Both the position numbers and the translations under genes were made by a program. Below are positions 1-64,000 of a DNA stretch of 64,000 bases, piece by piece. Each line of letters opens with the position of its first letter. Positions within the stretch are counted from its first letter, which is position 1. The DNA comes from Pseudomonas syringae KCTC 12500 (GTDB taxonomy: Bacteria > Pseudomonadota > Gammaproteobacteria > Pseudomonadales > Pseudomonadaceae): NCBI RefSeq assembly GCF_000507185.2, contig NZ_AYTM02000002.1, positions 4,189,501 through 4,253,500 on the forward strand, in the 5' to 3' direction. The notes beneath the pieces were generated by a model, which was given only the letters and a program-made list of their open reading frames with translations, did no database searches and was not told the DNA's origin.

Positions 1-913
1 TCCTGAAATACGTCGATAGCAACGCCCCGGAAATATTGTGCCAGACACTGAACAGCGCACTTGGCACCGCCGCCAGCGGCGAGAAATGCGCACTGGCCAG
101 CGCAGCGCCCAGCCCCGAGTTCTGCATACCGACCTCCAGCGCCAGCGACTTGCGTTGCGCTAATGGCAGCTTGAAAACCTTGCCAGTGAAATAACCCAAC
201 AGAAAACCGAACGTGTTATGCAGAATCACCACCGCCATGATCAGCAGGCCGGATTCAGCGATTTTCGCCTGACTGGCCGCGACCACAGCGCAGACGATCA
301 TCACAATACTGACCACCGACACCAGCGGCAGCACGTCTACCGCATAGCTGACCCGCGCGCCCAACAGACGCTGGGCAACCACGCCCAACACAATCGGCAG
401 CATGACCAGTTGCAGGATCGACCAGAACATATCGAGGAAAGACACCGGCAGCCACGCCGAAGCGAGGAACCAGATCAAGGTCGGGGTCAGCAGCGGGGCG
501 AGCAGGGTAGTGACCGCAGCGATCGCCACCGCCAGCGCCAGATCACCCTTTGCCAGCCAGGCCATGACGTTGGATGAAGTGCCGCTCGGACAGCAGCCGA
601 CCAGAATCACGCCCACGGCAATCTCCGGCGGCAGTTGAAACACCTGGCACAGCAACCAGGCCACACCGGGCATGATCACGAAGTGCGCAATCACACCCAG
701 CGCCACTCGCCACGGGTTACGCGCCACTTCGGAAAAATCGTCGAGTTTCAGGGTCAGGCCCATGCCGAACATGACCAGCCCGAGTAGCGGCACGATCCAG
801 CTCTTAAGGCCAATGAATGCCTGCGGAAACAGAAATGCCAGAATGGCGAACAACAACACCCAGTAGGCAAACGTGTTGCCGACAAAACGACTCAAGGCTG
901 CCAACGCACGCAT
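1..913 (-). CDS. Bile acid:sodium symporter family transporter (partial, C-terminus cut off)
   Basis: The reading frame starts at an ATG at 913, with an AAGGAAC ribosome-binding site just upstream, and runs leftward off the window edge, so about 304 residues are visible and the end is missing. Translation shows many hydrophobic segments and two family hallmarks, GTSSNVM in the first half and EVGMQNSGLGA in the second, matching the two substrate and sodium crossing regions of the BASS/SBF fold. Members are inner-membrane sodium-coupled importers of organic anions; the substrate of this one cannot be told. It lies downstream of rdgC on the same strand, with a 9-bp hairpin between them. Confidence 0.85.
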   Translation of the reverse strand, partial: MRALAALSRFVGNTFAYWVLLFAILAFLFPQAFIGLKSWIVPLLGLVMFGMGLTLKLDDFSEVARNPWRVALGVIAHFVIMPGVAWLLCQVFQLPPEIAVGVILVGCCPSGTSSNVMAWLAKGDLALAVAIAAVTTLLAPLLTPTLIWFLASAWLPVSFLDMFWSILQLVMLPIVLGVVAQRLLGARVSYAVDVLPLVSVVSIVMIVCAVVAASQAKIAESGLLIMAVVILHNTFGFLLGYFTGKVFKLPLAQRKSLALEVGMQNSGLGAALASAHFSPLAAVPSALFSVWHNISGALLSTYFR

Positions 914-953
914 GGCCTGTTCCTTATTGTTGAATAACCGGGATGAAATGAAT

Positions 954-975
954 GCGCCGTCTGACGAGACGGCGC
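954..975 (-). terminator. Hairpin downstream of rdgC
   Basis: A perfect 9-bp inverted repeat (GCGCCGTCT, loop of 4, AGACGGCGC) lies 35 nt past the rdgC stop. On the rdgC strand it is followed by a loosely T-rich ATTCATTTC, so it is a plausible but not ideal intrinsic terminator. Confidence 0.55.
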
Positions 976-1009
976 GGTGTTTCGAGCGGCAGTGTTGCAA
1001 AAGCGCGTA

Positions 1010-1930
1010 TCAGATGCCTTGCGGAATCTCTTCGCCGCCCAATGCCTCGAACAGCTCCGGCAGGAACTCGCCGAAGGTCAGCATCATCAGCGTGAAGCTG
1101 GCGTCCAGTTGCCCCAACGCTTCGTCACCACCGTCCTGTTCGGCCTGATCCTGCAGCAGGTCCTCGAACTTCAGACGCTTGACCACCAGCTTATCGTCCA
1201 GCACGAACGACAGCTTGTCCTGCCAGGCCAGCGACAGCTGGGTCACGACCTTGCCTGTGCTCAGGTGCAGCTGGATTTCGTCGCCGGTCAGGTCCTGACG
1301 CTTGCAGCGCACGATGCCGCCATCTTCATGGGTGTCGCGCAGCTCGCACTCGTCCAGCACGAAGAAGTTGTCGGCTGCTTTCTGAGTCTTGACCCAGTCA
1401 GTCATGGTCGCACTCGGTGAAACCTTGACCGTCAGCGGACGTACCGGCAGCGAGCCGATGACCTCGCGCAGGGTGGACAACAGGTCTTCGGCGCGTTTCG
1501 GGCTGGAGGCATTGACCAGGATCAGGCCCTGTTTCGGCGCGATGGCGGCGAAGGTGGCGGAGCGGCGGATAAAGGCGCGCGGCAGGAAGGCCTGGATGAT
1601 TTCATCCTTGAGCTGATCGCGTTCCTTCTTGTAGACCTTGCGCATCTGCTCGGCTTCGATCTCGTCGACCTTTTCCTTGAGCGCGTCACGCACGACGCTG
1701 CCCGGCAGAATGCGCTCTTCCTTGCGTGCAGCGATCAGCATGAAGTCCTGACTGATGTGTACCAATGGAGCGTCTTCGCCCTTGCCGAAAGGAGCGACGA
1801 AACCATAGGTGGCTACCTCCTGGCTGGCGCAGGCGCGCGCCGGCTTGGTCGCCAGTGCTGTCTCCAGCGCTTCGGCATCAAAAGGCACGTCCTGGGTCAG
1901 GCGATAGACAAGCAGGTTTTTGAACCACAT
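1010..1930 (-). CDS. rdgC: Recombination-associated protein RdgC
   Basis: The product is 306 residues, the usual RdgC length, and opens with the family signature [13 protein letters not shown]. RdgC is a nucleoid-associated protein that forms a ring around DNA and limits RecA filament use at replication forks; it acts in the cytoplasm. The central charged stretch ([23 protein letters not shown]) and C-terminal [13 protein letters not shown] fit the family. The ATG at 1930 is chosen because the signature begins there; the preceding GAGAGATTCACCTC-type sequence gives only a moderate ribosome-binding site. It is transcribed away from the tRNA pair at 2102-2275. Confidence 0.93.
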
Positions 1931-2051
1931 GAGGTGAATCTCTCTTTCTATACAAAGGCGGGCATTATTCGCTCCTCAGCCGCTGGGGCCAACCCTGTAC
2001 AGAGCGTTTGTAAGCCTTTGGAAGGATTATAAAAATTATTTAAAAAAGTGC

Positions 2052-2080
2052 TTGCCAGAGTACAGGTCGCTCCGTAGAAT
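2052..2080 (+). promoter_or_regulatory. Sigma-70 promoter of the tRNA pair
   Basis: TTGCCA at 2052-2057 and TAGAAT at 2075-2080 are 17 nt apart, followed by a GC-rich discriminator (GCGCGCC) typical of stringently controlled stable-RNA promoters, about 20 nt before the first tRNA. Confidence 0.75.
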
Positions 2081-2101
2081 GCGCGCCACACCGAGAGTGA
2101 A

Positions 2102-2177
2102 GGGTGATTAGCTCAGCTGGGAGAGCAGCTGCCTTACAAGCAGCGGGTCGGCGGTTCGATCCCGTCATCACCCACCA
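2102..2177 (+). tRNA. tRNA-Val (anticodon TAC)
   Basis: A 76-nt cloverleaf: acceptor GGGTGAT pairs with ATCACCC, the D-arm contains TAGCTCAGCTGGGAGAGC, the anticodon loop is CTTACAA within a GCTGC/GCAGC stem, the T-loop is GGTTCGATCCC, and ACCA is encoded at the 3' end. The TAC anticodon reads GUA/GUG valine codons. It is co-transcribed with the tRNA-Asp that follows 21 nt later. Confidence 0.97.
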
Positions 2178-2198
2178 AACTCGCTTTTAGTGTTACGC

Positions 2199-2275
2199 GC
2201 AGCGGTAGTTCAGTCGGTTAGAATACCGGCCTGTCACGCCGGGGGTCGCGGGTTCGAGTCCCGTCCGCTGCGCCA
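2199..2275 (+). tRNA. tRNA-Asp (anticodon GTC)
   Basis: A 77-nt cloverleaf: acceptor GCAGCGG pairs with CCGCTGC, the anticodon loop is CTGTCAC giving GTC, the T-arm is GGGTTCGAGTCCC, and the discriminator G is followed by encoded CCA. It is the second gene of the tRNA pair and ends just before an intrinsic terminator. Confidence 0.97.
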
Positions 2276-2315
2276 TATTCCGCTTCAAGGCCCTTGAACT
2301 CCTTGAAGCAAACAG

Positions 2316-2341
2316 AAAGCCCGCCTAGTGCGGGCTTTTTG
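2316..2341 (+). terminator. Intrinsic terminator of the tRNA operon
   Basis: AAAGCCCGC (2316-2324) pairs with GCGGGCTTT (2330-2338) across a 5-nt loop and runs into a T-tract, 41 nt after the tRNA-Asp CCA end. Confidence 0.9.
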
Positions 2342-2644
2342 CTTTCTGTCGTCTGGAAATCCCGCCCCTCCTCGTGCAACGTGCAATGCCCCCGCTGCAG
2401 TTCTATTGAAGTTTTGTAAGAATTATTCGGCGCGGACGTAAGTAACATCCTTAATTATTGAAGTTTAAACCAGGCCTGTTAGTTAGCCTTGGTGAACGCT
2501 TGATTTATTCTCTTTGCTGGTATTAGCTGAATGGGTTGATGGGGTATTCAGTCATCAGAAGTTCTCTTGATGACCCCAAATAATTAATCCGGACCGACCG
2601 CAGAATCGAGGCGGTCTGATACTTCAGTGAGTAAAGGGATGACT

Positions 2645-3040
2645 ATGAAAAATCGTTTTAAACTGTTTATAGGCACTACGGCTTTGATCCTGTCTGCGAG
2701 CGCGCTGGCCAAGCCAGTGCTGCACACCGCGACCATCGACCAGCACGGTAATGTTGTTGCTCAGTCGTCCCCCTGGATCAAGTCTGTAAGTTACAGCAGC
2801 CAGAAAGACTACTTCGCGACCTATAAAGTGTTCTTCAAGGAAGGACAGTTTAAGAACTCTCCAGGTTTCTGCTCGGTGTCTTCCATTGATACCAGTGATC
2901 ATGAGCGGCTGTTCTATGGGCACGCCAAGTTGGGCGGCGCTGCAACTACGGAGCAGGTCAATGTATTGGGGCTTATGGTCGGTAAACGGGGGGGCTCGGG
3001 TGATTCCTCGATGAGTTTCCAGTTGGCGTGCAGCAATTGA
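2645..3040 (+). CDS. Small secreted protein of unknown function
   Basis: The 131-residue product starts MKNRFKLFIGTTALILSASALAKP, a clear Sec signal peptide with likely cleavage after ALA at about residue 22. The mature part has two cysteines (in GFCSV and near the C-terminal LACSN) that could form a disulfide, plus aromatic/beta-type sequence. I recognise no family. The ATG at 2645 is chosen over GTG 2627 and ATG 2639 because AAAGGG at 2633-2638 then sits at proper spacing. It is a single-gene unit between the tRNA terminator and its own terminator, preceded by a 300-nt AT-rich leader without other genes, which suggests an accessory insertion. Confidence 0.7.
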   Translation: MKNRFKLFIGTTALILSASALAKPVLHTATIDQHGNVVAQSSPWIKSVSYSSQKDYFATYKVFFKEGQFKNSPGFCSVSSIDTSDHERLFYGHAKLGGAATTEQVNVLGLMVGKRGGSGDSSMSFQLACSN

Positions 3041-3047
3041 TTCAATG

Positions 3048-3071
3048 AACCCCGCCTGGTGCGGGGTTTTT
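3048..3071 (+). terminator. Intrinsic terminator after the secreted protein gene
   Basis: AACCCCGC pairs with GCGGGGTT across CTGGT and ends in TTTTT, 8 nt after the stop codon. Confidence 0.9.
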
Positions 3072-3165
3072 ACGGCGGTCTGGTCTGGCAGCGCACCGTC
3101 CGGCTTTCCATCCAGCGCATTTGCGCAGATCATTCCTCCACCTCCCAAACAAGAAAGGACGTGTC

Positions 3166-4356
3166 ATGAGCCTACCTCTTCAGGGCATCAAGGTGGTGGA
3201 GCTGGGCCAGCTCATTGCCGGTCCGTTCGCGGCGAAGATCCTCGCCGAGTTCGGTGCCGAGGTCATCAAGGTCGAGCCGCCGCTGACCGGGGATCCCCTG
3301 CGCAAATGGCGTTTGCTGCATAACGGCACGTCCGTCTGGTGGGCGGTGCAGTCCCGCAACAAACAGTCGGTGACCCTTGATCTGCGCCAGCCTCAAGCGC
3401 AGGAAATGGCACGACGGTTGATCCGGGATGCCGATGTACTGGTCGAGAACTTTCGCCCCGGCACGCTTGAAGGCTGGGGGTTGAGCTGGGAAGCGCTGCA
3501 CGCCCTCAATCCTAAACTGATCATGCTGCGTGTCTCTGGCTACGGGCAGACCGGGCCGTATCGCGACCGGCCGGGGTTTGGCGTGATCGGCGAGGCCATG
3601 GGCGGTTTGCGTCATCTGTCGGGCGAGGCAGGGCGCACGCCAGTGCGTGTCGGCGTATCGATTGGCGATTCGCTGTCTGCGTTGCACGGTGTGATCGGCG
3701 TTCTGCTGGCGCTTCGTCACCGTGAGCAGAATGGCGGCGAGGGGCAGCAAATAGATGTCGCGTTGTACGAGTCAGTGTTCAACATGATGGAAAGCCTGAT
3801 TCCCGAGTATTCGGTGTTCGACACTGTCCGCGAGCCGGCTGGCAGCAGTCTGCCTGGCATCGCTCCGAGCAATGCCTACCGCTGCAATGACGGCAAGTAC
3901 GCGCTGATCGCGGGCAATGGCGACAGTATCTTCCGGCGCCTGATGGAAAAGATCGGTCGCATGGATCTGGCCAGCGACCCCGAGCTTCAGCACAACGACG
4001 GGCGGGTCAGACACGTGGCCCGCATCGATGCGGCCATTTCGACCTGGACCGCCGAGCGCTCGATGGACGAAGTCCTTGCGGCGCTCAACGAAGCACGTAT
4101 CCCGGCAGGCAAGATCTACGACGCTGCCGACATCGCCAGTGACCCGCATTATCAGGCGCGAGACATGCTGTTGCAGGGCACGCTGGACGACGGAAAACCC
4201 GTCACCCTTCCGGGGATTGTGCCTAAACTTCAAGACACGCCGGGTCAGGTACGATCGTCTGCGCCGACACTCGGCCAACACACCGATGCCGTGCTTGAAG
4301 CCCATGGTATCGATGCTGGCACACGTGCCGAGTGGCGTCGGCTTGGCATTATCTGA
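3166..4356 (+). CDS. CaiB/BaiF family (class III) CoA-transferase
   Basis: The 396-residue product opens LPLQGIKVVELGQLIAGPFAAKILAEFGAEVIKVEPP, the standard N-terminus of family III CoA-transferases, and contains the conserved DVLVENFRPG, SGYGQTGPY and GVIGVLLALRHREQNGGEGQ blocks. Such enzymes move CoA between organic acids via an acyl-aspartyl intermediate; the substrate here is unknown. In the segment where the nucleophilic Asp is usually found the sequence reads DVALYESVF, so an alignment should check whether it is Asp or Glu. ATG 3166 has AGAAAGGA in front. The VOC protein gene starts 55 nt downstream, suggesting a two-gene operon. Confidence 0.88.
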   Translation: MSLPLQGIKVVELGQLIAGPFAAKILAEFGAEVIKVEPPLTGDPLRKWRLLHNGTSVWWAVQSRNKQSVTLDLRQPQAQEMARRLIRDADVLVENFRPGTLEGWGLSWEALHALNPKLIMLRVSGYGQTGPYRDRPGFGVIGEAMGGLRHLSGEAGRTPVRVGVSIGDSLSALHGVIGVLLALRHREQNGGEGQQIDVALYESVFNMMESLIPEYSVFDTVREPAGSSLPGIAPSNAYRCNDGKYALIAGNGDSIFRRLMEKIGRMDLASDPELQHNDGRVRHVARIDAAISTWTAERSMDEVLAALNEARIPAGKIYDAADIASDPHYQARDMLLQGTLDDGKPVTLPGIVPKLQDTPGQVRSSAPTLGQHTDAVLEAHGIDAGTRAEWRRLGII

Positions 4357-4411
4357 TCCGAAACGTGGCCGTTGTCGTAAACAGAACTCTATTCCAAACG
4401 GAGCTGATCCC

Positions 4412-4804
4412 GTGATTGATCATCTGGACCACCTGGTACTGACCACTGTCGATATCGACGCCTGCAAGGACTTTTACGTACGCGTTCTGGGTATGACCCC
4501 TGAACGCTTTCGTCAGGGACGTCTGGCATTCCGCTTCGGCAATCAGAAAATCAACGTCCATGAACGCGGCAAGGAATTCGAGCCCAAGGCTCATTTGCCG
4601 GTGCCAGGTGCGCTGGATCTGTGTTTCATCGCCACCATCCCGCTCGAGCAGGTGATTGTGCACCTGCAGGAGCAGGACTGGCCGATCGTCGAAGGTCCAG
4701 TCGAGCGCACCGGTGCTACCGGGCCGATCTGGTCGGTATATGTGCGTGATCCGGATCTGAACCTGATCGAAATTTCCGAGCCAGCGGCTGATGCGTCGAT
4801 GTAA
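4412..4804 (+). CDS. VOC (glyoxalase/bleomycin-resistance fold) protein
   Basis: From the GTG at 4412 (GGAGC 8 nt upstream) the product is 130 residues, one VOC unit pair. The start IDHLDHLVLTTVDIDACKDFYVRVLGM, the middle KINVHERG and the end SVYVRDPDLNLIEISEP are typical: His in LDHLVL and Glu in LIEIS are the usual metal-ligand positions. These are metal-dependent lyases, isomerases or dioxygenases; many such single-domain forms are uncharacterised. It follows the CoA-transferase with short spacing, so the two may act on one substrate, which is inference. The frame can be extended upstream to 4028 inside the transferase, but that part is a shadow. Confidence 0.82.
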   Translation: MIDHLDHLVLTTVDIDACKDFYVRVLGMTPERFRQGRLAFRFGNQKINVHERGKEFEPKAHLPVPGALDLCFIATIPLEQVIVHLQEQDWPIVEGPVERTGATGPIWSVYVRDPDLNLIEISEPAADASM

Positions 4805-4836
4805 TCACGGTCGATGGAGGCGGCTGCATCACTGCA

Positions 4837-5355
4837 TCAGCAGCCCTTCGCAGACGCTCCGTCCTTCGGCACGAACGCGCCCTTGTCGCCTGGCTTGGTG
4901 ATGACGTACGCACGTCGCCAAGGCTGATCGTCGATCAGCTTCCAGCGATGGCCGGGGCCTGTGGTGTCCTGCGCCAGCAACACTTCCCCGGGGTGCAAGA
5001 CAAAGTTTTCGCCTCCAGTGGTGGAAAATTCCAGCGTGCCGGACAGGGTGATCACGTACTGCTCTTCGGGTGCCGGATGCCAGTCAAAGGTCGAGTGCGC
5101 CGGGGTCTCCTTGAAGTGCAGGGCGCTGACATCGGTCATGGCCTGTTGATCGATCGAGCCTTCGATGACGTGTGAAAGCTTGTCGGAGCCTGTGCACAGG
5201 CGGTAGGCCTTGATGCCCTCAGTGACAACCAGAGGCGGTTTCTTGGCGGCATAGGCTGCGCTGACCGGCAACATGGCTGCTGCGGCGATCACGGCCAGGC
5301 TTGCCAACTGGCGGGCTGTCGTGCGCTTTGAACGAAAACGAGTGGTCGATTGCAT
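4837..5355 (-). CDS. Exported cupin-domain protein
   Basis: The 172-residue product starts MQSTTRFRSKRTTARQLASLAVIAAAAMLPVSAAYA, a signal peptide with a long basic n-region, so the protein should be periplasmic. The cupin motif follows: FDWHPAPEEQYVITLSGTLEFST supplies the metal-binding His and Glu, and FVLHPGEVLLAQDTTGPGHRW the second motif. ATG 5355 is chosen over the upstream in-frame ATG at 5439 because AGGAACG precedes it and the signal peptide begins there. The function is unknown. It is divergent from the DUF4329-type gene at 5602; a 10-bp palindrome CTTACGTAAG lies between them. Confidence 0.78.
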   Translation of the reverse strand: MQSTTRFRSKRTTARQLASLAVIAAAAMLPVSAAYAAKKPPLVVTEGIKAYRLCTGSDKLSHVIEGSIDQQAMTDVSALHFKETPAHSTFDWHPAPEEQYVITLSGTLEFSTTGGENFVLHPGEVLLAQDTTGPGHRWKLIDDQPWRRAYVITKPGDKGAFVPKDGASAKGC

Positions 5356-5510
5356 AAAACGTTCCTGAACACGACAAACTGCATGAGCCCTGATCGCCAG
5401 TCGCGATGGTCGACGCAGGGGCTGGGCAGACTCGCCCACGCCGCGGATCGAAGCACATCCCGAAATGCTTAAAAATTATCTTTAATTTCATGTTGTCCGG
5501 CGCCGGCAGA

Positions 5511-5520
5511 CTTACGTAAG
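5511..5520. promoter_or_regulatory. Palindrome between divergent genes
   Basis: CTTACGTAAG is a perfect 10-bp palindrome in the 246-bp gap between the divergent cupin and DUF4329-type genes. It could be an operator; a 10-bp palindrome can also occur by chance. Confidence 0.3.
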
Positions 5521-5601
5521 GTCATATTCATCTATGTCACTTGCCGTGTCGGGTTTCCTTACGCTCATGACTCAATCAGTCAGGCTTTCAAGGAGCCCCG
5601 G

Positions 5602-7011
5602 ATGTACCCGAGAAAAAGACTCTACAAACGATCCATCGATCAGCACCCCGACATGCCTGAGCTCAGCGCGCCATTCGATCATCCTGACGATGCTGCGCGT
5701 TATGCCCATGAGCGGATCGGCGACCGGCGTGATCGCGAATACGGCGGTTTCATCCTGGTTCGCAAGGATGGCAAGTACATTGCGACCGAGCCCATGAACG
5801 GCAGCCAGTTCAGCTTCGATCCCAACGAGGTTTTCCCGCGCAACGAGCAGGAAGGTTATGTGCTCTACCCGCAAGGGCATGAGGACTATGCGGTCTACCA
5901 TTCTCACCCGTCACTGCAGGCCGGGCTCGACGAGTGGCCGGACAGTGAAAAGGTCACTTACCCGAACAGTTTTTCTGTCGGCGACATTTATGCGGTGATC
6001 GACGATCAGGAGGTGTGTGCGGCGACCTATCTTTCCGGGCCTGACGGCTCCCTGATCAAATACACGCTGTCCCGCTCTGCTGCCGAAGACGCTTTGTTTG
6101 CGCGCGTTTCTGGTCCGCGGAGCATGCCGCACTTGTGTGAACTCAGCCAGATCCACAAGGCGTTGCAGAACCTCAGCATGATGCCCAGTGATGTGGTCCG
6201 CCTGCTGGCCGGAGCCGGGGATCTGCACGTGATAGTGCCCAGCCGACTGTGGGGGCGGTCAGGCAAAGTGCCGGCCGACTGGCAGCCTTACCCGGACGAC
6301 GCTGCCGCTCGTACACCTCCCGCCAAATCGCCTGCAAGCTGCGACGCGCAATGGCCACCCCGACCCCTGAGTCTCAGCGCGCCGTTCGACAGCGCCGATG
6401 AGGCTGCACGTTATGCTCATGGCCGTATCGGCAGTCGTATTCATTCGCAGATCATCGGTTTTCTTCTGTTCAATCCGGTCGAGCGAGCCTATCGGATTGC
6501 CGAGCCGATTCTCGATGACGGCATGCCGGTGTACGCGCCGTGTTCGGCATTCCATCCCGATGCGTATTACCGGCCTGCATTGCCTGACGGCTATCGTGTG
6601 GACGGTATGTATTTCTGTTCAGCCAATCTGGCCGTCGAGGGTGGGCGTGAAGTGATGAACGATTTCTTCGAGCCGGATGACCTGCACCGGATGTTCAGCT
6701 ATCGGCACAAACCGGCACAGCGCCGCAAAGGCTTGCCGATTCGCTATGGTTTCGAGATGTCCGCCGTCTATTTCTCGGCAGCCGACGGCGCGCTGCTCTG
6801 TTACACCCCCAGCCAGTCCGCCGAGGAGTTTCAACTATTGCAAAGCGTATCGCGCGTGTACTCCGGGGCCGAGTCCATTCAGGCGCAACTCGAAGCCGGT
6901 ACCCTCAGCGTGCAGGATTTCGTCCGTCGGGTGGCGCGGGCCGGGCTTCTGCGCGTGCTACAGACCAGTGCGCGCTGGCCTGATGCCGGTGTGATCAGTC
7001 CCGTAGCCTGA
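5602..7011 (+). CDS. Two-domain DUF4329/JAMM-like protein
   Basis: The 469-residue product contains two related halves: residues 21-40 (LSAPFDHPDDAARYAHERIG) align with 258-277 (LSAPFDSADEAARYAHGRIG), so it arose by internal duplication. Half one carries a JAMM-like arrangement, Glu63, H100-S-H102-P and S125-x-x-D128, which in MPN+ proteases binds zinc. Half two keeps Glu301 but has FCSANLA where HSHP would be, so it looks catalytically dead. No signal peptide is seen. ATG 5602 has AAGGAG at 5590-5595. The DUF4329 assignment is from memory of the family; the activity is inference. A structural domain in polymorphic-toxin-like proteins is an alternative. Confidence 0.65.
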   Translation: MYPRKRLYKRSIDQHPDMPELSAPFDHPDDAARYAHERIGDRRDREYGGFILVRKDGKYIATEPMNGSQFSFDPNEVFPRNEQEGYVLYPQGHEDYAVYHSHPSLQAGLDEWPDSEKVTYPNSFSVGDIYAVIDDQEVCAATYLSGPDGSLIKYTLSRSAAEDALFARVSGPRSMPHLCELSQIHKALQNLSMMPSDVVRLLAGAGDLHVIVPSRLWGRSGKVPADWQPYPDDAAARTPPAKSPASCDAQWPPRPLSLSAPFDSADEAARYAHGRIGSRIHSQIIGFLLFNPVERAYRIAEPILDDGMPVYAPCSAFHPDAYYRPALPDGYRVDGMYFCSANLAVEGGREVMNDFFEPDDLHRMFSYRHKPAQRRKGLPIRYGFEMSAVYFSAADGALLCYTPSQSAEEFQLLQSVSRVYSGAESIQAQLEAGTLSVQDFVRRVARAGLLRVLQTSARWPDAGVISPVA

Positions 7012-7217
7012 GCCCTGTGCAGCGAGCCAGCGCCTTGCCTGTGCGAATCACAAACTGAACTGCAACTGAACAATGCGGTACAGATCCGGGAAAACCTTTG
7101 GATACCTGAACTTATCGGCGTTTTCTGCCTCTCATGCCGGTAGCCATTGATCGCGGCGGCCTGATAAGCTCGCGGCTTTACTCGTTTGCCCTTTTGGCGC
7201 ATGAACAAGGAATTAGC

Positions 7218-7988
7218 ATGAAACAGCATCGGTTGGCAGCGGCGATTGCCCTGGTCGGTCTGGTACTCGCAGGTTGTGACAAGCAAGCCAGCACCGTAGA
7301 GCTGAAAACCCCAGCACAAAAAGCGTCTTATGGCATCGGTCTGAACATGGGCAAAAGCCTGGCTCAGGAAGGTATGGATGATCTGGATTCCAAGGCTGTA
7401 GCCCTGGGTATCGAAGACGCTGTTGGCAAGAAAGATCAGAAACTCAAGGACGAAGAGCTGGTTGAAGCCTTCTCCGCGCTGCAAAAGCGTTCCGAAGAGC
7501 GTCTGGCGAAGATGAGCGAAGAAGCTTCTGCCGCTGGCAAGAAATTCCTCGAAGAGAACGGTAAAAAGGACGGCGTGGTCACCACCGCTTCCGGCCTGCA
7601 GTATCAGATCATCAAGAAAGCCGATGGCGCTCAGCCCAAGCCTACCGATGTTGTGACTGTTCACTACGAAGGCAAGCTGATCGACGGCAAGGTCTTCGAC
7701 AGTTCCGTTGAGCGCGGCAGCCCGATCGACCTGCCTGTTGGCGGTGTGATTCCGGGTTGGGTCGAAGGTCTGCAACTGATGCACGTCGGCGAGAAGATCA
7801 AACTCTTCATCCCGAGTGATCTGGCTTACGGCGCACAGAGCCCGAGCCCGGCGATCCCGGCCAACTCGGTACTGGTGTTCGATCTTGAACTGCTGGGTAT
7901 CAAGGACCCTGCAGCGGCACCAACGCCTGGTGCTGATGCCGACGAAGAAGAGGCAGCTCCTGCCGCTTCGGCTCCGGCCAAGAAGTAA
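7218..7988 (+). CDS. FKBP-type peptidyl-prolyl isomerase, lipoprotein
   Basis: The product is 256 residues. MKQHRLAAAIALVGLVLAGCDKQ is a lipoprotein signal with lipobox LAGC (Cys19), so it is anchored to the outer or inner membrane on the periplasmic side. Residues ~30-125 are the helical FKBP_N dimerisation region (YGIGLNMGKSLAQEG), and ~135-235 the FKBP catalytic domain (VTVHYEGKLIDGKVFDSS, PVGGVIPGWVEGLQLM, LFIPSDLAYG). The tail is acidic then Ala/Lys rich. It resembles FkpA/Mip periplasmic chaperone-isomerases. ATG 7218 has AAGGAATTAGC in front; the upstream in-frame ATG 7134 would spoil the signal peptide. Confidence 0.92.
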   Translation: MKQHRLAAAIALVGLVLAGCDKQASTVELKTPAQKASYGIGLNMGKSLAQEGMDDLDSKAVALGIEDAVGKKDQKLKDEELVEAFSALQKRSEERLAKMSEEASAAGKKFLEENGKKDGVVTTASGLQYQIIKKADGAQPKPTDVVTVHYEGKLIDGKVFDSSVERGSPIDLPVGGVIPGWVEGLQLMHVGEKIKLFIPSDLAYGAQSPSPAIPANSVLVFDLELLGIKDPAAAPTPGADADEEEAAPAASAPAKK

Positions 7989-8006
7989 CGCACCACCTGG
8001 CTACAG

Positions 8007-8035
8007 AAAACGCCCTGTCTCGACGGGGCGTTTTT
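8007..8035 (+). terminator. Intrinsic terminator after the FKBP gene
   Basis: AAAACGCCC and GGGGCGTTTTT form a stem ending in a T-run, 18 nt after the stop codon. Confidence 0.85.
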
Positions 8036-8251
8036 GTGTCCGGCTTATTTCCCGAACGCTTGGCCATTCGGGCAGTCCCACTATCATGGATGCATGCAAA
8101 AGAATTGTCCGACAGTCCGGCAAGATCAAGGCACTCGTTTCATCGAGGGTGGCGGGTTCACACGTTTGTAGTTTTTTTGTGAGTAAAAAACGCCCGATCT
8201 GACTATGGTCCCCCGAAAACGGGGTGTTGAGGCTGGAAAAAAGCCACTGTT

Positions 8252-8288
8252 CACAAGGTTATCCACAATTATTGTGGATAACCTTGTG
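8252..8288. promoter_or_regulatory. Palindrome of two perfect DnaA boxes
   Basis: Arms of 17 bp (8252-8268 and 8272-8288) are exact inverse complements around the 3-nt centre TTA. Each arm contains the consensus DnaA box TTATCCACA: plus strand 8259-8267 and minus strand 8273-8281. It lies 66 bp before the DUF1232 gene start. The rest of the 318-bp gap from 8036 holds no gene that I can see. Confidence 0.7.
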
Positions 8289-8353
8289 GCGCTGGCCAGG
8301 CAGGTTCAGCGAATCTGCTTTATCGAACGACATTTTGCTGAACGGGAGTGGGT

Positions 8354-8806
8354 ATGAAAGCACCGTGGAACTTTATCCGTTATCTGCCCGGAGCCCGGCG
8401 TCTGCTGGCCGCTGGACGATTGCCAGGATTGCTGTTCGCTGTCGCGCGTAAAGGCAACAGTGAAGGCAGTCGTCTGGGCAAACTCAAGGAAGACCTGCGT
8501 TTGCTGCAGGCCTTGTGCCTGGCTTACTGGCGGGGCGAATACCGCGCCATCAGCCCTAAAGCGATCCTGTCCATCGTCGCCGGTCTGATGTACTTCCTCA
8601 GCCCGCTGGATGCGATCCCCGACTGGATACCCGGCCTCGGCATGCTCGATGACATCGCCGTGCTGGCGTGGGTTACCAAGCACCTGAGCAATGAGCTGGA
8701 CGCCTTTCGTGCATGGCGCGCGCAGCAATCGCCCGAGAAACTCATCGTGGTCGAGCAACTGCCGAAGACTCAGGCACTGCTGGAGCAAGAGCGAGGCAAG
8801 GTGTAA
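8354..8806 (+). CDS. DUF1232 (YkvA-like) membrane protein
   Basis: The 150-residue product contains the DUF1232 core LSIVAGLMYFLSPLDAIPDWIPGLGMLDDIAVLAWV, a hydrophobic hairpin with the characteristic SPLDxIPDxIPxxGxLDD motif. The function of the family is unknown; members are small membrane-associated proteins. ATG 8354 is preferred over GTG 8348 because GGGAG then lies 5 nt upstream. The upstream region carries the twin DnaA boxes at 8252-8288, the only recognised regulatory signal. Confidence 0.85.
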   Translation: MKAPWNFIRYLPGARRLLAAGRLPGLLFAVARKGNSEGSRLGKLKEDLRLLQALCLAYWRGEYRAISPKAILSIVAGLMYFLSPLDAIPDWIPGLGMLDDIAVLAWVTKHLSNELDAFRAWRAQQSPEKLIVVEQLPKTQALLEQERGKV

Positions 8807-8906
8807 GTCTCACGGATTGAACACAAGCCCTGGCGTTCCGCTGTTAAGATGCCTGCCTATGGATCAAGCCTGATCAGTCTGCAGTCGTGTAGTACAAGGT
8901 GACTCT

Positions 8907-9248
8907 ATGGATCTTCAAGTGATATCCCGTGACGGGGAGCCTGAATACGCAGTGCTGCCCTGGGCGCAGTATCAAGCCCTGCTCAAGGCTGCCGGACTGG
9001 CCGGCAAGCCTTCCAGCGAGCCGGCTGCATCGACTTCCGGCACCACCGCCAGTGAGCTTCCCGGCTTCGATGAATTGCGTGCCCTGCGCGAGGCCAAAGG
9101 CCTTGAAGCGGCGAGCCTGGCGCGTACCGTCGGCATCAGCCCGTCCTACCTGGAGCTGATCGAGAACGGTACTCGTGAGCCGGACGGTGCCATCAAGCGC
9201 AGCCTGGCGTGGGAGCTTGGGGTGTCGGGCTGGCGAGGTGAGTCGTGA
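8907..9248 (+). CDS. HTH (Xre-type) regulator with antitoxin-like N-terminus
   Basis: The 113-residue product has two parts. Residues 1-30 (MDLQVISRDGEPEYAVLPWA...) resemble the N-terminal strand-helix of Phd/YefM antitoxins. Residues ~52-110 are an Xre/Cro helix-turn-helix (LREAKGLEAASLARTVGISPSYLELIENGTREP). A low-complexity Ser/Ala/Thr linker joins them. ATG 8907 has AAGGTGA at good spacing. The stop overlaps the GTG of the next gene by 4 nt (GTGA), so the two are translationally coupled. The architecture suggests a DNA-binding partner of the downstream product, which is inference. Confidence 0.72.
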   Translation: MDLQVISRDGEPEYAVLPWAQYQALLKAAGLAGKPSSEPAASTSGTTASELPGFDELRALREAKGLEAASLARTVGISPSYLELIENGTREPDGAIKRSLAWELGVSGWRGES

Positions 9249-9616
9249 GCGTGCGCATCAGTCGTCAGCATTGGGATGGGCTGCTCAATGAGCTCGATCT
9301 GGCCCGTCGCCAACGGCATCTGCTGACCTATCGCGCTCTGGTGGAACGCCTGCAACTGCCCAGCCCGGCCATGCAGACCCTGACCGCCGCCCTTGAGCAC
9401 CTCGCCGCCATGGATGCCCGCGCTGAACAGCCCTTGCGCAGTTCGCTGGTCATCAGCCAGGGCGCAAGCCGCCTGCCGCGTCCCGGTTTTTTCGAGTGCG
9501 CTGAACGGCTGGGCCGCTTCACCGGACCTTCGGACGGCGTCGCGGCAGCCTCATGGCACGCCTCGGAAGTGGTTCGGGTCTTTGAGTACAGTTATCCTGA
9601 AGCTGAAGCGCAGTAA
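9245..9616 (+). CDS. Hypothetical protein coupled to the HTH regulator
   Basis: The 123-residue product, from GTG 9245, has no signal peptide or membrane segment. It is predicted helical in the first 60 residues (ISRQHWDGLLNELDLARRQRHLLTYRALVERLQLP, then LTAALEHLAAMDARAEQPLRSSLVIS) and ends with an aromatic segment (GFFECAERLGRF, VVRVFEYSYPEAEAQ). I do not recognise a family. The 4-nt overlap with the upstream regulator gene implies a fixed partnership. It converges on the EAL-CBS-GGDEF gene, only 17 nt separating the stops. Confidence 0.65.
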   Translation: MSVRISRQHWDGLLNELDLARRQRHLLTYRALVERLQLPSPAMQTLTAALEHLAAMDARAEQPLRSSLVISQGASRLPRPGFFECAERLGRFTGPSDGVAAASWHASEVVRVFEYSYPEAEAQ

Positions 9617-9633
9617 GCGTATGGCGCCGGCCC

Positions 9634-11406
9634 TCACGCCTGCATCAACAAATCCAGCCGCGTCGAATCGATGACGTGAATGCTGGCGCCGGCGACATCC
9701 TTGGCGAAGTGCTTGGCCTGTGAAGCGAGGTCGGCCAACTGGCTGGCATCGACCAGCGTGCAGCTTTCTTCATGCAAGTGCACCACGCCAATCGACAGCG
9801 ACAGCAGGGGGAATTCCTGGCGTTGGCCCTGTCGGTTGAGGGCGATGAAGCAACCGGCTTCCAGGTGTTCTGCGCGGTAGAAACGGCGGCATTGATTCGG
9901 AAAATCATCCAGCAGGGTTTTCAGGCGTCGTTCCCAGTCATCAAAGCCCAGCACCATCAGAAAATCATCCCCGCCGATGTGCCCGACAAAGTCTCTGGCC
10001 GGATCGATGCGGTCGTTCAGGCATTGCGCCAGACACAGCAGCACCTCGTCGCCACGCGCATAACCGTAGATGTCGTTGAAGGGCTTGAAGCTGTCGATAT
10101 CCACGTAGCAGATCATCGACGCACGGCCTTGCTGCAGCAGCCGAGTCAGGCATTGCTGAATCGGAACATTGCCGGGCAGCAGGGTCAGCGGATTGGCGTA
10201 ACGTGCCTGCTGGATCTTCATTTCGGTGATCAGCTTGAGCACGTCGATCACCCGGCCCAGCCCCAGATAGGTGCCGTTCGAGGTGATGATGAAATCCTCC
10301 TCGATGCGCTGCCGGGCACGGCTGGTCAACAGCCGGCTGACCTGTTGCAGCGACTGGCTGACTTCCACGGCCAAAAAGTCACTGCTCATCAGGCGGCTGA
10401 TTGGTTTGCGGGCAAACAGCTCGGTGCCGAAGGGCTTGAGCAGCGCCTCGGACAACGAGTGCCGGTGGACGATGCCACACGGTCGGGCGTCGTCATCCAG
10501 CACCGCCAGCGAGTTGAGGTTGGCCTGCCTGCGAAACGCTTCCAGCACTTCAGCCGTGGGGGTGGACTGGCTGACCGATGGCTGTGGGTTGAGCAGCGCA
10601 GACAGATCGGCCGCTTCTTCGTTGAGCGGCACCACTGTGATCTCTGTTTTTGGCAACATGGCGCGGGTGTCGCGCGGCGGGCGCTCCTGAGGACGCGCCA
10701 GCAGATAGCCTTGAACCAGGTTCACGCCCATGTCTTTCAGGGTCGCCAGCTCTTCCGGCAATTCGATGCCTTCGGCAATCACCGTCGCCCTGGAGGCCTT
10801 GGCCATCTGCAGCATGGAGCCGACGAACTCGCGCTTCACCGCATCCTGGTGAATGCCGTCGATGAAGTGCCGATCGATTTTCACGTAGTCCGGACGCAGC
10901 TCCGACCAGAGTCGCAAGCTCGAATAACCGGCGCCCAGATCGTCCAGCGCGATGGAAAAACCCATGTCGCGATAGTGGTGCAAGGCGTTGTATAGCAGGT
11001 CGAAATCATCGGTGGGCATCTGCTCGGTCAGTTCGATGACTACGTCCTTGGGCGCGATCTGGTAGCGACGCAGCATTTCCAGGGTCCGGCCCGGAGGGTG
11101 AGAGGTTTCGAGCAGCGATTCGGGGGAAACGTTGAGAAACAGCTTGCCCGGTAACTTCTGCTGACTGAAACGTCGGCAGGCGCTGTCCCGGCAACTCAAC
11201 TCCAGCTCGCTCAGGCGACCGGCCTGGCGGGCGATGGCGAACAGGTTCAAGGGTGAGTGCAGGGCGCTGTTGGAGGGGCCGCGGGTCAGGGCTTCATAGC
11301 CCAGAATCCGGTGCTCCGACAGCGAGACGATGGGCTGGAACAAACTGTGCAAATCACCACGAGCCAGAATGGAACTCAGTGCGCTCAGCTGCTCTGTTAT
11401 GGTCAT
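9634..11406 (-). CDS. EAL-CBS-CBS-GGDEF cyclic-di-GMP protein
   Basis: The 590-residue product has an unusual order: an EAL domain first (residues ~5-260), then paired CBS domains (~285-405), then GGDEF (~425-590). The phosphodiesterase residues look complete: EAL at 38-40, LNVSPE, VIELTE, ALDDLGAGYS, YVKIDR, IAEGIE and VQGYLLARP. The cyclase motif is GGDDF, a permitted variant; no RxxD inhibitory site is at the expected place. CBS pairs usually bind adenine nucleotides, so cyclic-di-GMP turnover may be coupled to energy state. No membrane segment. Start ATG 11406 begins the conserved domain; a longer frame to 11466 crosses the upstream terminator. Confidence 0.85.
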   Translation of the reverse strand: MTITEQLSALSSILARGDLHSLFQPIVSLSEHRILGYEALTRGPSNSALHSPLNLFAIARQAGRLSELELSCRDSACRRFSQQKLPGKLFLNVSPESLLETSHPPGRTLEMLRRYQIAPKDVVIELTEQMPTDDFDLLYNALHHYRDMGFSIALDDLGAGYSSLRLWSELRPDYVKIDRHFIDGIHQDAVKREFVGSMLQMAKASRATVIAEGIELPEELATLKDMGVNLVQGYLLARPQERPPRDTRAMLPKTEITVVPLNEEAADLSALLNPQPSVSQSTPTAEVLEAFRRQANLNSLAVLDDDARPCGIVHRHSLSEALLKPFGTELFARKPISRLMSSDFLAVEVSQSLQQVSRLLTSRARQRIEEDFIITSNGTYLGLGRVIDVLKLITEMKIQQARYANPLTLLPGNVPIQQCLTRLLQQGRASMICYVDIDSFKPFNDIYGYARGDEVLLCLAQCLNDRIDPARDFVGHIGGDDFLMVLGFDDWERRLKTLLDDFPNQCRRFYRAEHLEAGCFIALNRQGQRQEFPLLSLSIGVVHLHEESCTLVDASQLADLASQAKHFAKDVAGASIHVIDSTRLDLLMQA

Positions 11407-11425
11407 GGTCGTCTCGGAGAGAATG

Positions 11426-11457
11426 AAAAAGGGCTGAACGATTTCGCGTTCAGCCCC
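11426..11457 (-). terminator. Intrinsic terminator of prc
   Basis: On the minus strand GGGCTGAACG pairs perfectly with CGTTCAGCCC (10 bp, 6-nt loop) and is followed by TTTTT. It separates prc from the cyclic-di-GMP gene downstream. Confidence 0.88.
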
Positions 11458-11523
11458 GTATTTCACGACAGCTTCATGACTGTTTGATGACGTTGAAGCT
11501 AAATAGCCATCAATGAGCCTGCG

Positions 11524-13638
11524 TTACTTTTTCGCGACAGCGGCACTCAGGCCCAGGTAGTCGATGAGAATGCGTCCGGTCTCTGCCAGATAGGCATCGT
11601 CCTCGGGTTTGGTCTTCTCGTCTTCCACCGGCAGCGCGTCTTCGTCTTCCTTCTTCAGCTCTTTGAGCGGCTCCTCACCCTTGGCCTTGCGGCGGGTGTT
11701 TTCCAGCGCAAGTTGCTTGCTTTCGATCGAGGCATGCTCGGCACGACGGTCGGCTTCATTGAGGCTGACGGTCTTCTCGTTCATCAGCTTCTTGGCCAAT
11801 GCCAGACGATCCTCGATGAACACGAACTCGGCGTCTTTGGCCGAGCGTGCTTCGTGACGTGCCTGCAGCTGGGCAAGGAACGGCTTGAACGGATCAATGG
11901 CCGGCTTGATCGCCGGTTTGATGCTGTCCCACGGCATGGCCTCGGGCAGGGCGCTCTCGCCGATTTCCTTGGTGTCGATCAGCGACGGGTAAGTGATGTC
12001 CGGTACCACGCCCTGATGCTGGGTGCTCTGACCGGAAACCCTGTAGAACTTGGCCAGCGTCAGTTTCAGTTCGCCGTGGTTGAGCGGCTGAATGGTCTGC
12101 ACCGTGCCTTTACCGAAGGTCTGACCACCGATCACCAGCGCGCGGTGATAGTCCTGCATCGCCCCGGCGAAAATCTCCGAAGCCGACGCAGACAGACGGT
12201 TGACCAGCAATGCCATCGGGCCTTTGTAGAACGCGCCCTTGGCTTCGTCTTCAAGCACATCGACCTTGCCGTCGGCATTACGCACCAGCACGGTCGGGCC
12301 CTTGTCGATGAACAGGCTGGTCAGTTCGGTGGCTTCCTGCAACGAACCGCCACCGTTGTTGCGCAGATCCAGTACCACACCGTCGACCTTCTCGGCCTGC
12401 AATTCGGTGAGCAGTTTCTTCACGTCACGGGTGGTGCTCTTGTATTCCGGATCGCCGGCACGGTAGGCCTTGAAGTCCAGATAAAAGGCCGGAATGTCGA
12501 TGACGCCGAGCTTGTAGTCCTTGCCATCCTGCTTGATGTGCAGGATCGACTTCTTGGCCGCCTGTTCTTCAAGTTTCACCGCTTCACGGGTGATGGCAAC
12601 GATCTTGCTGGTCTGGTCATTCGGCGCATTGCTGGCCGGGATGATCTCCAGGCGTACCACCGAGCCCTTCGGACCGCGGATCAGCTTGACCACTTCATCC
12701 AGGCGCCAGCCGATCACGTCGACCATTTCCTTGTCGCCCTGGGCAACGGCCACGATCTTGTCGGCCGGCGCGACCTGTTTGGTCTTGGCCGCCGGACCTG
12801 CCGGGACCAGACGCACGATCTTGACGTTGTCGTTATCGCTCTGCAACACGGCGCCGATGCCTTCCAGCGACAGGCTCATGTTGATGTCGAAGTTCTCCGC
12901 GCTGTCAGGTGACAGGTAGTTGGTGTGCGGGTCGTAGGACATGGCGAATGTGTTGATGTAGGCCTGGAAGATATCTTCGGCACGGGTCTGGTTCAGACGC
13001 GCCTGCTGATTCTTGTAGCGCTTGGTCAGGGTTTCCTGAATCTTCGCCGGGTCCTTGCCTGCAATCTTCAAACGCAGGACTTCATCCTTGATGCGCTTGC
13101 GCCACAGTTCGTCGAGCTCGGCTGTATCCTTGGGCCATGCGGCGTCCTTGCGGTCGACCAGCAGGGTTTCCTTGGTGTTGAAGTCGAGCTTGTCGACGCC
13201 CTTGCCCAACTCGCCCAGCGCAAAATTCAGACGCGCGTTGACGCGGTCCAGATAGCGCTTGTAGATGATGAAGCCGGCGTTCAGGTCGCCACTTTTCAGA
13301 AAGTCGTCGAACTGGAACTGCCATTTATCGAAATCGGCAATGTCGCTGGCCATGAAATAGCTGCGCGAGGGGTCCAGTTGCTTGATGTAGCTCTGGTAAA
13401 TAATCGCCGAACGCTTGTCGTCGAGGGGCGGCTTGCTGTAGTGATGTCGTTTGAGCAGCTCAACCATGTTGAGGCTGGCAATCACTTCGTCGCGGTCCGG
13501 CTGAAGATTATCCCAGCTGTTGGCGGCAAAGGTACTGGCTGACATCGGCAAAACGCTAAGGCCGACAAACAGTGCGAGGGCAGTGCTGGGGAATAATTGC
13601 TTCATGCTGATTCGACGCGAGGACAATTGATAACGCAT
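11524..13638 (-). CDS. prc: Tail-specific (carboxy-terminal processing) protease Prc
   Basis: The product is 704 residues from ATG 13638, or 693 from ATG 13605, where the signal peptide MKQLFPSTALALFVGLSVLP begins; neither has a strong ribosome-binding site. The periplasmic enzyme trims proteins from the C-terminus and, in P. aeruginosa (AlgO), takes part in MucA degradation. Layout (long numbering): N-terminal helical domain to ~240, PDZ (LSLEGIGAVLQ...) ~250-340, S41 protease ~370-540 with DLRNNGGGSL, catalytic Ser in SASASEIF (483-490) and Lys510 in TFGKGTVQ, and a charged C-terminal domain. Length fits the E. coli Prc class rather than short CtpA. Confidence 0.93.
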   Translation of the reverse strand: MRYQLSSRRISMKQLFPSTALALFVGLSVLPMSASTFAANSWDNLQPDRDEVIASLNMVELLKRHHYSKPPLDDKRSAIIYQSYIKQLDPSRSYFMASDIADFDKWQFQFDDFLKSGDLNAGFIIYKRYLDRVNARLNFALGELGKGVDKLDFNTKETLLVDRKDAAWPKDTAELDELWRKRIKDEVLRLKIAGKDPAKIQETLTKRYKNQQARLNQTRAEDIFQAYINTFAMSYDPHTNYLSPDSAENFDINMSLSLEGIGAVLQSDNDNVKIVRLVPAGPAAKTKQVAPADKIVAVAQGDKEMVDVIGWRLDEVVKLIRGPKGSVVRLEIIPASNAPNDQTSKIVAITREAVKLEEQAAKKSILHIKQDGKDYKLGVIDIPAFYLDFKAYRAGDPEYKSTTRDVKKLLTELQAEKVDGVVLDLRNNGGGSLQEATELTSLFIDKGPTVLVRNADGKVDVLEDEAKGAFYKGPMALLVNRLSASASEIFAGAMQDYHRALVIGGQTFGKGTVQTIQPLNHGELKLTLAKFYRVSGQSTQHQGVVPDITYPSLIDTKEIGESALPEAMPWDSIKPAIKPAIDPFKPFLAQLQARHEARSAKDAEFVFIEDRLALAKKLMNEKTVSLNEADRRAEHASIESKQLALENTRRKAKGEEPLKELKKEDEDALPVEDEKTKPEDDAYLAETGRILIDYLGLSAAVAKK

Positions 13639-13743
13639 ATTAGGCCGTCTTTGAGGTCGCCGGTTCCTTTGGACCCGGCCGCATAATGCAAAAGCCCGGG
13701 CAAAACAGCCACGGGCTCAGTCTGGACTCACTATGGAGGCACC

Positions 13744-14706
13744 GTGAAGGCATTGCAAGGCGTTGAAGGACATGTGGAATGGGTCGAGGAGCCGAGTCCG
13801 GCCCTTGATGTGGGGCAGGTACGTATCAAAGTGGCAGCTGCAGGTTTGAATCGTGCCGATCTGTTACAGCGCGAAGGCAAGTATCCGCCGCCGCCTGGAG
13901 TCACTCAGACACTGGGTCTGGAGTGCTCCGGCGTGATCGCCGAAGTCGGTCCGGGTTCGTCCTGGGTGGTCGGAGACCGCGTCTGTGCGCTGTTGGCGGG
14001 CGGGGCGATGGCCGAAGAAGTGGTGGTCGATGGGCGACACGTGCTGCCGGTCCCGGAAGGTCTTTCGCTGCACGAGGCGGCGGCCATTCCTGAGGTCTAT
14101 GCCACGGCGTGGTTGAACCTGTTCGAACTCGCCGGGCTCAAGCCTGGCGAGAAGGTTTTGCTGCACGCTGGCGCAAGTGGGGTTGGTTCAGCCGGGATTC
14201 AGCTTTGCAAGGCGTTTGGCAACCCGGTGTGGGTCAGCGTCGGCTCGGCCGAACGGCTGGCCTATTGCGTCGAACTGGGTGCGCAGGGCGGTGTGGTACG
14301 CAGCGAAAGTCTTGAAGGGCTGAGCGATTTTGCACCGTTCAACGTCATTCTCGACCCGGTGGGGGCGAGCTACGCCGAGCTCAACGTCAAACTGCTGGCC
14401 CTGGACGGTCGCTGGGTGCTGATCGGCATCATGAGCGGCCGCGAGGCGCAGGTGGACCTGGCTCACGTACTGGGCAAGCGTATCCAGTTGATGGGTTCGA
14501 CCTTGCGCAGCCGCGACGACACGTTCAAGGCCGACCTGCTCAGCGATCTGGGTCAGCACGTCTGGCCGCTGTTCACCGAAGGTCGCCTCAAGCCGCAACT
14601 GGCGAAATCCTTTGCGATCAAGGATGCCGAAGCGGCGTTCGAAGAGCTGGCGACCAACACGGTGTCCGGCAAGATCGTGCTGGTCATCGACGAAAGCCTG
14701 GTCTGA
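13744..14706 (+). CDS. NAD(P)H:quinone oxidoreductase (PIG3/QorA-like MDR)
   Basis: The 320-residue product is a zinc-free medium-chain dehydrogenase/reductase. Typical blocks are AAGLNRADLLQREGKYPPPPG near the N-terminus, GLECSGVIAEVG, and the nucleotide site HAGASGVGSAGIQLCKAFG (~140-158), with FNVILDPVGASY after it. The PPPPG stretch is characteristic of the PIG3 subgroup. The start is a GTG at 13744 with GGAGG at 13734-13738. It is divergent from prc and probably cytoplasmic; the physiological quinone is not known. Confidence 0.88.
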   Translation: MKALQGVEGHVEWVEEPSPALDVGQVRIKVAAAGLNRADLLQREGKYPPPPGVTQTLGLECSGVIAEVGPGSSWVVGDRVCALLAGGAMAEEVVVDGRHVLPVPEGLSLHEAAAIPEVYATAWLNLFELAGLKPGEKVLLHAGASGVGSAGIQLCKAFGNPVWVSVGSAERLAYCVELGAQGGVVRSESLEGLSDFAPFNVILDPVGASYAELNVKLLALDGRWVLIGIMSGREAQVDLAHVLGKRIQLMGSTLRSRDDTFKADLLSDLGQHVWPLFTEGRLKPQLAKSFAIKDAEAAFEELATNTVSGKIVLVIDESLV

Positions 14707-14725
14707 TCAGGCGGTGCCTCTGGAC

Positions 14726-15379
14726 TCAGCTCCAGTCGTGCACCGGCCAGCCAGCTTTCTGCGCGTGTTCCAGTAACACGGCATCGGGGTTGACCACGTT
14801 AGGGTGGTCAACCTTGAGCAGCAGCGGCAGGTCATTGCGCGAATCTGAATAGAAACTCGCACCCTCGAGATTTTCCCCCTCGGCATCCAGCCACTCCATC
14901 AGGCGCGTGATCTTGCCTTCCCGATAGGTCAGCACGCCGACGGTGGCACCGCTGTAGACGCCATGCTGCACGTCCAGTTCGATACCCAGCACCTCGTCGA
15001 TGCCGAGGCGTTCGGCGATCGGCTTGACCAGATGCACGCCCGACGCCGAGATCACCAGAATGCGGTCACCCTTGGCGCGGTGCTTTGCAATGCACGTGCA
15101 GGCGTCGCTGTAGATAATCGGCTCGATGACGTCCTCGACCCAAGGGCCGACCAGATGATCGATTTCTTCGGGGGTACGGCCAGCCATGGGTTCCAGGCTG
15201 AAGGCCATGTAGTCTTCCATCGCGAGCTCGCCCGCGCTGTAGGCGGCCATCAGTTCGTCGTTGCGTTGCATGAACGACGTCGAGTCAACCCAGCCCAGGC
15301 GACCCATCTGCTCGCTCCAGAGCGTGGCGCAGTCACCACCGATCAGGGTTTCGTCCAGGTCGAAAATTGCCAGGGGCAT
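14726..15379 (-). CDS. HAD-IB family phosphatase
   Basis: The 217-residue product has the HAD motifs: I, FDLDETLIGGD at the N-terminus; II, LVISASG near residue 107; III, Lys in TYREGKITRL; IV, SFYSDSRNDLPLL. The insertion pattern and length fit the SerB-like HAD-IB group. It is the last gene of the leftward ABC-transporter operon, 64 nt after the ATPase gene, which suggests that it dephosphorylates a product of the imported compound; this is inference. ATG 15379 has AGGATAAG upstream. Confidence 0.85.
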   Translation of the reverse strand: MPLAIFDLDETLIGGDCATLWSEQMGRLGWVDSTSFMQRNDELMAAYSAGELAMEDYMAFSLEPMAGRTPEEIDHLVGPWVEDVIEPIIYSDACTCIAKHRAKGDRILVISASGVHLVKPIAERLGIDEVLGIELDVQHGVYSGATVGVLTYREGKITRLMEWLDAEGENLEGASFYSDSRNDLPLLLKVDHPNVVNPDAVLLEHAQKAGWPVHDWS

Positions 15380-15443
15380 GTGTGCTTATCCTCAGTGTTG
15401 GTTACGTTAGCTTCAAGCTTCAAGCGAAAGCTCGGCGGTTGCG

Positions 15444-16433
15444 TCAGTCAAGCGCGCACAGCGCCGACGGTTCGATGTTCAGTGTTACACGCCTTCCGTC
15501 CGGGTGCAGGTCGTCGGCGCTGCGGTTCAGTACGTCGACCACAAGGTCTACGCCACGGGCCTGCACCCGGTAGCGGATGACGTTGCCGAGCAGACTGTGA
15601 CTGCGTACTTCGCCTTCCAGTTCGCCCGTCAGGCTCAATTGGATCGACTCAGGGCGGATCGCCACACGGCTGTTGATCGGGCGCTGCATCAGGCGAGTGG
15701 CATCGTCGGCTTCCAACAGGTTGTAGTTGCCGATGAAGCCTGCGGCGAACACGTCCACAGGCGCGGTATAGAGGGTTTCGGCGTCGCCGCTCTGCACGAT
15801 CCGGCCCTGGTTCATCAGGAAGATACGGTCTGACATGGTCAGCGCTTCTTCTTGGTCGTGGGTCACGAAAATAGTGGTCAGGCTCAGCTCGCGCTGAATG
15901 GCGCGGATCTGTTCGCGCAGGTTCTTGCGAATCCGCGCATCCAGCGCTGACAGCGGCTCATCGAGCAGCAGTAGACGCGGGCGAGTGACCAGTGAGCGCG
16001 CCAGCGCCACCCGCTGGCATTGCCCACCGGACAGTTGATGTGGGTAACGCGTGGCAAAATCGTGCAGCTCGACCATGCGCAGAATCTCGGCAACGCGCCT
16101 TGCGCTCTCGTCGGCACTGACTTTCTGAATGCGCAGCCCGAAGGCAACGTTTTGCTCGACGGTCATGTTGGGAAACAGCGCATAGCTCTGGAACACCATG
16201 CCGATGTTGCGCTTTTGCGGCGTGAGCGGCACAAGGTCGCTGCCATCGAGCAGAATGCGCCCGCTGTTGACCGGGGTCAGCCCGGCGATGCAGCGCAATA
16301 AGGTGGATTTTCCGCAGCCCGACGGGCCCAGCAAGGTAACGAATTCGCCCTTCGCGATGCTGCAGTTGATGTCGCTGAACACTGACGTGCTGGCGTAGCT
16401 TTTCTGCAGGTTTTCAATGCTGACAAAACTCAT
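15444..16433 (-). CDS. ABC transporter ATP-binding protein (2-aminoethylphosphonate-type)
   Basis: The 329-residue ATPase has Walker A GPSGCGKST, signature LSGGQCQRVALARSL, Walker B LLLLDEPLSALD, the switch His in FVTHDQEEAL, and a C-terminal TOBE regulatory domain (~270-329). It belongs to the iron/polyamine/aminoethylphosphonate importer group. Its ATG lies one nucleotide after the stop of the second permease, so the genes are co-translated. The substrate assignment rests on the operon: phosphatase-superfamily genes at two positions and a UTRA-type regulator. Confidence 0.88.
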   Translation of the reverse strand: MSFVSIENLQKSYASTSVFSDINCSIAKGEFVTLLGPSGCGKSTLLRCIAGLTPVNSGRILLDGSDLVPLTPQKRNIGMVFQSYALFPNMTVEQNVAFGLRIQKVSADESARRVAEILRMVELHDFATRYPHQLSGGQCQRVALARSLVTRPRLLLLDEPLSALDARIRKNLREQIRAIQRELSLTTIFVTHDQEEALTMSDRIFLMNQGRIVQSGDAETLYTAPVDVFAAGFIGNYNLLEADDATRLMQRPINSRVAIRPESIQLSLTGELEGEVRSHSLLGNVIRYRVQARGVDLVVDVLNRSADDLHPDGRRVTLNIEPSALCALD

Positions 16434-16434
16434 C

Positions 16435-17232
16435 TCAGTCTTTGTCCTTGTTCAGTCGATTGGCGGCCCAGGTCAGCACCAGCACGAAGAGGAAATAGGA
16501 AATCACCAGCGCACTGTTGAAGTGACCGCTGCTGTTGCGCATGTTGTTGAGGTAGACCTGCAGGGTTTCATAACGCGTACCGACCAGCAGGTTGGCGAAC
16601 ACGAATTCGCCGAACAGGAACGAGAACGACAGCAGCAGGGCAATCATCAGACCTTTGCGCAGGTTGGGCAGCACGACCATGAACGCCGCCTGCCAGGTGC
16701 TGGCGCCGAGCAACTGGGCGGCGTCCATCAGGTCTGTCAGGTTGATGGCCTGCAGGTTGTTGGTGATGGCGCGGTACATGAAGGGCAGGGCGACCGTGAA
16801 GTAACAGCCGATCAGAATCCACGGTGTGCCGACCATCGCCATGGGACCTGAGCCATACAGCTGTAGCAGGCCGACCGAGGAGACCACAGGCGGCACGGCG
16901 AACGGCAGCAGGATGAGGATGTTCATCAGCCCGTCGAGGCGCGGAAAGTAGTAATGCACGACGAACAGCAGGGGCAGAATCAGCACCACCGAAAGAACCA
17001 GTGCGCCGATGCAGACCAGCAATGACTGGCCGAATGCCGTCAGAAAGCGTGGGTCGCTCCACAGCGCCACGTACCATTTGAAGGTCAGGCCGCTGGGCAG
17101 AATGGTCGCCGACCAACTGGTCGCGATCGAGTACAGGAAAGTGCCGGCCAGCGGCAGCAACAGGATCAGGAACAGCAGGTAGACCACCGTCTTGTGATAA
17201 ATGCTCGCAGGCCCTCGTTCAACGCGTGACAT
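16435..17232 (-). CDS. ABC transporter permease, second subunit
   Basis: The 265-residue inner-membrane protein has six predicted membrane segments and the BPD_transp_1 EAA-like loop DLMDAAQLLGASTWQAAFMVVLPNLRKG, which docks on the ATPase. ATG 17232 has AAGGAG at ideal distance and overlaps the end of the preceding permease gene by 14 nt. It is the partner of the permease at 17219-18061 in a two-permease importer. Confidence 0.88.
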   Translation of the reverse strand: MSRVERGPASIYHKTVVYLLFLILLLPLAGTFLYSIATSWSATILPSGLTFKWYVALWSDPRFLTAFGQSLLVCIGALVLSVVLILPLLFVVHYYFPRLDGLMNILILLPFAVPPVVSSVGLLQLYGSGPMAMVGTPWILIGCYFTVALPFMYRAITNNLQAINLTDLMDAAQLLGASTWQAAFMVVLPNLRKGLMIALLLSFSFLFGEFVFANLLVGTRYETLQVYLNNMRNSSGHFNSALVISYFLFVLVLTWAANRLNKDKD

Positions 17233-18061
17233 GGTAGCTCCTTCTCAACAACCACTGATGGACCACGGTGACCAGGGTCATGAGCCCCACCAGAATCATC
17301 GCCAGCGCGCTGGCCATGTTCGGATCCAGCGTGATATCGCCCGCGACCATCGCCGCGATACGGATGGGCAATACGTTGAAATTGCCGGTGGTCAGCGCGT
17401 AAACCGTGGCATACGCGCCTAGCGCATTGGCCAGCAGAATGACGAAAGTGCCGAGCAGCGCCGGGGTCAGCACCGGCAGGCCGATGTAGCGCCAGAACTG
17501 ATAGCTGCTGGCCCCCAGCAGCGCTGCCGACTCGTTCCAGTCTTCGCGGACGGCATCGAATGCGGGGTAGAGCAGCAGCACGCCGAGGGGGATCTGGAAG
17601 TAGGTATAAAGGATGATCAGTCCGGTCTTGGAATACAGGTTGAAGTCATCGATGATCCCGGTCTGCTTGAGGATCAGGGTCAGCGCGCCGTTGAACCCCA
17701 GCAGGATAATGAACGCGAACGCCAGTGGAACGCCGGCAAAATTGCTGGTCATGTTGGCGAACGAGTTGACGAAATCGCGCAGCCGCGAATCCACCTTGCG
17801 CAGTGAATAGGCGCCCAGAACGGAGATGATGATGCCGAACAGGCTCGACCAGAAGCTGATCTCCAGGCTGTACTGAATGGCCTGCCGATAGAACTTCGAG
17901 CTGAACGCCCGGATGAAGTTTTCCCAGCCCCAGCCGGCGTCGCTTTGCAGGCTGTGAATCGCGACCCACAGCAGCGGTGCGATCTGAAACACGATGAAAA
18001 ATACGGCGAACGGCAGCAGGCACAAAAGCCCCAGCCACTTGCCTCGGGAAAAGGTCGTCAA
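17219..18061 (-). CDS. ABC transporter permease, first subunit
   Basis: The product is 280 residues from the TTG at 18061, giving N-terminus (M)TTFSRGKWLGLLCLLPFAVFF with an early membrane segment. The EAA-like loop is NESAALLGASSYQFWRYIGLPVLTP. TTG is chosen because it overlaps the phosphatase stop (TTGA), a common coupling arrangement; the longer frame to 18127 would lie within the upstream gene. It has six predicted membrane segments. Confidence 0.85.
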   Translation of the reverse strand: MTTFSRGKWLGLLCLLPFAVFFIVFQIAPLLWVAIHSLQSDAGWGWENFIRAFSSKFYRQAIQYSLEISFWSSLFGIIISVLGAYSLRKVDSRLRDFVNSFANMTSNFAGVPLAFAFIILLGFNGALTLILKQTGIIDDFNLYSKTGLIILYTYFQIPLGVLLLYPAFDAVREDWNESAALLGASSYQFWRYIGLPVLTPALLGTFVILLANALGAYATVYALTTGNFNVLPIRIAAMVAGDITLDPNMASALAMILVGLMTLVTVVHQWLLRRSYHVTR

Positions 18062-18864
18062 CTGAGAATCTCCCGGCAGACCGGTTTGTCGTGAGGGATA
18101 CCCAGCAGCTCGCAAACGGTGCCGCACAGATCGGTCTGGCGCGGCGCGGCGTCGACATTCAGGCTGAAGGCATCGCCGATGACGAACAGCGGTACTTCAC
18201 GCTCTTCCGGCAGCAGCCCGTTGTGCGAGCGGTCACTGTTCATGCCGTGGTCGGCTGTCACCAGCACTTGATAATCCGCGTCCAGCCAGCGTTGCAGGTA
18301 GTCAGCCAGAATGATGTCGGCGCTGCGGGCGCTGTTGCGGTATTGCGCAGTGTCGAGGCCGTGCTTGTGCCCGGCGTCGTCAATGTTCATGGGGTGGATC
18401 AGTAGAAAGTTCGGGGCGTGCCTAAGGCGCAGACTTTCGGCGTCGGCGAACAGGTGCGAATCAGGGTAGTGATCGGCCCAGTAGAACAGCCCGTGCTGAA
18501 TCGGCAGATCCGCGGCCTCGGTGTGGCGATCGCGTGCCGGGTCGAACGGCGTGCGGTTGTACAGCTCGCTGACCCAGTGATAGGCCGCCGCTGCCGTGCT
18601 CAGCCCGGCGTCGCGAGCATAGTGAAAGATGCTGCGCTGATTCGACAGGCGCGAGACGTTGTTATGCACGATGCCGCTGTCGATGGGCGCGACACCGGTC
18701 AGTATGCATTCGTAAAGCGGGCGGGAGAGGGCGGGCAGTTCGCATTCCATCTTGTAGAGCGCGGCCCGGCCTGCAGCGTGCCAGGCTTGCAGGTGGCCCA
18801 TCGCATGGCGGGCGACTTCGTAATTGAGGCCGTCTAGGACGATCAGGATGACGTTGTGCTTCAT
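18058..18864 (-). CDS. Alkaline phosphatase-superfamily hydrolase in the transport operon
   Basis: The 268-residue product begins KHNVILIVLDGLNYEVARHAMG, the first metal site of the phosphodiesterase/nucleotide pyrophosphatase branch of the alkaline phosphatase superfamily. The nucleophile is probably the Thr in ILTGVAPIDSGI; metal ligands are seen in HPMNIDDAGHKHG and VTADHGMNSDRSHNG. No signal peptide, so it is probably cytoplasmic. Relatives include phosphonoacetate hydrolase. Its place between the binding protein and permease genes argues that it hydrolyses the imported substrate. ATG 18864 is chosen because the core begins there; the upstream ATG 18927 would include the intergenic hairpin. 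Confidence 0.78.
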   Translation of the reverse strand: MKHNVILIVLDGLNYEVARHAMGHLQAWHAAGRAALYKMECELPALSRPLYECILTGVAPIDSGIVHNNVSRLSNQRSIFHYARDAGLSTAAAAYHWVSELYNRTPFDPARDRHTEAADLPIQHGLFYWADHYPDSHLFADAESLRLRHAPNFLLIHPMNIDDAGHKHGLDTAQYRNSARSADIILADYLQRWLDADYQVLVTADHGMNSDRSHNGLLPEEREVPLFVIGDAFSLNVDAAPRQTDLCGTVCELLGIPHDKPVCREILS

Positions 18865-18889
18865 GGGCGACTCGCTCGGGCGAAAGAGT

Positions 18890-18912
18890 GCGGGCGAGAG
18901 TGACTCGCCCGC
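18890..18912 (-). other. Stem-loop between binding-protein gene and the rest of the operon
   Basis: A perfect 9-bp stem (GCGGGCGAG/CTCGCCCGC) with a 5-nt loop lies 34 nt after the binding-protein stop. There is no T-run after it on the minus strand, so it probably stabilises the 3' end of the upstream message or partly attenuates, letting the binding protein be made in excess. Confidence 0.6.
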
Positions 18913-18946
18913 TTCATACGACTCCATTCCTGAGTCGCAGTGGCGA

Positions 18947-20014
18947 TCAGTTCATCTCGATGATGACTTGTTCTTGCCACTTCTGAGGCAGCGCTTTGGA
19001 GGTTGCCTCCCACTTATCCGCTTCTTTGATCGGCTTGGCATTCTTGTACTGGTCTTGCGGCAGCAGTTTGGCTTGAACGTCTTCAGGCAGTTTGATGTGC
19101 TCTACGCGAATCGGGCGTGCATTGCCTTCTGCCAGCCTGATCTGACCCGCATCGCTGAAGGTGTACTCACGCGCCAGCTTGGCGGCGTTCGGGTGCTTGG
19201 CGTATTTGTTGATGATGGTGGTGTAGCCGGAAATCACCGAGCCATCCGACGGGATCAGCACCACGTAATCATCGGGTTTGGTCATCTTGGCTTTGTAGCT
19301 CAGGCCATTGAAGTCCCAGACCACACCGACTTCGATTTCGCCTTTCTCGATGGTCTGAATGGTCGGGTTGGCCAGTGACAGACGCTTCTGTTTGGCCAGA
19401 TCGGTGAACAGTGCCAGGCCCGGTGCGATGTTGGTTTCGTCCCCTTTCATGGCGATGGCTGCTGCCAGTACACCATTGGCAGCCTGAGCCGCAGTGCTCA
19501 CGTCGCCGATGGAAACCTTGTATTTGCCGGTTTTCAGGTCAGCCCAGCTTTTCGGGATTTCAGAGCCGTGCAGCAGGTTTTTGTTGACGATGAAGGCGAT
19601 GGTGCCGGTGTAGGCCAGCGCCCAGTGGCCGTCCTTGTCCTTGGCCCAGGTCGGGATCTGATCCCAGGTGGTTGGCTTGTAAGGCTGGGTAACGCCTTTT
19701 GCTGTGGCGATAGGGCCGAACGCTGCGCCTACGTCGCCAATATCACCGCTGGCGTTGTCTTTCTCCGCCTCAAACTTGGCGATCTCCTGGGCCGAACTCA
19801 TGTCGGTGTCCATGTGCTTGAGGCCATATTTGGCTTCCAGGTCTTTCCAGATGCCGCCCCAGTTTGCCCAGTCATCCGGCATGCCGAGGCTGTTGACCGC
19901 GCCTTCAGCCTTGGCAGCAGCCTCCAGCGTTTTAAGATCTGTGTCCGCAGCCATGACCAGAGAACTCATTGCCATGGCTGAACCGAGGAGTGATGCCAAC
20001 AAAAGATGTTTCAT
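18947..20014 (-). CDS. Periplasmic substrate-binding protein (2-aminoethylphosphonate/iron-type)
   Basis: The 355-residue product starts MKHLLLASLLGSAMAMSSLVMAADT, a Sec signal with AMA-type cleavage near residue 22. The rest is a two-lobe family-1 type binding protein: LKTLEAAAKAEGAVNSLGMPDDWANWG, GDVGAAFGPIATAKG, SWADLKTGKYKVSIGD and EVGVVWDFNGLSY. It is the first gene of the leftward operon. AGGAGCTCC lies just upstream of ATG 20014, next to a 7-bp hairpin at 20030-20047. Confidence 0.85.
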   Translation of the reverse strand: MKHLLLASLLGSAMAMSSLVMAADTDLKTLEAAAKAEGAVNSLGMPDDWANWGGIWKDLEAKYGLKHMDTDMSSAQEIAKFEAEKDNASGDIGDVGAAFGPIATAKGVTQPYKPTTWDQIPTWAKDKDGHWALAYTGTIAFIVNKNLLHGSEIPKSWADLKTGKYKVSIGDVSTAAQAANGVLAAAIAMKGDETNIAPGLALFTDLAKQKRLSLANPTIQTIEKGEIEVGVVWDFNGLSYKAKMTKPDDYVVLIPSDGSVISGYTTIINKYAKHPNAAKLAREYTFSDAGQIRLAEGNARPIRVEHIKLPEDVQAKLLPQDQYKNAKPIKEADKWEATSKALPQKWQEQVIIEMN

Positions 20015-20029
20015 TCGGAGCTCCTAGTG

Positions 20030-20047
20030 CACTTCTTGAGAGAAGTG
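20030..20047 (-). promoter_or_regulatory. Hairpin just upstream of the binding-protein ribosome-binding site
   Basis: CACTTCT and AGAAGTG form a perfect 7-bp stem with a 4-nt loop in the leader, immediately before AGGAGCTCC. It could influence translation initiation or be an operator. Confidence 0.45.
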
Positions 20048-20250
20048 TTCGTTGCGGATTGTTTGGTCTAGATCAGCAATACCTGAGCCAAGTTAGGCGT
20101 TTTGCATGACATTTTCGTGTCGTGTTACGCGGACAAAACCGTTTTTCACGGGCTCCGGCAGTGCCTGGCGCTAAGCGTAGACCATCGCAACGTGCCCGCT
20201 GAGCAGGGGTTTCAGGGCTGTTTTCGGCGCAGTTGGCATGGAACGTGATT

Positions 20251-20267
20251 TGTCCTGTAACAGGACA
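20251..20267. promoter_or_regulatory. Candidate operator of the GntR/UTRA regulator
   Basis: TGTCCTG-TAA-CAGGACA is a perfect 7-bp inverted repeat with a 3-nt centre, located 60 bp before the regulator start in the 312-bp divergent gap. Its size fits a GntR dimer site. The rest of the gap shows no gene. Confidence 0.55.
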
Positions 20268-20326
20268 GTCATCTACCCGGCCTAGGCTCATCGCAAAGGA
20301 GCCAACGGCGTCGGCCGCACTGATGT

Positions 20327-21088
20327 ATGCCTCGTAACAGGGCTGGTCTAGTCCAGATGGATACCGGAATGCGCGAAGATGTGCCACGGGCGGTAACAAC
20401 GATTTGCCATGCGCTGCAGGAGCAGATCGAACATGGCCTGTTGCCGCATGGCAGCAAGTTGCCCGCAGAGCGCAAGCTCAGCGAGGTATTCGCCACCACC
20501 CGCATCACCTTGCGTGAAGCGCTGTTGCAGCTCGAGGCGCAGGGGCTGATCTATCGGGAAGAGCGGCGTGGCTGGTTCATCTCCCCGCCGCGACTGGCCT
20601 ATGACCTGATCAGGCGCAGCCATTTCCACGCAATGGTCTGTGCTCAGGGACGGGTGCCGCACACCCAGCTTTTGTCAGCACGCCTGCAACCTGCTTCAGC
20701 GCTGATCTGCGAAATGCTGGAACTGCCGGCGCTGTCGAGCGTGATCCAGATCTGCCGTGCGCGTCGTATCGATCAGCGCCTAGTGCTCTACGTCGAGCAT
20801 TACCTGAGACCGGAGTTGTTCCCCGGCATTCTCGAGCATGATCTGAACGAATCACTCACCGAACTTTATGCTCGCAGTTATGACGTGCATTACGGGCAGG
20901 TGCGTTTCGACATGGTGCCGACCGCGTTGCATGCCGACGCGGCTGCCGCCCTGAAGGTTTCGCTTGGCAGCCCGGGCCTGCGCATTGCACGTGTCAATTA
21001 CGATCGCAAAGATCGGTTGATCGACTGTGACCTCGAATACTGGCGTCATGATGCTATTCATGTGCGCGCCGAGGTGCATGGCGACTGA
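20327..21088 (+). CDS. GntR-family regulator with UTRA domain
   Basis: The product is 253 residues from ATG 20327 (AAAGGA 27 nt upstream is distant, so starts at 20357 or 20369 are possible). Residues ~20-80 are the GntR winged helix (LLPHGSKLPAERKLSEVFATTRITLREALLQLEAQGLI), and ~95-250 the UTRA ligand-sensing domain (ARRIDQRLVLYVEHYLRPELFPG, HYGQVRFDMVPTALHADAAAAL). PhnR-type regulators of phosphonate uptake share this form. It is divergent from the ABC operon and probably controls it from the palindrome at 20251-20267. Confidence 0.85.
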   Translation: MPRNRAGLVQMDTGMREDVPRAVTTICHALQEQIEHGLLPHGSKLPAERKLSEVFATTRITLREALLQLEAQGLIYREERRGWFISPPRLAYDLIRRSHFHAMVCAQGRVPHTQLLSARLQPASALICEMLELPALSSVIQICRARRIDQRLVLYVEHYLRPELFPGILEHDLNESLTELYARSYDVHYGQVRFDMVPTALHADAAAALKVSLGSPGLRIARVNYDRKDRLIDCDLEYWRHDAIHVRAEVHGD

Positions 21089-21546
21089 ATGCCGGTGTGG
21101 CAAACCGGCTTTGTGGGCGCTGACCTGCAACTCGTTAGTTGACTGTTTTTTATAAGTAAATACTCGTCTCGTTGATAAAAACTTGCGCAGTCCACCGCCT
21201 CTTTAATAGGTTTTGTATAAGGTCTGCGTTTGATTAACAAAAAAAATCAATGAGAGTTATTCTATTGCTGCTGGCGGTGCAGGGTTAAATTAGTTGGTTT
21301 TTTTCATGAGATTTTCCAGAGTAATTATTCTAATTTTTAGCGGGCTGTAAGAAAAATCTCAATCTTAATTAATACTTCTTAATAGGGTGTGGTAGGTTTT
21401 TAGTGTGGAAGGGGGTGCACTGCTTAGTTGGTGTTATGTGTACCATCGTTCCACTTTAGGATTAGGGCTGACATGGCGGTTGTCCTGTAAAGCAATGCTT
21501 GATAAGTGCAGCTGCTTTTATTTAAAGGATCTATGAGGATGCTGTA
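21089..21546 (+). other. AT-rich leader region of the ice-nucleation gene
   Basis: This 458-bp gap has no gene that I can support. It is markedly AT-rich compared with its surroundings, with several A/T runs between 21145 and 21400, as expected for an acquired segment or a complex promoter. No convincing spaced sigma-70 pair was found. TTGTCCTGTAA at 21480-21490 repeats exactly 11 nt of the UTRA palindrome region. AGGA at 21536-21539 is the ribosome-binding site for ATG 21547. Confidence 0.6.
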
Positions 21547-24500
21547 ATGAATCTCGACAAGGCGTTGGTGCTGCGTACCTGTGCAAATAACATGGCCGAT
21601 CATTGCGGCCTTATATGGCCCGCTTCTGGCACGGTGGAATCCAAATACTGGCAGTCAACCAGGCGGCATGAGAATGGTCTGGTCGGTTTACTGTGGGGCG
21701 CTGGAACCAGCGCTTTTCTAAGCGTGCATGCCGATGCGCGATGGATTGTCTGTGAAGTCGCCGTTGCCGACATCATCAGTCTGGAAGAACCGGGAATGGT
21801 CAAGTTTCCGCGGGCCGAGGTGGTTCATGTCGGCGACAGGATCAGCGCGTCACACTTTATTTCGGCACGTCAGGCCGACCCTGCATCAACGCCAACGCCA
21901 ATGACCGCGGCCACGCCCCCACCCACGCCCGCGACAGCAAATGTCACGTTACCGGTGGCCGAACAGGCCAGTCATGAAGTGTTCGATGTGGCGTTGGTCA
22001 GCGCGGCTGCCCCCCCGGTAAATACCCTGCCGGTGACGACGCCGCAGAATTTGCAGACCGCCACTTACGGCAGCACGTTGAGCGGCGACAACCACAGTCG
22101 ACTCATTGCCGGTTATGGCAGTAACGAGACTGCTGGCAACCACAGTGATCTGATTGCCGGTTATGGAAGTACGGGCACCGCCGGCTCCGACAGCTCGCTG
22201 GTAGCAGGCTATGGAAGCACCCAGACCGCCGGAGGGGACAGCGCGCTGACGGCGGGTTACGGCAGCACCCAGACCGCCCGCGAAGGCAGCAACCTGACGG
22301 CAGGGTATGGCAGTACGGGAACAGCTGGCTCGGATAGTTCGTTGATCGCCGGTTACGGCAGTACTCAGACTTCCGGAGAAGACAGCTCGCTCACAGCGGG
22401 TTACGGCAGCACGCAAACGGCCCAGGAAGGCAGCAACCTGACGGCCGGGTACGGCAGCACCGGCACGGCGGGCTCGGACAGTTCGTTGATCGCCGGTTAC
22501 GGCAGTACTCAGACTTCCGGAGAAGACAGCTCGCTCACGGCGGGTTACGGCAGCACGCAAACGGCTCAGGAAGGCAGCAATCTCACCGCAGGGTATGGCA
22601 GTACCGGCACTGCGGGCTCGGATAGCTCGTTGATCGCCGGTTACGGCAGTACCCAAACTTCGGGCGGCGACAGTTCGCTGACCGCAGGCTACGGCAGCAC
22701 GCAGACTGCTCAGGAAGGCAGCAACCTGACCTCCGGGTACGGCAGCACTGGTACCGCAGGTGCCGACAGCTCGTTGATCGCCGGCTATGGCAGCACACAG
22801 ACTTCGGGAAGCGACAGCGCCCTGACCGCAGGTTACGGCAGCACGCAAACGGCTCAGGAAGGCAGCAATCTCACTGCTGGGTATGGCAGCACCGGCACGG
22901 CAGGTTCCGACAGCTCGCTGATCGCCGGTTACGGCAGCACGCAAACCTCGGGCAGCGACAGTTCGCTCACGGCGGGTTACGGCAGTACGCAGACGGCCCA
23001 GGAGGGCAGCAATCTGACGGCGGGGTACGGCAGCACGAGTACAGCAGGTGTCGACAGCTCTCTGATCGCGGGATACGGCAGCACGCAGACCTCGGGAAGT
23101 GACAGTGCGCTGACAGCAGGTTACGGCAGTACACAGACGGCTCAGGAAGGCAGCAACCTGACTGCGGGCTACGGCAGCACTGGCACAGCAGGTGCCGACA
23201 GTTCGCTGATCGCGGGATACGGCAGCACGCAGACCTCGGGAAGTGACAGTGCGCTGACAGCAGGTTACGGCAGTACACAGACCGCCCAGGAGGGCAGCAA
23301 CCTGACTGCGGGCTACGGCAGTACTGGAACGGCAGGCGCCGACAGTTCGCTGATCGCAGGATATGGCAGCACGCAGACATCAGGCAGCGAAAGTTCGCTC
23401 ACCGCAGGCTATGGCAGTACCCAGACTGCCCGTGAAGGCAGCACCCTGACGGCCGGGTATGGCAGTACGGGAACAGCTGGCGCTGACAGCTCGTTGATCG
23501 CCGGTTACGGCAGCACCCAAACCTCGGGCAGTGAAAGCTCGCTCACGGCAGGTTATGGCAGTACCCAGACCGCACAGCAGGGCAGCGTACTCACCTCAGG
23601 CTATGGCAGTACGCAAACGGCCGGGGCTGCCAGTAACCTCACCACCGGCTACGGAAGTACAGGCACCGCAGGGCATGAAAGCTTCATCATCGCGGGTTAC
23701 GGGAGTACACAGACAGCGGGCCACAAAAGTATCCTGACCGCTGGTTATGGTAGTACCCAGACGGCCAGGGACGGTAGCGACCTGATTGCGGGCTATGGCA
23801 GTACGGGGACCGCAGGCTCAGGCAGTTCGCTGATCGCAGGTTATGGCAGCACCCAGACCGCGAGCTACAGAAGCATGCTGACCGCCGGTTATGGCAGTAC
23901 CCAGACCGCCAGAGAACACAGTGACCTTGTCACAGGCTATGGCAGCACTTCGACGGCAGGGTCAAACAGTTCGCTGATCGCCGGCTACGGCAGCACTCAG
24001 ACGGCGGGTTTCAAAAGCATACTGACCGCAGGTTATGGCAGTACACAGACAGCACAGGAGCGCAGCGACCTGGTCGCAGGCTACGGCAGCACGTCGACTG
24101 CGGGCTATTCCAGTTCCTTGATCGCCGGCTACGGCAGCACGTCGACTGCGGGCTATTCCAGTTCCTTGATCGCCGGCTATGGCAGCACGCAGACGGCAGG
24201 CTACGGGAGCACCTTGACGACCGGTTATGGCAGTACGCAAACCGCTCAGGAAAACAGCTCGCTCACCACAGGTTACGGAAGTACCTCTACTGCGGGCTAT
24301 TCCAGCTCGCTGATCGCAGGTTACGGCAGTACCCAGACGGCAGGCTACGAGAGCACGTTGACCGCCGGTTACGGCAGTACGCAAACCGCGCAGGAGCGCA
24401 GTGACCTGGTGACAGGTTATGGCAGTACTTCCACTGCTGGCTACGCGAGTTCGTTGATTGCGGGTTATGGCAGTACGCAGACTGCGGGGTACGAGAGCAC

Positions 24501-25473
24501 CTTGACCGCCGGTTACGGCAGTACGCAAACCGCACAGGAAAACAGCTCGCTCACCACCGGCTACGGAAGTACTTCCACTGCCGGCTTTGCCAGCTCGCTG
24601 ATCGCCGGTTATGGCAGTACGCAGACAGCCGGCTATAAAAGTACCCTTACGGCCGGTTACGGCAGTACTCAGACCGCAGAGTACGGAAGCTCGCTTACTG
24701 CGGGCTACGGCAGCACTGCAACGGCCGGGCAGGACAGTTCATTGATAGCCGGTTATGGCAGCTCCCTGACCAGCGGAATCAGGAGTTTTCTGACCGCAGG
24801 CTATGGCAGCACGCTGATCGCCGGACTTCGCAGCGTTTTGATCGCCGGTTATGGCAGTAGTCTTACATCGGGCATTCGCAGCACATTGACTGCGGGTTAT
24901 GGCAGTAACCAGATTGCAAGTTACGGCAGCTCGTTGATTGCAGGCCATGAAAGCATTCAGGTCGCCGGAAATAAAAGCATGCTGATCGCCGGCAAGGGCA
25001 GCTCGCAGACAGCAGGTTTTCGCAGCACGCTGATTGCCGGTGCGGGCAGCGTACAACTGGCGGGTGATCGCAGCAGGTTGATTGCCGGTGCAGACAGTAA
25101 TCAGACCGCGGGTGACCGCAGCAAACTACTGGCCGGTAATAACAGTTATCTGACTGCCGGCGATCGAAGCAAACTGACCGGCGGACATGACTGCACCTTG
25201 ATGGCGGGAGACCAAAGCAGATTGACCGCTGGAAAGAACAGTATCTTGACGGCAGGCGCGCGTAGCAAGCTTATTGGCAGTGAAGGCTCGACGCTCTCGG
25301 CGGGAGAAGACTCCACCCTTATTTTCAGGCTCTGGGACGGGAAGAGGTACAGGCAACTGGTTGCCAGAACGGGTGAGAACGGTGTTGAAGCCGACATACC
25401 GTATTACGTGAACGAAGATGACGATATTGTCGATAAACCCGACGAGGACGACGACTGGATAGAGGTCGAGTAG
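21547..25473 (+). CDS. ina: Ice-nucleation protein
   Basis: The 1308-residue outer-membrane protein orders water into ice at just below zero degrees. Residues 1-~115 are the conserved N-terminal domain (MNLDKALVLRTCANNMADHC...), followed by a Pro/Thr linker (~116-170). Residues 174-~1256 are about 67 imperfect 16-mers, AGYGSTxTAxxxSxLT, ordered in 48-residue triplets, predicted to stack as a beta-solenoid with TxT ice-template ladders. The last dozen or so coils lose TxT and become Arg/Lys rich (GDRSKL, GDRSRL), as in the R-coils needed for multimer assembly. The acidic C-terminal cap ends EDDDWIEVE. The repeat domain is intact and long. The allele (inaK/V/X/Z) cannot be fixed without comparison. 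Confidence 0.97.
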   Translation: MNLDKALVLRTCANNMADHCGLIWPASGTVESKYWQSTRRHENGLVGLLWGAGTSAFLSVHADARWIVCEVAVADIISLEEPGMVKFPRAEVVHVGDRISASHFISARQADPASTPTPMTAATPPPTPATANVTLPVAEQASHEVFDVALVSAAAPPVNTLPVTTPQNLQTATYGSTLSGDNHSRLIAGYGSNETAGNHSDLIAGYGSTGTAGSDSSLVAGYGSTQTAGGDSALTAGYGSTQTAREGSNLTAGYGSTGTAGSDSSLIAGYGSTQTSGEDSSLTAGYGSTQTAQEGSNLTAGYGSTGTAGSDSSLIAGYGSTQTSGEDSSLTAGYGSTQTAQEGSNLTAGYGSTGTAGSDSSLIAGYGSTQTSGGDSSLTAGYGSTQTAQEGSNLTSGYGSTGTAGADSSLIAGYGSTQTSGSDSALTAGYGSTQTAQEGSNLTAGYGSTGTAGSDSSLIAGYGSTQTSGSDSSLTAGYGSTQTAQEGSNLTAGYGSTSTAGVDSSLIAGYGSTQTSGSDSALTAGYGSTQTAQEGSNLTAGYGSTGTAGADSSLIAGYGSTQTSGSDSALTAGYGSTQTAQEGSNLTAGYGSTGTAGADSSLIAGYGSTQTSGSESSLTAGYGSTQTAREGSTLTAGYGSTGTAGADSSLIAGYGSTQTSGSESSLTAGYGSTQTAQQGSVLTSGYGSTQTAGAASNLTTGYGSTGTAGHESFIIAGYGSTQTAGHKSILTAGYGSTQTARDGSDLIAGYGSTGTAGSGSSLIAGYGSTQTASYRSMLTAGYGSTQTAREHSDLVTGYGSTSTAGSNSSLIAGYGSTQTAGFKSILTAGYGSTQTAQERSDLVAGYGSTSTAGYSSSLIAGYGSTSTAGYSSSLIAGYGSTQTAGYGSTLTTGYGSTQTAQENSSLTTGYGSTSTAGYSSSLIAGYGSTQTAGYESTLTAGYGSTQTAQERSDLVTGYGSTSTAGYASSLIAGYGSTQTAGYESTLTAGYGSTQTAQENSSLTTGYGSTSTAGFASSLIAGYGSTQTAGYKSTLTAGYGSTQTAEYGSSLTAGYGSTATAGQDSSLIAGYGSSLTSGIRSFLTAGYGSTLIAGLRSVLIAGYGSSLTSGIRSTLTAGYGSNQIASYGSSLIAGHESIQVAGNKSMLIAGKGSSQTAGFRSTLIAGAGSVQLAGDRSRLIAGADSNQTAGDRSKLLAGNNSYLTAGDRSKLTGGHDCTLMAGDQSRLTAGKNSILTAGARSKLIGSEGSTLSAGEDSTLIFRLWDGKRYRQLVARTGENGVEADIPYYVNEDDDIVDKPDEDDDWIEVE
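22066..25314 (+). repeat. Tandem 48-bp repeat array within the ice gene
   Basis: About 67 units of 48 bp with a 144-bp higher-order period. The most recent events are visible at DNA level: 24082-24129 is repeated exactly at 24130-24177; 23062-23138 is identical over 77 nt to 23206-23282, 144 bp away; 22336-22394 is identical to 22480-22538, also 144 bp away. Confidence 0.95.
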
Positions 25474-25680
25474 CCCGCGTTATTCCAGCACTCCACGACT
25501 GAATCATCGACAGGGTGCGTCGATGGAATTCGGGACATGAAGTCCCTTTATAAACTAACGACTTGTTGTTGCGTACCAGGTGGTTATAAATGACGCAGGC
25601 AAACGCATCTTTTTTATCGTCGTGATTAGAGAACGTTTTATTTCTTTCCATGGGCATTTTAGCGGGCGTCAACACCAATA

Positions 25681-25705
25681 TGCGGGAGCAGCAGGCCGCT
25701 CCCAC
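25681..25705. repeat. REP-like inverted repeat
   Basis: GCGGGAGCAGCAGGCCGCTCCCAC contains a GGGAGC/GCTCCC stem and resembles the extragenic palindromes common in pseudomonads. It lies in the 255-bp gap between the ice gene and apeB, which holds no gene. Confidence 0.45.
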
Positions 25706-25728
25706 GTTATCGGTGATCGCCTCAGCCG

Positions 25729-27018
25729 TTATGGCAACTCGTGGCTGGCATAGAACGCGCTCAATACCTTGACCAGGTGCGCCAGGTCATGGCTGCCGGC
25801 CAGTTCGCGAATAGAGTGCATGGCGAACGTCGGCAAGCCGATGTCTACCGTGCGAATACCCAGATGACTGGCAGTGATCGGTCCGATGGTCGAGCCGCAA
25901 CCCATGTCACTGCGCACCACAAAGCTCTGCACCGGGACTTCTTCGGCCATGCACAGATGGCGGAAGAAACCGGCGGTTTCGCTGTTGGTGGCGTAACGCT
26001 GGTTGCTGTTGACCTTGATCACCGGCCCGGCGTTGAGCTTGGGACCATGATTGGCGTCGTGCTTGTCAGCGTAGTTGGGATGAATGCCGTGGGCGTTATC
26101 GGCTGAGATCAGCAGCGACTTCTGAATCGTGCGCACGTAGTCTTCGCTGCTTGGCAACAGGCGCTGGACGATCTGCTCGAGCATCGCACCGTCTGCGCCA
26201 CAGGCAGAAGACGAGCCGACCTCTTCGTGATCGGTGCACACCAGCAGGGCGGTTTCGTCGCTCTCGGTGTTGAGCAGTGCCTGCATCCCGGCGAAACACG
26301 ACAACAGGTTGTCCAGGCGTGCACCTGCCAGGAAGTCCCCGTTGAGGCCGACCACGGCGGCGCCCTGAGTGTCGTAGAAACTCAGCTCGTAATCGAGCAC
26401 CACATCGGCATTGAGTCCGTGTTCGCGGGCCAGTTGGTCGGTCAGCAGCGCCCGGAAGTCCGCTCGCTCGTCACCGGCAACCTGCGCCAGAATGGGGGGC
26501 AGTTCGTTTTGCGCGTTGATCGCCCAGCCTTCGTTGGCCGTGCGGTTCAGGTGAATCGCCAGATTGGGAATCACGGCGATCGGCAGCTTGAAGTCGATCA
26601 GTTGGCTTTCCACCTTGCCATCACGGCGGAAAGTGACACGACCGGCCAGCGACAGATCACGATCGAACCAGGGAGCCAGCAAAGCGCCGCCGTAGACTTC
26701 GACGCCCAATTGCCAAAAACCCTGACGTTGCAGTTCCGGTTGCGGCTTGACCCGCAGGCACGGGCTGTCGGTGTGTGCGCCGACCATGCGGATGCCGCCA
26801 GTGAGTGGCGACTGACGACCCATCCGGAAAGCGACGATAGAAGAGTCATTACGGGTAACGAAGTAACGACCGCCGGTTTCTACCGCCCACGTGTCACGTT
26901 CGTCCAGCCGCTGAAAACCTGCGGCTTCGAAGTGTTGCACGAGTGTGGCAGTGGCGTGGAAGGGGGTAGGAGAGGCCTTCAGGAAATCAATGAGGCCTTT
27001 GTTCAACTCTGCGCGCAT
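25729..27018 (-). CDS. apeB: M18 family aminopeptidase
   Basis: The 429-residue product begins [22 protein letters not shown], the M18 start. Zinc ligands are visible in [33 protein letters not shown] and, near the C-terminus, [16 protein letters not shown]. The enzyme removes N-terminal residues from peptides in the cytoplasm. ATG 27018 has GGAG 8 nt upstream; the longer frame to 27099 has no such site. As I recall, apeB adjoins rluA and the min genes in P. aeruginosa too; here the ice gene lies on its other side. Confidence 0.93.
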
Positions 27019-27185
27019 AAATAGCTCCAGACAACAATGGCGCGAGTTTACCGTATTGGATGATTTGCTGCCTTGGGTTGCGCTTATCGCGATACACAAG
27101 CCCGACGGGCTCTCGTGCCGACGCTCTATGTTGCATGCATTTCGTGACGCGGAGCATCTGCAAGATAGTCAGCGCATCATTCAGA

Positions 27186-27821
27186 TCAGAACGGCGCAGC
27201 ACACTCGAAGGTCATTCGCTCGCCAGTCCCAGGATGCGTGAAGCTCAGCATGCTGGCATGCAGACACAGACGCGGATAGGCCGCCAGCGCTTCCGGATGC
27301 GCGTACAGACCATCACCCAACAGCGGATGCCCGATCGACAGCATATGCACCCGCAACTGATGCGAGCGGCCGGTGATCGGTGTGAGCTCGACACGACAGT
27401 GAGCATCATGCCGCTCGACAACCTTCCAGAACGTCAGCGCGTGCTTTCCACCCTCGTGATCCACCACATGCCGGGGCTTGGTAGGCGGGTCATAGCGCAA
27501 TGGCAGATCGATACTGCCACTGTCCAGTGACGGTTGGCCCCAGCACAGCGCGGTGTAGGCTTTCTCGGTTTCGCGGTCATGAAACTGACGCGACAGCTCG
27601 CGATGCGTATCGGCATCACGGGCCAGCAGAATGATGCCCGAGGTTTCCCAGTCCAGGCGATGGACGATACGCGCTTCGGGGTAACCGTTTTCCTGCAGGC
27701 GGGTAATCAGGCAATCCTTGTTATCGTCGGCACGGCCGGGAACGGAAAGCAGCAGGGTAGGCTTATCGATCACCAGAACGGCGGCGTCCTGATGAATGAT
27801 GCGGATGTTCGACAACGGCAT
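27186..27821 (-). CDS. rluA: Pseudouridine synthase RluA (23S rRNA/tRNA)
   Basis: The 211-residue product matches the short RluA form, without an S4 domain. Motifs: DKPTLLLSVPG, the catalytic Asp in VHRLDWETSGIILLARD, LTPITGRSHQLRVHMLSIGHPLLGD. RluA isomerises U746 of 23S rRNA and U32 of some tRNAs. ATG 27821 is chosen because GAGG precedes it and the domain starts there; the frame extends to 27860. It follows minE on the same strand. Confidence 0.88.
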   Translation of the reverse strand: MPLSNIRIIHQDAAVLVIDKPTLLLSVPGRADDNKDCLITRLQENGYPEARIVHRLDWETSGIILLARDADTHRELSRQFHDRETEKAYTALCWGQPSLDSGSIDLPLRYDPPTKPRHVVDHEGGKHALTFWKVVERHDAHCRVELTPITGRSHQLRVHMLSIGHPLLGDGLYAHPEALAAYPRLCLHASMLSFTHPGTGERMTFECAAPF

Positions 27822-27911
27822 GCAACGGCCTCGAAACGCTAAAAACGCCAACGGCGGCAAGGGCGCAGCTTCCGTAGAAGTACACCGATACCGCCGCGAG
27901 CGACTGCCTGA

Positions 27912-28166
27912 TCAGCGATCGGGCAGGGTGATATTGAGTTCCAGAATCGAACAGCTGCCCTGGCTTTCCAGAGCGACCTGTACCTGGTCAGACTCGATAT
28001 TGACGTATTTACGGATCACTTCCACCAGCTCTTTCTGCAGCGCAGGAAGGTAGTCCGGAGTACTGCGTTGGCCGCGTTCGTGAGCAACGATGATCTGTAG
28101 ACGCTCTTTCGCTACCGAGGCCGTGCTTCCTTTTTTGCGGTCACGAAAGAAGTCAAAAATATTCAT
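27912..28166 (-). CDS. minE: Cell-division topological specificity factor MinE
   Basis: The 84-residue product begins [26 protein letters not shown], with the membrane-binding N-terminus and the MinD-contact helix ([17 protein letters not shown]) of MinE, then the dimerisation domain ([19 protein letters not shown]). MinE stimulates the MinD ATPase and drives pole-to-pole oscillation. Its ATG overlaps the minD stop by one nucleotide (TAATG). Confidence 0.96.
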
Positions 28167-28978
28167 TAATTACCCCCGAACAGGCGTTCAAAGAATCCTT
28201 TCTTATGCACATCCAGAAACCGGTGCTCAAGTGTTTTGCCCAGCAGGCGGTCAACCGCATCGCTGTAGGCCTGACCCGCGTCGCTCTGGTCATCGAGAAT
28301 GACCGGCACGCCCTGGTTGGAAGCTTTCAGTACAGCCTGGGATTCGGGAATCACGCCGAGCAGGGTGACGGCAAGGATTTCCTTGACGTCTTCCACACCG
28401 AGCATTTCGCCCTTGCTGACGCGCTCAGGGTTGTAGCGGGTCAGCAGCAAGTGTTCCTTGATCGGGTCTTCGCCACGTTCGGCGCGACGCGATTTGCTGG
28501 CCAACAGGCCCAGCATGCGGTCGGAGTCGCGCACCGACGAGACTTCAGGGTTGGTCACGACGATGGCTTCGTCGGCGAAGTACATGGCCAGGTGAGCACC
28601 GGTTTCGATACCGGCCGGCGAATCGCAGACGATGTATTCGAAGGATTCCTTCAGTTCCATGAGGACTTTTTCAACGCCCTCCTTGGTCAGCGCTTCCTTG
28701 TCGCGGGTCTGGCTGGCGGCCAGCACGAACAGGCCTTCGATCTTCTTGTCCTTGATCAGCGCCTGTTGCAGGTTGGCTTCGCCATTGACCACGTTGACGA
28801 AGTCATACACGACACGACGTTCGCAACCCATGATCAGGTCGAGGTTACGCAGGCCGACGTCGAAGTCGACGATGACTGTCTTGTGGCCGCGCAGTGCGAG
28901 ACCGGTACCGATGGCGGCGCTGGTGGTGGTCTTGCCCACACCACCCTTGCCGGATGTAACAACGAGAATCTTGGCCAA
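28166..28978 (-). CDS. minD: Septum-site determining ATPase MinD
   Basis: The 270-residue product begins [23 protein letters not shown] with the deviant Walker A (KGGVGKTT), has [17 protein letters not shown], and ends in the amphipathic membrane-targeting helix [12 protein letters not shown]. It recruits MinC to the membrane. The start codon is a TTG at 28978, with an AGGGGTGAT site before it; the weak start may tune the ratio to MinC. minE is coupled directly downstream. Confidence 0.96.
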
Positions 28979-29209
28979 GGTGTATCACCCCTAGAGGAAA
29001 AGGACATTGAGTCCCTGAAAGGCATCTCTTGACGCCGCGCCCGCCGAAGCATTCTGGAAATCCTGGGGTCTGATTCCGGAAAGCTAGCACTAAGCTATTA
29101 CTTTCGACTCATATACCCGCTGAAAAGCAGTGCTTTCTAGAACTTCCTGCCGCCTTCACGACAATTTCGCGACGAATCAGAGATGCTTTGAAAATTGCGG
29201 CAGTATCCG

Positions 29210-29950
29210 TTAAAGACGAATGATGTTCAACACATCACCTGACAAGCTGATCTGGACCGGCGAGCCCCATAACGGGTCCCTGCGCAAGTCCTCGGACACC
29301 TTGTATTGCCCGGCAATCGAAATCAGCTCGGCACTCAACTGCTGACAGAAGATCCGTGCCTTGGTATCGCCCTTTATTCCCGCCAGTGCCCTGCCACGCA
29401 TCGGGCCGTAGACATGGATGTTTCCATCAGCGAGAAGTTCCGCACCGGGACTGACCGGAGCGACTACCACCAGGTCGCCGCCCTGGGCGTATATCTGCTG
29501 ACCGCCGCGTACTGGAGCGGTTATCACGCGGGTCGGCTTGATCAGGGGTTCGGGCGGTTTTTCCGGAATTTTTTTCGGTGCTTCGGCTTCAACCGGTTCG
29601 ATCACGCGTTCACGTGCGCCGGACGGTGGCAGGACCGGGAGGTCGACGGCAATCGCCGCAGCAATGTCTTCGATACGGTTGGCGCGGATCGCCAGGGTTC
29701 GCAGGCCGTGCTGGCGACAGATACGCACCAGGCCCGGGAGGTCCACCGGACCCTCGTGCGGTGCGAGTTTGTCCAGAGCCAGGATCAACGGCGTATTGCT
29801 GAAGAAGTTGGGGGCTTGTGCAACCTTGGCCGCCAACTGCCTGTCGAGCGCTTCAAGGTTGGTTCGGGCCAGCTCCATCACGGTGATGGCGAGCATGCTG
29901 CCCTTGAGCTGAAATACAGGTTCCGGGTTTTGCGATTCAATCTGGCTCAT
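29210..29950 (-). CDS. minC: Septum-site determining protein MinC
   Basis: The 246-residue product from ATG 29950 ([23 protein letters not shown]) has the N-terminal FtsZ-inhibiting domain, a Pro/Glu/Lys-rich linker around residues 115-140 ([18 protein letters not shown]) and the C-terminal beta-helix ([27 protein letters not shown]) that binds MinD. The 231-bp gap to minD, longer than usual for an operon, may hold a separate minDE promoter. The frame extends upstream to 30106 over the lpxL start, which is a shadow. Confidence 0.95.
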
Positions 29951-30070
29951 GGTTGATATACACAACAGCTTGTCGCTAAAAGTGCCGAGACTTATAGCGA
30001 GAACGCCCGCGAGCCGCAAGCGGCTAGAACCGTTGTAGAATGCGCGGCCTTTGTTCTGACGGAAGCCCAA

Positions 30071-31003
30071 ATGGATCGCCCGCGCTTTAAAGCCAGTTTC
30101 CTTCACCCCCGTTTCTGGCCGCTATGGCTGGGACTGGGGCTCTTGTGGCTGATTGTCCAATTGCCATTTCGCGTTCTGCTGGTCATCGGTCGGGCACTGG
30201 GCGCCATCATGTACCGTGTGGCCACTGATCGAAAAAAAATCGCGTCACGCAATCTGGAGCTGTGCTTCCCGCATTTGTCCGCGGCCGAGCGCAAGCGTCT
30301 GCTCAAGGAAAACTTCGCCTCCACCGGGATTGCCTTCTTCGAGATGGCCATGAGCTGGTGGTGGTCGAAAAAACGTCTGGCCAGGCTTGCCCACGTCGAA
30401 GGGCTCGAGCATTTGCAGAATGCCCAGGAAAAAGGCGAGGGCGTGATTCTGATGGCGCTGCATTTCACCACGCTGGAAATCGGCGCTGCGCTTTTGGGCC
30501 AGCAGCACACCATCGATGGCATGTATCGCGAACACAAGAGCCCGTTGTTCGACTTCGTCCAGCGTCGCGGGCGTGAGCGCCATAATCTTGATTCGCTGGC
30601 TGTGGAGCGCGATGACGTGCGCGGCATGCTCAAGTTACTGCGTGCTGGCCGGGCGATCTGGTATGCGCCGGATCAGGACTATGGCGCCAAGCAGAGCATT
30701 TTTGTGCCGCTGTTCGGCATCCAGGCCGCGACCGTGACCGCCACCAGCAAGTTCGCCCGCCTGGGCCGTGCGCAGGTCGTGCCCTTCACTCAGCGGCGTC
30801 TGGCAGACGGCAGCGGTTACCGGCTGGTGATTCATCCGCCGCTGGACAACTTTCCGGGTGAGAGCGACGAAGCCGATTGCCTGCGCATAAATCAATGGGT
30901 AGAAAGGGCTGTCACTGAATGTCCGGAACAGTATCTTTGGGCCCATCGACGCTTTAAAAGTCGACCAGCCGGTGAACAGAAGCTATACGAGAAGCATAGA
31001 TAA
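30071..31003 (+). CDS. lpxL: Lipid A late acyltransferase (LpxL/HtrB family)
   Basis: The 310-residue inner-membrane enzyme has an N-terminal membrane anchor ([24 protein letters not shown]), the catalytic HFTTLE (H-x4-E) at about residue 137 and the later conserved [19 protein letters not shown]. It transfers a secondary laurate-type acyl chain to lipid A. Pseudomonads encode two paralogues; this one is divergent from minC, as in P. aeruginosa. The gap to minC is small, so the two promoters overlap. Confidence 0.9.
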
Positions 31004-31035
31004 AAAGCGTCGTTGATCACCGAGGTCAGTCGTAG

Positions 31036-32217
31036 ATGCAGGATCGCGCAGTAACGAGCAGTGCAGTAAGCGGTGTCGAGCCTGTAACCGGGCTGATTTT
31101 ATCGGGTGGCGGGGCGCGTGCGGCCTATCAGGTCGGCGTACTGGCAGGCATTGCCGATCTGCTGCCTCCCGGTTCGCCCAATCCCTTTCCGGTCATCGTC
31201 GGTACGTCGGCTGGCGCGATCAATGCCGTCAAACTGGCCAGTGGCGCGCTGCATTTTCGAATCGCCATCCATCAATTGACCGAGTTCTGGCAGTCATTTC
31301 GCAGCCATCAGGTGCTGCGCAGCGACTGGTCCGGGGTGATTCATCAGGCCAGCCGTTTTTTCGGTCGCAGCCTGTTGGGTTTCGGACGCAATATCCCGGT
31401 CGCCTTGCTCAACAGTTCGCCCCTGCGTGACCTGCTCAATGATCGTCTGGACCTGTCCGGAATCGAAGCGGCCATCGATGCTCATCATCTGCGTGCAGTG
31501 GCGGTGACGGCCTTCGGTTACGAATCGGGTCAGGCGGTCACGTTCTATCAGGGCCGCGGTACGATTGAACCCTGGCTGAGACATCGCCGCATTGGCCGTC
31601 CGACGCAACTGACCGTGGATCACTTGCTCGCCAGCTCAGCCATTCCCTTGCTGTTCGCCCCCGTGATGCTGGACGAGGAATACTTTGGCGACGGGGCTGT
31701 GCGCCAGTCGGCACCGATCAGCCCGGCGCTGCATCTGGGCGCCAATCGTGTGCTGGTGGTCGGCGTCAGCGGCAACCCGCGCGGCCTCAAGGCCGAAAGA
31801 CCGGCCCCCCGCGCGCCACGCGGCGCTCAGCCAAGCCTGGCGCAGATCAGCGGCCACATGCTCAACAGCACCTTCATCGACAATCTGGAAAGCGATATCG
31901 AACTGCTGGAACGCTTGAACACCGCCAGTGCGTTGCTGCCCGAGGATCAGGCCCGGCAGCCGGGCATGGAGCCGGTGGAAGTGCTGGTGATTTCGCCGAG
32001 CCGTCCGCTGGATGAAATCGCCGCCCGTCACCGCCGCGAGCTGCCCCCCGCACTGCGCACCTTTCTGCGCGGGCCGGGTGCGACCAAGAGCAGCGGGGCC
32101 AGTGTGCTGAGCTATCTGCTGTTCGAGTCAGGTTATTGCAGCGAATTGATCGAACTGGGGCGTCACGATGCGATTGCTCAGGGTGCCGAACTTAAGCGCT
32201 TTTTGCGTCTGGATTAA
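31036..32217 (+). CDS. Patatin-like phospholipase
   Basis: The 393-residue product has the patatin elements: oxyanion GGGARAAYQVGVL (residues 24-36), nucleophile elbow VGTSAG (Ser near 58), and the catalytic Asp in YFGDGAVRQSAPI. No signal peptide is seen, so it is probably a cytoplasmic or membrane-associated lipid hydrolase of the RssA/NTE branch. It follows lpxL by 32 nt on the same strand. The physiological lipid is unknown. Confidence 0.88.
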   Translation: MQDRAVTSSAVSGVEPVTGLILSGGGARAAYQVGVLAGIADLLPPGSPNPFPVIVGTSAGAINAVKLASGALHFRIAIHQLTEFWQSFRSHQVLRSDWSGVIHQASRFFGRSLLGFGRNIPVALLNSSPLRDLLNDRLDLSGIEAAIDAHHLRAVAVTAFGYESGQAVTFYQGRGTIEPWLRHRRIGRPTQLTVDHLLASSAIPLLFAPVMLDEEYFGDGAVRQSAPISPALHLGANRVLVVGVSGNPRGLKAERPAPRAPRGAQPSLAQISGHMLNSTFIDNLESDIELLERLNTASALLPEDQARQPGMEPVEVLVISPSRPLDEIAARHRRELPPALRTFLRGPGATKSSGASVLSYLLFESGYCSELIELGRHDAIAQGAELKRFLRLD

Positions 32218-32223
32218 CGCGGC

Positions 32224-32248
32224 CAGACAGAGGCGGGGCCCCTGTCTG
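32224..32248. terminator. Inverted repeat between convergent patatin and pirin genes
   Basis: CAGACAG and CTGTCTG flank a GC-rich core in the 67-bp convergent gap. No T-run follows on either strand, so termination is uncertain. Confidence 0.4.
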
Positions 32249-32284
32249 TTGATCGGCGGGCGCAGGGCCCAGTGACCGACGTCG

Positions 32285-33139
32285 TCACGCCGTCAGACGA
32301 TCTTCCCGGAAGTCACGAATCGCCTGCTCGATCTCTTCCTTGGTGTTCATCACGAAGGGGCCGTATTGCACGATCGGCTCACGTAACGGCTTGCCTGCAA
32401 TCAGTAACAGCCGCGCACCGGCGGCGCTGCTGATCTGCACTTCACCGCTGTCGGACAGGCGTGCCATTTGGCGTTTACCGATCGGCTGGGTGCTGCCTTC
32501 CAGCTCGACACTGCCTTCATAGACGTACAGCAGCACAAGGTGCCCTTCGGGTACGTGCGGGCTGATACAGCTGCCGGCAGGCATGTCAAAGTCAAAGTAC
32601 AACGGCTCGGTGTCCGGGCGCTGTACCGCCCCGGCCTGGCGAACCTGGCCATCGTCGAAATGACCGGCCAATACCACCACCTGCACACCGGCCTGAGTGG
32701 TGACACTCGGAACGTTTTCCGGCTGGATGTCCTGGTAGCTGGCATCGCTCAGCTTGTTCTTGCCCGGCAGGTTCAGCCAAAGCTGAAAGCCGCGCATGGT
32801 GCCTTCTTCCTGTTCAGGCATTTCGCTGTGAATGATCCCGCGTGCCGCAGTCATCCACTGCACACCGCCGCCCTGCAGAAGGCCGACATTGCCCATATGG
32901 TCTTCGTGACGCATACGGCCCTCAAGCATGTAGGTCACCGTTTCGAAGCCCCGGTGCGGGTGAGGTGGAAAGCCGGCGATGTAGTCATCCGGCTTGTCCG
33001 ATCCGAACTCGTCCAGCATCAGAAACGGATCGAACTGCTCCACGCCACGCCCGCCGAAGACACGCGTCAGTTTGACGCCCGCGCCATCGGAAGCTGGTTG
33101 ACCCGTTTGAATGGACAGGACTTTACGAAATTGAGTCAT
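32285..33139 (-). CDS. Pirin family protein
   Basis: The 284-residue two-cupin protein has the pirin metal site: FPPHPHRGFETVTYMLEG (His-x-His plus Glu) and MRHEDHMGN, followed by GGGVQWMTAARGIIHSE. Bacterial pirins include quercetinases and redox-sensing regulators of metabolism; which applies here cannot be told. The C-terminal pirin_C domain (~175-275) is complete. AAGGAG lies 13-18 nt before the ATG at 33139. Confidence 0.9.
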   Translation of the reverse strand: MTQFRKVLSIQTGQPASDGAGVKLTRVFGGRGVEQFDPFLMLDEFGSDKPDDYIAGFPPHPHRGFETVTYMLEGRMRHEDHMGNVGLLQGGGVQWMTAARGIIHSEMPEQEEGTMRGFQLWLNLPGKNKLSDASYQDIQPENVPSVTTQAGVQVVVLAGHFDDGQVRQAGAVQRPDTEPLYFDFDMPAGSCISPHVPEGHLVLLYVYEGSVELEGSTQPIGKRQMARLSDSGEVQISSAAGARLLLIAGKPLREPIVQYGPFVMNTKEEIEQAIRDFREDRLTA

Positions 33140-33328
33140 GGGAGAGAGAGCACTCCTTATCAGGTGATACGAAGTGTCATGGTATACCTGTTTATTCGAT
33201 AAATTTATTCGAATGGCAGGACAGAATTATCGTATTAATCGATGGTTGGCACGGTGTGGCGTATTGGCGCGGGTTGACTGGCCACCTGCCCGGAATGACC
33301 TCCGGGGCAGGCTTGGAGCCAGGGATGC

Positions 33329-33739
33329 TCAGTGCTTGCTGCCCTGTGTCGACATGCTCAGCAGCTGTTTCTCCTGATTCCAGTCGAACGGTTCTTCGTT
33401 CTGCTCGGCTTCGTAACGGCGTTCTTCCAGCGCCTGATACAGCTCGATTTCATCATCCGGCATGAAATGCAGGCAGTCACCGGCGAAGAACCACAGCAGG
33501 TCGCGCGGTACCAGGTGCGCGATTTGCGGGTAGCGCTGGATGACCTGACAGAGGATGTCCTGACCCAGGTACTGGCTTTCGATGGGATCCTGCGGCAACA
33601 GCTCGACCAGTTCGTCGAAACGCTCCATGAACAGCGCGTGGCTTTCTTCCGGAACCTGCTCGGCCTCGCCCAGCGCGACCAGAATGCTGCGCAGGTGTGC
33701 CAGCAGGCCAAGTTGGTGATCGAGAGTGGCGTCGGCCAT
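33329..33739 (-). CDS. PA2817-type conserved hypothetical protein
   Basis: The 136-residue acidic protein has no signal peptide or membrane segment and is mostly helical, with the conserved-looking RDLLWFFAGDCLHFMPDDEIELYQALEERR. I recognise it as the pseudomonad family named after PA2817, of unknown function, which also sits beside fadE in P. aeruginosa. GAGGATTACCC-type sequence precedes the ATG at 33739. It is 77 nt from the fadE stop, on the same strand. Confidence 0.8.
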   Translation of the reverse strand: MADATLDHQLGLLAHLRSILVALGEAEQVPEESHALFMERFDELVELLPQDPIESQYLGQDILCQVIQRYPQIAHLVPRDLLWFFAGDCLHFMPDDEIELYQALEERRYEAEQNEEPFDWNQEKQLLSMSTQGSKH

Positions 33740-33815
33740 TGGGTAATCCTCAAATACAAAAACAGGCGCGAGAGTATAAAGCTCTACGCGCCTGCTGTGT
33801 GGTGCGACCTGACTA

Positions 33816-36263
33816 TCAGCGAATCTTGCCGGCTGCCAGGGTCAGTTCTTCCTTGTCGAAATCATCCACATCGATCACCTTGCGGCGCGCTGCCTCGGCG
33901 GTACGCAGGGTCTGCGCTTCGTCGGCCTGCAAAACACCGATGCGCAGCGCGGCGTCGATGACAGGCTCACCAGCGTCCGGCTTGACCTGACCACTCTTGA
34001 TTGCCACTTGCAGCTTCTTGTGCAGCGGATACGCAGCGCTGAGCAGATCGATGGCTTGTTGCAGCGCGCCGACCGGATCGTCTGCCGATTGCGGGCGATA
34101 GCAGCCTGCCAGCAGCTCTTCCAGCGTCGGATCGCCCTTGGCGCGGCCCAGTACCTGAGCAACTTCGGCATCCAGTTTGTCCGACGGCCCCTTGTGCCGG
34201 CGACCGAACGGGAACACTACGGCACGCAGCACCCCGCCCAGTATGCGGTTGGGGAAGTTGCTGAGGATCTCGTCCATCGCACGTTCCGAATGCCCCAGGC
34301 TTTCTTCCATGGCCCAACGGAACAACGGGCTCATGTGGTCCGGTGATCCGAGGTCGTGATAACGCTTGAGCGCTGCCGAGGCCAGGTACATATGGCTGAG
34401 CACGTCACCCAGGCGCGCCGACAGGCGTTCGCGGCGTTTCAGTTCGCCACCCAGCAGCATCATGCTCAAGTCAGCGAGCATTGCGAACGCGGCTGCCTGA
34501 CGGTTAAGCGCGCGGAAGTAGCTCTGGCTGAGGCCGTTGCCCGGCGCTCTTTCGAAATGACCGAAGCCCAGGTTGAGGATGAAGGTGCTGGCGGCATTGC
34601 TCACCGCAAAGCCGATGTGTTTGAGCAACAGGCTGTCAAACTCGATCAGCGCTTGCTGTTTGTCCTCACGCCCGGCCAGGGCCATTTCCTTGAGCACGAA
34701 CGGATGGCAGCGAATCGCGCCCTGGCCGAAGATCATCAGGTTGCGCGAAAGGATGTTGGCGCCCTCGACAGTGATGAAGATCGGCGCGCCTTGCCAGTTG
34801 CGACCCAGGTAATTGTTCGGGCCCATGATGATGCCCTTGCCGCCATGCACGTCCATGGCGTGACCGATACACTCGCGGCCACGCTCGGTCAGGTGGTACT
34901 TGAGGATCGCCGAGAGCACCGATGGCTTCTCGCCCAGGTCGACGGCATTGGCCGTCAGCATGCGCGCACTGTCCATCAGCCAGGCGTTGCCGCCGATACG
35001 CGCCAACGCTTCCTGGATGCCTTCGAATGCGGAGATAGGCACATTGAATTGCTCACGCACCTTCGCATACTGGCCGGTGACCAGGCTGGTGTACTTCGCA
35101 GCGCCGGTGCCGACGGCCGGCAGCGAGATCGAACGACCCACCGACAGGCAGTTCATCAGCATCATCCAGCCCTTGCCCAGCATCGGTTGACCACCGATCA
35201 GGTAGCTCAGCGGGATGAACACGTCCTTGCCCGAGTTGGGGCCGTTCATGAACGCCGCGCCCAGAGGCAGGTGACGGCGGCCGATTTCCACGCCGGGCGT
35301 CTCGGTCGGAATCAGCGCGAGGCTGATGCCCAGATCTTCTTTTTCGCCGAGCAGGTGCTCAGGGTCGTGGGCCTTGAAAGCCAGACCGAGCAGGGTCGCG
35401 ACCGGGCCGAGGGTGATGTAGCGTTTTTCCCAGGTCAGGCGCAGGCCGATGACTTCTTCACCCTGCCACTGGCCTTTGCAGATGATCCCGGTGTCGGTCA
35501 TCGCACCTGCATCGGAACCGGCCAGCGGACCGGTCAGCGCAAAGCAGGGAATGTCTTCACCGCGTGCCAGACGTGGCAGGTAATGATTGCGTTGCTCGTC
35601 GGTGCCGTAATGCAGCAGCAATTCAGCCGGGCCAAGGGAGTTGGGCACCATCACTGTGGAGGCCAGGTCGCCGCTGCGGGTGGCCAGCTTCATGGCCACT
35701 TGTGAGTGGGCATAGGCAGAGAAGCCCTTGCCACCGAACTCCTTGGGGATGATCAGCGCGAAGAAGCCGTGCGCTTTCATGTGCGCCCAGGCTTGCGGCG
35801 GCAGGTCCATGGCCTGGCCGATTTCCCAGTCGCTGACCATCGCGCAGAGTTCTTCGGTCGGCCCGTCGATAAAGGCCTGTTCCTCTTCGGTCAACTGGAC
35901 TTTAGGGTAGGCCAGCAGCTTGTCCCAGTCCGGGCGACCGCTGAACAGCTCGCCATCCCACCAGACCGTGCCGGCATCGATCGCATCACGCTCGGTTTGC
36001 GACATCGGCGGCAGGACTTTTTGAAACCAGCTGAACATCGGCGCAGTGAAATGCTTGCGGCGCAGATCGGGCAGCATTACCGGTATGAACACTGCCAGCC
36101 AGAGCAACCAGAACACCGTCAGCAGCCATCCTGGCGCGTGACTGAAAATACCCATGGCCAGCAGGTAGACAGCTACCACGCCAAGCGCCGGGAGCGGGGC
36201 GGTTCGCCGATGAGCCAGCCAGGCAATGCCGACGACCAGCACAACAATCCACAACAACAGCAT
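33816..36263 (-). CDS. fadE: Acyl-CoA dehydrogenase FadE
   Basis: The 815-residue FAD enzyme catalyses the first step of beta-oxidation. The N-terminus is hydrophobic (LLLWIVVLVVGIAWLAHR and a second segment), so it is membrane-attached. Then come acyl-CoA dehydrogenase blocks: FFALIIPKEFGGKGFSAYAHSQ, CFALTGPLAGSDAG and, in the FAD domain, GHAMDVHGGKGIIMGPNNYLGR. The long C-terminal extension (DUF1974) fits E. coli FadE length. GGAGGAATACTT precedes ATG 36263. It is transcribed towards the PA2817-type gene. Confidence 0.93.
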   Translation of the reverse strand: MLLLWIVVLVVGIAWLAHRRTAPLPALGVVAVYLLAMGIFSHAPGWLLTVFWLLWLAVFIPVMLPDLRRKHFTAPMFSWFQKVLPPMSQTERDAIDAGTVWWDGELFSGRPDWDKLLAYPKVQLTEEEQAFIDGPTEELCAMVSDWEIGQAMDLPPQAWAHMKAHGFFALIIPKEFGGKGFSAYAHSQVAMKLATRSGDLASTVMVPNSLGPAELLLHYGTDEQRNHYLPRLARGEDIPCFALTGPLAGSDAGAMTDTGIICKGQWQGEEVIGLRLTWEKRYITLGPVATLLGLAFKAHDPEHLLGEKEDLGISLALIPTETPGVEIGRRHLPLGAAFMNGPNSGKDVFIPLSYLIGGQPMLGKGWMMLMNCLSVGRSISLPAVGTGAAKYTSLVTGQYAKVREQFNVPISAFEGIQEALARIGGNAWLMDSARMLTANAVDLGEKPSVLSAILKYHLTERGRECIGHAMDVHGGKGIIMGPNNYLGRNWQGAPIFITVEGANILSRNLMIFGQGAIRCHPFVLKEMALAGREDKQQALIEFDSLLLKHIGFAVSNAASTFILNLGFGHFERAPGNGLSQSYFRALNRQAAAFAMLADLSMMLLGGELKRRERLSARLGDVLSHMYLASAALKRYHDLGSPDHMSPLFRWAMEESLGHSERAMDEILSNFPNRILGGVLRAVVFPFGRRHKGPSDKLDAEVAQVLGRAKGDPTLEELLAGCYRPQSADDPVGALQQAIDLLSAAYPLHKKLQVAIKSGQVKPDAGEPVIDAALRIGVLQADEAQTLRTAEAARRKVIDVDDFDKEELTLAAGKIR

Positions 36264-36425
36264 AAGTATTCCTCCGTGATGACCGCCGCCGTGGCAGCGA
36301 TCAAGAACTGGTCGCCAGGCAGTGGTGGGGCGACATCGATAGTGACCCCTGGTTGACGAGTAAGTTGCCGCCGCTTCGGGGTAGACTGTGAGCCTTTATT
36401 TATCAGCGACTGCGAGGGGAACGCA

Positions 36426-37049
36426 ATGCTCAAGATCTGGGGGCGGAAGAATTCCAGTAATGTGCGCAAGGCACTCTGGATTGCCGAGGAAGTGGGCGTG
36501 CCCTACGAGACGCAGGACGCCGGTGGTGCATTCGGCCTGGTCAACGAAGCGGCCTATCGCGCGAAAAACCCTAACGGCCGGATTCCGATGATCGAAGACG
36601 GCGACTTCGTGATGTGGGAGTCCAACGCCATCGTGCGCTATCTGGCCGCCCGCCATGCCCCCGATTCTGATTTATACCCCGCAGATCTGCAGGCCCGCGC
36701 CAATGCAGACAAGTGGATGGACTGGACCACCTCGACCATCGCCGCGCCGTTTAGCCCGGTGTTCTGGGGCGTAGTACGCACGCCGGCCGAGAAACAGGAC
36801 TGGCCGGCCATCGAGCAAGGCATCAAGACGCTGCACAGCCTGCTGCTGGTGGCCGACGAGGCGCTGTCGCGACAGCCCTATCTGTCTGGCAATGCGTTCG
36901 GTATGGGCGATATTCCCTTGGGATGCTTCGCCTACGGCTGGTTTGAAATGCCGATTGAACGTCCGCCGCTGCCTCACCTCCAAGCCTGGTATGAGCGTCT
37001 CAAGATGCGCCCGGCTTATCGCAAGGCGGTCATGACCCCTTTGACCTGA
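36426..37049 (+). CDS. Glutathione S-transferase family protein
   Basis: The 207-residue product has an N-terminal thioredoxin-fold domain (MLKIWGRKNSSNVRKALWIAEEVGVPYE, with NPNGRIPMIEDGDFVMWESNAIVRYLA carrying the cis-Pro and Glu-Ser glutathione site) and an all-helical C-terminal domain. Ser in SSNVRK is the probable catalytic residue. Cytoplasmic detoxification is likely; the substrate is unknown. GAGGGGAACGCA precedes the ATG. It is divergent from fadE. Confidence 0.9.
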   Translation: MLKIWGRKNSSNVRKALWIAEEVGVPYETQDAGGAFGLVNEAAYRAKNPNGRIPMIEDGDFVMWESNAIVRYLAARHAPDSDLYPADLQARANADKWMDWTTSTIAAPFSPVFWGVVRTPAEKQDWPAIEQGIKTLHSLLLVADEALSRQPYLSGNAFGMGDIPLGCFAYGWFEMPIERPPLPHLQAWYERLKMRPAYRKAVMTPLT

Positions 37050-37214
37050 GCATGTGATGTGAGCAGGAGAAAGGGCTGATCGGGTGCATGTCCGGTGCTC
37101 GATATTTACTATTAACAGATGTGTCTGTACTTGAACGGCGCAGCCGAGCACCATTGCGCGGCTGGGTCGTCACGGCAGGCGGCTGGTGACAGTCATCTTC
37201 AATTCCTTTTTCTG

Positions 37215-38165
37215 ATGAGTACCTTTCCCGATATGTCTTCCGCTCTGTCCATTCGGCAGTTAACCAAAACCTACGGCAACGGTTTCCAGGCCTTGAATGG
37301 CATCGATCTGGACGTCGCCGAAGGTGATTTCTTCGCCTTGCTGGGCCCCAACGGCGCTGGCAAATCCACCACCATCGGGATCATCTCGACACTGGTCAAC
37401 AAGACCAGCGGTACGGTGAACATCTTTGGCCACGACCTGGATCGCGAGCCTGCTGCGCTCAAGCGATGCATCGGTGTCGTGCCGCAGGAGTTCAACTTCA
37501 ACCAGTTCGAGAAGACCCTGGACATCGTCGTCACTCAGGCGGGCTACTACGGCATCCCGGCGAAAATCGCCAAGGAGCGAGCTGAGCAGTACCTGACGCA
37601 GCTGGGACTGTGGGAAAAGCGCGATGTGCCTTCACGTTCGCTGTCCGGCGGCATGAAGCGGCGTCTGATGATCGCCCGTGCGCTGATTCACGAGCCGCGC
37701 TTGCTGATCCTCGACGAACCCACCGCAGGCGTGGACATCGAGTTGCGCCGTTCAATGTGGACCTTTCTGACCGAGTTGAACAGCAAAGGCATCACCATCA
37801 TCCTCACCACGCACTACCTGGAAGAAGCCGAACAGCTGTGCCGCAACATCGGCATCATCGACCACGGGGTGATCGTGCAGAACACCGGCATGAAGCAACT
37901 GCTCAGCACGTTGACCGTCGAGACGTTCGTGCTCGATCTCAAGGCGTCCTGGCAGACCGCGCCACAATTGCCCGGTTTCCCTTGCCGCCTGCTCGACAGC
38001 CACACGCTGGAAGTGCAGGTCGACAAGAACGTCGGCATCACGGCGCTGTTCAGCCAGTTGGCCTTCCAGAACATCGAAGTCTTGAGCCTGCGTAACAAAT
38101 CCAATCGCCTTGAGGAGTTGTTTGTGTCCCTGGTGGAAAAAAACCTCGCGAAGGTGGCGGTATGA
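37215..38165 (+). CDS. ABC-2 type exporter ATP-binding protein
   Basis: The product is 316 residues from ATG 37215, or 310 from ATG 37233; neither start has a good ribosome-binding site. Motifs: Walker [10 protein letters not shown], signature [16 protein letters not shown], Walker [13 protein letters not shown], switch [11 protein letters not shown]. It belongs to the group of ABC-2 exporters whose ATPase resembles YadG. The last 4 nt overlap the permease start (ATGA). The substrate is unknown. Confidence 0.9.
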
Positions 38166-38950
38166 CCGTACCCAACGGCGAGTTGCGCCCCAACCTGATT
38201 GCCCTGAAAACCATCGTCTACCGTGAAGTGCACCGCTTCATGCGGATCTGGCCGCAGACCCTGCTGCCGCCAGCCATCACCATGGTTCTGTACTTCGTCA
38301 TCTTCGGTAACCTGATCGGTCGCCAGATCGGTGACATGGGCGGCTTTACCTACATGCAGTACATCGTGCCGGGCCTGATCATGATGTCGGTGATCACCAA
38401 CTCCTACGGCAACGTGGTATCGAGCTTCTTCGGTGCCAAGTTTCAGCACTCCATCGAAGAGCTGATGGTGTCGCCAGTCTCGCCGCACACCATCCTGGTC
38501 GGCTACACCCTGGGCGGTGTGTTGCGTGGGCTGATGGTCGGTTTCATCGTCACCATGCTGTCGATGTTTTTCACCGACCTGCAAGTGCACCACTTGGGCG
38601 TGACCATCATCGTGGTCGTGCTGACGGCGACGATCTTCTCGTTGCTGGGTTTCATCAACGCAGTGTTTGCGCGTAACTTCGACGATATCTCGATCATCCC
38701 GACGTTCGTGCTCACCCCGCTGACCTACCTGGGCGGCGTGTTCTACTCGATCAACCTGCTGCCGCCGTTCTGGCAGACCGTGTCGCTGGCCAACCCGGTC
38801 CTGCACATGGTCAATGCCTTCCGTTACGGCATTCTGGGCGTCTCCGACATCAAGATCAGCATCGCCCTGGCGTTCATGATCGTAGCGACCTTCGTGCTGT
38901 ATATCGGCTGCGCCAGGTTGCTGGTGAGCGGTCGCGGTATGCGTCAGTAA
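38162..38950 (+). CDS. ABC-2 type exporter permease
   Basis: The 262-residue membrane protein has six predicted membrane segments and the ABC-2 signature around LTPLTYLGGVFYSINLLPPFWQTVSLANPVLHMVNAFRYG near the C-terminus. It pairs with the ATPase encoded just upstream through a 4-nt overlap. It resembles YadH. The substrate is unknown. Confidence 0.9.
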   Translation: MTVPNGELRPNLIALKTIVYREVHRFMRIWPQTLLPPAITMVLYFVIFGNLIGRQIGDMGGFTYMQYIVPGLIMMSVITNSYGNVVSSFFGAKFQHSIEELMVSPVSPHTILVGYTLGGVLRGLMVGFIVTMLSMFFTDLQVHHLGVTIIVVVLTATIFSLLGFINAVFARNFDDISIIPTFVLTPLTYLGGVFYSINLLPPFWQTVSLANPVLHMVNAFRYGILGVSDIKISIALAFMIVATFVLYIGCARLLVSGRGMRQ

Positions 38951-39086
38951 CACATTGGCTTCGACCCGCCAGGCTGGCGGGTTGAGCGATGGCCGGGACC
39001 GGCCGTTCAGATTCTGCAACACACCACCTCTTCCGACATTTCCCCAGTGCGCTGATTCTTGAGGCTTTCCGCTGCAAGGAACCGTC

Positions 39087-41303
39087 ATGCGCACAGGGAT
39101 GATCGCGCTCGCGCTCGGGCTGCTTGCCCTGCGTTTTCTACCGGCGCTGCCGCCGACCTGGCTATTGCTGCTGATGCCGACACTGGCGTTGATGCTGCTG
39201 CCGTTTCGTACCTATCCACTGGCGTTGTTCCTGCTCGGGTTCACGTGGGCGTGCGTGTCGGCGCAGTGGGCGCTGAGTGACCGGTTGGCGCCGCATCTCG
39301 ATGGTCAGACGCTGTGGGTACAGGGCAAGGTGGTCGGTTTGCCGAGTGTCGCCGAAGGTGTGGTGCGTTTCGAGCTGGAAGGCGCCTGGTCACGACGTAC
39401 CAAACTGCCCGCGCGAATACGGGTGGCCTGGTACGGCGGCCAGCCCGTGAACAGCGGGGAGCGATGGCGCATGGCGGTCAAACTCAAGCGGCCGGCCGGG
39501 CTGGTCAATCCCGATGCTTTCGACTATGAGGCCTGGCTGCTGGCGCAGCGCATCGGTGCGACCGGCACGGTGGTGGATGGTGAGCGGTTGGCACCCGCGC
39601 GTGCCGCCTGGCGCGATGCCCTTCGTCAGCGCCTGCTGGCGGTCGATGCGCAGGGCCGGGAGGGCGGTCTGGCAGCGCTGGTGCTGGGCGATGGCTCAGG
39701 ATTGTCGAGTACCGACTGGCAGGTGTTGCAGGATACCGGCACTGTGCATCTGCTGGTCATTTCCGGCCAGCACATCGGTTTGCTGGCCGGGGTGATTTAC
39801 GCTTTGGTCGCAGGCTTGGCGCGCTGGGGGCTGTGGCCACGCTCTTTGCCCTGGCTGCCGTGGGCATGTGCACTGGCGTTCAGCGCTGCACTGGGCTACG
39901 GGCTGCTGGCCGGTTTCGAGGTGCCAGTCCGGCGCGCCTGTGTGATGGTCGCGATGGTGCTGCTGTGGCGCTTGCGTTTTCGCCATCTGGGCGTGGTCTG
40001 GCCCTTGTTGCTGTCCTTCAACGCGGTGCTGATCTTCGAGCCGCTGGTGACGCTGCAGCCGGGTTTCTGGCTGTCCTTCGCGGCGGTCGGCATTCTGATC
40101 CTGATTTTCAGTGGGCGTCTCGGCGCCTGGCGCTGGTGGCAAAGCTGGACACGGGCGCAGTGGTTGATCGCCGTCGGCTTGTTGCCGATTCTGCTGGCGC
40201 TGAACTTGCCGATCAGCCTCAGTGGGCCGTTCGCCAACTTGCTTGCCGTGCCTTGGGTCAGCGTGATCGTCCTGCCTCCGGCATTGCTCGGAACGCTGTT
40301 GCTGCCAGTCCCTGTGGTCGGGGAAGGTCTGCTATGGCTGGCTGGCGGGGCGCTGCAGTGGTTGTTCGTGTTCCTCGACGCGGTGGCGGCAGCGTTGCCG
40401 GCCTGGTTGCCCAGTGCGGTGCCGGTCTGGGCATGGTGGTCGAGTCTGCTCGGGGCCTTGCTCTTGTTACTGCCCAAGGGCGTGCCCATGCGTCCGCTGG
40501 GCTGGCCGTTGCTGTTGCTGTGCGTTTTTCCGCCGCTCGAATCAGTGCCTGAAGGCCAGGTAGACGTGTTGCAACTGGATGTGGGGCAGGGCCTGGCGAT
40601 TCTCCTGCGCACTCGCAATCACACACTTCTGTATGACGCAGGTCCGCGTTTCGGTGAGTTCGATATCGGTCAGCGCGTGGTCGTGCCCGCCATGCGCAAG
40701 GCAGGCGTCCGCCATCTTGACCTGATGTTGATCAGCCATTCCGACGCAGACCATGCCGGCGGTGCGGCGGCGGTTCATCAGGCCTTTCCGGTGAGCCGGG
40801 TGCTGGGTGGCGAGCTGGCCAGACTCGCCCCGCAACTCGACGCCCGATTGTGCGAGAGCGGTGCGCGCTGGGAGTGGGATGGCGTGGTGTTTTCCACGTG
40901 GCGCTGGGAGCAGGGGCCTGACGGCAACCCCGCCTCCTGCATCCTCAGCGTTGACGCCGGGGGCGAGCGTCTGCTGCTGGCGGGCGATATCGACGTGAGC
41001 GCCGAGCGCGCGGCAATCGACAGCGGGTTCGACCTGCGTGCCCACTGGTTGCAGTCGCCGCATCACGGCAGCCGGACCTCATCGTCCAAAGCGTTTCTTC
41101 GCGCCGTCGCACCGGTCGGCGTGCTGATTTCCCGTGGTCGCAACAATGCGTTCGGTCACCCACACCCGTTGGTCATGGCGCGCTATCGCGGCTTGGGCAT
41201 CGCCAGTTACGACAGTGCCGAGCTGGGCGCTGTGCGTCTGCAACTGGGTACGTTCGGAGCGCCGCAGGCCGAGCGTGCGCAACGGCGCTTCTGGCGTGAT
41301 TGA
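39087..41303 (+). CDS. comEC: ComEC/Rec2 DNA-uptake channel
   Basis: The 738-residue protein has an N-terminal soluble DUF4131 part (~50-170), the competence membrane domain (~190-480, with LLVISGQHIGLLAG) and a C-terminal metallo-beta-lactamase domain (~495-720) with HSDADHAGG and, near the end, SPHHGSRTSSS. It carries single-stranded DNA across the inner membrane in transformable bacteria; pseudomonads conserve it although natural transformation is not routine. AAGGA precedes ATG 39087. The exbB-like gene follows after 81 nt. Confidence 0.92.
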   Translation: MRTGMIALALGLLALRFLPALPPTWLLLLMPTLALMLLPFRTYPLALFLLGFTWACVSAQWALSDRLAPHLDGQTLWVQGKVVGLPSVAEGVVRFELEGAWSRRTKLPARIRVAWYGGQPVNSGERWRMAVKLKRPAGLVNPDAFDYEAWLLAQRIGATGTVVDGERLAPARAAWRDALRQRLLAVDAQGREGGLAALVLGDGSGLSSTDWQVLQDTGTVHLLVISGQHIGLLAGVIYALVAGLARWGLWPRSLPWLPWACALAFSAALGYGLLAGFEVPVRRACVMVAMVLLWRLRFRHLGVVWPLLLSFNAVLIFEPLVTLQPGFWLSFAAVGILILIFSGRLGAWRWWQSWTRAQWLIAVGLLPILLALNLPISLSGPFANLLAVPWVSVIVLPPALLGTLLLPVPVVGEGLLWLAGGALQWLFVFLDAVAAALPAWLPSAVPVWAWWSSLLGALLLLLPKGVPMRPLGWPLLLLCVFPPLESVPEGQVDVLQLDVGQGLAILLRTRNHTLLYDAGPRFGEFDIGQRVVVPAMRKAGVRHLDLMLISHSDADHAGGAAAVHQAFPVSRVLGGELARLAPQLDARLCESGARWEWDGVVFSTWRWEQGPDGNPASCILSVDAGGERLLLAGDIDVSAERAAIDSGFDLRAHWLQSPHHGSRTSSSKAFLRAVAPVGVLISRGRNNAFGHPHPLVMARYRGLGIASYDSAELGAVRLQLGTFGAPQAERAQRRFWRD

Positions 41304-41384
41304 GTGAATGGATATCGATCTCGGCGTTCGGCACTTGGCGACCCTATGGTAGAGTGGCGCCAATTTTTCGAGGGAGTGATCACT

Positions 41385-42062
41385 GTGTGGGAACTGGTCA
41401 AATCTGGCGGCTGGATGATGCTGCCGATTATTCTGAGCTCCATCGCCGCCGCCGGCATCATCATCGAGCGCCTGTGGACGTTGCGTGCCAGCCGTATCAC
41501 GCCACCGCACCTGCTCGGGCAGGTCTGGCAGTGGATTCAGGAAAAGAAGCTGGACGGCGAAAAACTCAAGCAGCTGCGCGCTGACTCGCCGCTGGGCGAA
41601 ATCCTTGCCGCAGGTCTGGCCAATTCCAGGCATGGTCGCGAGATCATGAAGGAGTGCATTGAAGAAGCCGCTGCCCGGGTCATTCATGAGCTGGAGCGCT
41701 ACCTCAGCGCACTGGGCTCGATCGCTGCCATGGCGCCGCTGCTTGGTTTGCTGGGCACCGTGCTGGGCATGATCGATATCTTCGGCTCGTTCAACAGTTC
41801 CGGGGCCACCGCCAATGCCGGCGTGCTGGCAGGTGGTATTTCCAAGGCGCTGATCTGTACGGCGTCGGGTCTTATCGTCGCGATCCCGGCGATTTTCTTT
41901 CATCGCTTCCTGCAGAGCCGCGTCGATGAGTTGGTGGTCGGCATGGAACAACAGGCCATTCGTCTGGTTGAAGTGGTGCAGGGCGACCGCGATGTCGATC
42001 TGATCGACGCCAAGATTGATCTCAAGTCGCTGGCCAGAGCGGGCGGGGGCAAGAAGAAGTGA
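41385..42062 (+). CDS. ExbB/TolQ-type proton channel protein
   Basis: The 225-residue membrane protein starts at GTG 41385 (WELVKSGGWMMLPIILSS) with AGGGAG 8 nt upstream; an in-frame ATG at 41346 lacks such a site. It shows three membrane segments and the MotA/TolQ/ExbB signature GSIAAMAPLLGLLGTVLGMIDIF. With the next gene it forms a proton-driven motor that energises outer-membrane processes. Its place just before lpxK suggests an envelope role. The partner gene overlaps by 4 nt. Confidence 0.88.
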   Translation: MWELVKSGGWMMLPIILSSIAAAGIIIERLWTLRASRITPPHLLGQVWQWIQEKKLDGEKLKQLRADSPLGEILAAGLANSRHGREIMKECIEEAAARVIHELERYLSALGSIAAMAPLLGLLGTVLGMIDIFGSFNSSGATANAGVLAGGISKALICTASGLIVAIPAIFFHRFLQSRVDELVVGMEQQAIRLVEVVQGDRDVDLIDAKIDLKSLARAGGGKKK

Positions 42063-42490
42063 AATTTCGCCGTCGCAGACCCCGGGAAAACATCGACATC
42101 AATCTGGTCTCTCTGATTGACGTGGTGTTCATCCTGCTGCTGTTCTTCATTGTGACGACCACCTTCACTCGCGAAACCCAGTTGCGGGTCGATCTGCCAC
42201 AGGCCGTTACCGGAACGCCGGACGTGGACGCCAGCGCCAAACAGCTGGACATTGCCATCAACGCCGACGGGATTTTCTCGCTGAACAATCAGTTGTTGCC
42301 GAAAAACGATCTGGCGACGCTGATCGAGGCGCTTCAGCGCGAGTCGGGGGGCGATACCAGCCTGCCGCTGTCGATCAGCGCCGACGGCAAGACCCCGCAC
42401 CAGTCGGTCATCACGGCCATGGATGCGGCGGGCAAGCTGGGCTTCAGTCATTTGCGCATGACCACCGTCGAGGCCACACCGGCTAACTGA
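42059..42490 (+). CDS. ExbD/TolR-type motor protein
   Basis: The 143-residue product has one N-terminal membrane segment following basic residues, [35 protein letters not shown], with the essential Asp in SLIDVVF, and a periplasmic domain. GTG 42059 overlaps the upstream gene by 4 nt. lpxK begins on its stop codon (TGATG), so three genes are tightly coupled. Confidence 0.9.
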
Positions 42491-43485
42491 TGGCATTCAC
42501 TGACCGTTTGCTCGATGCCTGGTACAACGGCCACCCTGCGCTGGCGCTATTGCGCCCGCTCGAAGGTCTTTACCGGCGTGTCGTAGAACGCAAGCGTGCG
42601 CGGTTTCTGGCGGGCGAGGGTGATATCTATCGCGCGCCGGTGCCGGTCATCGTGGTGGGTAATATCACCGTCGGTGGCACTGGCAAGACGCCGTTGATTC
42701 TCTGGATGATCGAGCACTGCCGCCGTCGCGGCCTGCGTGTCGGTGTGGTCAGCCGCGGTTACGGCGCCACGCCGCCAAGCCTGCCGTGGCGCGTCCTGCC
42801 TGAACAAAGTGCCAGCGAGGCAGGGGACGAGCCCCTGCTCATCGTGCAGCGCTGCGGCGTGCCGCTGATGATCGATCCGGATCGCAGTCGCGCCGTGCAG
42901 GCCTTGCTCGCTGCCGAACCGCTGGATGTGATTCTTTCCGACGACGGCTTGCAGCATTACCGGCTGGCCCGCGACCTGGAGCTGGTGCTGATCGATGCCG
43001 CCCGTGGTCTGGGCAATCGCCGTTGTCTGCCTGCCGGGCCGTTACGCGAACCGGTCGAGCGGCTGAGCAGTGTCGACGCCTTGCTTTATAACGGCGCGAC
43101 AGCTGACAGGGACGACGGCTATGCCTTCAGGCTCAAGCCTTCGGCACTGATCAATCTGCGCAGTGGCGAACGTCAGCCGGTGGATTATTTCCCTGCCGGT
43201 CAGGCGCTGCATGCGGTCGCCGGAATCGGCAATCCCCAACGTTTCTTCAATACCCTCGAAGGATTACACTGGCGGCCGGTGACTCACGCATTCGCCGACC
43301 ATGCTGTCTACAGTGCCGAGGCGCTGACATTTACACCCGCGCTGCCTTTGGTCATGACCGAGAAGGATGCGGTGAAATGTCGTGCCTTTGCCGCTGATGA
43401 CTGGTGGTATCTGGCAGTGGATGCACTACCTTCCGATGCCTTTGTCGGTTGGTTCGACCAGCAACTGCTACGTCTTTCTCCATGA
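42490..43485 (+). CDS. lpxK: Tetraacyldisaccharide 4'-kinase LpxK
   Basis: The 331-residue product phosphorylates the 4' position of the lipid A precursor at the inner membrane. The P-loop is [13 protein letters not shown] (~54-66) and the second nucleotide motif is [38 protein letters not shown] near the C-terminus is also conserved. The N-terminus ([30 protein letters not shown]) is the usual membrane-association helix. Confidence 0.96.
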
Positions 43486-43502
43486 TTGCTTCAGGATCTC
43501 CT

Positions 43503-43688
43503 ATGGACACCAAACTACTCGATATCCTCGCTTGCCCCGTCTGCAAGGGACCATTGAAGCTCAGCGCCGACAAGACCGAGCTGATCAGCAAGGGCGCAGG
43601 TCTTGCCTATCCGGTGCGTGACGGCATCCCTGTGATGCTCGAAAGCGAAGCTCGCACCCTGAGCACCGACGAGCGGCTGGAAAAATGA
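43503..43688 (+). CDS. Trm112/YcaR family zinc-ribbon protein
   Basis: The 61-residue product [20 protein letters not shown]... has one CxxC and the conserved [16 protein letters not shown] end. Relatives are small partner or zinc-ribbon proteins; in gamma-proteobacteria the gene lies between lpxK and kdsB, as here. ATG 43503 is preferred over the longer frame from 43404. Its stop overlaps the kdsB start by 4 nt. Confidence 0.9.
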
Positions 43689-44449
43689 CCGCAGCGTTTA
43701 CCGTTGTCATTCCCGCGCGCTACGGCTCCAGCCGCTTTCCGGGCAAACCGCTGAAAACCATTGCCGGCAAACCCATGGTTCAGCTGGTCTGGGAGCAGGC
43801 GTGCAAGAGCAGCGCCGAGCGTGTGGTGATTGCCACCGACGATGCACGCATTGTCGAAGCCTGTCAGGCTTTTGGTGCCGAAGTGCTGCTGACGCGCGAC
43901 GATCACAACTCCGGCACCGATCGTCTGGCCGAGGTGGCCGCGCAACTTGGCCTGGCGGCTGACGCGATTGTGGTCAATGTGCAGGGCGACGAGCCGATGA
44001 TCCCGCCAGCGGTGATCGACCAGGTGGCGTCCAATCTGGCCGCCCATCCCGAAGCCGGCATGTCTACGCTGGCCGAGCCTATCGACGACGTGGCCGCGTT
44101 GTTCAACCCCAACATCGTCAAGGTAGCTACGGACATCAACGGCCTGGCGCTGACGTTCAGCCGGGCTCCCTTGCCGTGGGCGCGCGATGCGCTCGCAGCA
44201 AACCGCGACCAGTTGCCTGCCGGCGTGCCTTATCGTCGGCACATCGGTATCTACGCCTACCGTGCGGGCTTCCTGCATGACTTCGTCAGTTGGGGGCCGT
44301 GCTGGCTGGAAAACACCGAAAGCCTGGAACAATTGCGTGCGCTGTGGAATGGCGTGCGGATCCACGTCGCCGATGCCCTTGAGGCGCCACCTGGTGGCGT
44401 CGATACGCCTGAAGACCTGGAGCGCGTAAGGCGCTTGCTGGAGGGTTGA
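43685..44449 (+). CDS. kdsB: CMP-Kdo synthetase (3-deoxy-manno-octulosonate cytidylyltransferase)
   Basis: The 254-residue product activates Kdo with CTP for LPS core assembly. Motifs: [16 protein letters not shown] (nucleotide loop), [21 protein letters not shown] with the metal-binding Asp, and [13 protein letters not shown]. The stop overlaps the next ATG (TGATG), which now opens only a 12-codon reading frame before murB. Confidence 0.96.
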
Positions 44450-44487
44450 TGCGCTTCGTCCAGTGGTTCGGGAAGGCGAGGGTATGA
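44449..44487 (+). pseudogene. 12-codon mini-ORF, possible remnant of a tyrosine phosphatase gene
   Basis: The frame reads [12 protein letters not shown] and stops. Its ATG overlaps the kdsB stop (TGATG) and its TGA overlaps the murB start (ATGA), the pattern of a full gene in a coupled operon. In P. aeruginosa, as I recall, a low-molecular-weight tyrosine phosphatase gene (PA2978, starting MRVLFV) occupies exactly this place. An in-frame internal deletion is a good explanation; a coincidental frame of 39 nt is the alternative. Confidence 0.4.
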
Positions 44488-45503
44488 CCTTGCAGGTGCA
44501 GTCCGCGATTTCCCTCAAGCCGTTCAATACGTTCGGTGTTGATGTGCAAGCCCGGTTATTTGCCGAAGCGCGTAGCGATGATGACGTTCGCGAGGCGCTG
44601 GCCTATTCGGCCGAGCACGATGTGCCAGTGCTGGTGATTGGCGGTGGCAGCAACCTGCTGCTCAGCGCTGACGTGCAGTCACTGGTGGTGCGCATGGTCA
44701 GCCGCGGCATTCGCATCGTGCACGAGGACTGTCTCGAGTCGATTGTCGAGGCAGAGGCCGGCGAGCCCTGGCATCCGTTCGTGCAGTCCTGTCTGGAGCT
44801 GGGGCTGGCGGGGTTGGAAAACCTCAGTCTGATTCCAGGCACCGTTGGCGCGGCACCCATGCAGAACATCGGCGCTTATGGCGTCGAGATCAAAGATGTT
44901 TTCCATAGCCTGACGGCGCTGGATCGTGAAACGGGCGAATTGCGCGAGTTTTCTCTGCAGGATTGTGCGTTCGGCTACCGCGACAGCGTGTTCAAGCATC
45001 AGGTCGCGCGCTGGTTGATCCTGCGTGTACGTTTCAAGCTCAGTCGCGTCGCTCGCTTGCACCTCGAATATGGCCCGGTTCGTCAGCGTCTCGACGAGCA
45101 GGGTATCGATCAGCCGACGCCGTTCGATGTCAGCCGTGCGATCTGCGCCATTCGCAGTGAAAAGCTGCCTGACCCCGCTGTGCTGGGCAATGCCGGCAGT
45201 TTCTTCAAAAACCCGATAATCGCTGCCGAATTGTACGCAACGATCAAACAGCAGCACCCAGGCGTCGTCGGCTACCCGCAGGACGATGGCCGGGTGAAGC
45301 TGGCGGCCGGGTGGCTGATCGAGCAAGCGGGCTGGAAGGGGTATCGCGATGGTGATGCTGGCGTGCACAAGCTGCAGTCGCTGGTGCTGGTCAACTATGG
45401 GCAGGCCAGTGGCTTGCAGTTGCTAAGTCTGGCGCGCCGTATCCAGACCGATATCGCCGAACGTTTCGGTATCGAGCTGGAGATGGAGCCGAACCTCTAC
45501 TGA
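44484..45503 (+). CDS. murB: UDP-N-acetylenolpyruvoylglucosamine reductase MurB
   Basis: The 339-residue FAD enzyme completes UDP-MurNAc synthesis. It starts at ATG 44484 (TLQVQSAISLKPFNTFGVDVQA). FAD motifs VLVIGGGSNLLLS and IPGTVGAAPMQNIGAYGVEI are clear, as are the catalytic region GNAGSFFKNP (Ser proton donor) and the final Glu in ERFGIELEMEPNLY. The length fits the type I, E. coli-like form. GGAAGGCGAGG supplies the ribosome-binding site. Confidence 0.96.
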   Translation: MTLQVQSAISLKPFNTFGVDVQARLFAEARSDDDVREALAYSAEHDVPVLVIGGGSNLLLSADVQSLVVRMVSRGIRIVHEDCLESIVEAEAGEPWHPFVQSCLELGLAGLENLSLIPGTVGAAPMQNIGAYGVEIKDVFHSLTALDRETGELREFSLQDCAFGYRDSVFKHQVARWLILRVRFKLSRVARLHLEYGPVRQRLDEQGIDQPTPFDVSRAICAIRSEKLPDPAVLGNAGSFFKNPIIAAELYATIKQQHPGVVGYPQDDGRVKLAAGWLIEQAGWKGYRDGDAGVHKLQSLVLVNYGQASGLQLLSLARRIQTDIAERFGIELEMEPNLY

Positions 45504-45519
45504 TAGCCTGGAAAGGGGC

Positions 45520-45550
45520 TCTTGTGGGGGCTCGCTCGCGAAGAGATCAG
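45520..45550. repeat. REP-like sequence
   Basis: CTTGTGGGGGCTCGCTCGCGAAG resembles the pseudomonad extragenic element GTGGGAGCGAGCTTGCTCGCGAA. It lies between murB and the shared terminator. Confidence 0.5.
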
Positions 45551-45605
45551 ATCAAGCGCCGCGTATTGAAGATGAACGCGGTGCAATCCTCAACCAACGG
45601 ACATG

Positions 45606-45642
45606 AAAAAGCCCCGCCTGTTTGCACAGGCGGGGCTTTTTC
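45606..45642. terminator. Bidirectional terminator between murB and rne
   Basis: AAAAAGCCCCGCCTG and CAGGCGGGGCTTTTT are exact inverse complements with a 6-nt loop, giving a T-run on both strands, as suits convergent genes. Confidence 0.95.
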
Positions 45643-45653
45643 ATGGGCCGGGG

Positions 45654-48600
45654 TTAGACGAGGGGTTTAGGCTCGTTTTCTTTCTCGGCTTCATGTTGCG
45701 GTTTAACTGCTGGTTGCTCAGTTGCCGCTTCTTCGGTCTTTTCCTCGGCTGCCGGTGAAGGCTGGGCCGAGTCTGCTTCAGTGGCAGCAGGCGCTGCTTC
45801 GACGACTGGAGCGCTGGCAGCAGCGGCTTCCTGTTGACGACGTGCTTCTTCTTCACGCTTGCGACGACGAACTTCACGAGGATCGTTCGGTGCGCGGCCC
45901 GTGCTGCTGACCACTGGTGCAGGCGCTGCTTCTTCAGCCGCAGGTGCCTGCTCTTGTGGGGCAGGTGCCTGTTCTTCAACGACCGGCTGAGGCGCGACGT
46001 AAGGAGCAGGCTCTTCTTTCAGCGCTACCGGCTCGACAACAGCAGTAGGCGCAGGCGTTGGCAGTTCGGATGATTCAGTGGCTGGCACTTCCTCATGAGC
46101 CGCTGCTTCGACCGGCGCCTGTGGTGCTGGCTCTGGCGTCGGCTTGAACGGTACTACGCGTTCTGCGTGAGGTGCTTCGAACAGTTCGGACTGTGCAGCA
46201 ATCGCAGGTGCTTCGACCGCTGCCGGCTGAACTTCAACCTCTGGAGCAGGCTGTGCTACAGGAGCATCGTCTGCCACAGGGGCTTCAACGGCAGGTGCTT
46301 CGACAGTCGGTTCGGCAACGGTCGGTGCTTTTTCGGCAACCGGTGCTTCGGTGGCTGACGTTTCAGCTACTGGCGTTTCAGTCACAGGCGCTTCGGCAGC
46401 AGTTTCCTGATGCACAGGCTCGGCGTCTGCAGCGGCTGCGTTGCTGTTGGCACGTTCGGCCTGCTGATGCGCGTCGGCTTCGGCAGGCGCGCTGATCACG
46501 CTGCTGGCAGCGGAAGCTGCGGCGGTGAAGCCCAGACCCGCCGACAGGTCGGTGGCGCTGCCTTCTTCTTCGTTGCCGTTCTCTTCGGAGCCTTCGATCA
46601 CGTTGCCATTGGCATCGCGCTGACGCTCACGACGATTGCTGCGACGACGCTGGCCACGCGAGCGGCGGCGAGGGCGGTCGCCTTCGCTACCGTCGTTGCC
46701 TTCCTGGTTCTCGTCATGTGTCTGCTCTTCGTTGAGCAGCACTTCCTCTTCTTCGCTCACGGCAGCCGCGGCCTGTTCGGCGCGTGGTTGACGTTCTTCA
46801 CGAGGTGCGCGCGGCTGGCGCTCTTCGCGCGGTGCGCGTTCAGGGCGCTCCTCACGAGCGAGGCTCACCGCCGGGGCTGCATCCAGAGGCTCGCGCAGTT
46901 CGCGAACCGGGCGATCTTCGCGCGCTTCACGTGGCTTGCGCTCGCGGGTGGTACGGGCTGGACGCTCTTCGCGCGGAGCCGACTCCTCGCGGGCTTCACG
47001 CGGTTCGCGAACGGTGCGCTCTTCACGAGGTGCACGTTCCTCACGTGGAGCACGCTCTTCACGCGGTGCGCGCTCTGCACGTTCTTCGCGCGGGGCGCGT
47101 TCTTCACGAGGCTTGCGCTCTTCGTCGCGGCGATTGTTGCGGCCACGGCTCTGCTGGCGACCGTTGCGGCGTTCCTCGTTGCGGGCTGGACGCTGTTCTG
47201 CAACTGGCTTCTCGACCACGACCGGAGCGACAGGCTCTTCCTTGGTCGCGAACAGGCTGACCAGGGATTTCACCAGACCCTTGAACAGGCTTGGCTCATG
47301 AGCGACAGGTGCCGGTGCAGGCGTTGGTGCAGGGGCTACGGCTTCTACCGGGACCGGCGCATTGGCGCGAGCCGGGGCAGTCTTGACGGCTGCTTCCTGA
47401 CGAACCAGGGTGCGGGTTGCGGCGGCCAGTGGTGCAATTTCTTCCACTTCGGCAGCGGCAGCAGCAATTTCGTAGCTGGTCTGGCTGCTGTGCGCTTCAG
47501 GGCTGTCATCACGCAGGCGCTGAACTTCGAAGTGCGGAGTTTCCAGCTGATCGTTCGGCAGAATGATGATGCGGGCACGGGTGCGCAGTTCGATCTTGGT
47601 GATCGAGTTGCGTTTTTCGTTGAGCAGGAAGGCCGCGACCGGAATCGGCACCTGAGCGCGCACTTCGGCAGTACGGTCTTTCAGGGCTTCTTCTTCGATC
47701 AGGCGCAGGATGGCCAGCGACAGCGATTCAACATCACGGATGATGCCGGTGCCGTTGCAGCGAGGGCAAACAATGCCGCTGCTTTCGCCCAGCGATGGAC
47801 GCAGGCGCTGACGGGACATTTCCAGCAGGCCAAAGCGCGAAATACGACCGATCTGCACGCGGGCACGGTCGGCTTCCAGGCTTTCACGGACTTTCTCTTC
47901 CACGGCGCGCTGGTTCTTGGCCGGCGTCATGTCGATGAAGTCGATGACGATCAGGCCGCCGATGTCACGCAGACGCAGTTGACGGGCGATTTCCTCAGCC
48001 GCTTCAAGGTTGGTCTGCAGGGCGGTTTCTTCGATGTCGCTGCCTTTGGTGGCGCGCGCCGAGTTGATGTCGATGGACACCAGGGCTTCGGTCGGATCGA
48101 TGACGATGGAGCCGCCGGAAGGCAGTTCGACAACACGCTGAAAGGCGGTTTCGATCTGGCTTTCGATCTGGAAGCGGTTGAACAGCGGAACGCTGTCTTC
48201 GTACAGCTTGATCTTGCTGGCGTACTGCGGCATCACCTGACGGATGAAGGTCAGTGCTTCTTCCTGGGCTTCGATGCTGTCGATCAGGACTTCACCGATA
48301 TCCTGGCGCAGGTAGTCACGGATGGCGCGGATGATGACGTTGCTTTCCTGGTAGATCAGGAAAGGGGCGGAGCGATCGAGGGACGCTTCCTTGATAGCGG
48401 TCCACAGTTGCAGCAGGTAATCGAGGTCCCACTGCATTTCTTCGCTGCTGCGGCCCAGGCCGGCAGTACGAACGATCAGACCCATGTCGGCTGGCGCGAT
48501 CAGGCCGTTGAGGGCTTCACGCAGTTCGTTGCGCTCTTCACCTTCGATACGACGCGAGATGCCGCCGGCACGAGGGTTGTTGGGCATCAGAACCAGATAG

Positions 48601-48968
48601 CGGCCAGCGAGGCTGATGAAGGTGGTCAGGGCTGCGCCCTTGTTGCCACGTTCTTCTTTCTCGACCTGAACGATGACTTCCTGGCCTTCGCTCAGGACGT
48701 CCTTGATGTTGACGCGGCCTTCGGGGGCTTTCTTGAAGTACTCGCGGGAGATTTCCTTGAGTGGCAGGAAGCCGTGGCGCTCAGAGCCGAAATCGACAAA
48801 GGCAGCCTCGAGGCTGGGTTCGATGCGAGTGATTCGGCCTTTATAGATGTTGGCCTTCTTCTGCTCGCGTGCACCTGACTCGATGTCCAGGTCGTAGAGG
48901 CGCTGGCCGTCTACCAGTGCAACACGCAACTCTTCGGGTTGAGTTGCGTTAATCAGCATTCTTTTCAT
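45654..48968 (-). CDS. rne: Ribonuclease E
   Basis: The 1104-residue endoribonuclease is the core of the RNA degradosome. From ATG 48968 ([21 protein letters not shown]) the catalytic half has an S1 domain (~35-125), the 5'-sensor and RNase H parts, the DNase I-like domain ([18 protein letters not shown]) and the Zn-link CPRC (~400). The C-terminal half (from ~530) is disordered scaffold: an Arg-rich block, a run of (A)PREER repeats around residues 630-720, a basic [19 protein letters not shown] block, then Ala/Pro/Glu-rich sequence with an NDPR motif near the end. REER repeats and NDPR are reported linear motifs in P. aeruginosa RNase E. Autoregulation through the long leader is likely. Confidence 0.97.
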
Positions 48969-49627
48969 GTAGTACCGTCGGTTTCCGGGCTGCCGGAAAC
49001 GGCGTTCGGCACACACGACTTCTCACGGTCGGTGTCAGGGCACGTCAGGAGTGGTTGGACACTCCAGTGTCTAGCGAGGTCCTCGCCCAGAGGGGGCGGA
49101 GGGTCGCGACGACGTTTCCTGCTTGCTGTGGTGGCATAAGACACCCCTTTCAGCAAAAGCTTTGTCAGGAGGAGGAATCGACCATCGGTAGCGGACGAGA
49201 TGAAGCGTCTAGAACAAGCCTTGTGCTACACAGTCCGATGGTTGTGCGTCTCCACCCTACACGTATCCCTGATAATTCGGGTGCTGCCGCGCGCAGAATC
49301 CGCAGCGGGTTGGCATTTACCGCGACCTTCGATAGGGAAGGTCGCGCATCATGGCTTGAGGCGTTGTTCCCGAAGCATTCGCTCGTAGCGTCTGAAAGCG
49401 ACTGCACTTTGTGAACTGGCCATGAACTGTCCGCACTGGCCGCGAGCTGTCTGCTCTGCTGTCAGGCGTGTTTCCGGCCTCATGTCACCTGCGCTTGTTA
49501 CGTTTTCAGCGTGCTCCGTTGTCACCGAACACTGCGTAGGACGGCCTCCCGTCCTTGTGAATTGCGTTGGTCAGGGCCGGTTGTCAACCGTTGGTCCGCT
49601 GTCCGGCCGCTTTTGGCGGCGTTCGCG
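48969..49627 (-). promoter_or_regulatory. Very long structured 5' leader of rne
   Basis: No gene is supported between 48969 and 49685. The rne promoter at 49628-49656 implies a leader of about 650 nt. It holds several stem-loops, the clearest being CGCGACCTTC/GAAGGTCGCG (10 bp, 49321-49346), and a GCCGCC/GCGGC hairpin close to the predicted 5' end (~49607-49617). In E. coli the rne leader senses RNase E activity. Confidence 0.65.
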
Positions 49628-49656
49628 ACTATAGCAGCAATCATTAAGTGCTTCAA
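49628..49656 (-). promoter_or_regulatory. Sigma-70 promoter of rne
   Basis: On the minus strand TTGAAG (49656-49651) and TATAGT (49633-49628) are 17 nt apart. It is divergent from rluC, whose start is 30 nt from the -35 element. Confidence 0.7.
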
Positions 49657-49685
49657 ATCCATAAAAAATTGTTATCATTTGCGGC

Positions 49686-50642
49686 ATGACGAATATTGCC
49701 CCTCCAACCCCCGGCGTCCAGCTGGTTGAGGTTGCCCCGGAACTTGCCGGTCAACGCATCGATAACTTTCTGATCACTTATCTCAAGGGTGTGCCCAAAA
49801 CCTTGATTTACCGCATTTTGCGCAAAGGCGAAGTGCGTGTGAACAAGGGGCGGATCAAGCCGGAGTACAAGTTGCAGGCAGGCGATATCGTGCGCATTCC
49901 TCCTGTGCGCGTGCCTGAACGCGACGAGCCTGTGCCGGTCGCGCAGGCATTGTTGCAACGTCTCGAAGCTGCGATCGTCTACGAAGACAAGGCGCTTATC
50001 GTGCTCAACAAGCCTGCAGGTATCGCCGTGCATGGCGGCAGTGGCCTGAGCTTTGGCGTGATCGAAGCGTTCCGCCAGTTGCGCCCTGATGCCAAGGAGC
50101 TCGAGCTGGTGCACCGTCTCGATCGCGACACGTCCGGTTTGCTGATGATCGCCAAGAAACGCAGCATGCTGCGTCATCTGCATGAAGCCCTGCGCGGCGA
50201 CGGCGTAGACAAGCGCTACATGGCGCTGGTCCGCGGTAACTGGGCAACAGCGTTGAAGCAGGTTCGTGCACCGCTGATGAAAAGCAACCTGCGCTCCGGC
50301 GAACGCATGGTCGAAGTGAATGAAGAGGGCAAGGAGGCCCTGACGATTTTCAAGGTGCTGCGTCGTTTCGGCGATTTTGCCACCATGGTCGAAGCCAAGC
50401 CGGTCACCGGGCGTACTCACCAGATCCGTGTGCACACCTTGCACGCAGGGCATGCCATTGCAGGTGACACCAAGTACGGTGACGAGAATTTCAGTCGCGA
50501 AATTCGCGATCTGGGCGGCAAGCGTCTGTTTTTGCACGCCTACATGCTCACGGTGCCGATGCCCGATGGCAGCAAACTTAATGTGCAGGCGCCTGTCGAT
50601 GACATGTGGGCCAAAACAGTGGAGCGTTTGAGTGCGCCGTGA
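49686..50642 (+). CDS. rluC: 23S rRNA pseudouridine synthase RluC
   Basis: The 318-residue product has an N-terminal S4 RNA-binding domain ([35 protein letters not shown]) and the RluA-family catalytic domain with Asp in [17 protein letters not shown] and [19 protein letters not shown]. RluC modifies U955, U2504 and U2580 of 23S rRNA (E. coli numbering). It is divergent from rne, the same arrangement as in E. coli. Confidence 0.95.
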
Positions 50643-51294
50643 TTACGACCTGTTGATTTTCGACTGGGACGGCACGCTGGCCGACTCGATCGGGCGCATC
50701 ATCCTGTCCATGCGTACGGCGGCCATCGAGACTGACCTTGAAATTCGCGACGATACCGCGATCAAGGGGATTATCGGCCTGGGGCTGCCTGAGGCGATTC
50801 GAACCCTGTATCCGCAGATCAGCGGCAATCAGCTAATCGATTTTCGCCAGCGCTACGCAGACAGTTATATGGCAATGGATAACGTGCCGTCGCCGCTGTT
50901 CGACGGTGTTGTAGAGTCGATGCAGGCGTTTCGCGAGGATGGCTATCGTCTGGCGGTCGCTACCGGCAAGGCGCGTCGCGGGCTCGACCGTGTGCTGAAG
51001 GCCAATGGCTGGCAGGATTACTTCGATGCCACCCGGGCGGCCGACGAGACCGCCAGCAAGCCTGATCCGCTGATGTTGAACGAGATCATGGCGCATTGTG
51101 AGGTTACCCCGCAGCGTTCGCTGATGATTGGCGATGCTTCGTTCGATCTGCTGATGGCTCGCAATGCGGGTATGGATTCGGTTGCGGTGGGCTATGGCGC
51201 TCAGCCGCTGGAGTCTCTGCGTCGGTTCGAGCCGCGGCTGGCTATCGAGCATTTTTCCGAGCTGCGCACCTGGTTGAACGGGCGCGGCGTCTAG
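50632..51294 (+). CDS. HAD-family phosphatase (Gph/PhoE-like)
   Basis: The 220-residue product has HAD motif [11 protein letters not shown], motif [11 protein letters not shown], the Lys in ASKPDPLML and motif [19 protein letters not shown], with a helical cap after motif I. Phosphoglycolate-type phosphatases are the closest known group. The start is a GTG at 50632 overlapping the rluC end by 11 nt, so it is translationally coupled. The substrate is unknown. Confidence 0.85.
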
Positions 51295-51318
51295 TTTTCG
51301 GGTTGGAGTGATTGGAAC

Positions 51319-52317
51319 ATGTCTGACGAATGGAAGGCACCCGTTTCGCAAAGCGCGGACGAGGGCATCAATGGCAGGGAAGAGGCAAAAAGCTGGAAGC
51401 TTCTTGAAAAGACGCTGCTGGCCAGTGTTCAGGAGCAGCGCAGGGCACGTCGCTGGGGAATCTTTTTCAAACTGCTGACGTTCGCGTTCCTGTTTGTTGC
51501 AGTGATCGTACCGATGCTGGATTTCGAGGGCGGCACTTCGCGCCGTTCCAGCCACACTGCGCTGATCGATGTGCAGGGCGTGATTGCCGACAAGGAAGCG
51601 GCCAGTGCCGAGAACATTGTCACTGCGCTGCAGAAGGCCTTCGAGGATGAAAAGACCAAGGGTGTGATTCTGCGTATCAACAGCCCGGGCGGCAGTCCGG
51701 TGCAGTCGGGCTATGTCTACGACGAAATTCGACGTTTGCGCGCGACGAAGCCGGACATCAAGGTGTATGCGGTCATTACCGATCTCGGTGCTTCGGGTGC
51801 TTATTACATCGCCAGCGCCGCTGACCAGATCTATGCCGACAAAGCCAGTCTGGTGGGGTCGATCGGTGTCACGGCAGCAGGTTTCGGTTTTGTCGGTGCC
51901 ATGGGCAAGCTCGGTGTTGATCGTCGTACCTATACCTCCGGCGAGCACAAGGCCTTCCTTGACCCGTTCCAGCCGCAGAAGGCTGATGAAACGCAGTTCT
52001 GGCAGGGCGTGCTGGACACGACTCATCGTCAGTTCATCGCCAGTGTCAAACAAGGTCGCGGCGATCGATTGAAGGACAAAGAGCACCCAGAGCTGTTCTC
52101 CGGGCTGATCTGGACCGGCGAGCAGGCTGTTGCGCTGGGTCTGGTGGATGGTCTGGGCAGTGCAAGTTATGTTGCGCGTGACGTGATCAAGGAAAAGGAC
52201 ATCGTCGAGTACACCGTCGAAGAGTCGCCTTTCGATCGCTTTTCGAAAAAGCTGGGCACCAGTATCGCCGAGCGAATTGCCATGCTGGTCGGTTTCAACG
52301 GCCCAAGCCTGCGTTGA
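51319..52317 (+). CDS. sppA: S49 family signal-peptide peptidase SppA (short form)
   Basis: The 332-residue inner-membrane serine protease has one N-terminal membrane segment (FFKLLTFAFLFVAVIVPML, ~50-70) and a single S49 domain with ILRINSPGGSPVQSG, Ser in YYIASAADQIYADKASLVGSIGV and the Lys dyad partner nearby. It degrades cleaved signal peptides. It follows the HAD gene by 24 nt and ends at a strong terminator. Confidence 0.92.
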   Translation: MSDEWKAPVSQSADEGINGREEAKSWKLLEKTLLASVQEQRRARRWGIFFKLLTFAFLFVAVIVPMLDFEGGTSRRSSHTALIDVQGVIADKEAASAENIVTALQKAFEDEKTKGVILRINSPGGSPVQSGYVYDEIRRLRATKPDIKVYAVITDLGASGAYYIASAADQIYADKASLVGSIGVTAAGFGFVGAMGKLGVDRRTYTSGEHKAFLDPFQPQKADETQFWQGVLDTTHRQFIASVKQGRGDRLKDKEHPELFSGLIWTGEQAVALGLVDGLGSASYVARDVIKEKDIVEYTVEESPFDRFSKKLGTSIAERIAMLVGFNGPSLR

Positions 52318-52335
52318 TGGCTTGATGTAGACATA

Positions 52336-52363
52336 AAGAACCCGGCCAATGGCCGGGTTCTTT
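52336..52363. terminator. Bidirectional terminator between sppA and maf
   Basis: AAAGAACCCGGCC pairs with GGCCGGGTTCTTT across AAT, between convergent genes. Confidence 0.92.
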
Positions 52364-52374
52364 ATATGTAAGGG

Positions 52375-52953
52375 TCAGGGTACGCTGACGCCTTCCTTTA
52401 TAAGCATGTCCACCAGGCGTATCAGCGGCAGGCCGATCAGGCTGGTCGCGTCACTGCCTTCGGTGCTGCGAAACAGGCTGACGCCAAGGCCTTCTGCCTT
52501 GAAGCTGCCAGCGCAGTCATAGGGCTGTTCGGCATGCAGGTAGCGTTCGATGTTGGCCCGGTCGAGTTCGCGCATGTGCACTGTAAAAGGCACGCAGTCG
52601 ACCTGGCACTCGCCGGTCGAGCTATTGAGCAGGGCCAGGCCGGTCAGGAAGGTCACGCTTTTGCCGCTCGCTGTCGTCAGCTGTTCCCGTGCGCGCTCGA
52701 AGCTGTGTGGCTTGCCCAAGACCTGTTCGTCAAGGACGGCGACCTGGTCGGAGCCGATGATCAGGTGGTGTGGATACTCGGCGGCGAGCGCTTGGGCTTT
52801 CTCTCGGGCAAGGCGCTGTACGAGGTCGAATGCGGCCTCGTTCGGTCGCCGGCTTTCATCGATATCCGGAGACCTGCAAGTGAATGGCAGGCGCAGGCGG
52901 GCGAGCAGGTCGCGGCGGTATGAGGAGCTGGAAGCGAGGAGCAGGGATGGCAT
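52375..52953 (-). CDS. Maf-like nucleotide pyrophosphatase (YceF type)
   Basis: The 192-residue product begins MPSLLLASSSSYRRDLLARLRLPF and contains SPDIDES and IIGSDQVAVLDEQVLGKP, the Maf active-site region. The YceF branch hydrolyses 7-methyl-GTP; its place divergent from yceD-rpmF matches the E. coli order. ATG 52953 is chosen because GGAGA precedes it. A house-cleaning role against modified nucleotides is known for the family. Confidence 0.92.
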   Translation of the reverse strand: MPSLLLASSSSYRRDLLARLRLPFTCRSPDIDESRRPNEAAFDLVQRLAREKAQALAAEYPHHLIIGSDQVAVLDEQVLGKPHSFERAREQLTTASGKSVTFLTGLALLNSSTGECQVDCVPFTVHMRELDRANIERYLHAEQPYDCAGSFKAEGLGVSLFRSTEGSDATSLIGLPLIRLVDMLIKEGVSVP

Positions 52954-53021
52954 GCGGTTCTCCGTAGGCTGAGCGTTGATTCTAAAGAGTGGCCGGAGTG
53001 ACGAACAGGCCTGAATTTCCT

Positions 53022-53050
53022 TTGACATGCCCGGGGGGCATCCCTAGAAT
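53022..53050 (+). promoter_or_regulatory. Strong sigma-70 promoter of yceD-rpmF-plsX
   Basis: TTGACA (53022-53027) and TAGAAT (53045-53050) are spaced by 17 nt. The predicted start site lies within a few nucleotides of the yceD ATG at 53060. Confidence 0.82.
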
Positions 53051-53059
53051 GCTGCGCCT

Positions 53060-53587
53060 ATGTTGAATGACCCGATTCCATCTCACGTTGACCCGCGCAA
53101 ATTGTCCGATCGCGGCACTACCCTTCAGGGTGAAGTGCTGCTGGGCGATCTGAAGAGACTCTGCGACCCGCTTGCCGACACTGTCGGTACGGTGCAGGCG
53201 AAATTCGTTTTTGAGCGTGACGAACGCCGTTCTGTGGTTATCCACAGTTCGATAGACGTCCCGGTCAAGATGGTTTGCCAGCGTTGTCTTGAGCTGGTGA
53301 CCCTGCCGATCCACAGCGAATGCAGTTACGTTGTGGTGAAGGAGGGTGCGAATACCCAGTCGTTACCGAAAGGTTATGACGTGCTGGAACTGGGCGAAGA
53401 TCCTTTGGATCTGCTGGCATTGATCGAGGAGGAGCTTTTGCTCGCCTTGCCCATTGTGCCTGCTCATCATCCTGAAGAATGCCAGCAACCGGCGGGTCTC
53501 GATGAGCCCGAACCGAGCGTGGACGAGGTAACGCGGTCCAACCCGTTCAGTGTATTGGCGCAGTTAAAGCGTGACCCAAACGTTTAG
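53060..53587 (+). CDS. yceD: YceD (DUF177) 23S rRNA accumulation protein
   Basis: The 175-residue product shows the DUF177 core CQRCLELVTLPIHSECSYVVV and EDPLDLLALIEEELLLALPIVPAH, with a C-terminal NPFSVLAQLK. The family is linked to 23S rRNA accumulation and always lies upstream of rpmF. There is no ribosome-binding site before ATG 53060, because the promoter -10 ends only 9 nt upstream; the message is probably leaderless or nearly so. Confidence 0.92.
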   Translation: MLNDPIPSHVDPRKLSDRGTTLQGEVLLGDLKRLCDPLADTVGTVQAKFVFERDERRSVVIHSSIDVPVKMVCQRCLELVTLPIHSECSYVVVKEGANTQSLPKGYDVLELGEDPLDLLALIEEELLLALPIVPAHHPEECQQPAGLDEPEPSVDEVTRSNPFSVLAQLKRDPNV

Positions 53588-53600
53588 GAGTTAATCAATT

Positions 53601-53783
53601 ATGGCTGTTCAGCAGAACAAAAAATCCCGCTCTGCCCGTGACATGCGTCGTTCGCACGACGCTCTTGAGGCAAGCACTCTGTCGGTAGAAAAGACCACTG
53701 GTGAAATTCACCTGCGTCACCACGTATCGCCAGAAGGCGTATACCGTGGTCGTAAAGTGATCGACAAGGGCGCTGACGAGTAA
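53601..53783 (+). CDS. rpmF: Ribosomal protein bL32
   Basis: The 60-residue basic protein [22 protein letters not shown]... is bL32 of the large subunit. It lacks the zinc-binding cysteine pair, as in the usual proteobacterial Zn-independent form. TTTAGGAGTTAA supplies a strong ribosome-binding site. It is followed 4 nt later by plsX, the conserved link between ribosome and lipid synthesis. Confidence 0.97.
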
Positions 53784-53787
53784 TTTC

Positions 53788-54810
53788 TTGTCCGCTCCGA
53801 TCATCGCGATCGACGCAATGGGCGGGGACTTCGGTCCCCGCAACATTGTTCAGGCAAGCCTCGCGTGCCTGACAGCTACTCCCTCGCTTCACCTGGCCCT
53901 TGTCGGTCAAGCCTCCCTTATTGAAGAACTCGTCTCTGCTCATGAAGCTGTGGACCGTTCGCGCCTGCGTGTCATTCATGCCAGTGAAGCGATTGCGATG
54001 GACGAGCGTCCGTCTCAGGCGTTGCGTGGCAAGCCTGACTCCTCCATGCGCGTAGCTCTCGAGCTGGTGGCCAGCGGTCAGGCCCAGGCATGTGTCAGTG
54101 CCGGCAATACCGGTGCGCTGATGGCGCTTTCCCGGTTTGTGCTCAAGACCTTGCCAGGGATTGATCGCCCGGCAATGATCGCAGCCATTCCCACTCGCTC
54201 AGGTCATTGCCAGTTGCTGGACCTCGGGGCGAACGTTGATTGCAGTGCCGAGGCGCTTTATCAGTTTGCAGTAATGGGCTCGGTGCTTGCCGAGATCCTC
54301 GGTGTCGCAACGCCCAGAGTGGCCTTGCTCAATGTGGGCACTGAGGACATCAAGGGCAATCAGCAGGTCAAGCGTGCTGCCGGTCTTTTGCAGTCTGCCT
54401 CGGGGCTTAACTACATTGGCTATGTCGAAGGTGACGGGTTGTACAGGGGGGAAGCTGACGTAGTGGTGTGTGATGGTTTCGTCGGCAACGTATTGCTCAA
54501 GTCGAGTGAGGGGCTGGCGACCATGATTGCGGCCAGGATCGAGACGCTGTTCCAGCGCAATCTGCTCAGCAGGGCGGTCGGCGCGCTGGCGTTGCCCTTG
54601 CTGAAGCGCTTGCAGACCGACCTGGCGCCCGCCCGTCATAATGGCGCGAGCCTGCTCGGGTTGCAGGGGGTCGTGGTGAAAAGCCATGGCTCTGCAAGTG
54701 TTTCAGGCTTTCAGAGTGCGATTCAGCGAGCGCTCGTCGAGTCCCGTGAAAACCTGCCACAGCGTTTGAAGGGGCGGCTTGAAACGATGTTCCAGGACGA
54801 CCGAAGCTGA
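53788..54810 (+). CDS. plsX: Phosphate acyltransferase PlsX
   Basis: The 340-residue peripheral enzyme converts acyl-ACP to acyl-phosphate for phospholipid synthesis. It begins [27 protein letters not shown] and contains [22 protein letters not shown] and [18 protein letters not shown]. The start is a TTG at 53788, 5 nt after the rpmF stop, with no strong ribosome-binding site, so translation may depend on rpmF. Confidence 0.95.
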
Positions 54811-54926
54811 AAATGTGACGCATCAGACTGGTCAGTCATCCAACCGATCAGTCATATACATTAGAATTCCCGCGTTCGGCCTGTCCGGACGCCCATTTTG
54901 GCGACAATAATTCAGAGGCTTGTCAA

Positions 54927-55865
54927 ATGTCTGCATCCCTCGCATTCGTCTTTCCGGGTCAAGGATCGCAATCGCTCGGTATGCTCGCCGAACAAGGCGC
55001 GCAACATCCGCTGATCCTCGACACTTTCGAGCAGGCTTCCGAAGCCCTCGGCTATGACCTGTGGGCATTGACTCAGAACGGTCCTGCCGAGCTGCTCAAT
55101 CAGACCGACAAGACCCAACCGGCCATTTTGACCGCTTCGGTTGCCTTGTGGCATGTGTGGCTGGCCGAGGGCGGTGCGGTTCCTGCATTCGTCGCCGGTC
55201 ACAGTCTGGGTGAATACAGCGCACTGGTAGCCGCGCAAAGCCTGAGCCTGGCCGACGCCGTAAAGCTTGTCGAGCGTCGCGGCCAGTTGATGCAGGAAGC
55301 GGTACCAGCGGGTCAGGGTGGCATGGCCGCCATTCTCGGGCTCGATGATGCCGACGTTATTGCAGCCTGCGCCGAAGCGGCACAGGGTGAGGTCGTCAGT
55401 GCTGTGAATTTCAACTCGCCGGGCCAGGTGGTGATTGCCGGTTCCGCCGAGGCTGTCAAGCGTGCCATGGAGCTGTGCAAGGCCCGTGGCGCCAAGCGCG
55501 CTTTGCCATTGCCGGTCAGCGTGCCATCGCACTGCGAACTGATGCGCCCGGCCGCCGAGCGTTTCGCCGAGGCCGTTGAAGCCATCGAATGGCAAGCGCC
55601 GGAAATTGCGCTGGTACAGAACGTCAGCGCCAGTGCCGTCAGTGATCTGGCGACGCTCAAGCGTGATTTGCTGGAGCAGTTGTACAAGCCGGTACGCTGG
55701 GTCGAATCCATTCAATGCCTGGCCAGTCGCGGTGCGACCCAGCTTGTGGAGTGCGGTCCGGGCAAAGTGCTGGCCGGTCTGAACAAGCGTTGCGCCGACG
55801 GCGTGATGACCTACAACCTTGATACCCCGGACGCCTTTGCCGCCGCGCGCGCGGCACTGGCCTGA
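54927..55865 (+). CDS. fabD: Malonyl-CoA:ACP transacylase FabD
   Basis: The 312-residue product has FVFPGQGSQSLGML at the N-terminus, nucleophile Ser in AGHSLGEYSALVAAQ (~92) and the catalytic His in SVPSHCELMRPA (~200). It loads malonyl groups onto AcpP. It follows plsX after a 116-nt gap and is first of the fab cluster. Confidence 0.97.
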   Translation: MSASLAFVFPGQGSQSLGMLAEQGAQHPLILDTFEQASEALGYDLWALTQNGPAELLNQTDKTQPAILTASVALWHVWLAEGGAVPAFVAGHSLGEYSALVAAQSLSLADAVKLVERRGQLMQEAVPAGQGGMAAILGLDDADVIAACAEAAQGEVVSAVNFNSPGQVVIAGSAEAVKRAMELCKARGAKRALPLPVSVPSHCELMRPAAERFAEAVEAIEWQAPEIALVQNVSASAVSDLATLKRDLLEQLYKPVRWVESIQCLASRGATQLVECGPGKVLAGLNKRCADGVMTYNLDTPDAFAAARAALA

Positions 55866-55880
55866 TTAGGAGAAGCCTGC

Positions 55881-56624
55881 ATGAGCCTTCAAGGTAAAGT
55901 GGCACTGGTAACCGGTGCAAGTCGCGGCATTGGTCAAGCCATTGCTCTGGAATTGGGACGCAACGGTGCTGTTGTCGTGGGTACCGCGACGTCAGAGTCC
56001 GGTGCCGAGCGCATCAGCGCGACGTTCAAGGAAAACGGCATCGAAGGCTTTGGCCTGATGCTGGATGTCTGCGATGCCGAGTCTGTGAATTCGGTTCTGT
56101 CCACCATTCAGGAGCGCGTCGGCGCACCGTTGATTCTGGTCAATAACGCCGGTATCACCCGTGATAACCTGATGATGCGCATGAAAGATGACGAATGGTA
56201 TGACGTCGTCAACACCAATCTGAACAGCCTTTTCCGTCTTTCCAAGGGCGTTCTGCGTGGCATGACCAAAGCGCGTTGGGGGCGTATTATCAGCATTGGT
56301 TCGGTTGTGGGTGCCATGGGCAACGCCGGTCAAGTAAACTATGCTTCCGCGAAGGCCGGTCTGGAAGGCTTCAGTCGGGCTCTGGCCCGTGAAGTGGGCT
56401 CGCGGGCGGTCACCGTGAATTCGGTGGCACCGGGTTTTATCGATACCGACATGACGCGTGAGCTGCCTGAGGCTCAGCGTGAGTCACTGATTACCCAGAT
56501 ACCCCTGGGCCGTTTGGGACAAGCCGAAGAGATTGCGCACGTAGTCGCTTTTCTTGCGTCCGAAGGCGCAGGCTACGTTACCGGGGCCACAATCCCTGTT
56601 AACGGCGGCATGTACATGAGCTAA
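55881..56624 (+). CDS. fabG: 3-oxoacyl-ACP reductase FabG
   Basis: The 247-residue short-chain dehydrogenase has TGASRGIGQAIA (NADPH loop), NNAGITRDNL, catalytic Ser in ISIGSVVGAMG and Y-x3-K in NYASAKAGL. The length is typical. The ribosome-binding site ATTAGGAG (55865-55872) shares eight nucleotides with the segment opposite the RgsA-like sRNA. Confidence 0.97.
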   Translation: MSLQGKVALVTGASRGIGQAIALELGRNGAVVVGTATSESGAERISATFKENGIEGFGLMLDVCDAESVNSVLSTIQERVGAPLILVNNAGITRDNLMMRMKDDEWYDVVNTNLNSLFRLSKGVLRGMTKARWGRIISIGSVVGAMGNAGQVNYASAKAGLEGFSRALAREVGSRAVTVNSVAPGFIDTDMTRELPEAQRESLITQIPLGRLGQAEEIAHVVAFLASEGAGYVTGATIPVNGGMYMS

Positions 56625-56735
56625 TGTGACGACCTGTTTCAAAAAAATGTCATACGAGCTGTCTAAAATCCGTTATAAAGCTGCAATCTATGAATGGGCA
56701 AAGGTACGGTTGGGCATAAGGGGAGAGCGTTAAGC

Positions 56736-56763
56736 TTGAAATTCGCAAAACCTCTTCTATACA
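56736..56763 (+). promoter_or_regulatory. Sigma-70 promoter of acpP
   Basis: TTGAAA (56736-56741) and TATACA (56758-56763) are 16 nt apart, giving a leader of about 45 nt for acpP. Confidence 0.7.
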
Positions 56764-56793
56764 CTTACCCACTGGCCAGATGCCTGAACATTT

Positions 56794-56810
56794 CCACTAG
56801 GAGTTAAAAC
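56794..56810 (+). promoter_or_regulatory. acpP ribosome-binding site with antisense match to the sRNA
   Basis: CCACTAGGAGTTAAAAC contains the Shine-Dalgarno AGGAG and is almost identical to plus-strand 63258-63273 (CCATTAGGAGTAAAAC), so the minus-strand sRNA from there can pair with it: 15 pairs, one bulge, one mismatch. Confidence 0.7.
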
Positions 56811-56815
56811 TAGGT

Positions 56816-57052
56816 ATGAGCACCATCGAAGAGCGCGTCAAGAAAATCGTTGCAGAGCAACTTGGCGTCAAACAAGAAGAGGTTGTCAACACTGCTTCTT
56901 TCGTTGAGGACCTGGGCGCTGACTCCCTGGACACCGTCGAGCTGGTAATGGCTCTGGAAGAGGAATTCGAGACCGAAATCCCGGACGAAGAAGCGGAAAA
57001 GATCACTACCGTTCAAGCAGCAATCGACTACGTCACTAGCCATCAGGCTTAA
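56816..57052 (+). CDS. acpP: Acyl carrier protein
   Basis: The 78-residue acidic protein carries the phosphopantetheine Ser in the [10 protein letters not shown] motif (Ser38). It shuttles growing acyl chains for FabD, FabG, FabF, PlsX and the lipid A enzymes, several of which are encoded in this window. It has its own promoter upstream and a terminator-like hairpin downstream, so it can be made in large excess over its neighbours. Confidence 0.98.
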
Positions 57053-57081
57053 GATTTGTAATCGCTGACTGCTGTCACGGG

Positions 57082-57118
57082 AAAACCGCACTGCTTTAAC
57101 CGGCGTGCGGTTTTTTCT
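57082..57118 (+). terminator. Intrinsic terminator/attenuator between acpP and fabF
   Basis: AAAACCGCA pairs with TGCGGTTTT and runs into TTTCTTT, 30 nt after the acpP stop. Confidence 0.8.
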
Positions 57119-57166
57119 TTAAAAAACGCTGTGATTGTTCCGTAAACAAGAGAGAAGGAGAGTCCT

Positions 57167-58410
<1,244 letters not shown>

Positions 58411-58411
<1 letters not shown>

Positions 58412-59226
58412 TGCCCGACTGGGTCGATGGCTGCCCCGCAGACGCCTTGTCCCTCAAGGATCGAGGGCTGGCTTACGGCGATGGACTGTTTGAAACCATC
58501 GTCGTCAAGGCCGGGCAGCCTTTGCTCCTGGAGCGCCATCTGCAGCGTCTCGAAAGCGGCTGCGCACGCTTGTCGATCGCAACCGATCACGCGCTGATCC
58601 GTGCAGAAATAACCCGCTTCGCTGCAGAGCTTGGTGATGGGGTCATGAAGCTCATCCTTACCCGTGGCGACAGCCAGCGCGGCTACGCCCCGGCCCCCAA
58701 TGCCCAATCGCGTCGAATCCTGCAGGGCGGCCCTGCACCAGCCTATCCCGGTGCGCATGCGGAGCAGGGCGTGCGCCTGTTTGCCTGCCAGACGCGACTG
58801 GCGGAACAGCCGCTTCTGGCTGGACTCAAACACCTCAATCGTCTGGAGCAGGTACTGGCCCGCTCCGAGTGGAGTGACAGCGAGCACGCCGAGGGTTTGA
58901 TGCGTGATATGTCCGGGCGACTGATAGAGGGTGTCTACAGCAACCTGTTTCTGGTCAGTCAGGGCCGTTTGCTGACTGCTGATCTCAGCCGCTGCGGGGT
59001 CGCAGGTGTGATGCGTGCCGAGCTGCTGGACCAAGCACCAAAGCTGGGGTTGGCTGTCGATATCCGTGACCTGCACATGTCTGACCTGGAATCGGCAGAC
59101 GAAGTGTTTCTATGCAATAGCGTTTACGGCGTCTGGCCGGTTCGCAGCTTTGCAGCGTTGAACTGGCCGGTCGGGCCGCTGACCCGTAAACTGCAAGGTA
59201 TTGCCCGCAGCCTTCTGGATATCTGA
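58411..59226 (+). CDS. pabC: Aminodeoxychorismate lyase PabC
   Basis: The 271-residue PLP enzyme of fold type IV makes p-aminobenzoate for folate. Motifs: LSLKDRGLAYGDGLFETI, the PLP Lys in LKHLNRLEQVLA, and MSGRLIEGVYSNLFLV. Its position between fabF and mltG matches the E. coli and P. aeruginosa order. It overlaps fabF by one nucleotide. Confidence 0.93.
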
Positions 59227-59228
59227 TT

Positions 59229-60359
59229 TTGATCCGAAAAATATTGGTGTTGCTGGAAACAGCGGTTGTCCTGGCAGGTTTGCTGCTCGGCTTTGCGTTC
59301 TGGCAGCAGTATCAGGCGCTGAACCAACCGCTTGAGGTGGCTCAGGAGCAACTGCTGGACGTTCCGGCCGGTTCGACGCCGACCGGCGTACTCAATCGAT
59401 TGCAGGCCGATGGCGTGATCAAGGACGCTTTCTGGCTGCGTCTTTACTGGCGTTTCAACCTGTCCGGACAGGCGCTGCACAGCGGTGAATACCGCATGGT
59501 GCCGGGCATGAACGTCAAGGGCCTGTTCGACGTCTGGAAGCGCAAGGAAGTCGTGCAATACAGCCTGACGCTGGTCGAAGGCTGGAATTTCCGCCAGGTG
59601 CGTGCCGCGCTTGCCAAACAGCCCAAGCTCGATCAAACGCTGGCAGGTCTGTCCGACAGCGAGCTGATGGCGAAAATTGGCCACCCCGACGTTTTTCCTG
59701 AAGGCCGTTTCTTTCCGGACACTTACCGCTACGTGCGCGGCATGACCGACGTCGAATTGCTCAAGCAGGCCTACAGCCGCCTGGAAGAAGTACTCGACGA
59801 GGAATGGAATGCGCGTTCGTCAGAGGCTCCCTACTCAAATCCTTACCAGGCGCTGATCATGGCGTCTTTGGTCGAGAAGGAGACCGGTGTGCCTCAGGAG
59901 CGCGGCCAGATAGCCGGCGTGTTCGTGCGTCGCCTGAAGCTGGGCATGCAGTTGCAGACCGATCCGACCGTGATCTACGGCATGGGCGAGCGCTACAACG
60001 GCAAGCTGACCCGCGCCAACCTCAAGGAAGCGACGCCCTATAACACCTACGTGATCGCCGGCCTGCCGCCGACGCCCATTTCGCTGGTGGGGCGCGAAGC
60101 GATTCACGCTGCGCTCAATCCAGTAGACGGCAGCAGCCTGTATTTCGTGGCCAAGGGTGACGGTAGCCATGTGTTCTCGGACGATCTGGATGCCCATAAC
60201 GCTGCCGTGCGTGACTATCAGCTCAAGCGCCGCACGGATTATCGCTCCAGCCCGGCACCTGCCACACCGGCACCGGCACCGGCAACTGACTCGCCCTCTT
60301 CGGAAGCCGTGCCTGCGGATGTTCCGGATGCCCCGCAGTCCGAGCCGAATGCGCAATGA
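59229..60359 (+). CDS. mltG: Endolytic murein transglycosylase MltG (YceG)
   Basis: The 376-residue inner-membrane protein has an N-terminal anchor (ILVLLETAVVLAGLLLGFAF), a LysM-like part and the YceG domain with catalytic Glu in IMASLVEKETGVPQERG (~220) and the conserved NTYVIAGLPPTPISLVG. It cleaves nascent glycan strands. The C-terminal tail is Pro/Ala rich. The start is a TTG at 59229, 2 nt after the pabC stop. Confidence 0.94.
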   Translation: MIRKILVLLETAVVLAGLLLGFAFWQQYQALNQPLEVAQEQLLDVPAGSTPTGVLNRLQADGVIKDAFWLRLYWRFNLSGQALHSGEYRMVPGMNVKGLFDVWKRKEVVQYSLTLVEGWNFRQVRAALAKQPKLDQTLAGLSDSELMAKIGHPDVFPEGRFFPDTYRYVRGMTDVELLKQAYSRLEEVLDEEWNARSSEAPYSNPYQALIMASLVEKETGVPQERGQIAGVFVRRLKLGMQLQTDPTVIYGMGERYNGKLTRANLKEATPYNTYVIAGLPPTPISLVGREAIHAALNPVDGSSLYFVAKGDGSHVFSDDLDAHNAAVRDYQLKRRTDYRSSPAPATPAPAPATDSPSSEAVPADVPDAPQSEPNAQ

Positions 60360-60375
60360 TGACGATTAAGGATGA

Positions 60376-61990
<1,615 letters not shown>

Positions 61991-62024
61991 ACTCTGCGTT
62001 ATCCGGAACCGTTGAGGTGTTGTC

Positions 62025-62381
62025 ATGAATCTGCCGCCGAGCACAGGTCCACGTAATGGCATTCTGTCCCTGACCATCAAGGACAAGTCCGTTCTTTACG
62101 CTGCTTATATGCCGTTCATCAGAAACGGCGGGCTGTTCATTCCGACCAGCAAAAGCTACAAACTGGGCGATGAAGTGTTCATGCTTCTCAATCTGATGGA
62201 CGAACCGGAGAAGGTTCCGGTGGCCGGTCGTGTTGCCTGGATCACGCCGAAAGGCGCGCAGGGCAATCGCACTGCCGGCGTTGGCGTGCAGTTCAATGAC
62301 GGCGACAACACCGCCCGCAATCTGATCGAAACTCACCTGGTCGGCGCTCTCAAGTCCGATCGTCCAACCCATACGATGTAG
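62025..62381 (+). CDS. pilZ: Type IV pilus assembly protein PilZ
   Basis: The 118-residue product (MNLPPSTGPRNGILSLTIKDKSVLYAAYMPFIRNGG...) matches the founding PilZ protein. It lacks the RxxxR and D/NxSxxG cyclic-di-GMP motifs; the loop reads RNGGLFIPT. PilZ of this type works through FimX and PilB in pilus extension. The holB-pilZ-tatD order is that of P. aeruginosa. Confidence 0.94.
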   Translation: MNLPPSTGPRNGILSLTIKDKSVLYAAYMPFIRNGGLFIPTSKSYKLGDEVFMLLNLMDEPEKVPVAGRVAWITPKGAQGNRTAGVGVQFNDGDNTARNLIETHLVGALKSDRPTHTM

Positions 62382-62395
62382 TTGTGTTTTAACCC

Positions 62396-63181
62396 ATGCT
62401 TGTAGATTCCCATTGTCACCTCGATCGCCTTGACCTTGCCCAGCACGACGGCTCTCTGGATGCCGCACTCGACGCCGCCCGCGGCAGAGGGGTCGGGCAT
62501 TTTCTCTGCATCGGTGTCAGCGCCGACAATGCGGGTGCGGTCAAGGCACTCGCCGAACGCTATGCGGATGTCGATTGCTCGGTGGGCATTCATCCGCTGG
62601 ACATGAAGCCCGGCGAAATGCCGCCCCTGGACTGGTTGCTCAAGGAGCTGGATCACCCGCGGGTGGTAGCGATTGGTGAGACCGGTCTGGACTATCACTA
62701 CGAACCTGAAGCGGCCGAGCTGCAACAGGCGTCTTTCCGGGTTCACCTCGAGGCGGCCAGAATCACTGAAAAACCAGTGGTCATCCACACTCGGGGCGCA
62801 CGTGCCGATACCCTCAGCCTGCTGCATGAAGCGGCCTTGCCCCACGCCGGTGTCCTGCACTGTTTCACCGAAGACTGGGAGATGGCCAAGGCCGCGCTTG
62901 ACCTGGGTTACTACATTTCGCTGTCCGGTATCGTGACCTTTCGCAACGCCGATGCCCTGCGCGACGTTGCAAGGCAGGTGCCCGCCGATCGTCTGCTGGT
63001 CGAGACCGACTCCCCGTACCTCGCGCCCATCCCGTATCGGGGCAAGCCGAATCTGCCCCAGTACGTACGTGAGGTGGCCGAGTTTCTGGCAATGCTGCGA
63101 GGCGAGTCCTACGAGCGCTTTGCCGAGCAGACCACGGCCAATTTCGCTCGCCTGTTTCCGCTGGCGCACGTTCAGCGCTGA
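62396..63181 (+). CDS. TatD family metal-dependent hydrolase
   Basis: The 261-residue TIM-barrel enzyme has MLVDSHCHLDRLDL (His metal ligands), AIGETGLDYHYEPE, VVIHTRGA, HCFTEDW and VETDSPYLAP. TatD proteins are 3'-5' DNA exonucleases or D-aminoacyl-tRNA deacylase-like hydrolases; this is the YcfH-type paralogue found next to holB and pilZ. The start is ATG 62396, close to the pilZ stop. Confidence 0.93.
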   Translation: MLVDSHCHLDRLDLAQHDGSLDAALDAARGRGVGHFLCIGVSADNAGAVKALAERYADVDCSVGIHPLDMKPGEMPPLDWLLKELDHPRVVAIGETGLDYHYEPEAAELQQASFRVHLEAARITEKPVVIHTRGARADTLSLLHEAALPHAGVLHCFTEDWEMAKAALDLGYYISLSGIVTFRNADALRDVARQVPADRLLVETDSPYLAPIPYRGKPNLPQYVREVAEFLAMLRGESYERFAEQTTANFARLFPLAHVQR

Positions 63182-63217
63182 CGGATGCACACGTTCACGG
63201 GCAGACAAATCGCAGGC

Positions 63218-63336
63218 AAAAAAAACCCGGATTCTGGGGGGTGAAGCCGGGTTAAGACCATTAGGAGTAAAACAAAGGCGCGCTAGTCCTTTGGCGCCTC
63301 TACTGCCGAGTCATTTGGGGAATGATGACGCGGCAG
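63218..63336 (-). ncRNA. rgsA: RgsA-like small regulatory RNA
   Basis: On the minus strand a sigma-S-like -10 (CAATACTTAA, 63350-63341) is followed by a ~120-nt transcript with three stem-loops and an intrinsic terminator. Stem-loop one: CTGCCG+GTCAT/ATGAC+CGGCAG at 63303-63336. Two: GGCGC pairings at 63276-63299. Terminator: AACCCGG/CCGGGTT at 63224-63253 followed by at least six Ts. In P. aeruginosa the sRNA RgsA (locus PA2958.1, ~120 nt, RpoS-dependent, Hfq-bound) lies next to the tatD homologue, as I recall. The open part TGTTTTACTCCTAATGG is antisense to the acpP ribosome-binding site. It occupies most of the 304-bp gap, which has no protein gene. Confidence 0.72.
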
Positions 63337-63340
63337 CAGC

Positions 63341-63350
63341 TTAAGTATTG
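63341..63350 (-). promoter_or_regulatory. Sigma-S-type -10 element of the sRNA
   Basis: Minus-strand CAATACTTAA matches nine of ten positions of the extended sigma-S consensus CTAYRCTTAA. The transcript start should fall near 63336. Confidence 0.6.
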
Positions 63351-63485
63351 TTCAGGACGGCGCAGCGTCCAGTGCCTTTTGATCGTTTTTTAAACAGTTT
63401 TGGAATACTAAAGCGCTCCTTGAGTGCTCGATGAACACTTTGTATCGGGCGAAATGCGGGTGCGCTGCAGTAGTGGAGTGGTGGG

Positions 63486-64000
63486 GTGGAGTTTTCCAAC
63501 GGTTTTCTGCTGAGTCTGTCCTTGTGCCTGGACATTGGTCTGGCAAACATCGCCATGATCACGCTGTCCATGCAGCGCGGTTTTTCCAGAGGGCTGTGGC
63601 TCGGGCTGGGAACCTGCGTCGGTGATCTGGCCTACGCAATCCTGGCGATGCTCGGCATGGCCGTGCTGCTGCAATATGAAGCCGTGCGCTACGTGCTCTG
63701 GATTGGCGGCACGGCGGTGCTGGCCTGGTTCTGCTTCAGAATGATCATGAGTGCTACCACCGTCAGCAACGGTCTCGACAGTCAGGCGGTTGAATCGGAA
63801 AAATCCAGCCTGGCGCTGTTCCTGCGCGGGATCTTTCTGGCGATGTCCTCACCCAGCGCCATCCTCTGGTTTGCCGCAGTCGGCGGAGCGCTGATTGCCC
63901 GGCAAGGCTCTGATCTTGTCAGCGCTTCGACCTTTCTCGCCGGGTTTGTCGCTGCGGGCGTGGTCTGGTCGATCTCGCTGTGCGCGCTGGCTCATCAGGG
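63486..64000 (+). CDS. LysE family amino-acid exporter (partial)
   Basis: From GTG 63486 (GGAG 7 nt upstream; an in-frame TAG at 63471 excludes earlier starts) 171 residues are visible before the window ends. EFSNGFLLSLSLCLDIGLANIAMITLSMQRGFSRGLWLGLGTCVGD is the LysE N-terminal half, and FLAMSSPSAILWFAAVGGAL the start of the second half. The family exports amino acids or homoserine lactones. The substrate is unknown. Confidence 0.85.
   Translation, partial: MEFSNGFLLSLSLCLDIGLANIAMITLSMQRGFSRGLWLGLGTCVGDLAYAILAMLGMAVLLQYEAVRYVLWIGGTAVLAWFCFRMIMSATTVSNGLDSQAVESEKSSLALFLRGIFLAMSSPSAILWFAAVGGALIARQGSDLVSASTFLAGFVAAGVVWSISLCALAHQ

Follow-up and report, generated by a model that had tools for sequence, protein, structure and literature searches.

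RgsA, a small RNA (sRNA) whose gene lies in the 64,000-nucleotide stretch of the Pseudomonas syringae KCTC 12500 genome analyzed here (the window), is predicted to pair through its linker with the ribosome-binding site of acpP, the gene for acyl carrier protein. In our judgment, RgsA is quite likely an RpoS-dependent, Hfq-using sRNA that pairs with the acpP Shine-Dalgarno sequence and thereby lowers acyl carrier protein when growth stops. RgsA would accumulate in stationary phase in an RpoS-dependent manner, its single-stranded linker GUUUUACUCCUAAUGG would pair with the Shine-Dalgarno region of the acpP mRNA, and this pairing would block ribosome binding, such that less acyl carrier protein would be made as growth stops.

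The rgsA Locus

The minus-strand sRNA that an earlier note on this DNA had invoked is indeed RgsA (P16). Family RF00628 matches at 63422-63227 on the minus strand with 192.5 bits (E 7.5e-47), compared with a gathering threshold of 88.4 bits. The Rfam model starts 87 nt upstream of the RgsA start reported for P. syringae DC3000 (PMC3709562). As the model is thus over-long at its 5' side, the transcript was put at about 63336-63218 on the minus strand, with an inferred start and a length of about 119 nt; RgsA of P. fluorescens has a size of 120 nt (PMC2375449). The model also pairs positions of about 39-43, near its start, with positions of about 162-166. Since positions 39-43 fall upstream of the reported transcription start, one strand of this helix would be promoter DNA and the other transcript, so that the helix probably arises artificially from the excess length of the model.

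Both a putative RpoS-type promoter and a putative intrinsic terminator are present, recognized by sequence alone in the former case and by sequence and fold in the latter: the -10 element CAATACT at 63344..63350 (-) and a stem CCCGG...CCGGG followed by a U run at 63218..63251 (-). An RpoS-dependent RgsA promoter has been published (PMC2375449; PMC3709562). The plus-strand gene tatD (62396..63181; assigned as an open reading frame and by synteny) converges on rgsA, and a tatD homologue has likewise been described as the downstream neighbor of rgsA (PMC2375449). The conserved rgsA locus is marked by tatD or by pilZ preceding tatD.

The linker GUUUUACUCCUAAUGG, nt 64-79 of RgsA, is located at 63258..63273 on the minus strand, where the plus strand reads CCATTAGGAGTAAAAC; it is proposed as the pairing stretch on the basis of its sequence, the predicted duplex and accessibility, and its conservation outside the family. 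Its counterpart is the Shine-Dalgarno region CCACTAGGAGTTAAAAC at 56794..56810 (+), which precedes acpP (56816..57052, +), an open reading frame of 78 amino acids named from its own sequence. A distance of 6.45 kb separates the two sites, and the two genes point toward each other. Elsewhere in the window, an rne-II 5' leader element was found at 48978-49266 (-; 292.9 bits), an ordinary occurrence.

Predicted RgsA-acpP Duplex

Pairing was computed with RNAduplex between nt 60-86 of RgsA and positions -40 to +15 of acpP; a version with full-length RgsA and 70-nt leaders was dropped because long, unrealistic duplexes dominated it. The earlier note had described two complementary sequences forming 15 pairs with one bulge and one mismatch. 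Both lie at the positions given above, and the best duplex reproduces this contact exactly, with 12 + 3 = 15 pairs, a bulged U on the mRNA side and a single A/C mismatch, arranged in the blocks AAAAC/GUUUU, UAGGAGU/ACUCCUA and CCA/UGG. It extends over mRNA positions -22 to -6 and sRNA nt 64-79, such that in the prediction the ribosome-binding site including the Shine-Dalgarno sequence is covered, again as claimed. The hybridization energy is -17.1 kcal/mol, or -12.4 kcal/mol when opening of the mRNA is included and opening of the sRNA is not charged. When RgsA is folded, the predicted unpaired probability is 0.87-0.99 for 11 of the 16 positions that take part in the duplex and 0.26-0.36 for the other five (64, 72, 73, 78 and 79). 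Counted from the inferred start at 63336, nt 71-77 read UCCUAAU and lie in the middle of the duplex.

Strength of the Pairing in This Genome

As background we used 1109 ORF starts from the window and 60 further stretches of 20 kb, together about a fifth of the genome. These ORFs were mechanically called and had at least 100 amino acids, acpP being added, and up to three start codons were tried for each, which favors the background. On this scale, acpP ranks 12th by total energy and 16th by hybridization energy. Its pairing is thus better than that of the gene background, in line with the best family median among eleven genes reported below, and 11 sampled ORFs have a better total energy. When the core ACUCCU:AGGAGU was kept fixed, an energy as good as that of acpP was reached in 3.2% of the trials when the sRNA flanks were shuffled and in 12.6% when the mRNA flanks were. 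Much of the pairing strength therefore resides in the Shine-Dalgarno sequence, which ribosomes conserve in any case; the contribution of the flanks is modest in this genome.

A genome-wide search (6.15 Mb) for CCATTAGGAGTNAAAAC with up to three mismatches returned 13 matches vs. 34 for the backward pattern used as control; the sole match with a single mismatch is acpP. The acpP site is real and strong, while the exceptional status implied by its description as a near-perfect target was overstated: apart from the 11 better ORFs, partial complementarity exists in relatives in which no RgsA was found, and the pairs in loci L057, L059 and L061-L063 of other family members are far better (see below).

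The gene just upstream of acpP, fabG, contains in its Shine-Dalgarno sequence (55865-55872, +) the element ATTAGGAG, an 8-letter match to the RgsA linker. This site, reached from a start codon further downstream in the ORF, takes rank 6 of 1109 by total energy, and with a median of -14.3 kcal/mol (n = 56) fabG is second best among the eleven cluster genes in the family.

Conservation of the Pairing Within the Pseudomonadaceae

Out of 92 other RF00628 matches in the family, 60 were analyzed, each in a stretch chosen to include acpP along with rgsA, which makes 61 loci with the window. Both core and acpP are present in 56; left out of the pair counts were L069, whose stretch has neither core nor acpP, L079, whose stretch lacks acpP, and L086-L088, which have lost the core. 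The median over the 56 loci is -19.3 kcal/mol for acpP vs. -9.2 to -14.3 kcal/mol for ten neighboring genes (n = 29 loci for mltG, 52 for pilZ and 56 for the others), and in 29 loci acpP is the best-pairing of about 18 ORFs in the stretch.

Flank shuffling was extended to the 40 distinct pairs of the family. The sRNA-flank shuffle is beaten at p < 0.05 by 14 of them and both shuffles by nine, whereas 26 beat neither. Every tested pair from genera g2, g97, g100, g101, g103 and g110 has p > 0.09, and the flanks of g3, which would be the genus of P. aeruginosa, where repression was published, are marginal (p 0.07 and 0.10). Duplexes extended beyond the core stem from L057, L059, L061 and L062 (g1) and L074 (g109), with -27 to -30 kcal/mol and p ≤ 0.004 in both shuffles; the same computation yields -27 to -30 kcal/mol for L057, L059 and L061-L063 vs. 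-18.0 kcal/mol for the window.

Compensatory changes across relatives, for which the earlier note had suggested to look, were not detected at the level of 12 genera: own pairs average -19.2 kcal/mol vs. -18.9 kcal/mol for swapped ones (permutation p 0.20). As the RgsA core is nearly fixed, little covariation is possible there; the flanks of RgsA and acpP vary, yet without tracking each other across genera. Equal lengths of the U run and the A run in the two partners, seen in part of g1, were considered as compensation and rejected, as they fit a single lineage event and as L062, L060, L066 and L067 are counter-examples. Conservation of the pairing, the other check that had been proposed, thus gave a divided answer. 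Among eleven genes acpP pairs best in the Pseudomonadaceae, while own pairs are no better than swapped ones and part of the complementarity is kept where no RgsA was found.

Relatives Apparently Lacking RgsA or With an Altered Linker

In 26 genomes of the family RF00628 had no match, and 20 of these underwent a second search, with laxer filters and with the core as an additional query (two yielded no acpP and four are less than 90% complete). At E 0.5, weak matches appeared in four of the 20 (best E 0.006) and also in seven of 14 unrelated control genomes, while the core search returned one core-like match with two mismatches in the same 20 genomes. RgsA is therefore taken as absent from them, barring a strongly diverged copy. 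The acpP leaders were scored for two pattern-defined flanking elements, CCA upstream and AAA downstream. Among 18 leaders from these relatives, three keep both elements, ten CCA and eight AAA; one of them (g108) pairs with the window linker at -26.2 kcal/mol. Both elements occur in 40 of the 56 loci with RgsA, in three of the 18 leaders without it, in none of the three loci with a lost core and in three of 47 leaders from other families. The presence of RgsA is accordingly associated with that of both leader elements, in counts that follow genera and are inseparable from descent.

Altered linkers occur in two genera. In L086, L087 and L088 (g101), the rgsA locus lies beside tatD and has kept CAATACT and a terminator-like end, while the ACUCCUAAUGG core is lost; judged from these remnants, this appears to be a natural loss of the pairing stretch. 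In L075-L078 (g110), RgsA has kept ACUCCUAA and the following AUGGUCUU is changed to forms such as CGCUUUU, such that the UGG part of RgsA is altered while acpP retains CCA.

The RgsA Linker Beyond the Pseudomonadaceae

In a sample of 194 genomes from the order, searched with stricter filters at E 0.001 or better, RF00628 was found in 55, eight from the family and 47 from other families, and was without a match in the remaining 139; ten matches exceed the Rfam cut-off. Of the 47 matches from other families, 26, distributed over ten families, contain the exact 15 letters ACTCCTAATGGTCTT, 41 contain a relaxed form of the linker core and six contain none, figures to be read in light of the fact that RF00628 includes the core and copies with a conserved core are therefore detected more easily. 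An acpP-type protein was present in all 47 genomes. In 22 of them, from eight families, rgsA and acpP face each other as in the window, at a distance of 4.4-13.8 kb; in the other 25, rgsA is located far away on the acpP contig (nine) or on a different contig (16). This shared place supports even weak RF00628 matches. In 30 of the 47, the core is preceded at 40-150 nt by the element [C/T][A/G]ATACT.

The exact 20 letters GTTTCACTCCTAATGGTCTT were found in at least 117 stretches from genomes of named species, the matches listed including Microbulbifer, Haliea, Halioglobus, Parahaliea, Endozoicomonas, Zooshikella and a few Pseudomonas. Among the 117 matches listed, pilZ lies within the fetched stretch (up to 8 kb) in 60, and an RpoS-type -10 element [C/T][A/G]ATACT is located 40-140 nt upstream in 95. 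Among the same matches, acpP has a median of -12.4 kcal/mol (n = 19, some of them Pseudomonas), which is no different from its neighbors. Paired with the window linker, acpP leaders from other families average -14.6 kcal/mol (n = 47) vs. -21.3 kcal/mol in the family (n = 56). We met no published RgsA outside the Pseudomonadaceae, Marinobacter included, in what was a weak test of its absence from the literature.

Other Targets and the Age of the acpP Contact

Reviews of Lu et al. (2016) report that in P. aeruginosa RgsA also represses fis by pairing (PMC8395346; PMC9308961). As for acpP, an overlapping stretch of the linker is used; unlike the acpP site, which is the Shine-Dalgarno region, the fis site lies in coding sequence. 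The best predicted duplex in the fis start region of our genome involves the first fis codons (-14.3 kcal/mol). Thirty dusB-fis loci were compared, with an automatic choice of start codons that is plainly wrong in some, e.g., G207 and G147. By eye, with no duplex computed, the pairing codon stretch was recognized in this genome, in G257 (g1) and in G094 and G122 (g3), and none was seen by eye outside the Pseudomonadaceae. As the pairing codons are confined to the family on this visual evidence, fis was rejected as the ancestral target.

A search for near-perfect ancestral targets in 22 genomes from other families (CCATTAGGAGTGAAAC, up to two mismatches) returned 32 matches apart from RgsA vs. 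73 for the backward-pattern control, the RgsA locus itself being recovered in all 22 genomes, in 19 of them without mismatch. Nor does any neighboring gene stand out as a candidate in the named exact-core loci listed (four to 57 per gene).

Microbulbifer, Haliea, Endozoicomonas and some Pseudomonas share the linker GUUUCACUCCUAAUGGUCUU unchanged, frequently at the acpP-to-pilZ/tatD locus. As it is constant over this range while acpP pairs less well outside the family and pairing fis codons were seen by eye only within it, the linker is more widely conserved than the fit to either published target. The acpP target therefore looks younger than the pairing stretch of the sRNA. It seems somewhat more probable than its opposite that RgsA is an RpoS-type sRNA distributed widely over the Pseudomonadales, with the fixed linker GUUUCACUCCUAAUGGUCUU, and that the acpP and fis targets were acquired later, in the Pseudomonadaceae, by changes in the mRNAs. 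Alternatively, acpP may be an old target that was lost in other families. If the acquisition was late, something other than acpP and fis would keep the seed fixed, and the linker may represent an anti-Shine-Dalgarno-like seed that stays constant while mRNAs gain and lose flanking complementarity. What is new here is the wide conservation of the linker in other families of the Pseudomonadales, along with the shared rgsA-acpP arrangement. It opens the question for which function an old sRNA under RpoS control was selected and also allows one to ask how mRNAs become new targets.

Alternative Explanations

The anti-Shine-Dalgarno sequence of 16S rRNA resembles the RgsA core ACUCCU, and acpP is expected to be highly translated. 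Because of this resemblance the core fits any strong AGGAGU ribosome site, and the complementarity described here could mainly be a by-product, with the selected targets of RgsA located elsewhere. The 11 sampled ORFs above acpP in total energy are consistent with this explanation, as are the absence of genus-level covariation, the part-complementary acpP leaders, that of g108 among them, from relatives in which no RgsA was found, and the ordinary acpP energies in the listed exact-core loci of named species. We nevertheless consider it improbable, since direct pairing in P. aeruginosa is published according to reviews, since extensions past the core in L057, L059, L061, L062 and L074 exceed both kinds of shuffled flanks and since acpP pairs better than all other ORFs around it in about half of the family loci.

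The pairing itself is symmetric, and our computed results agree with either direction of control. Instead of being repressed, the acpP mRNA might mainly act as a sponge, holding down the level of RgsA while cells grow. The authors of PMC5686131 speculate along these lines that loss of acpP1 mRNA frees RgsA. Such a role as the main one is very improbable in our view, given that AcpP synthesis in P. aeruginosa is lower with RgsA according to the reviews PMC8395346 and PMC9308961. Repression of acpP by RgsA remains the preferred reading, and we infer that it also operates in this genome.

Comparison With Known Systems

The same sRNA has been studied as P16/RgsA in P. syringae DC3000, a member of the same species group, where RpoS control and interaction with Hfq were reported (PMC3709562). 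That 2013 study states that an mRNA target of RgsA had not been reported before and gives PSPTO_5535 as a candidate from IntaRNA; the words "acyl carrier" do not occur in its text.

For P. aeruginosa, the statement of the earlier note that RgsA repression of acpP has been reported agrees with the literature as it is reviewed. RgsA is stated to lower AcpP directly by base pairing, with Hfq taking part (PMC8395346 and PMC9308961, reviewing Lu et al., 2016, Mol Microbiol 102:244), and repression of acpP by pairing is also stated in PMC5686131. A peak of Hfq in CLIP is located at the RgsA 3' end (PMC6890931). The two reviews give nt 71-77 as the conserved pairing region, and one of them names a second region, nt 141-175, that is irreconcilable with an sRNA of 120 nt. 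The mechanism proposed for this genome is plausible and had been published earlier for P. aeruginosa; our finding extends that regulation to a relative with base-level detail and is in itself ordinary sRNA biology. The two systems share the sRNA family, the target gene and, as far as nt 71-77 can be mapped, the region of the sRNA. They differ in the flanks, GUUUU in the sRNA and UAAAAC in the mRNA (15 pairs) being found here vs. GUUAC and GAAAAC in g3, the presumed genus of P. aeruginosa.
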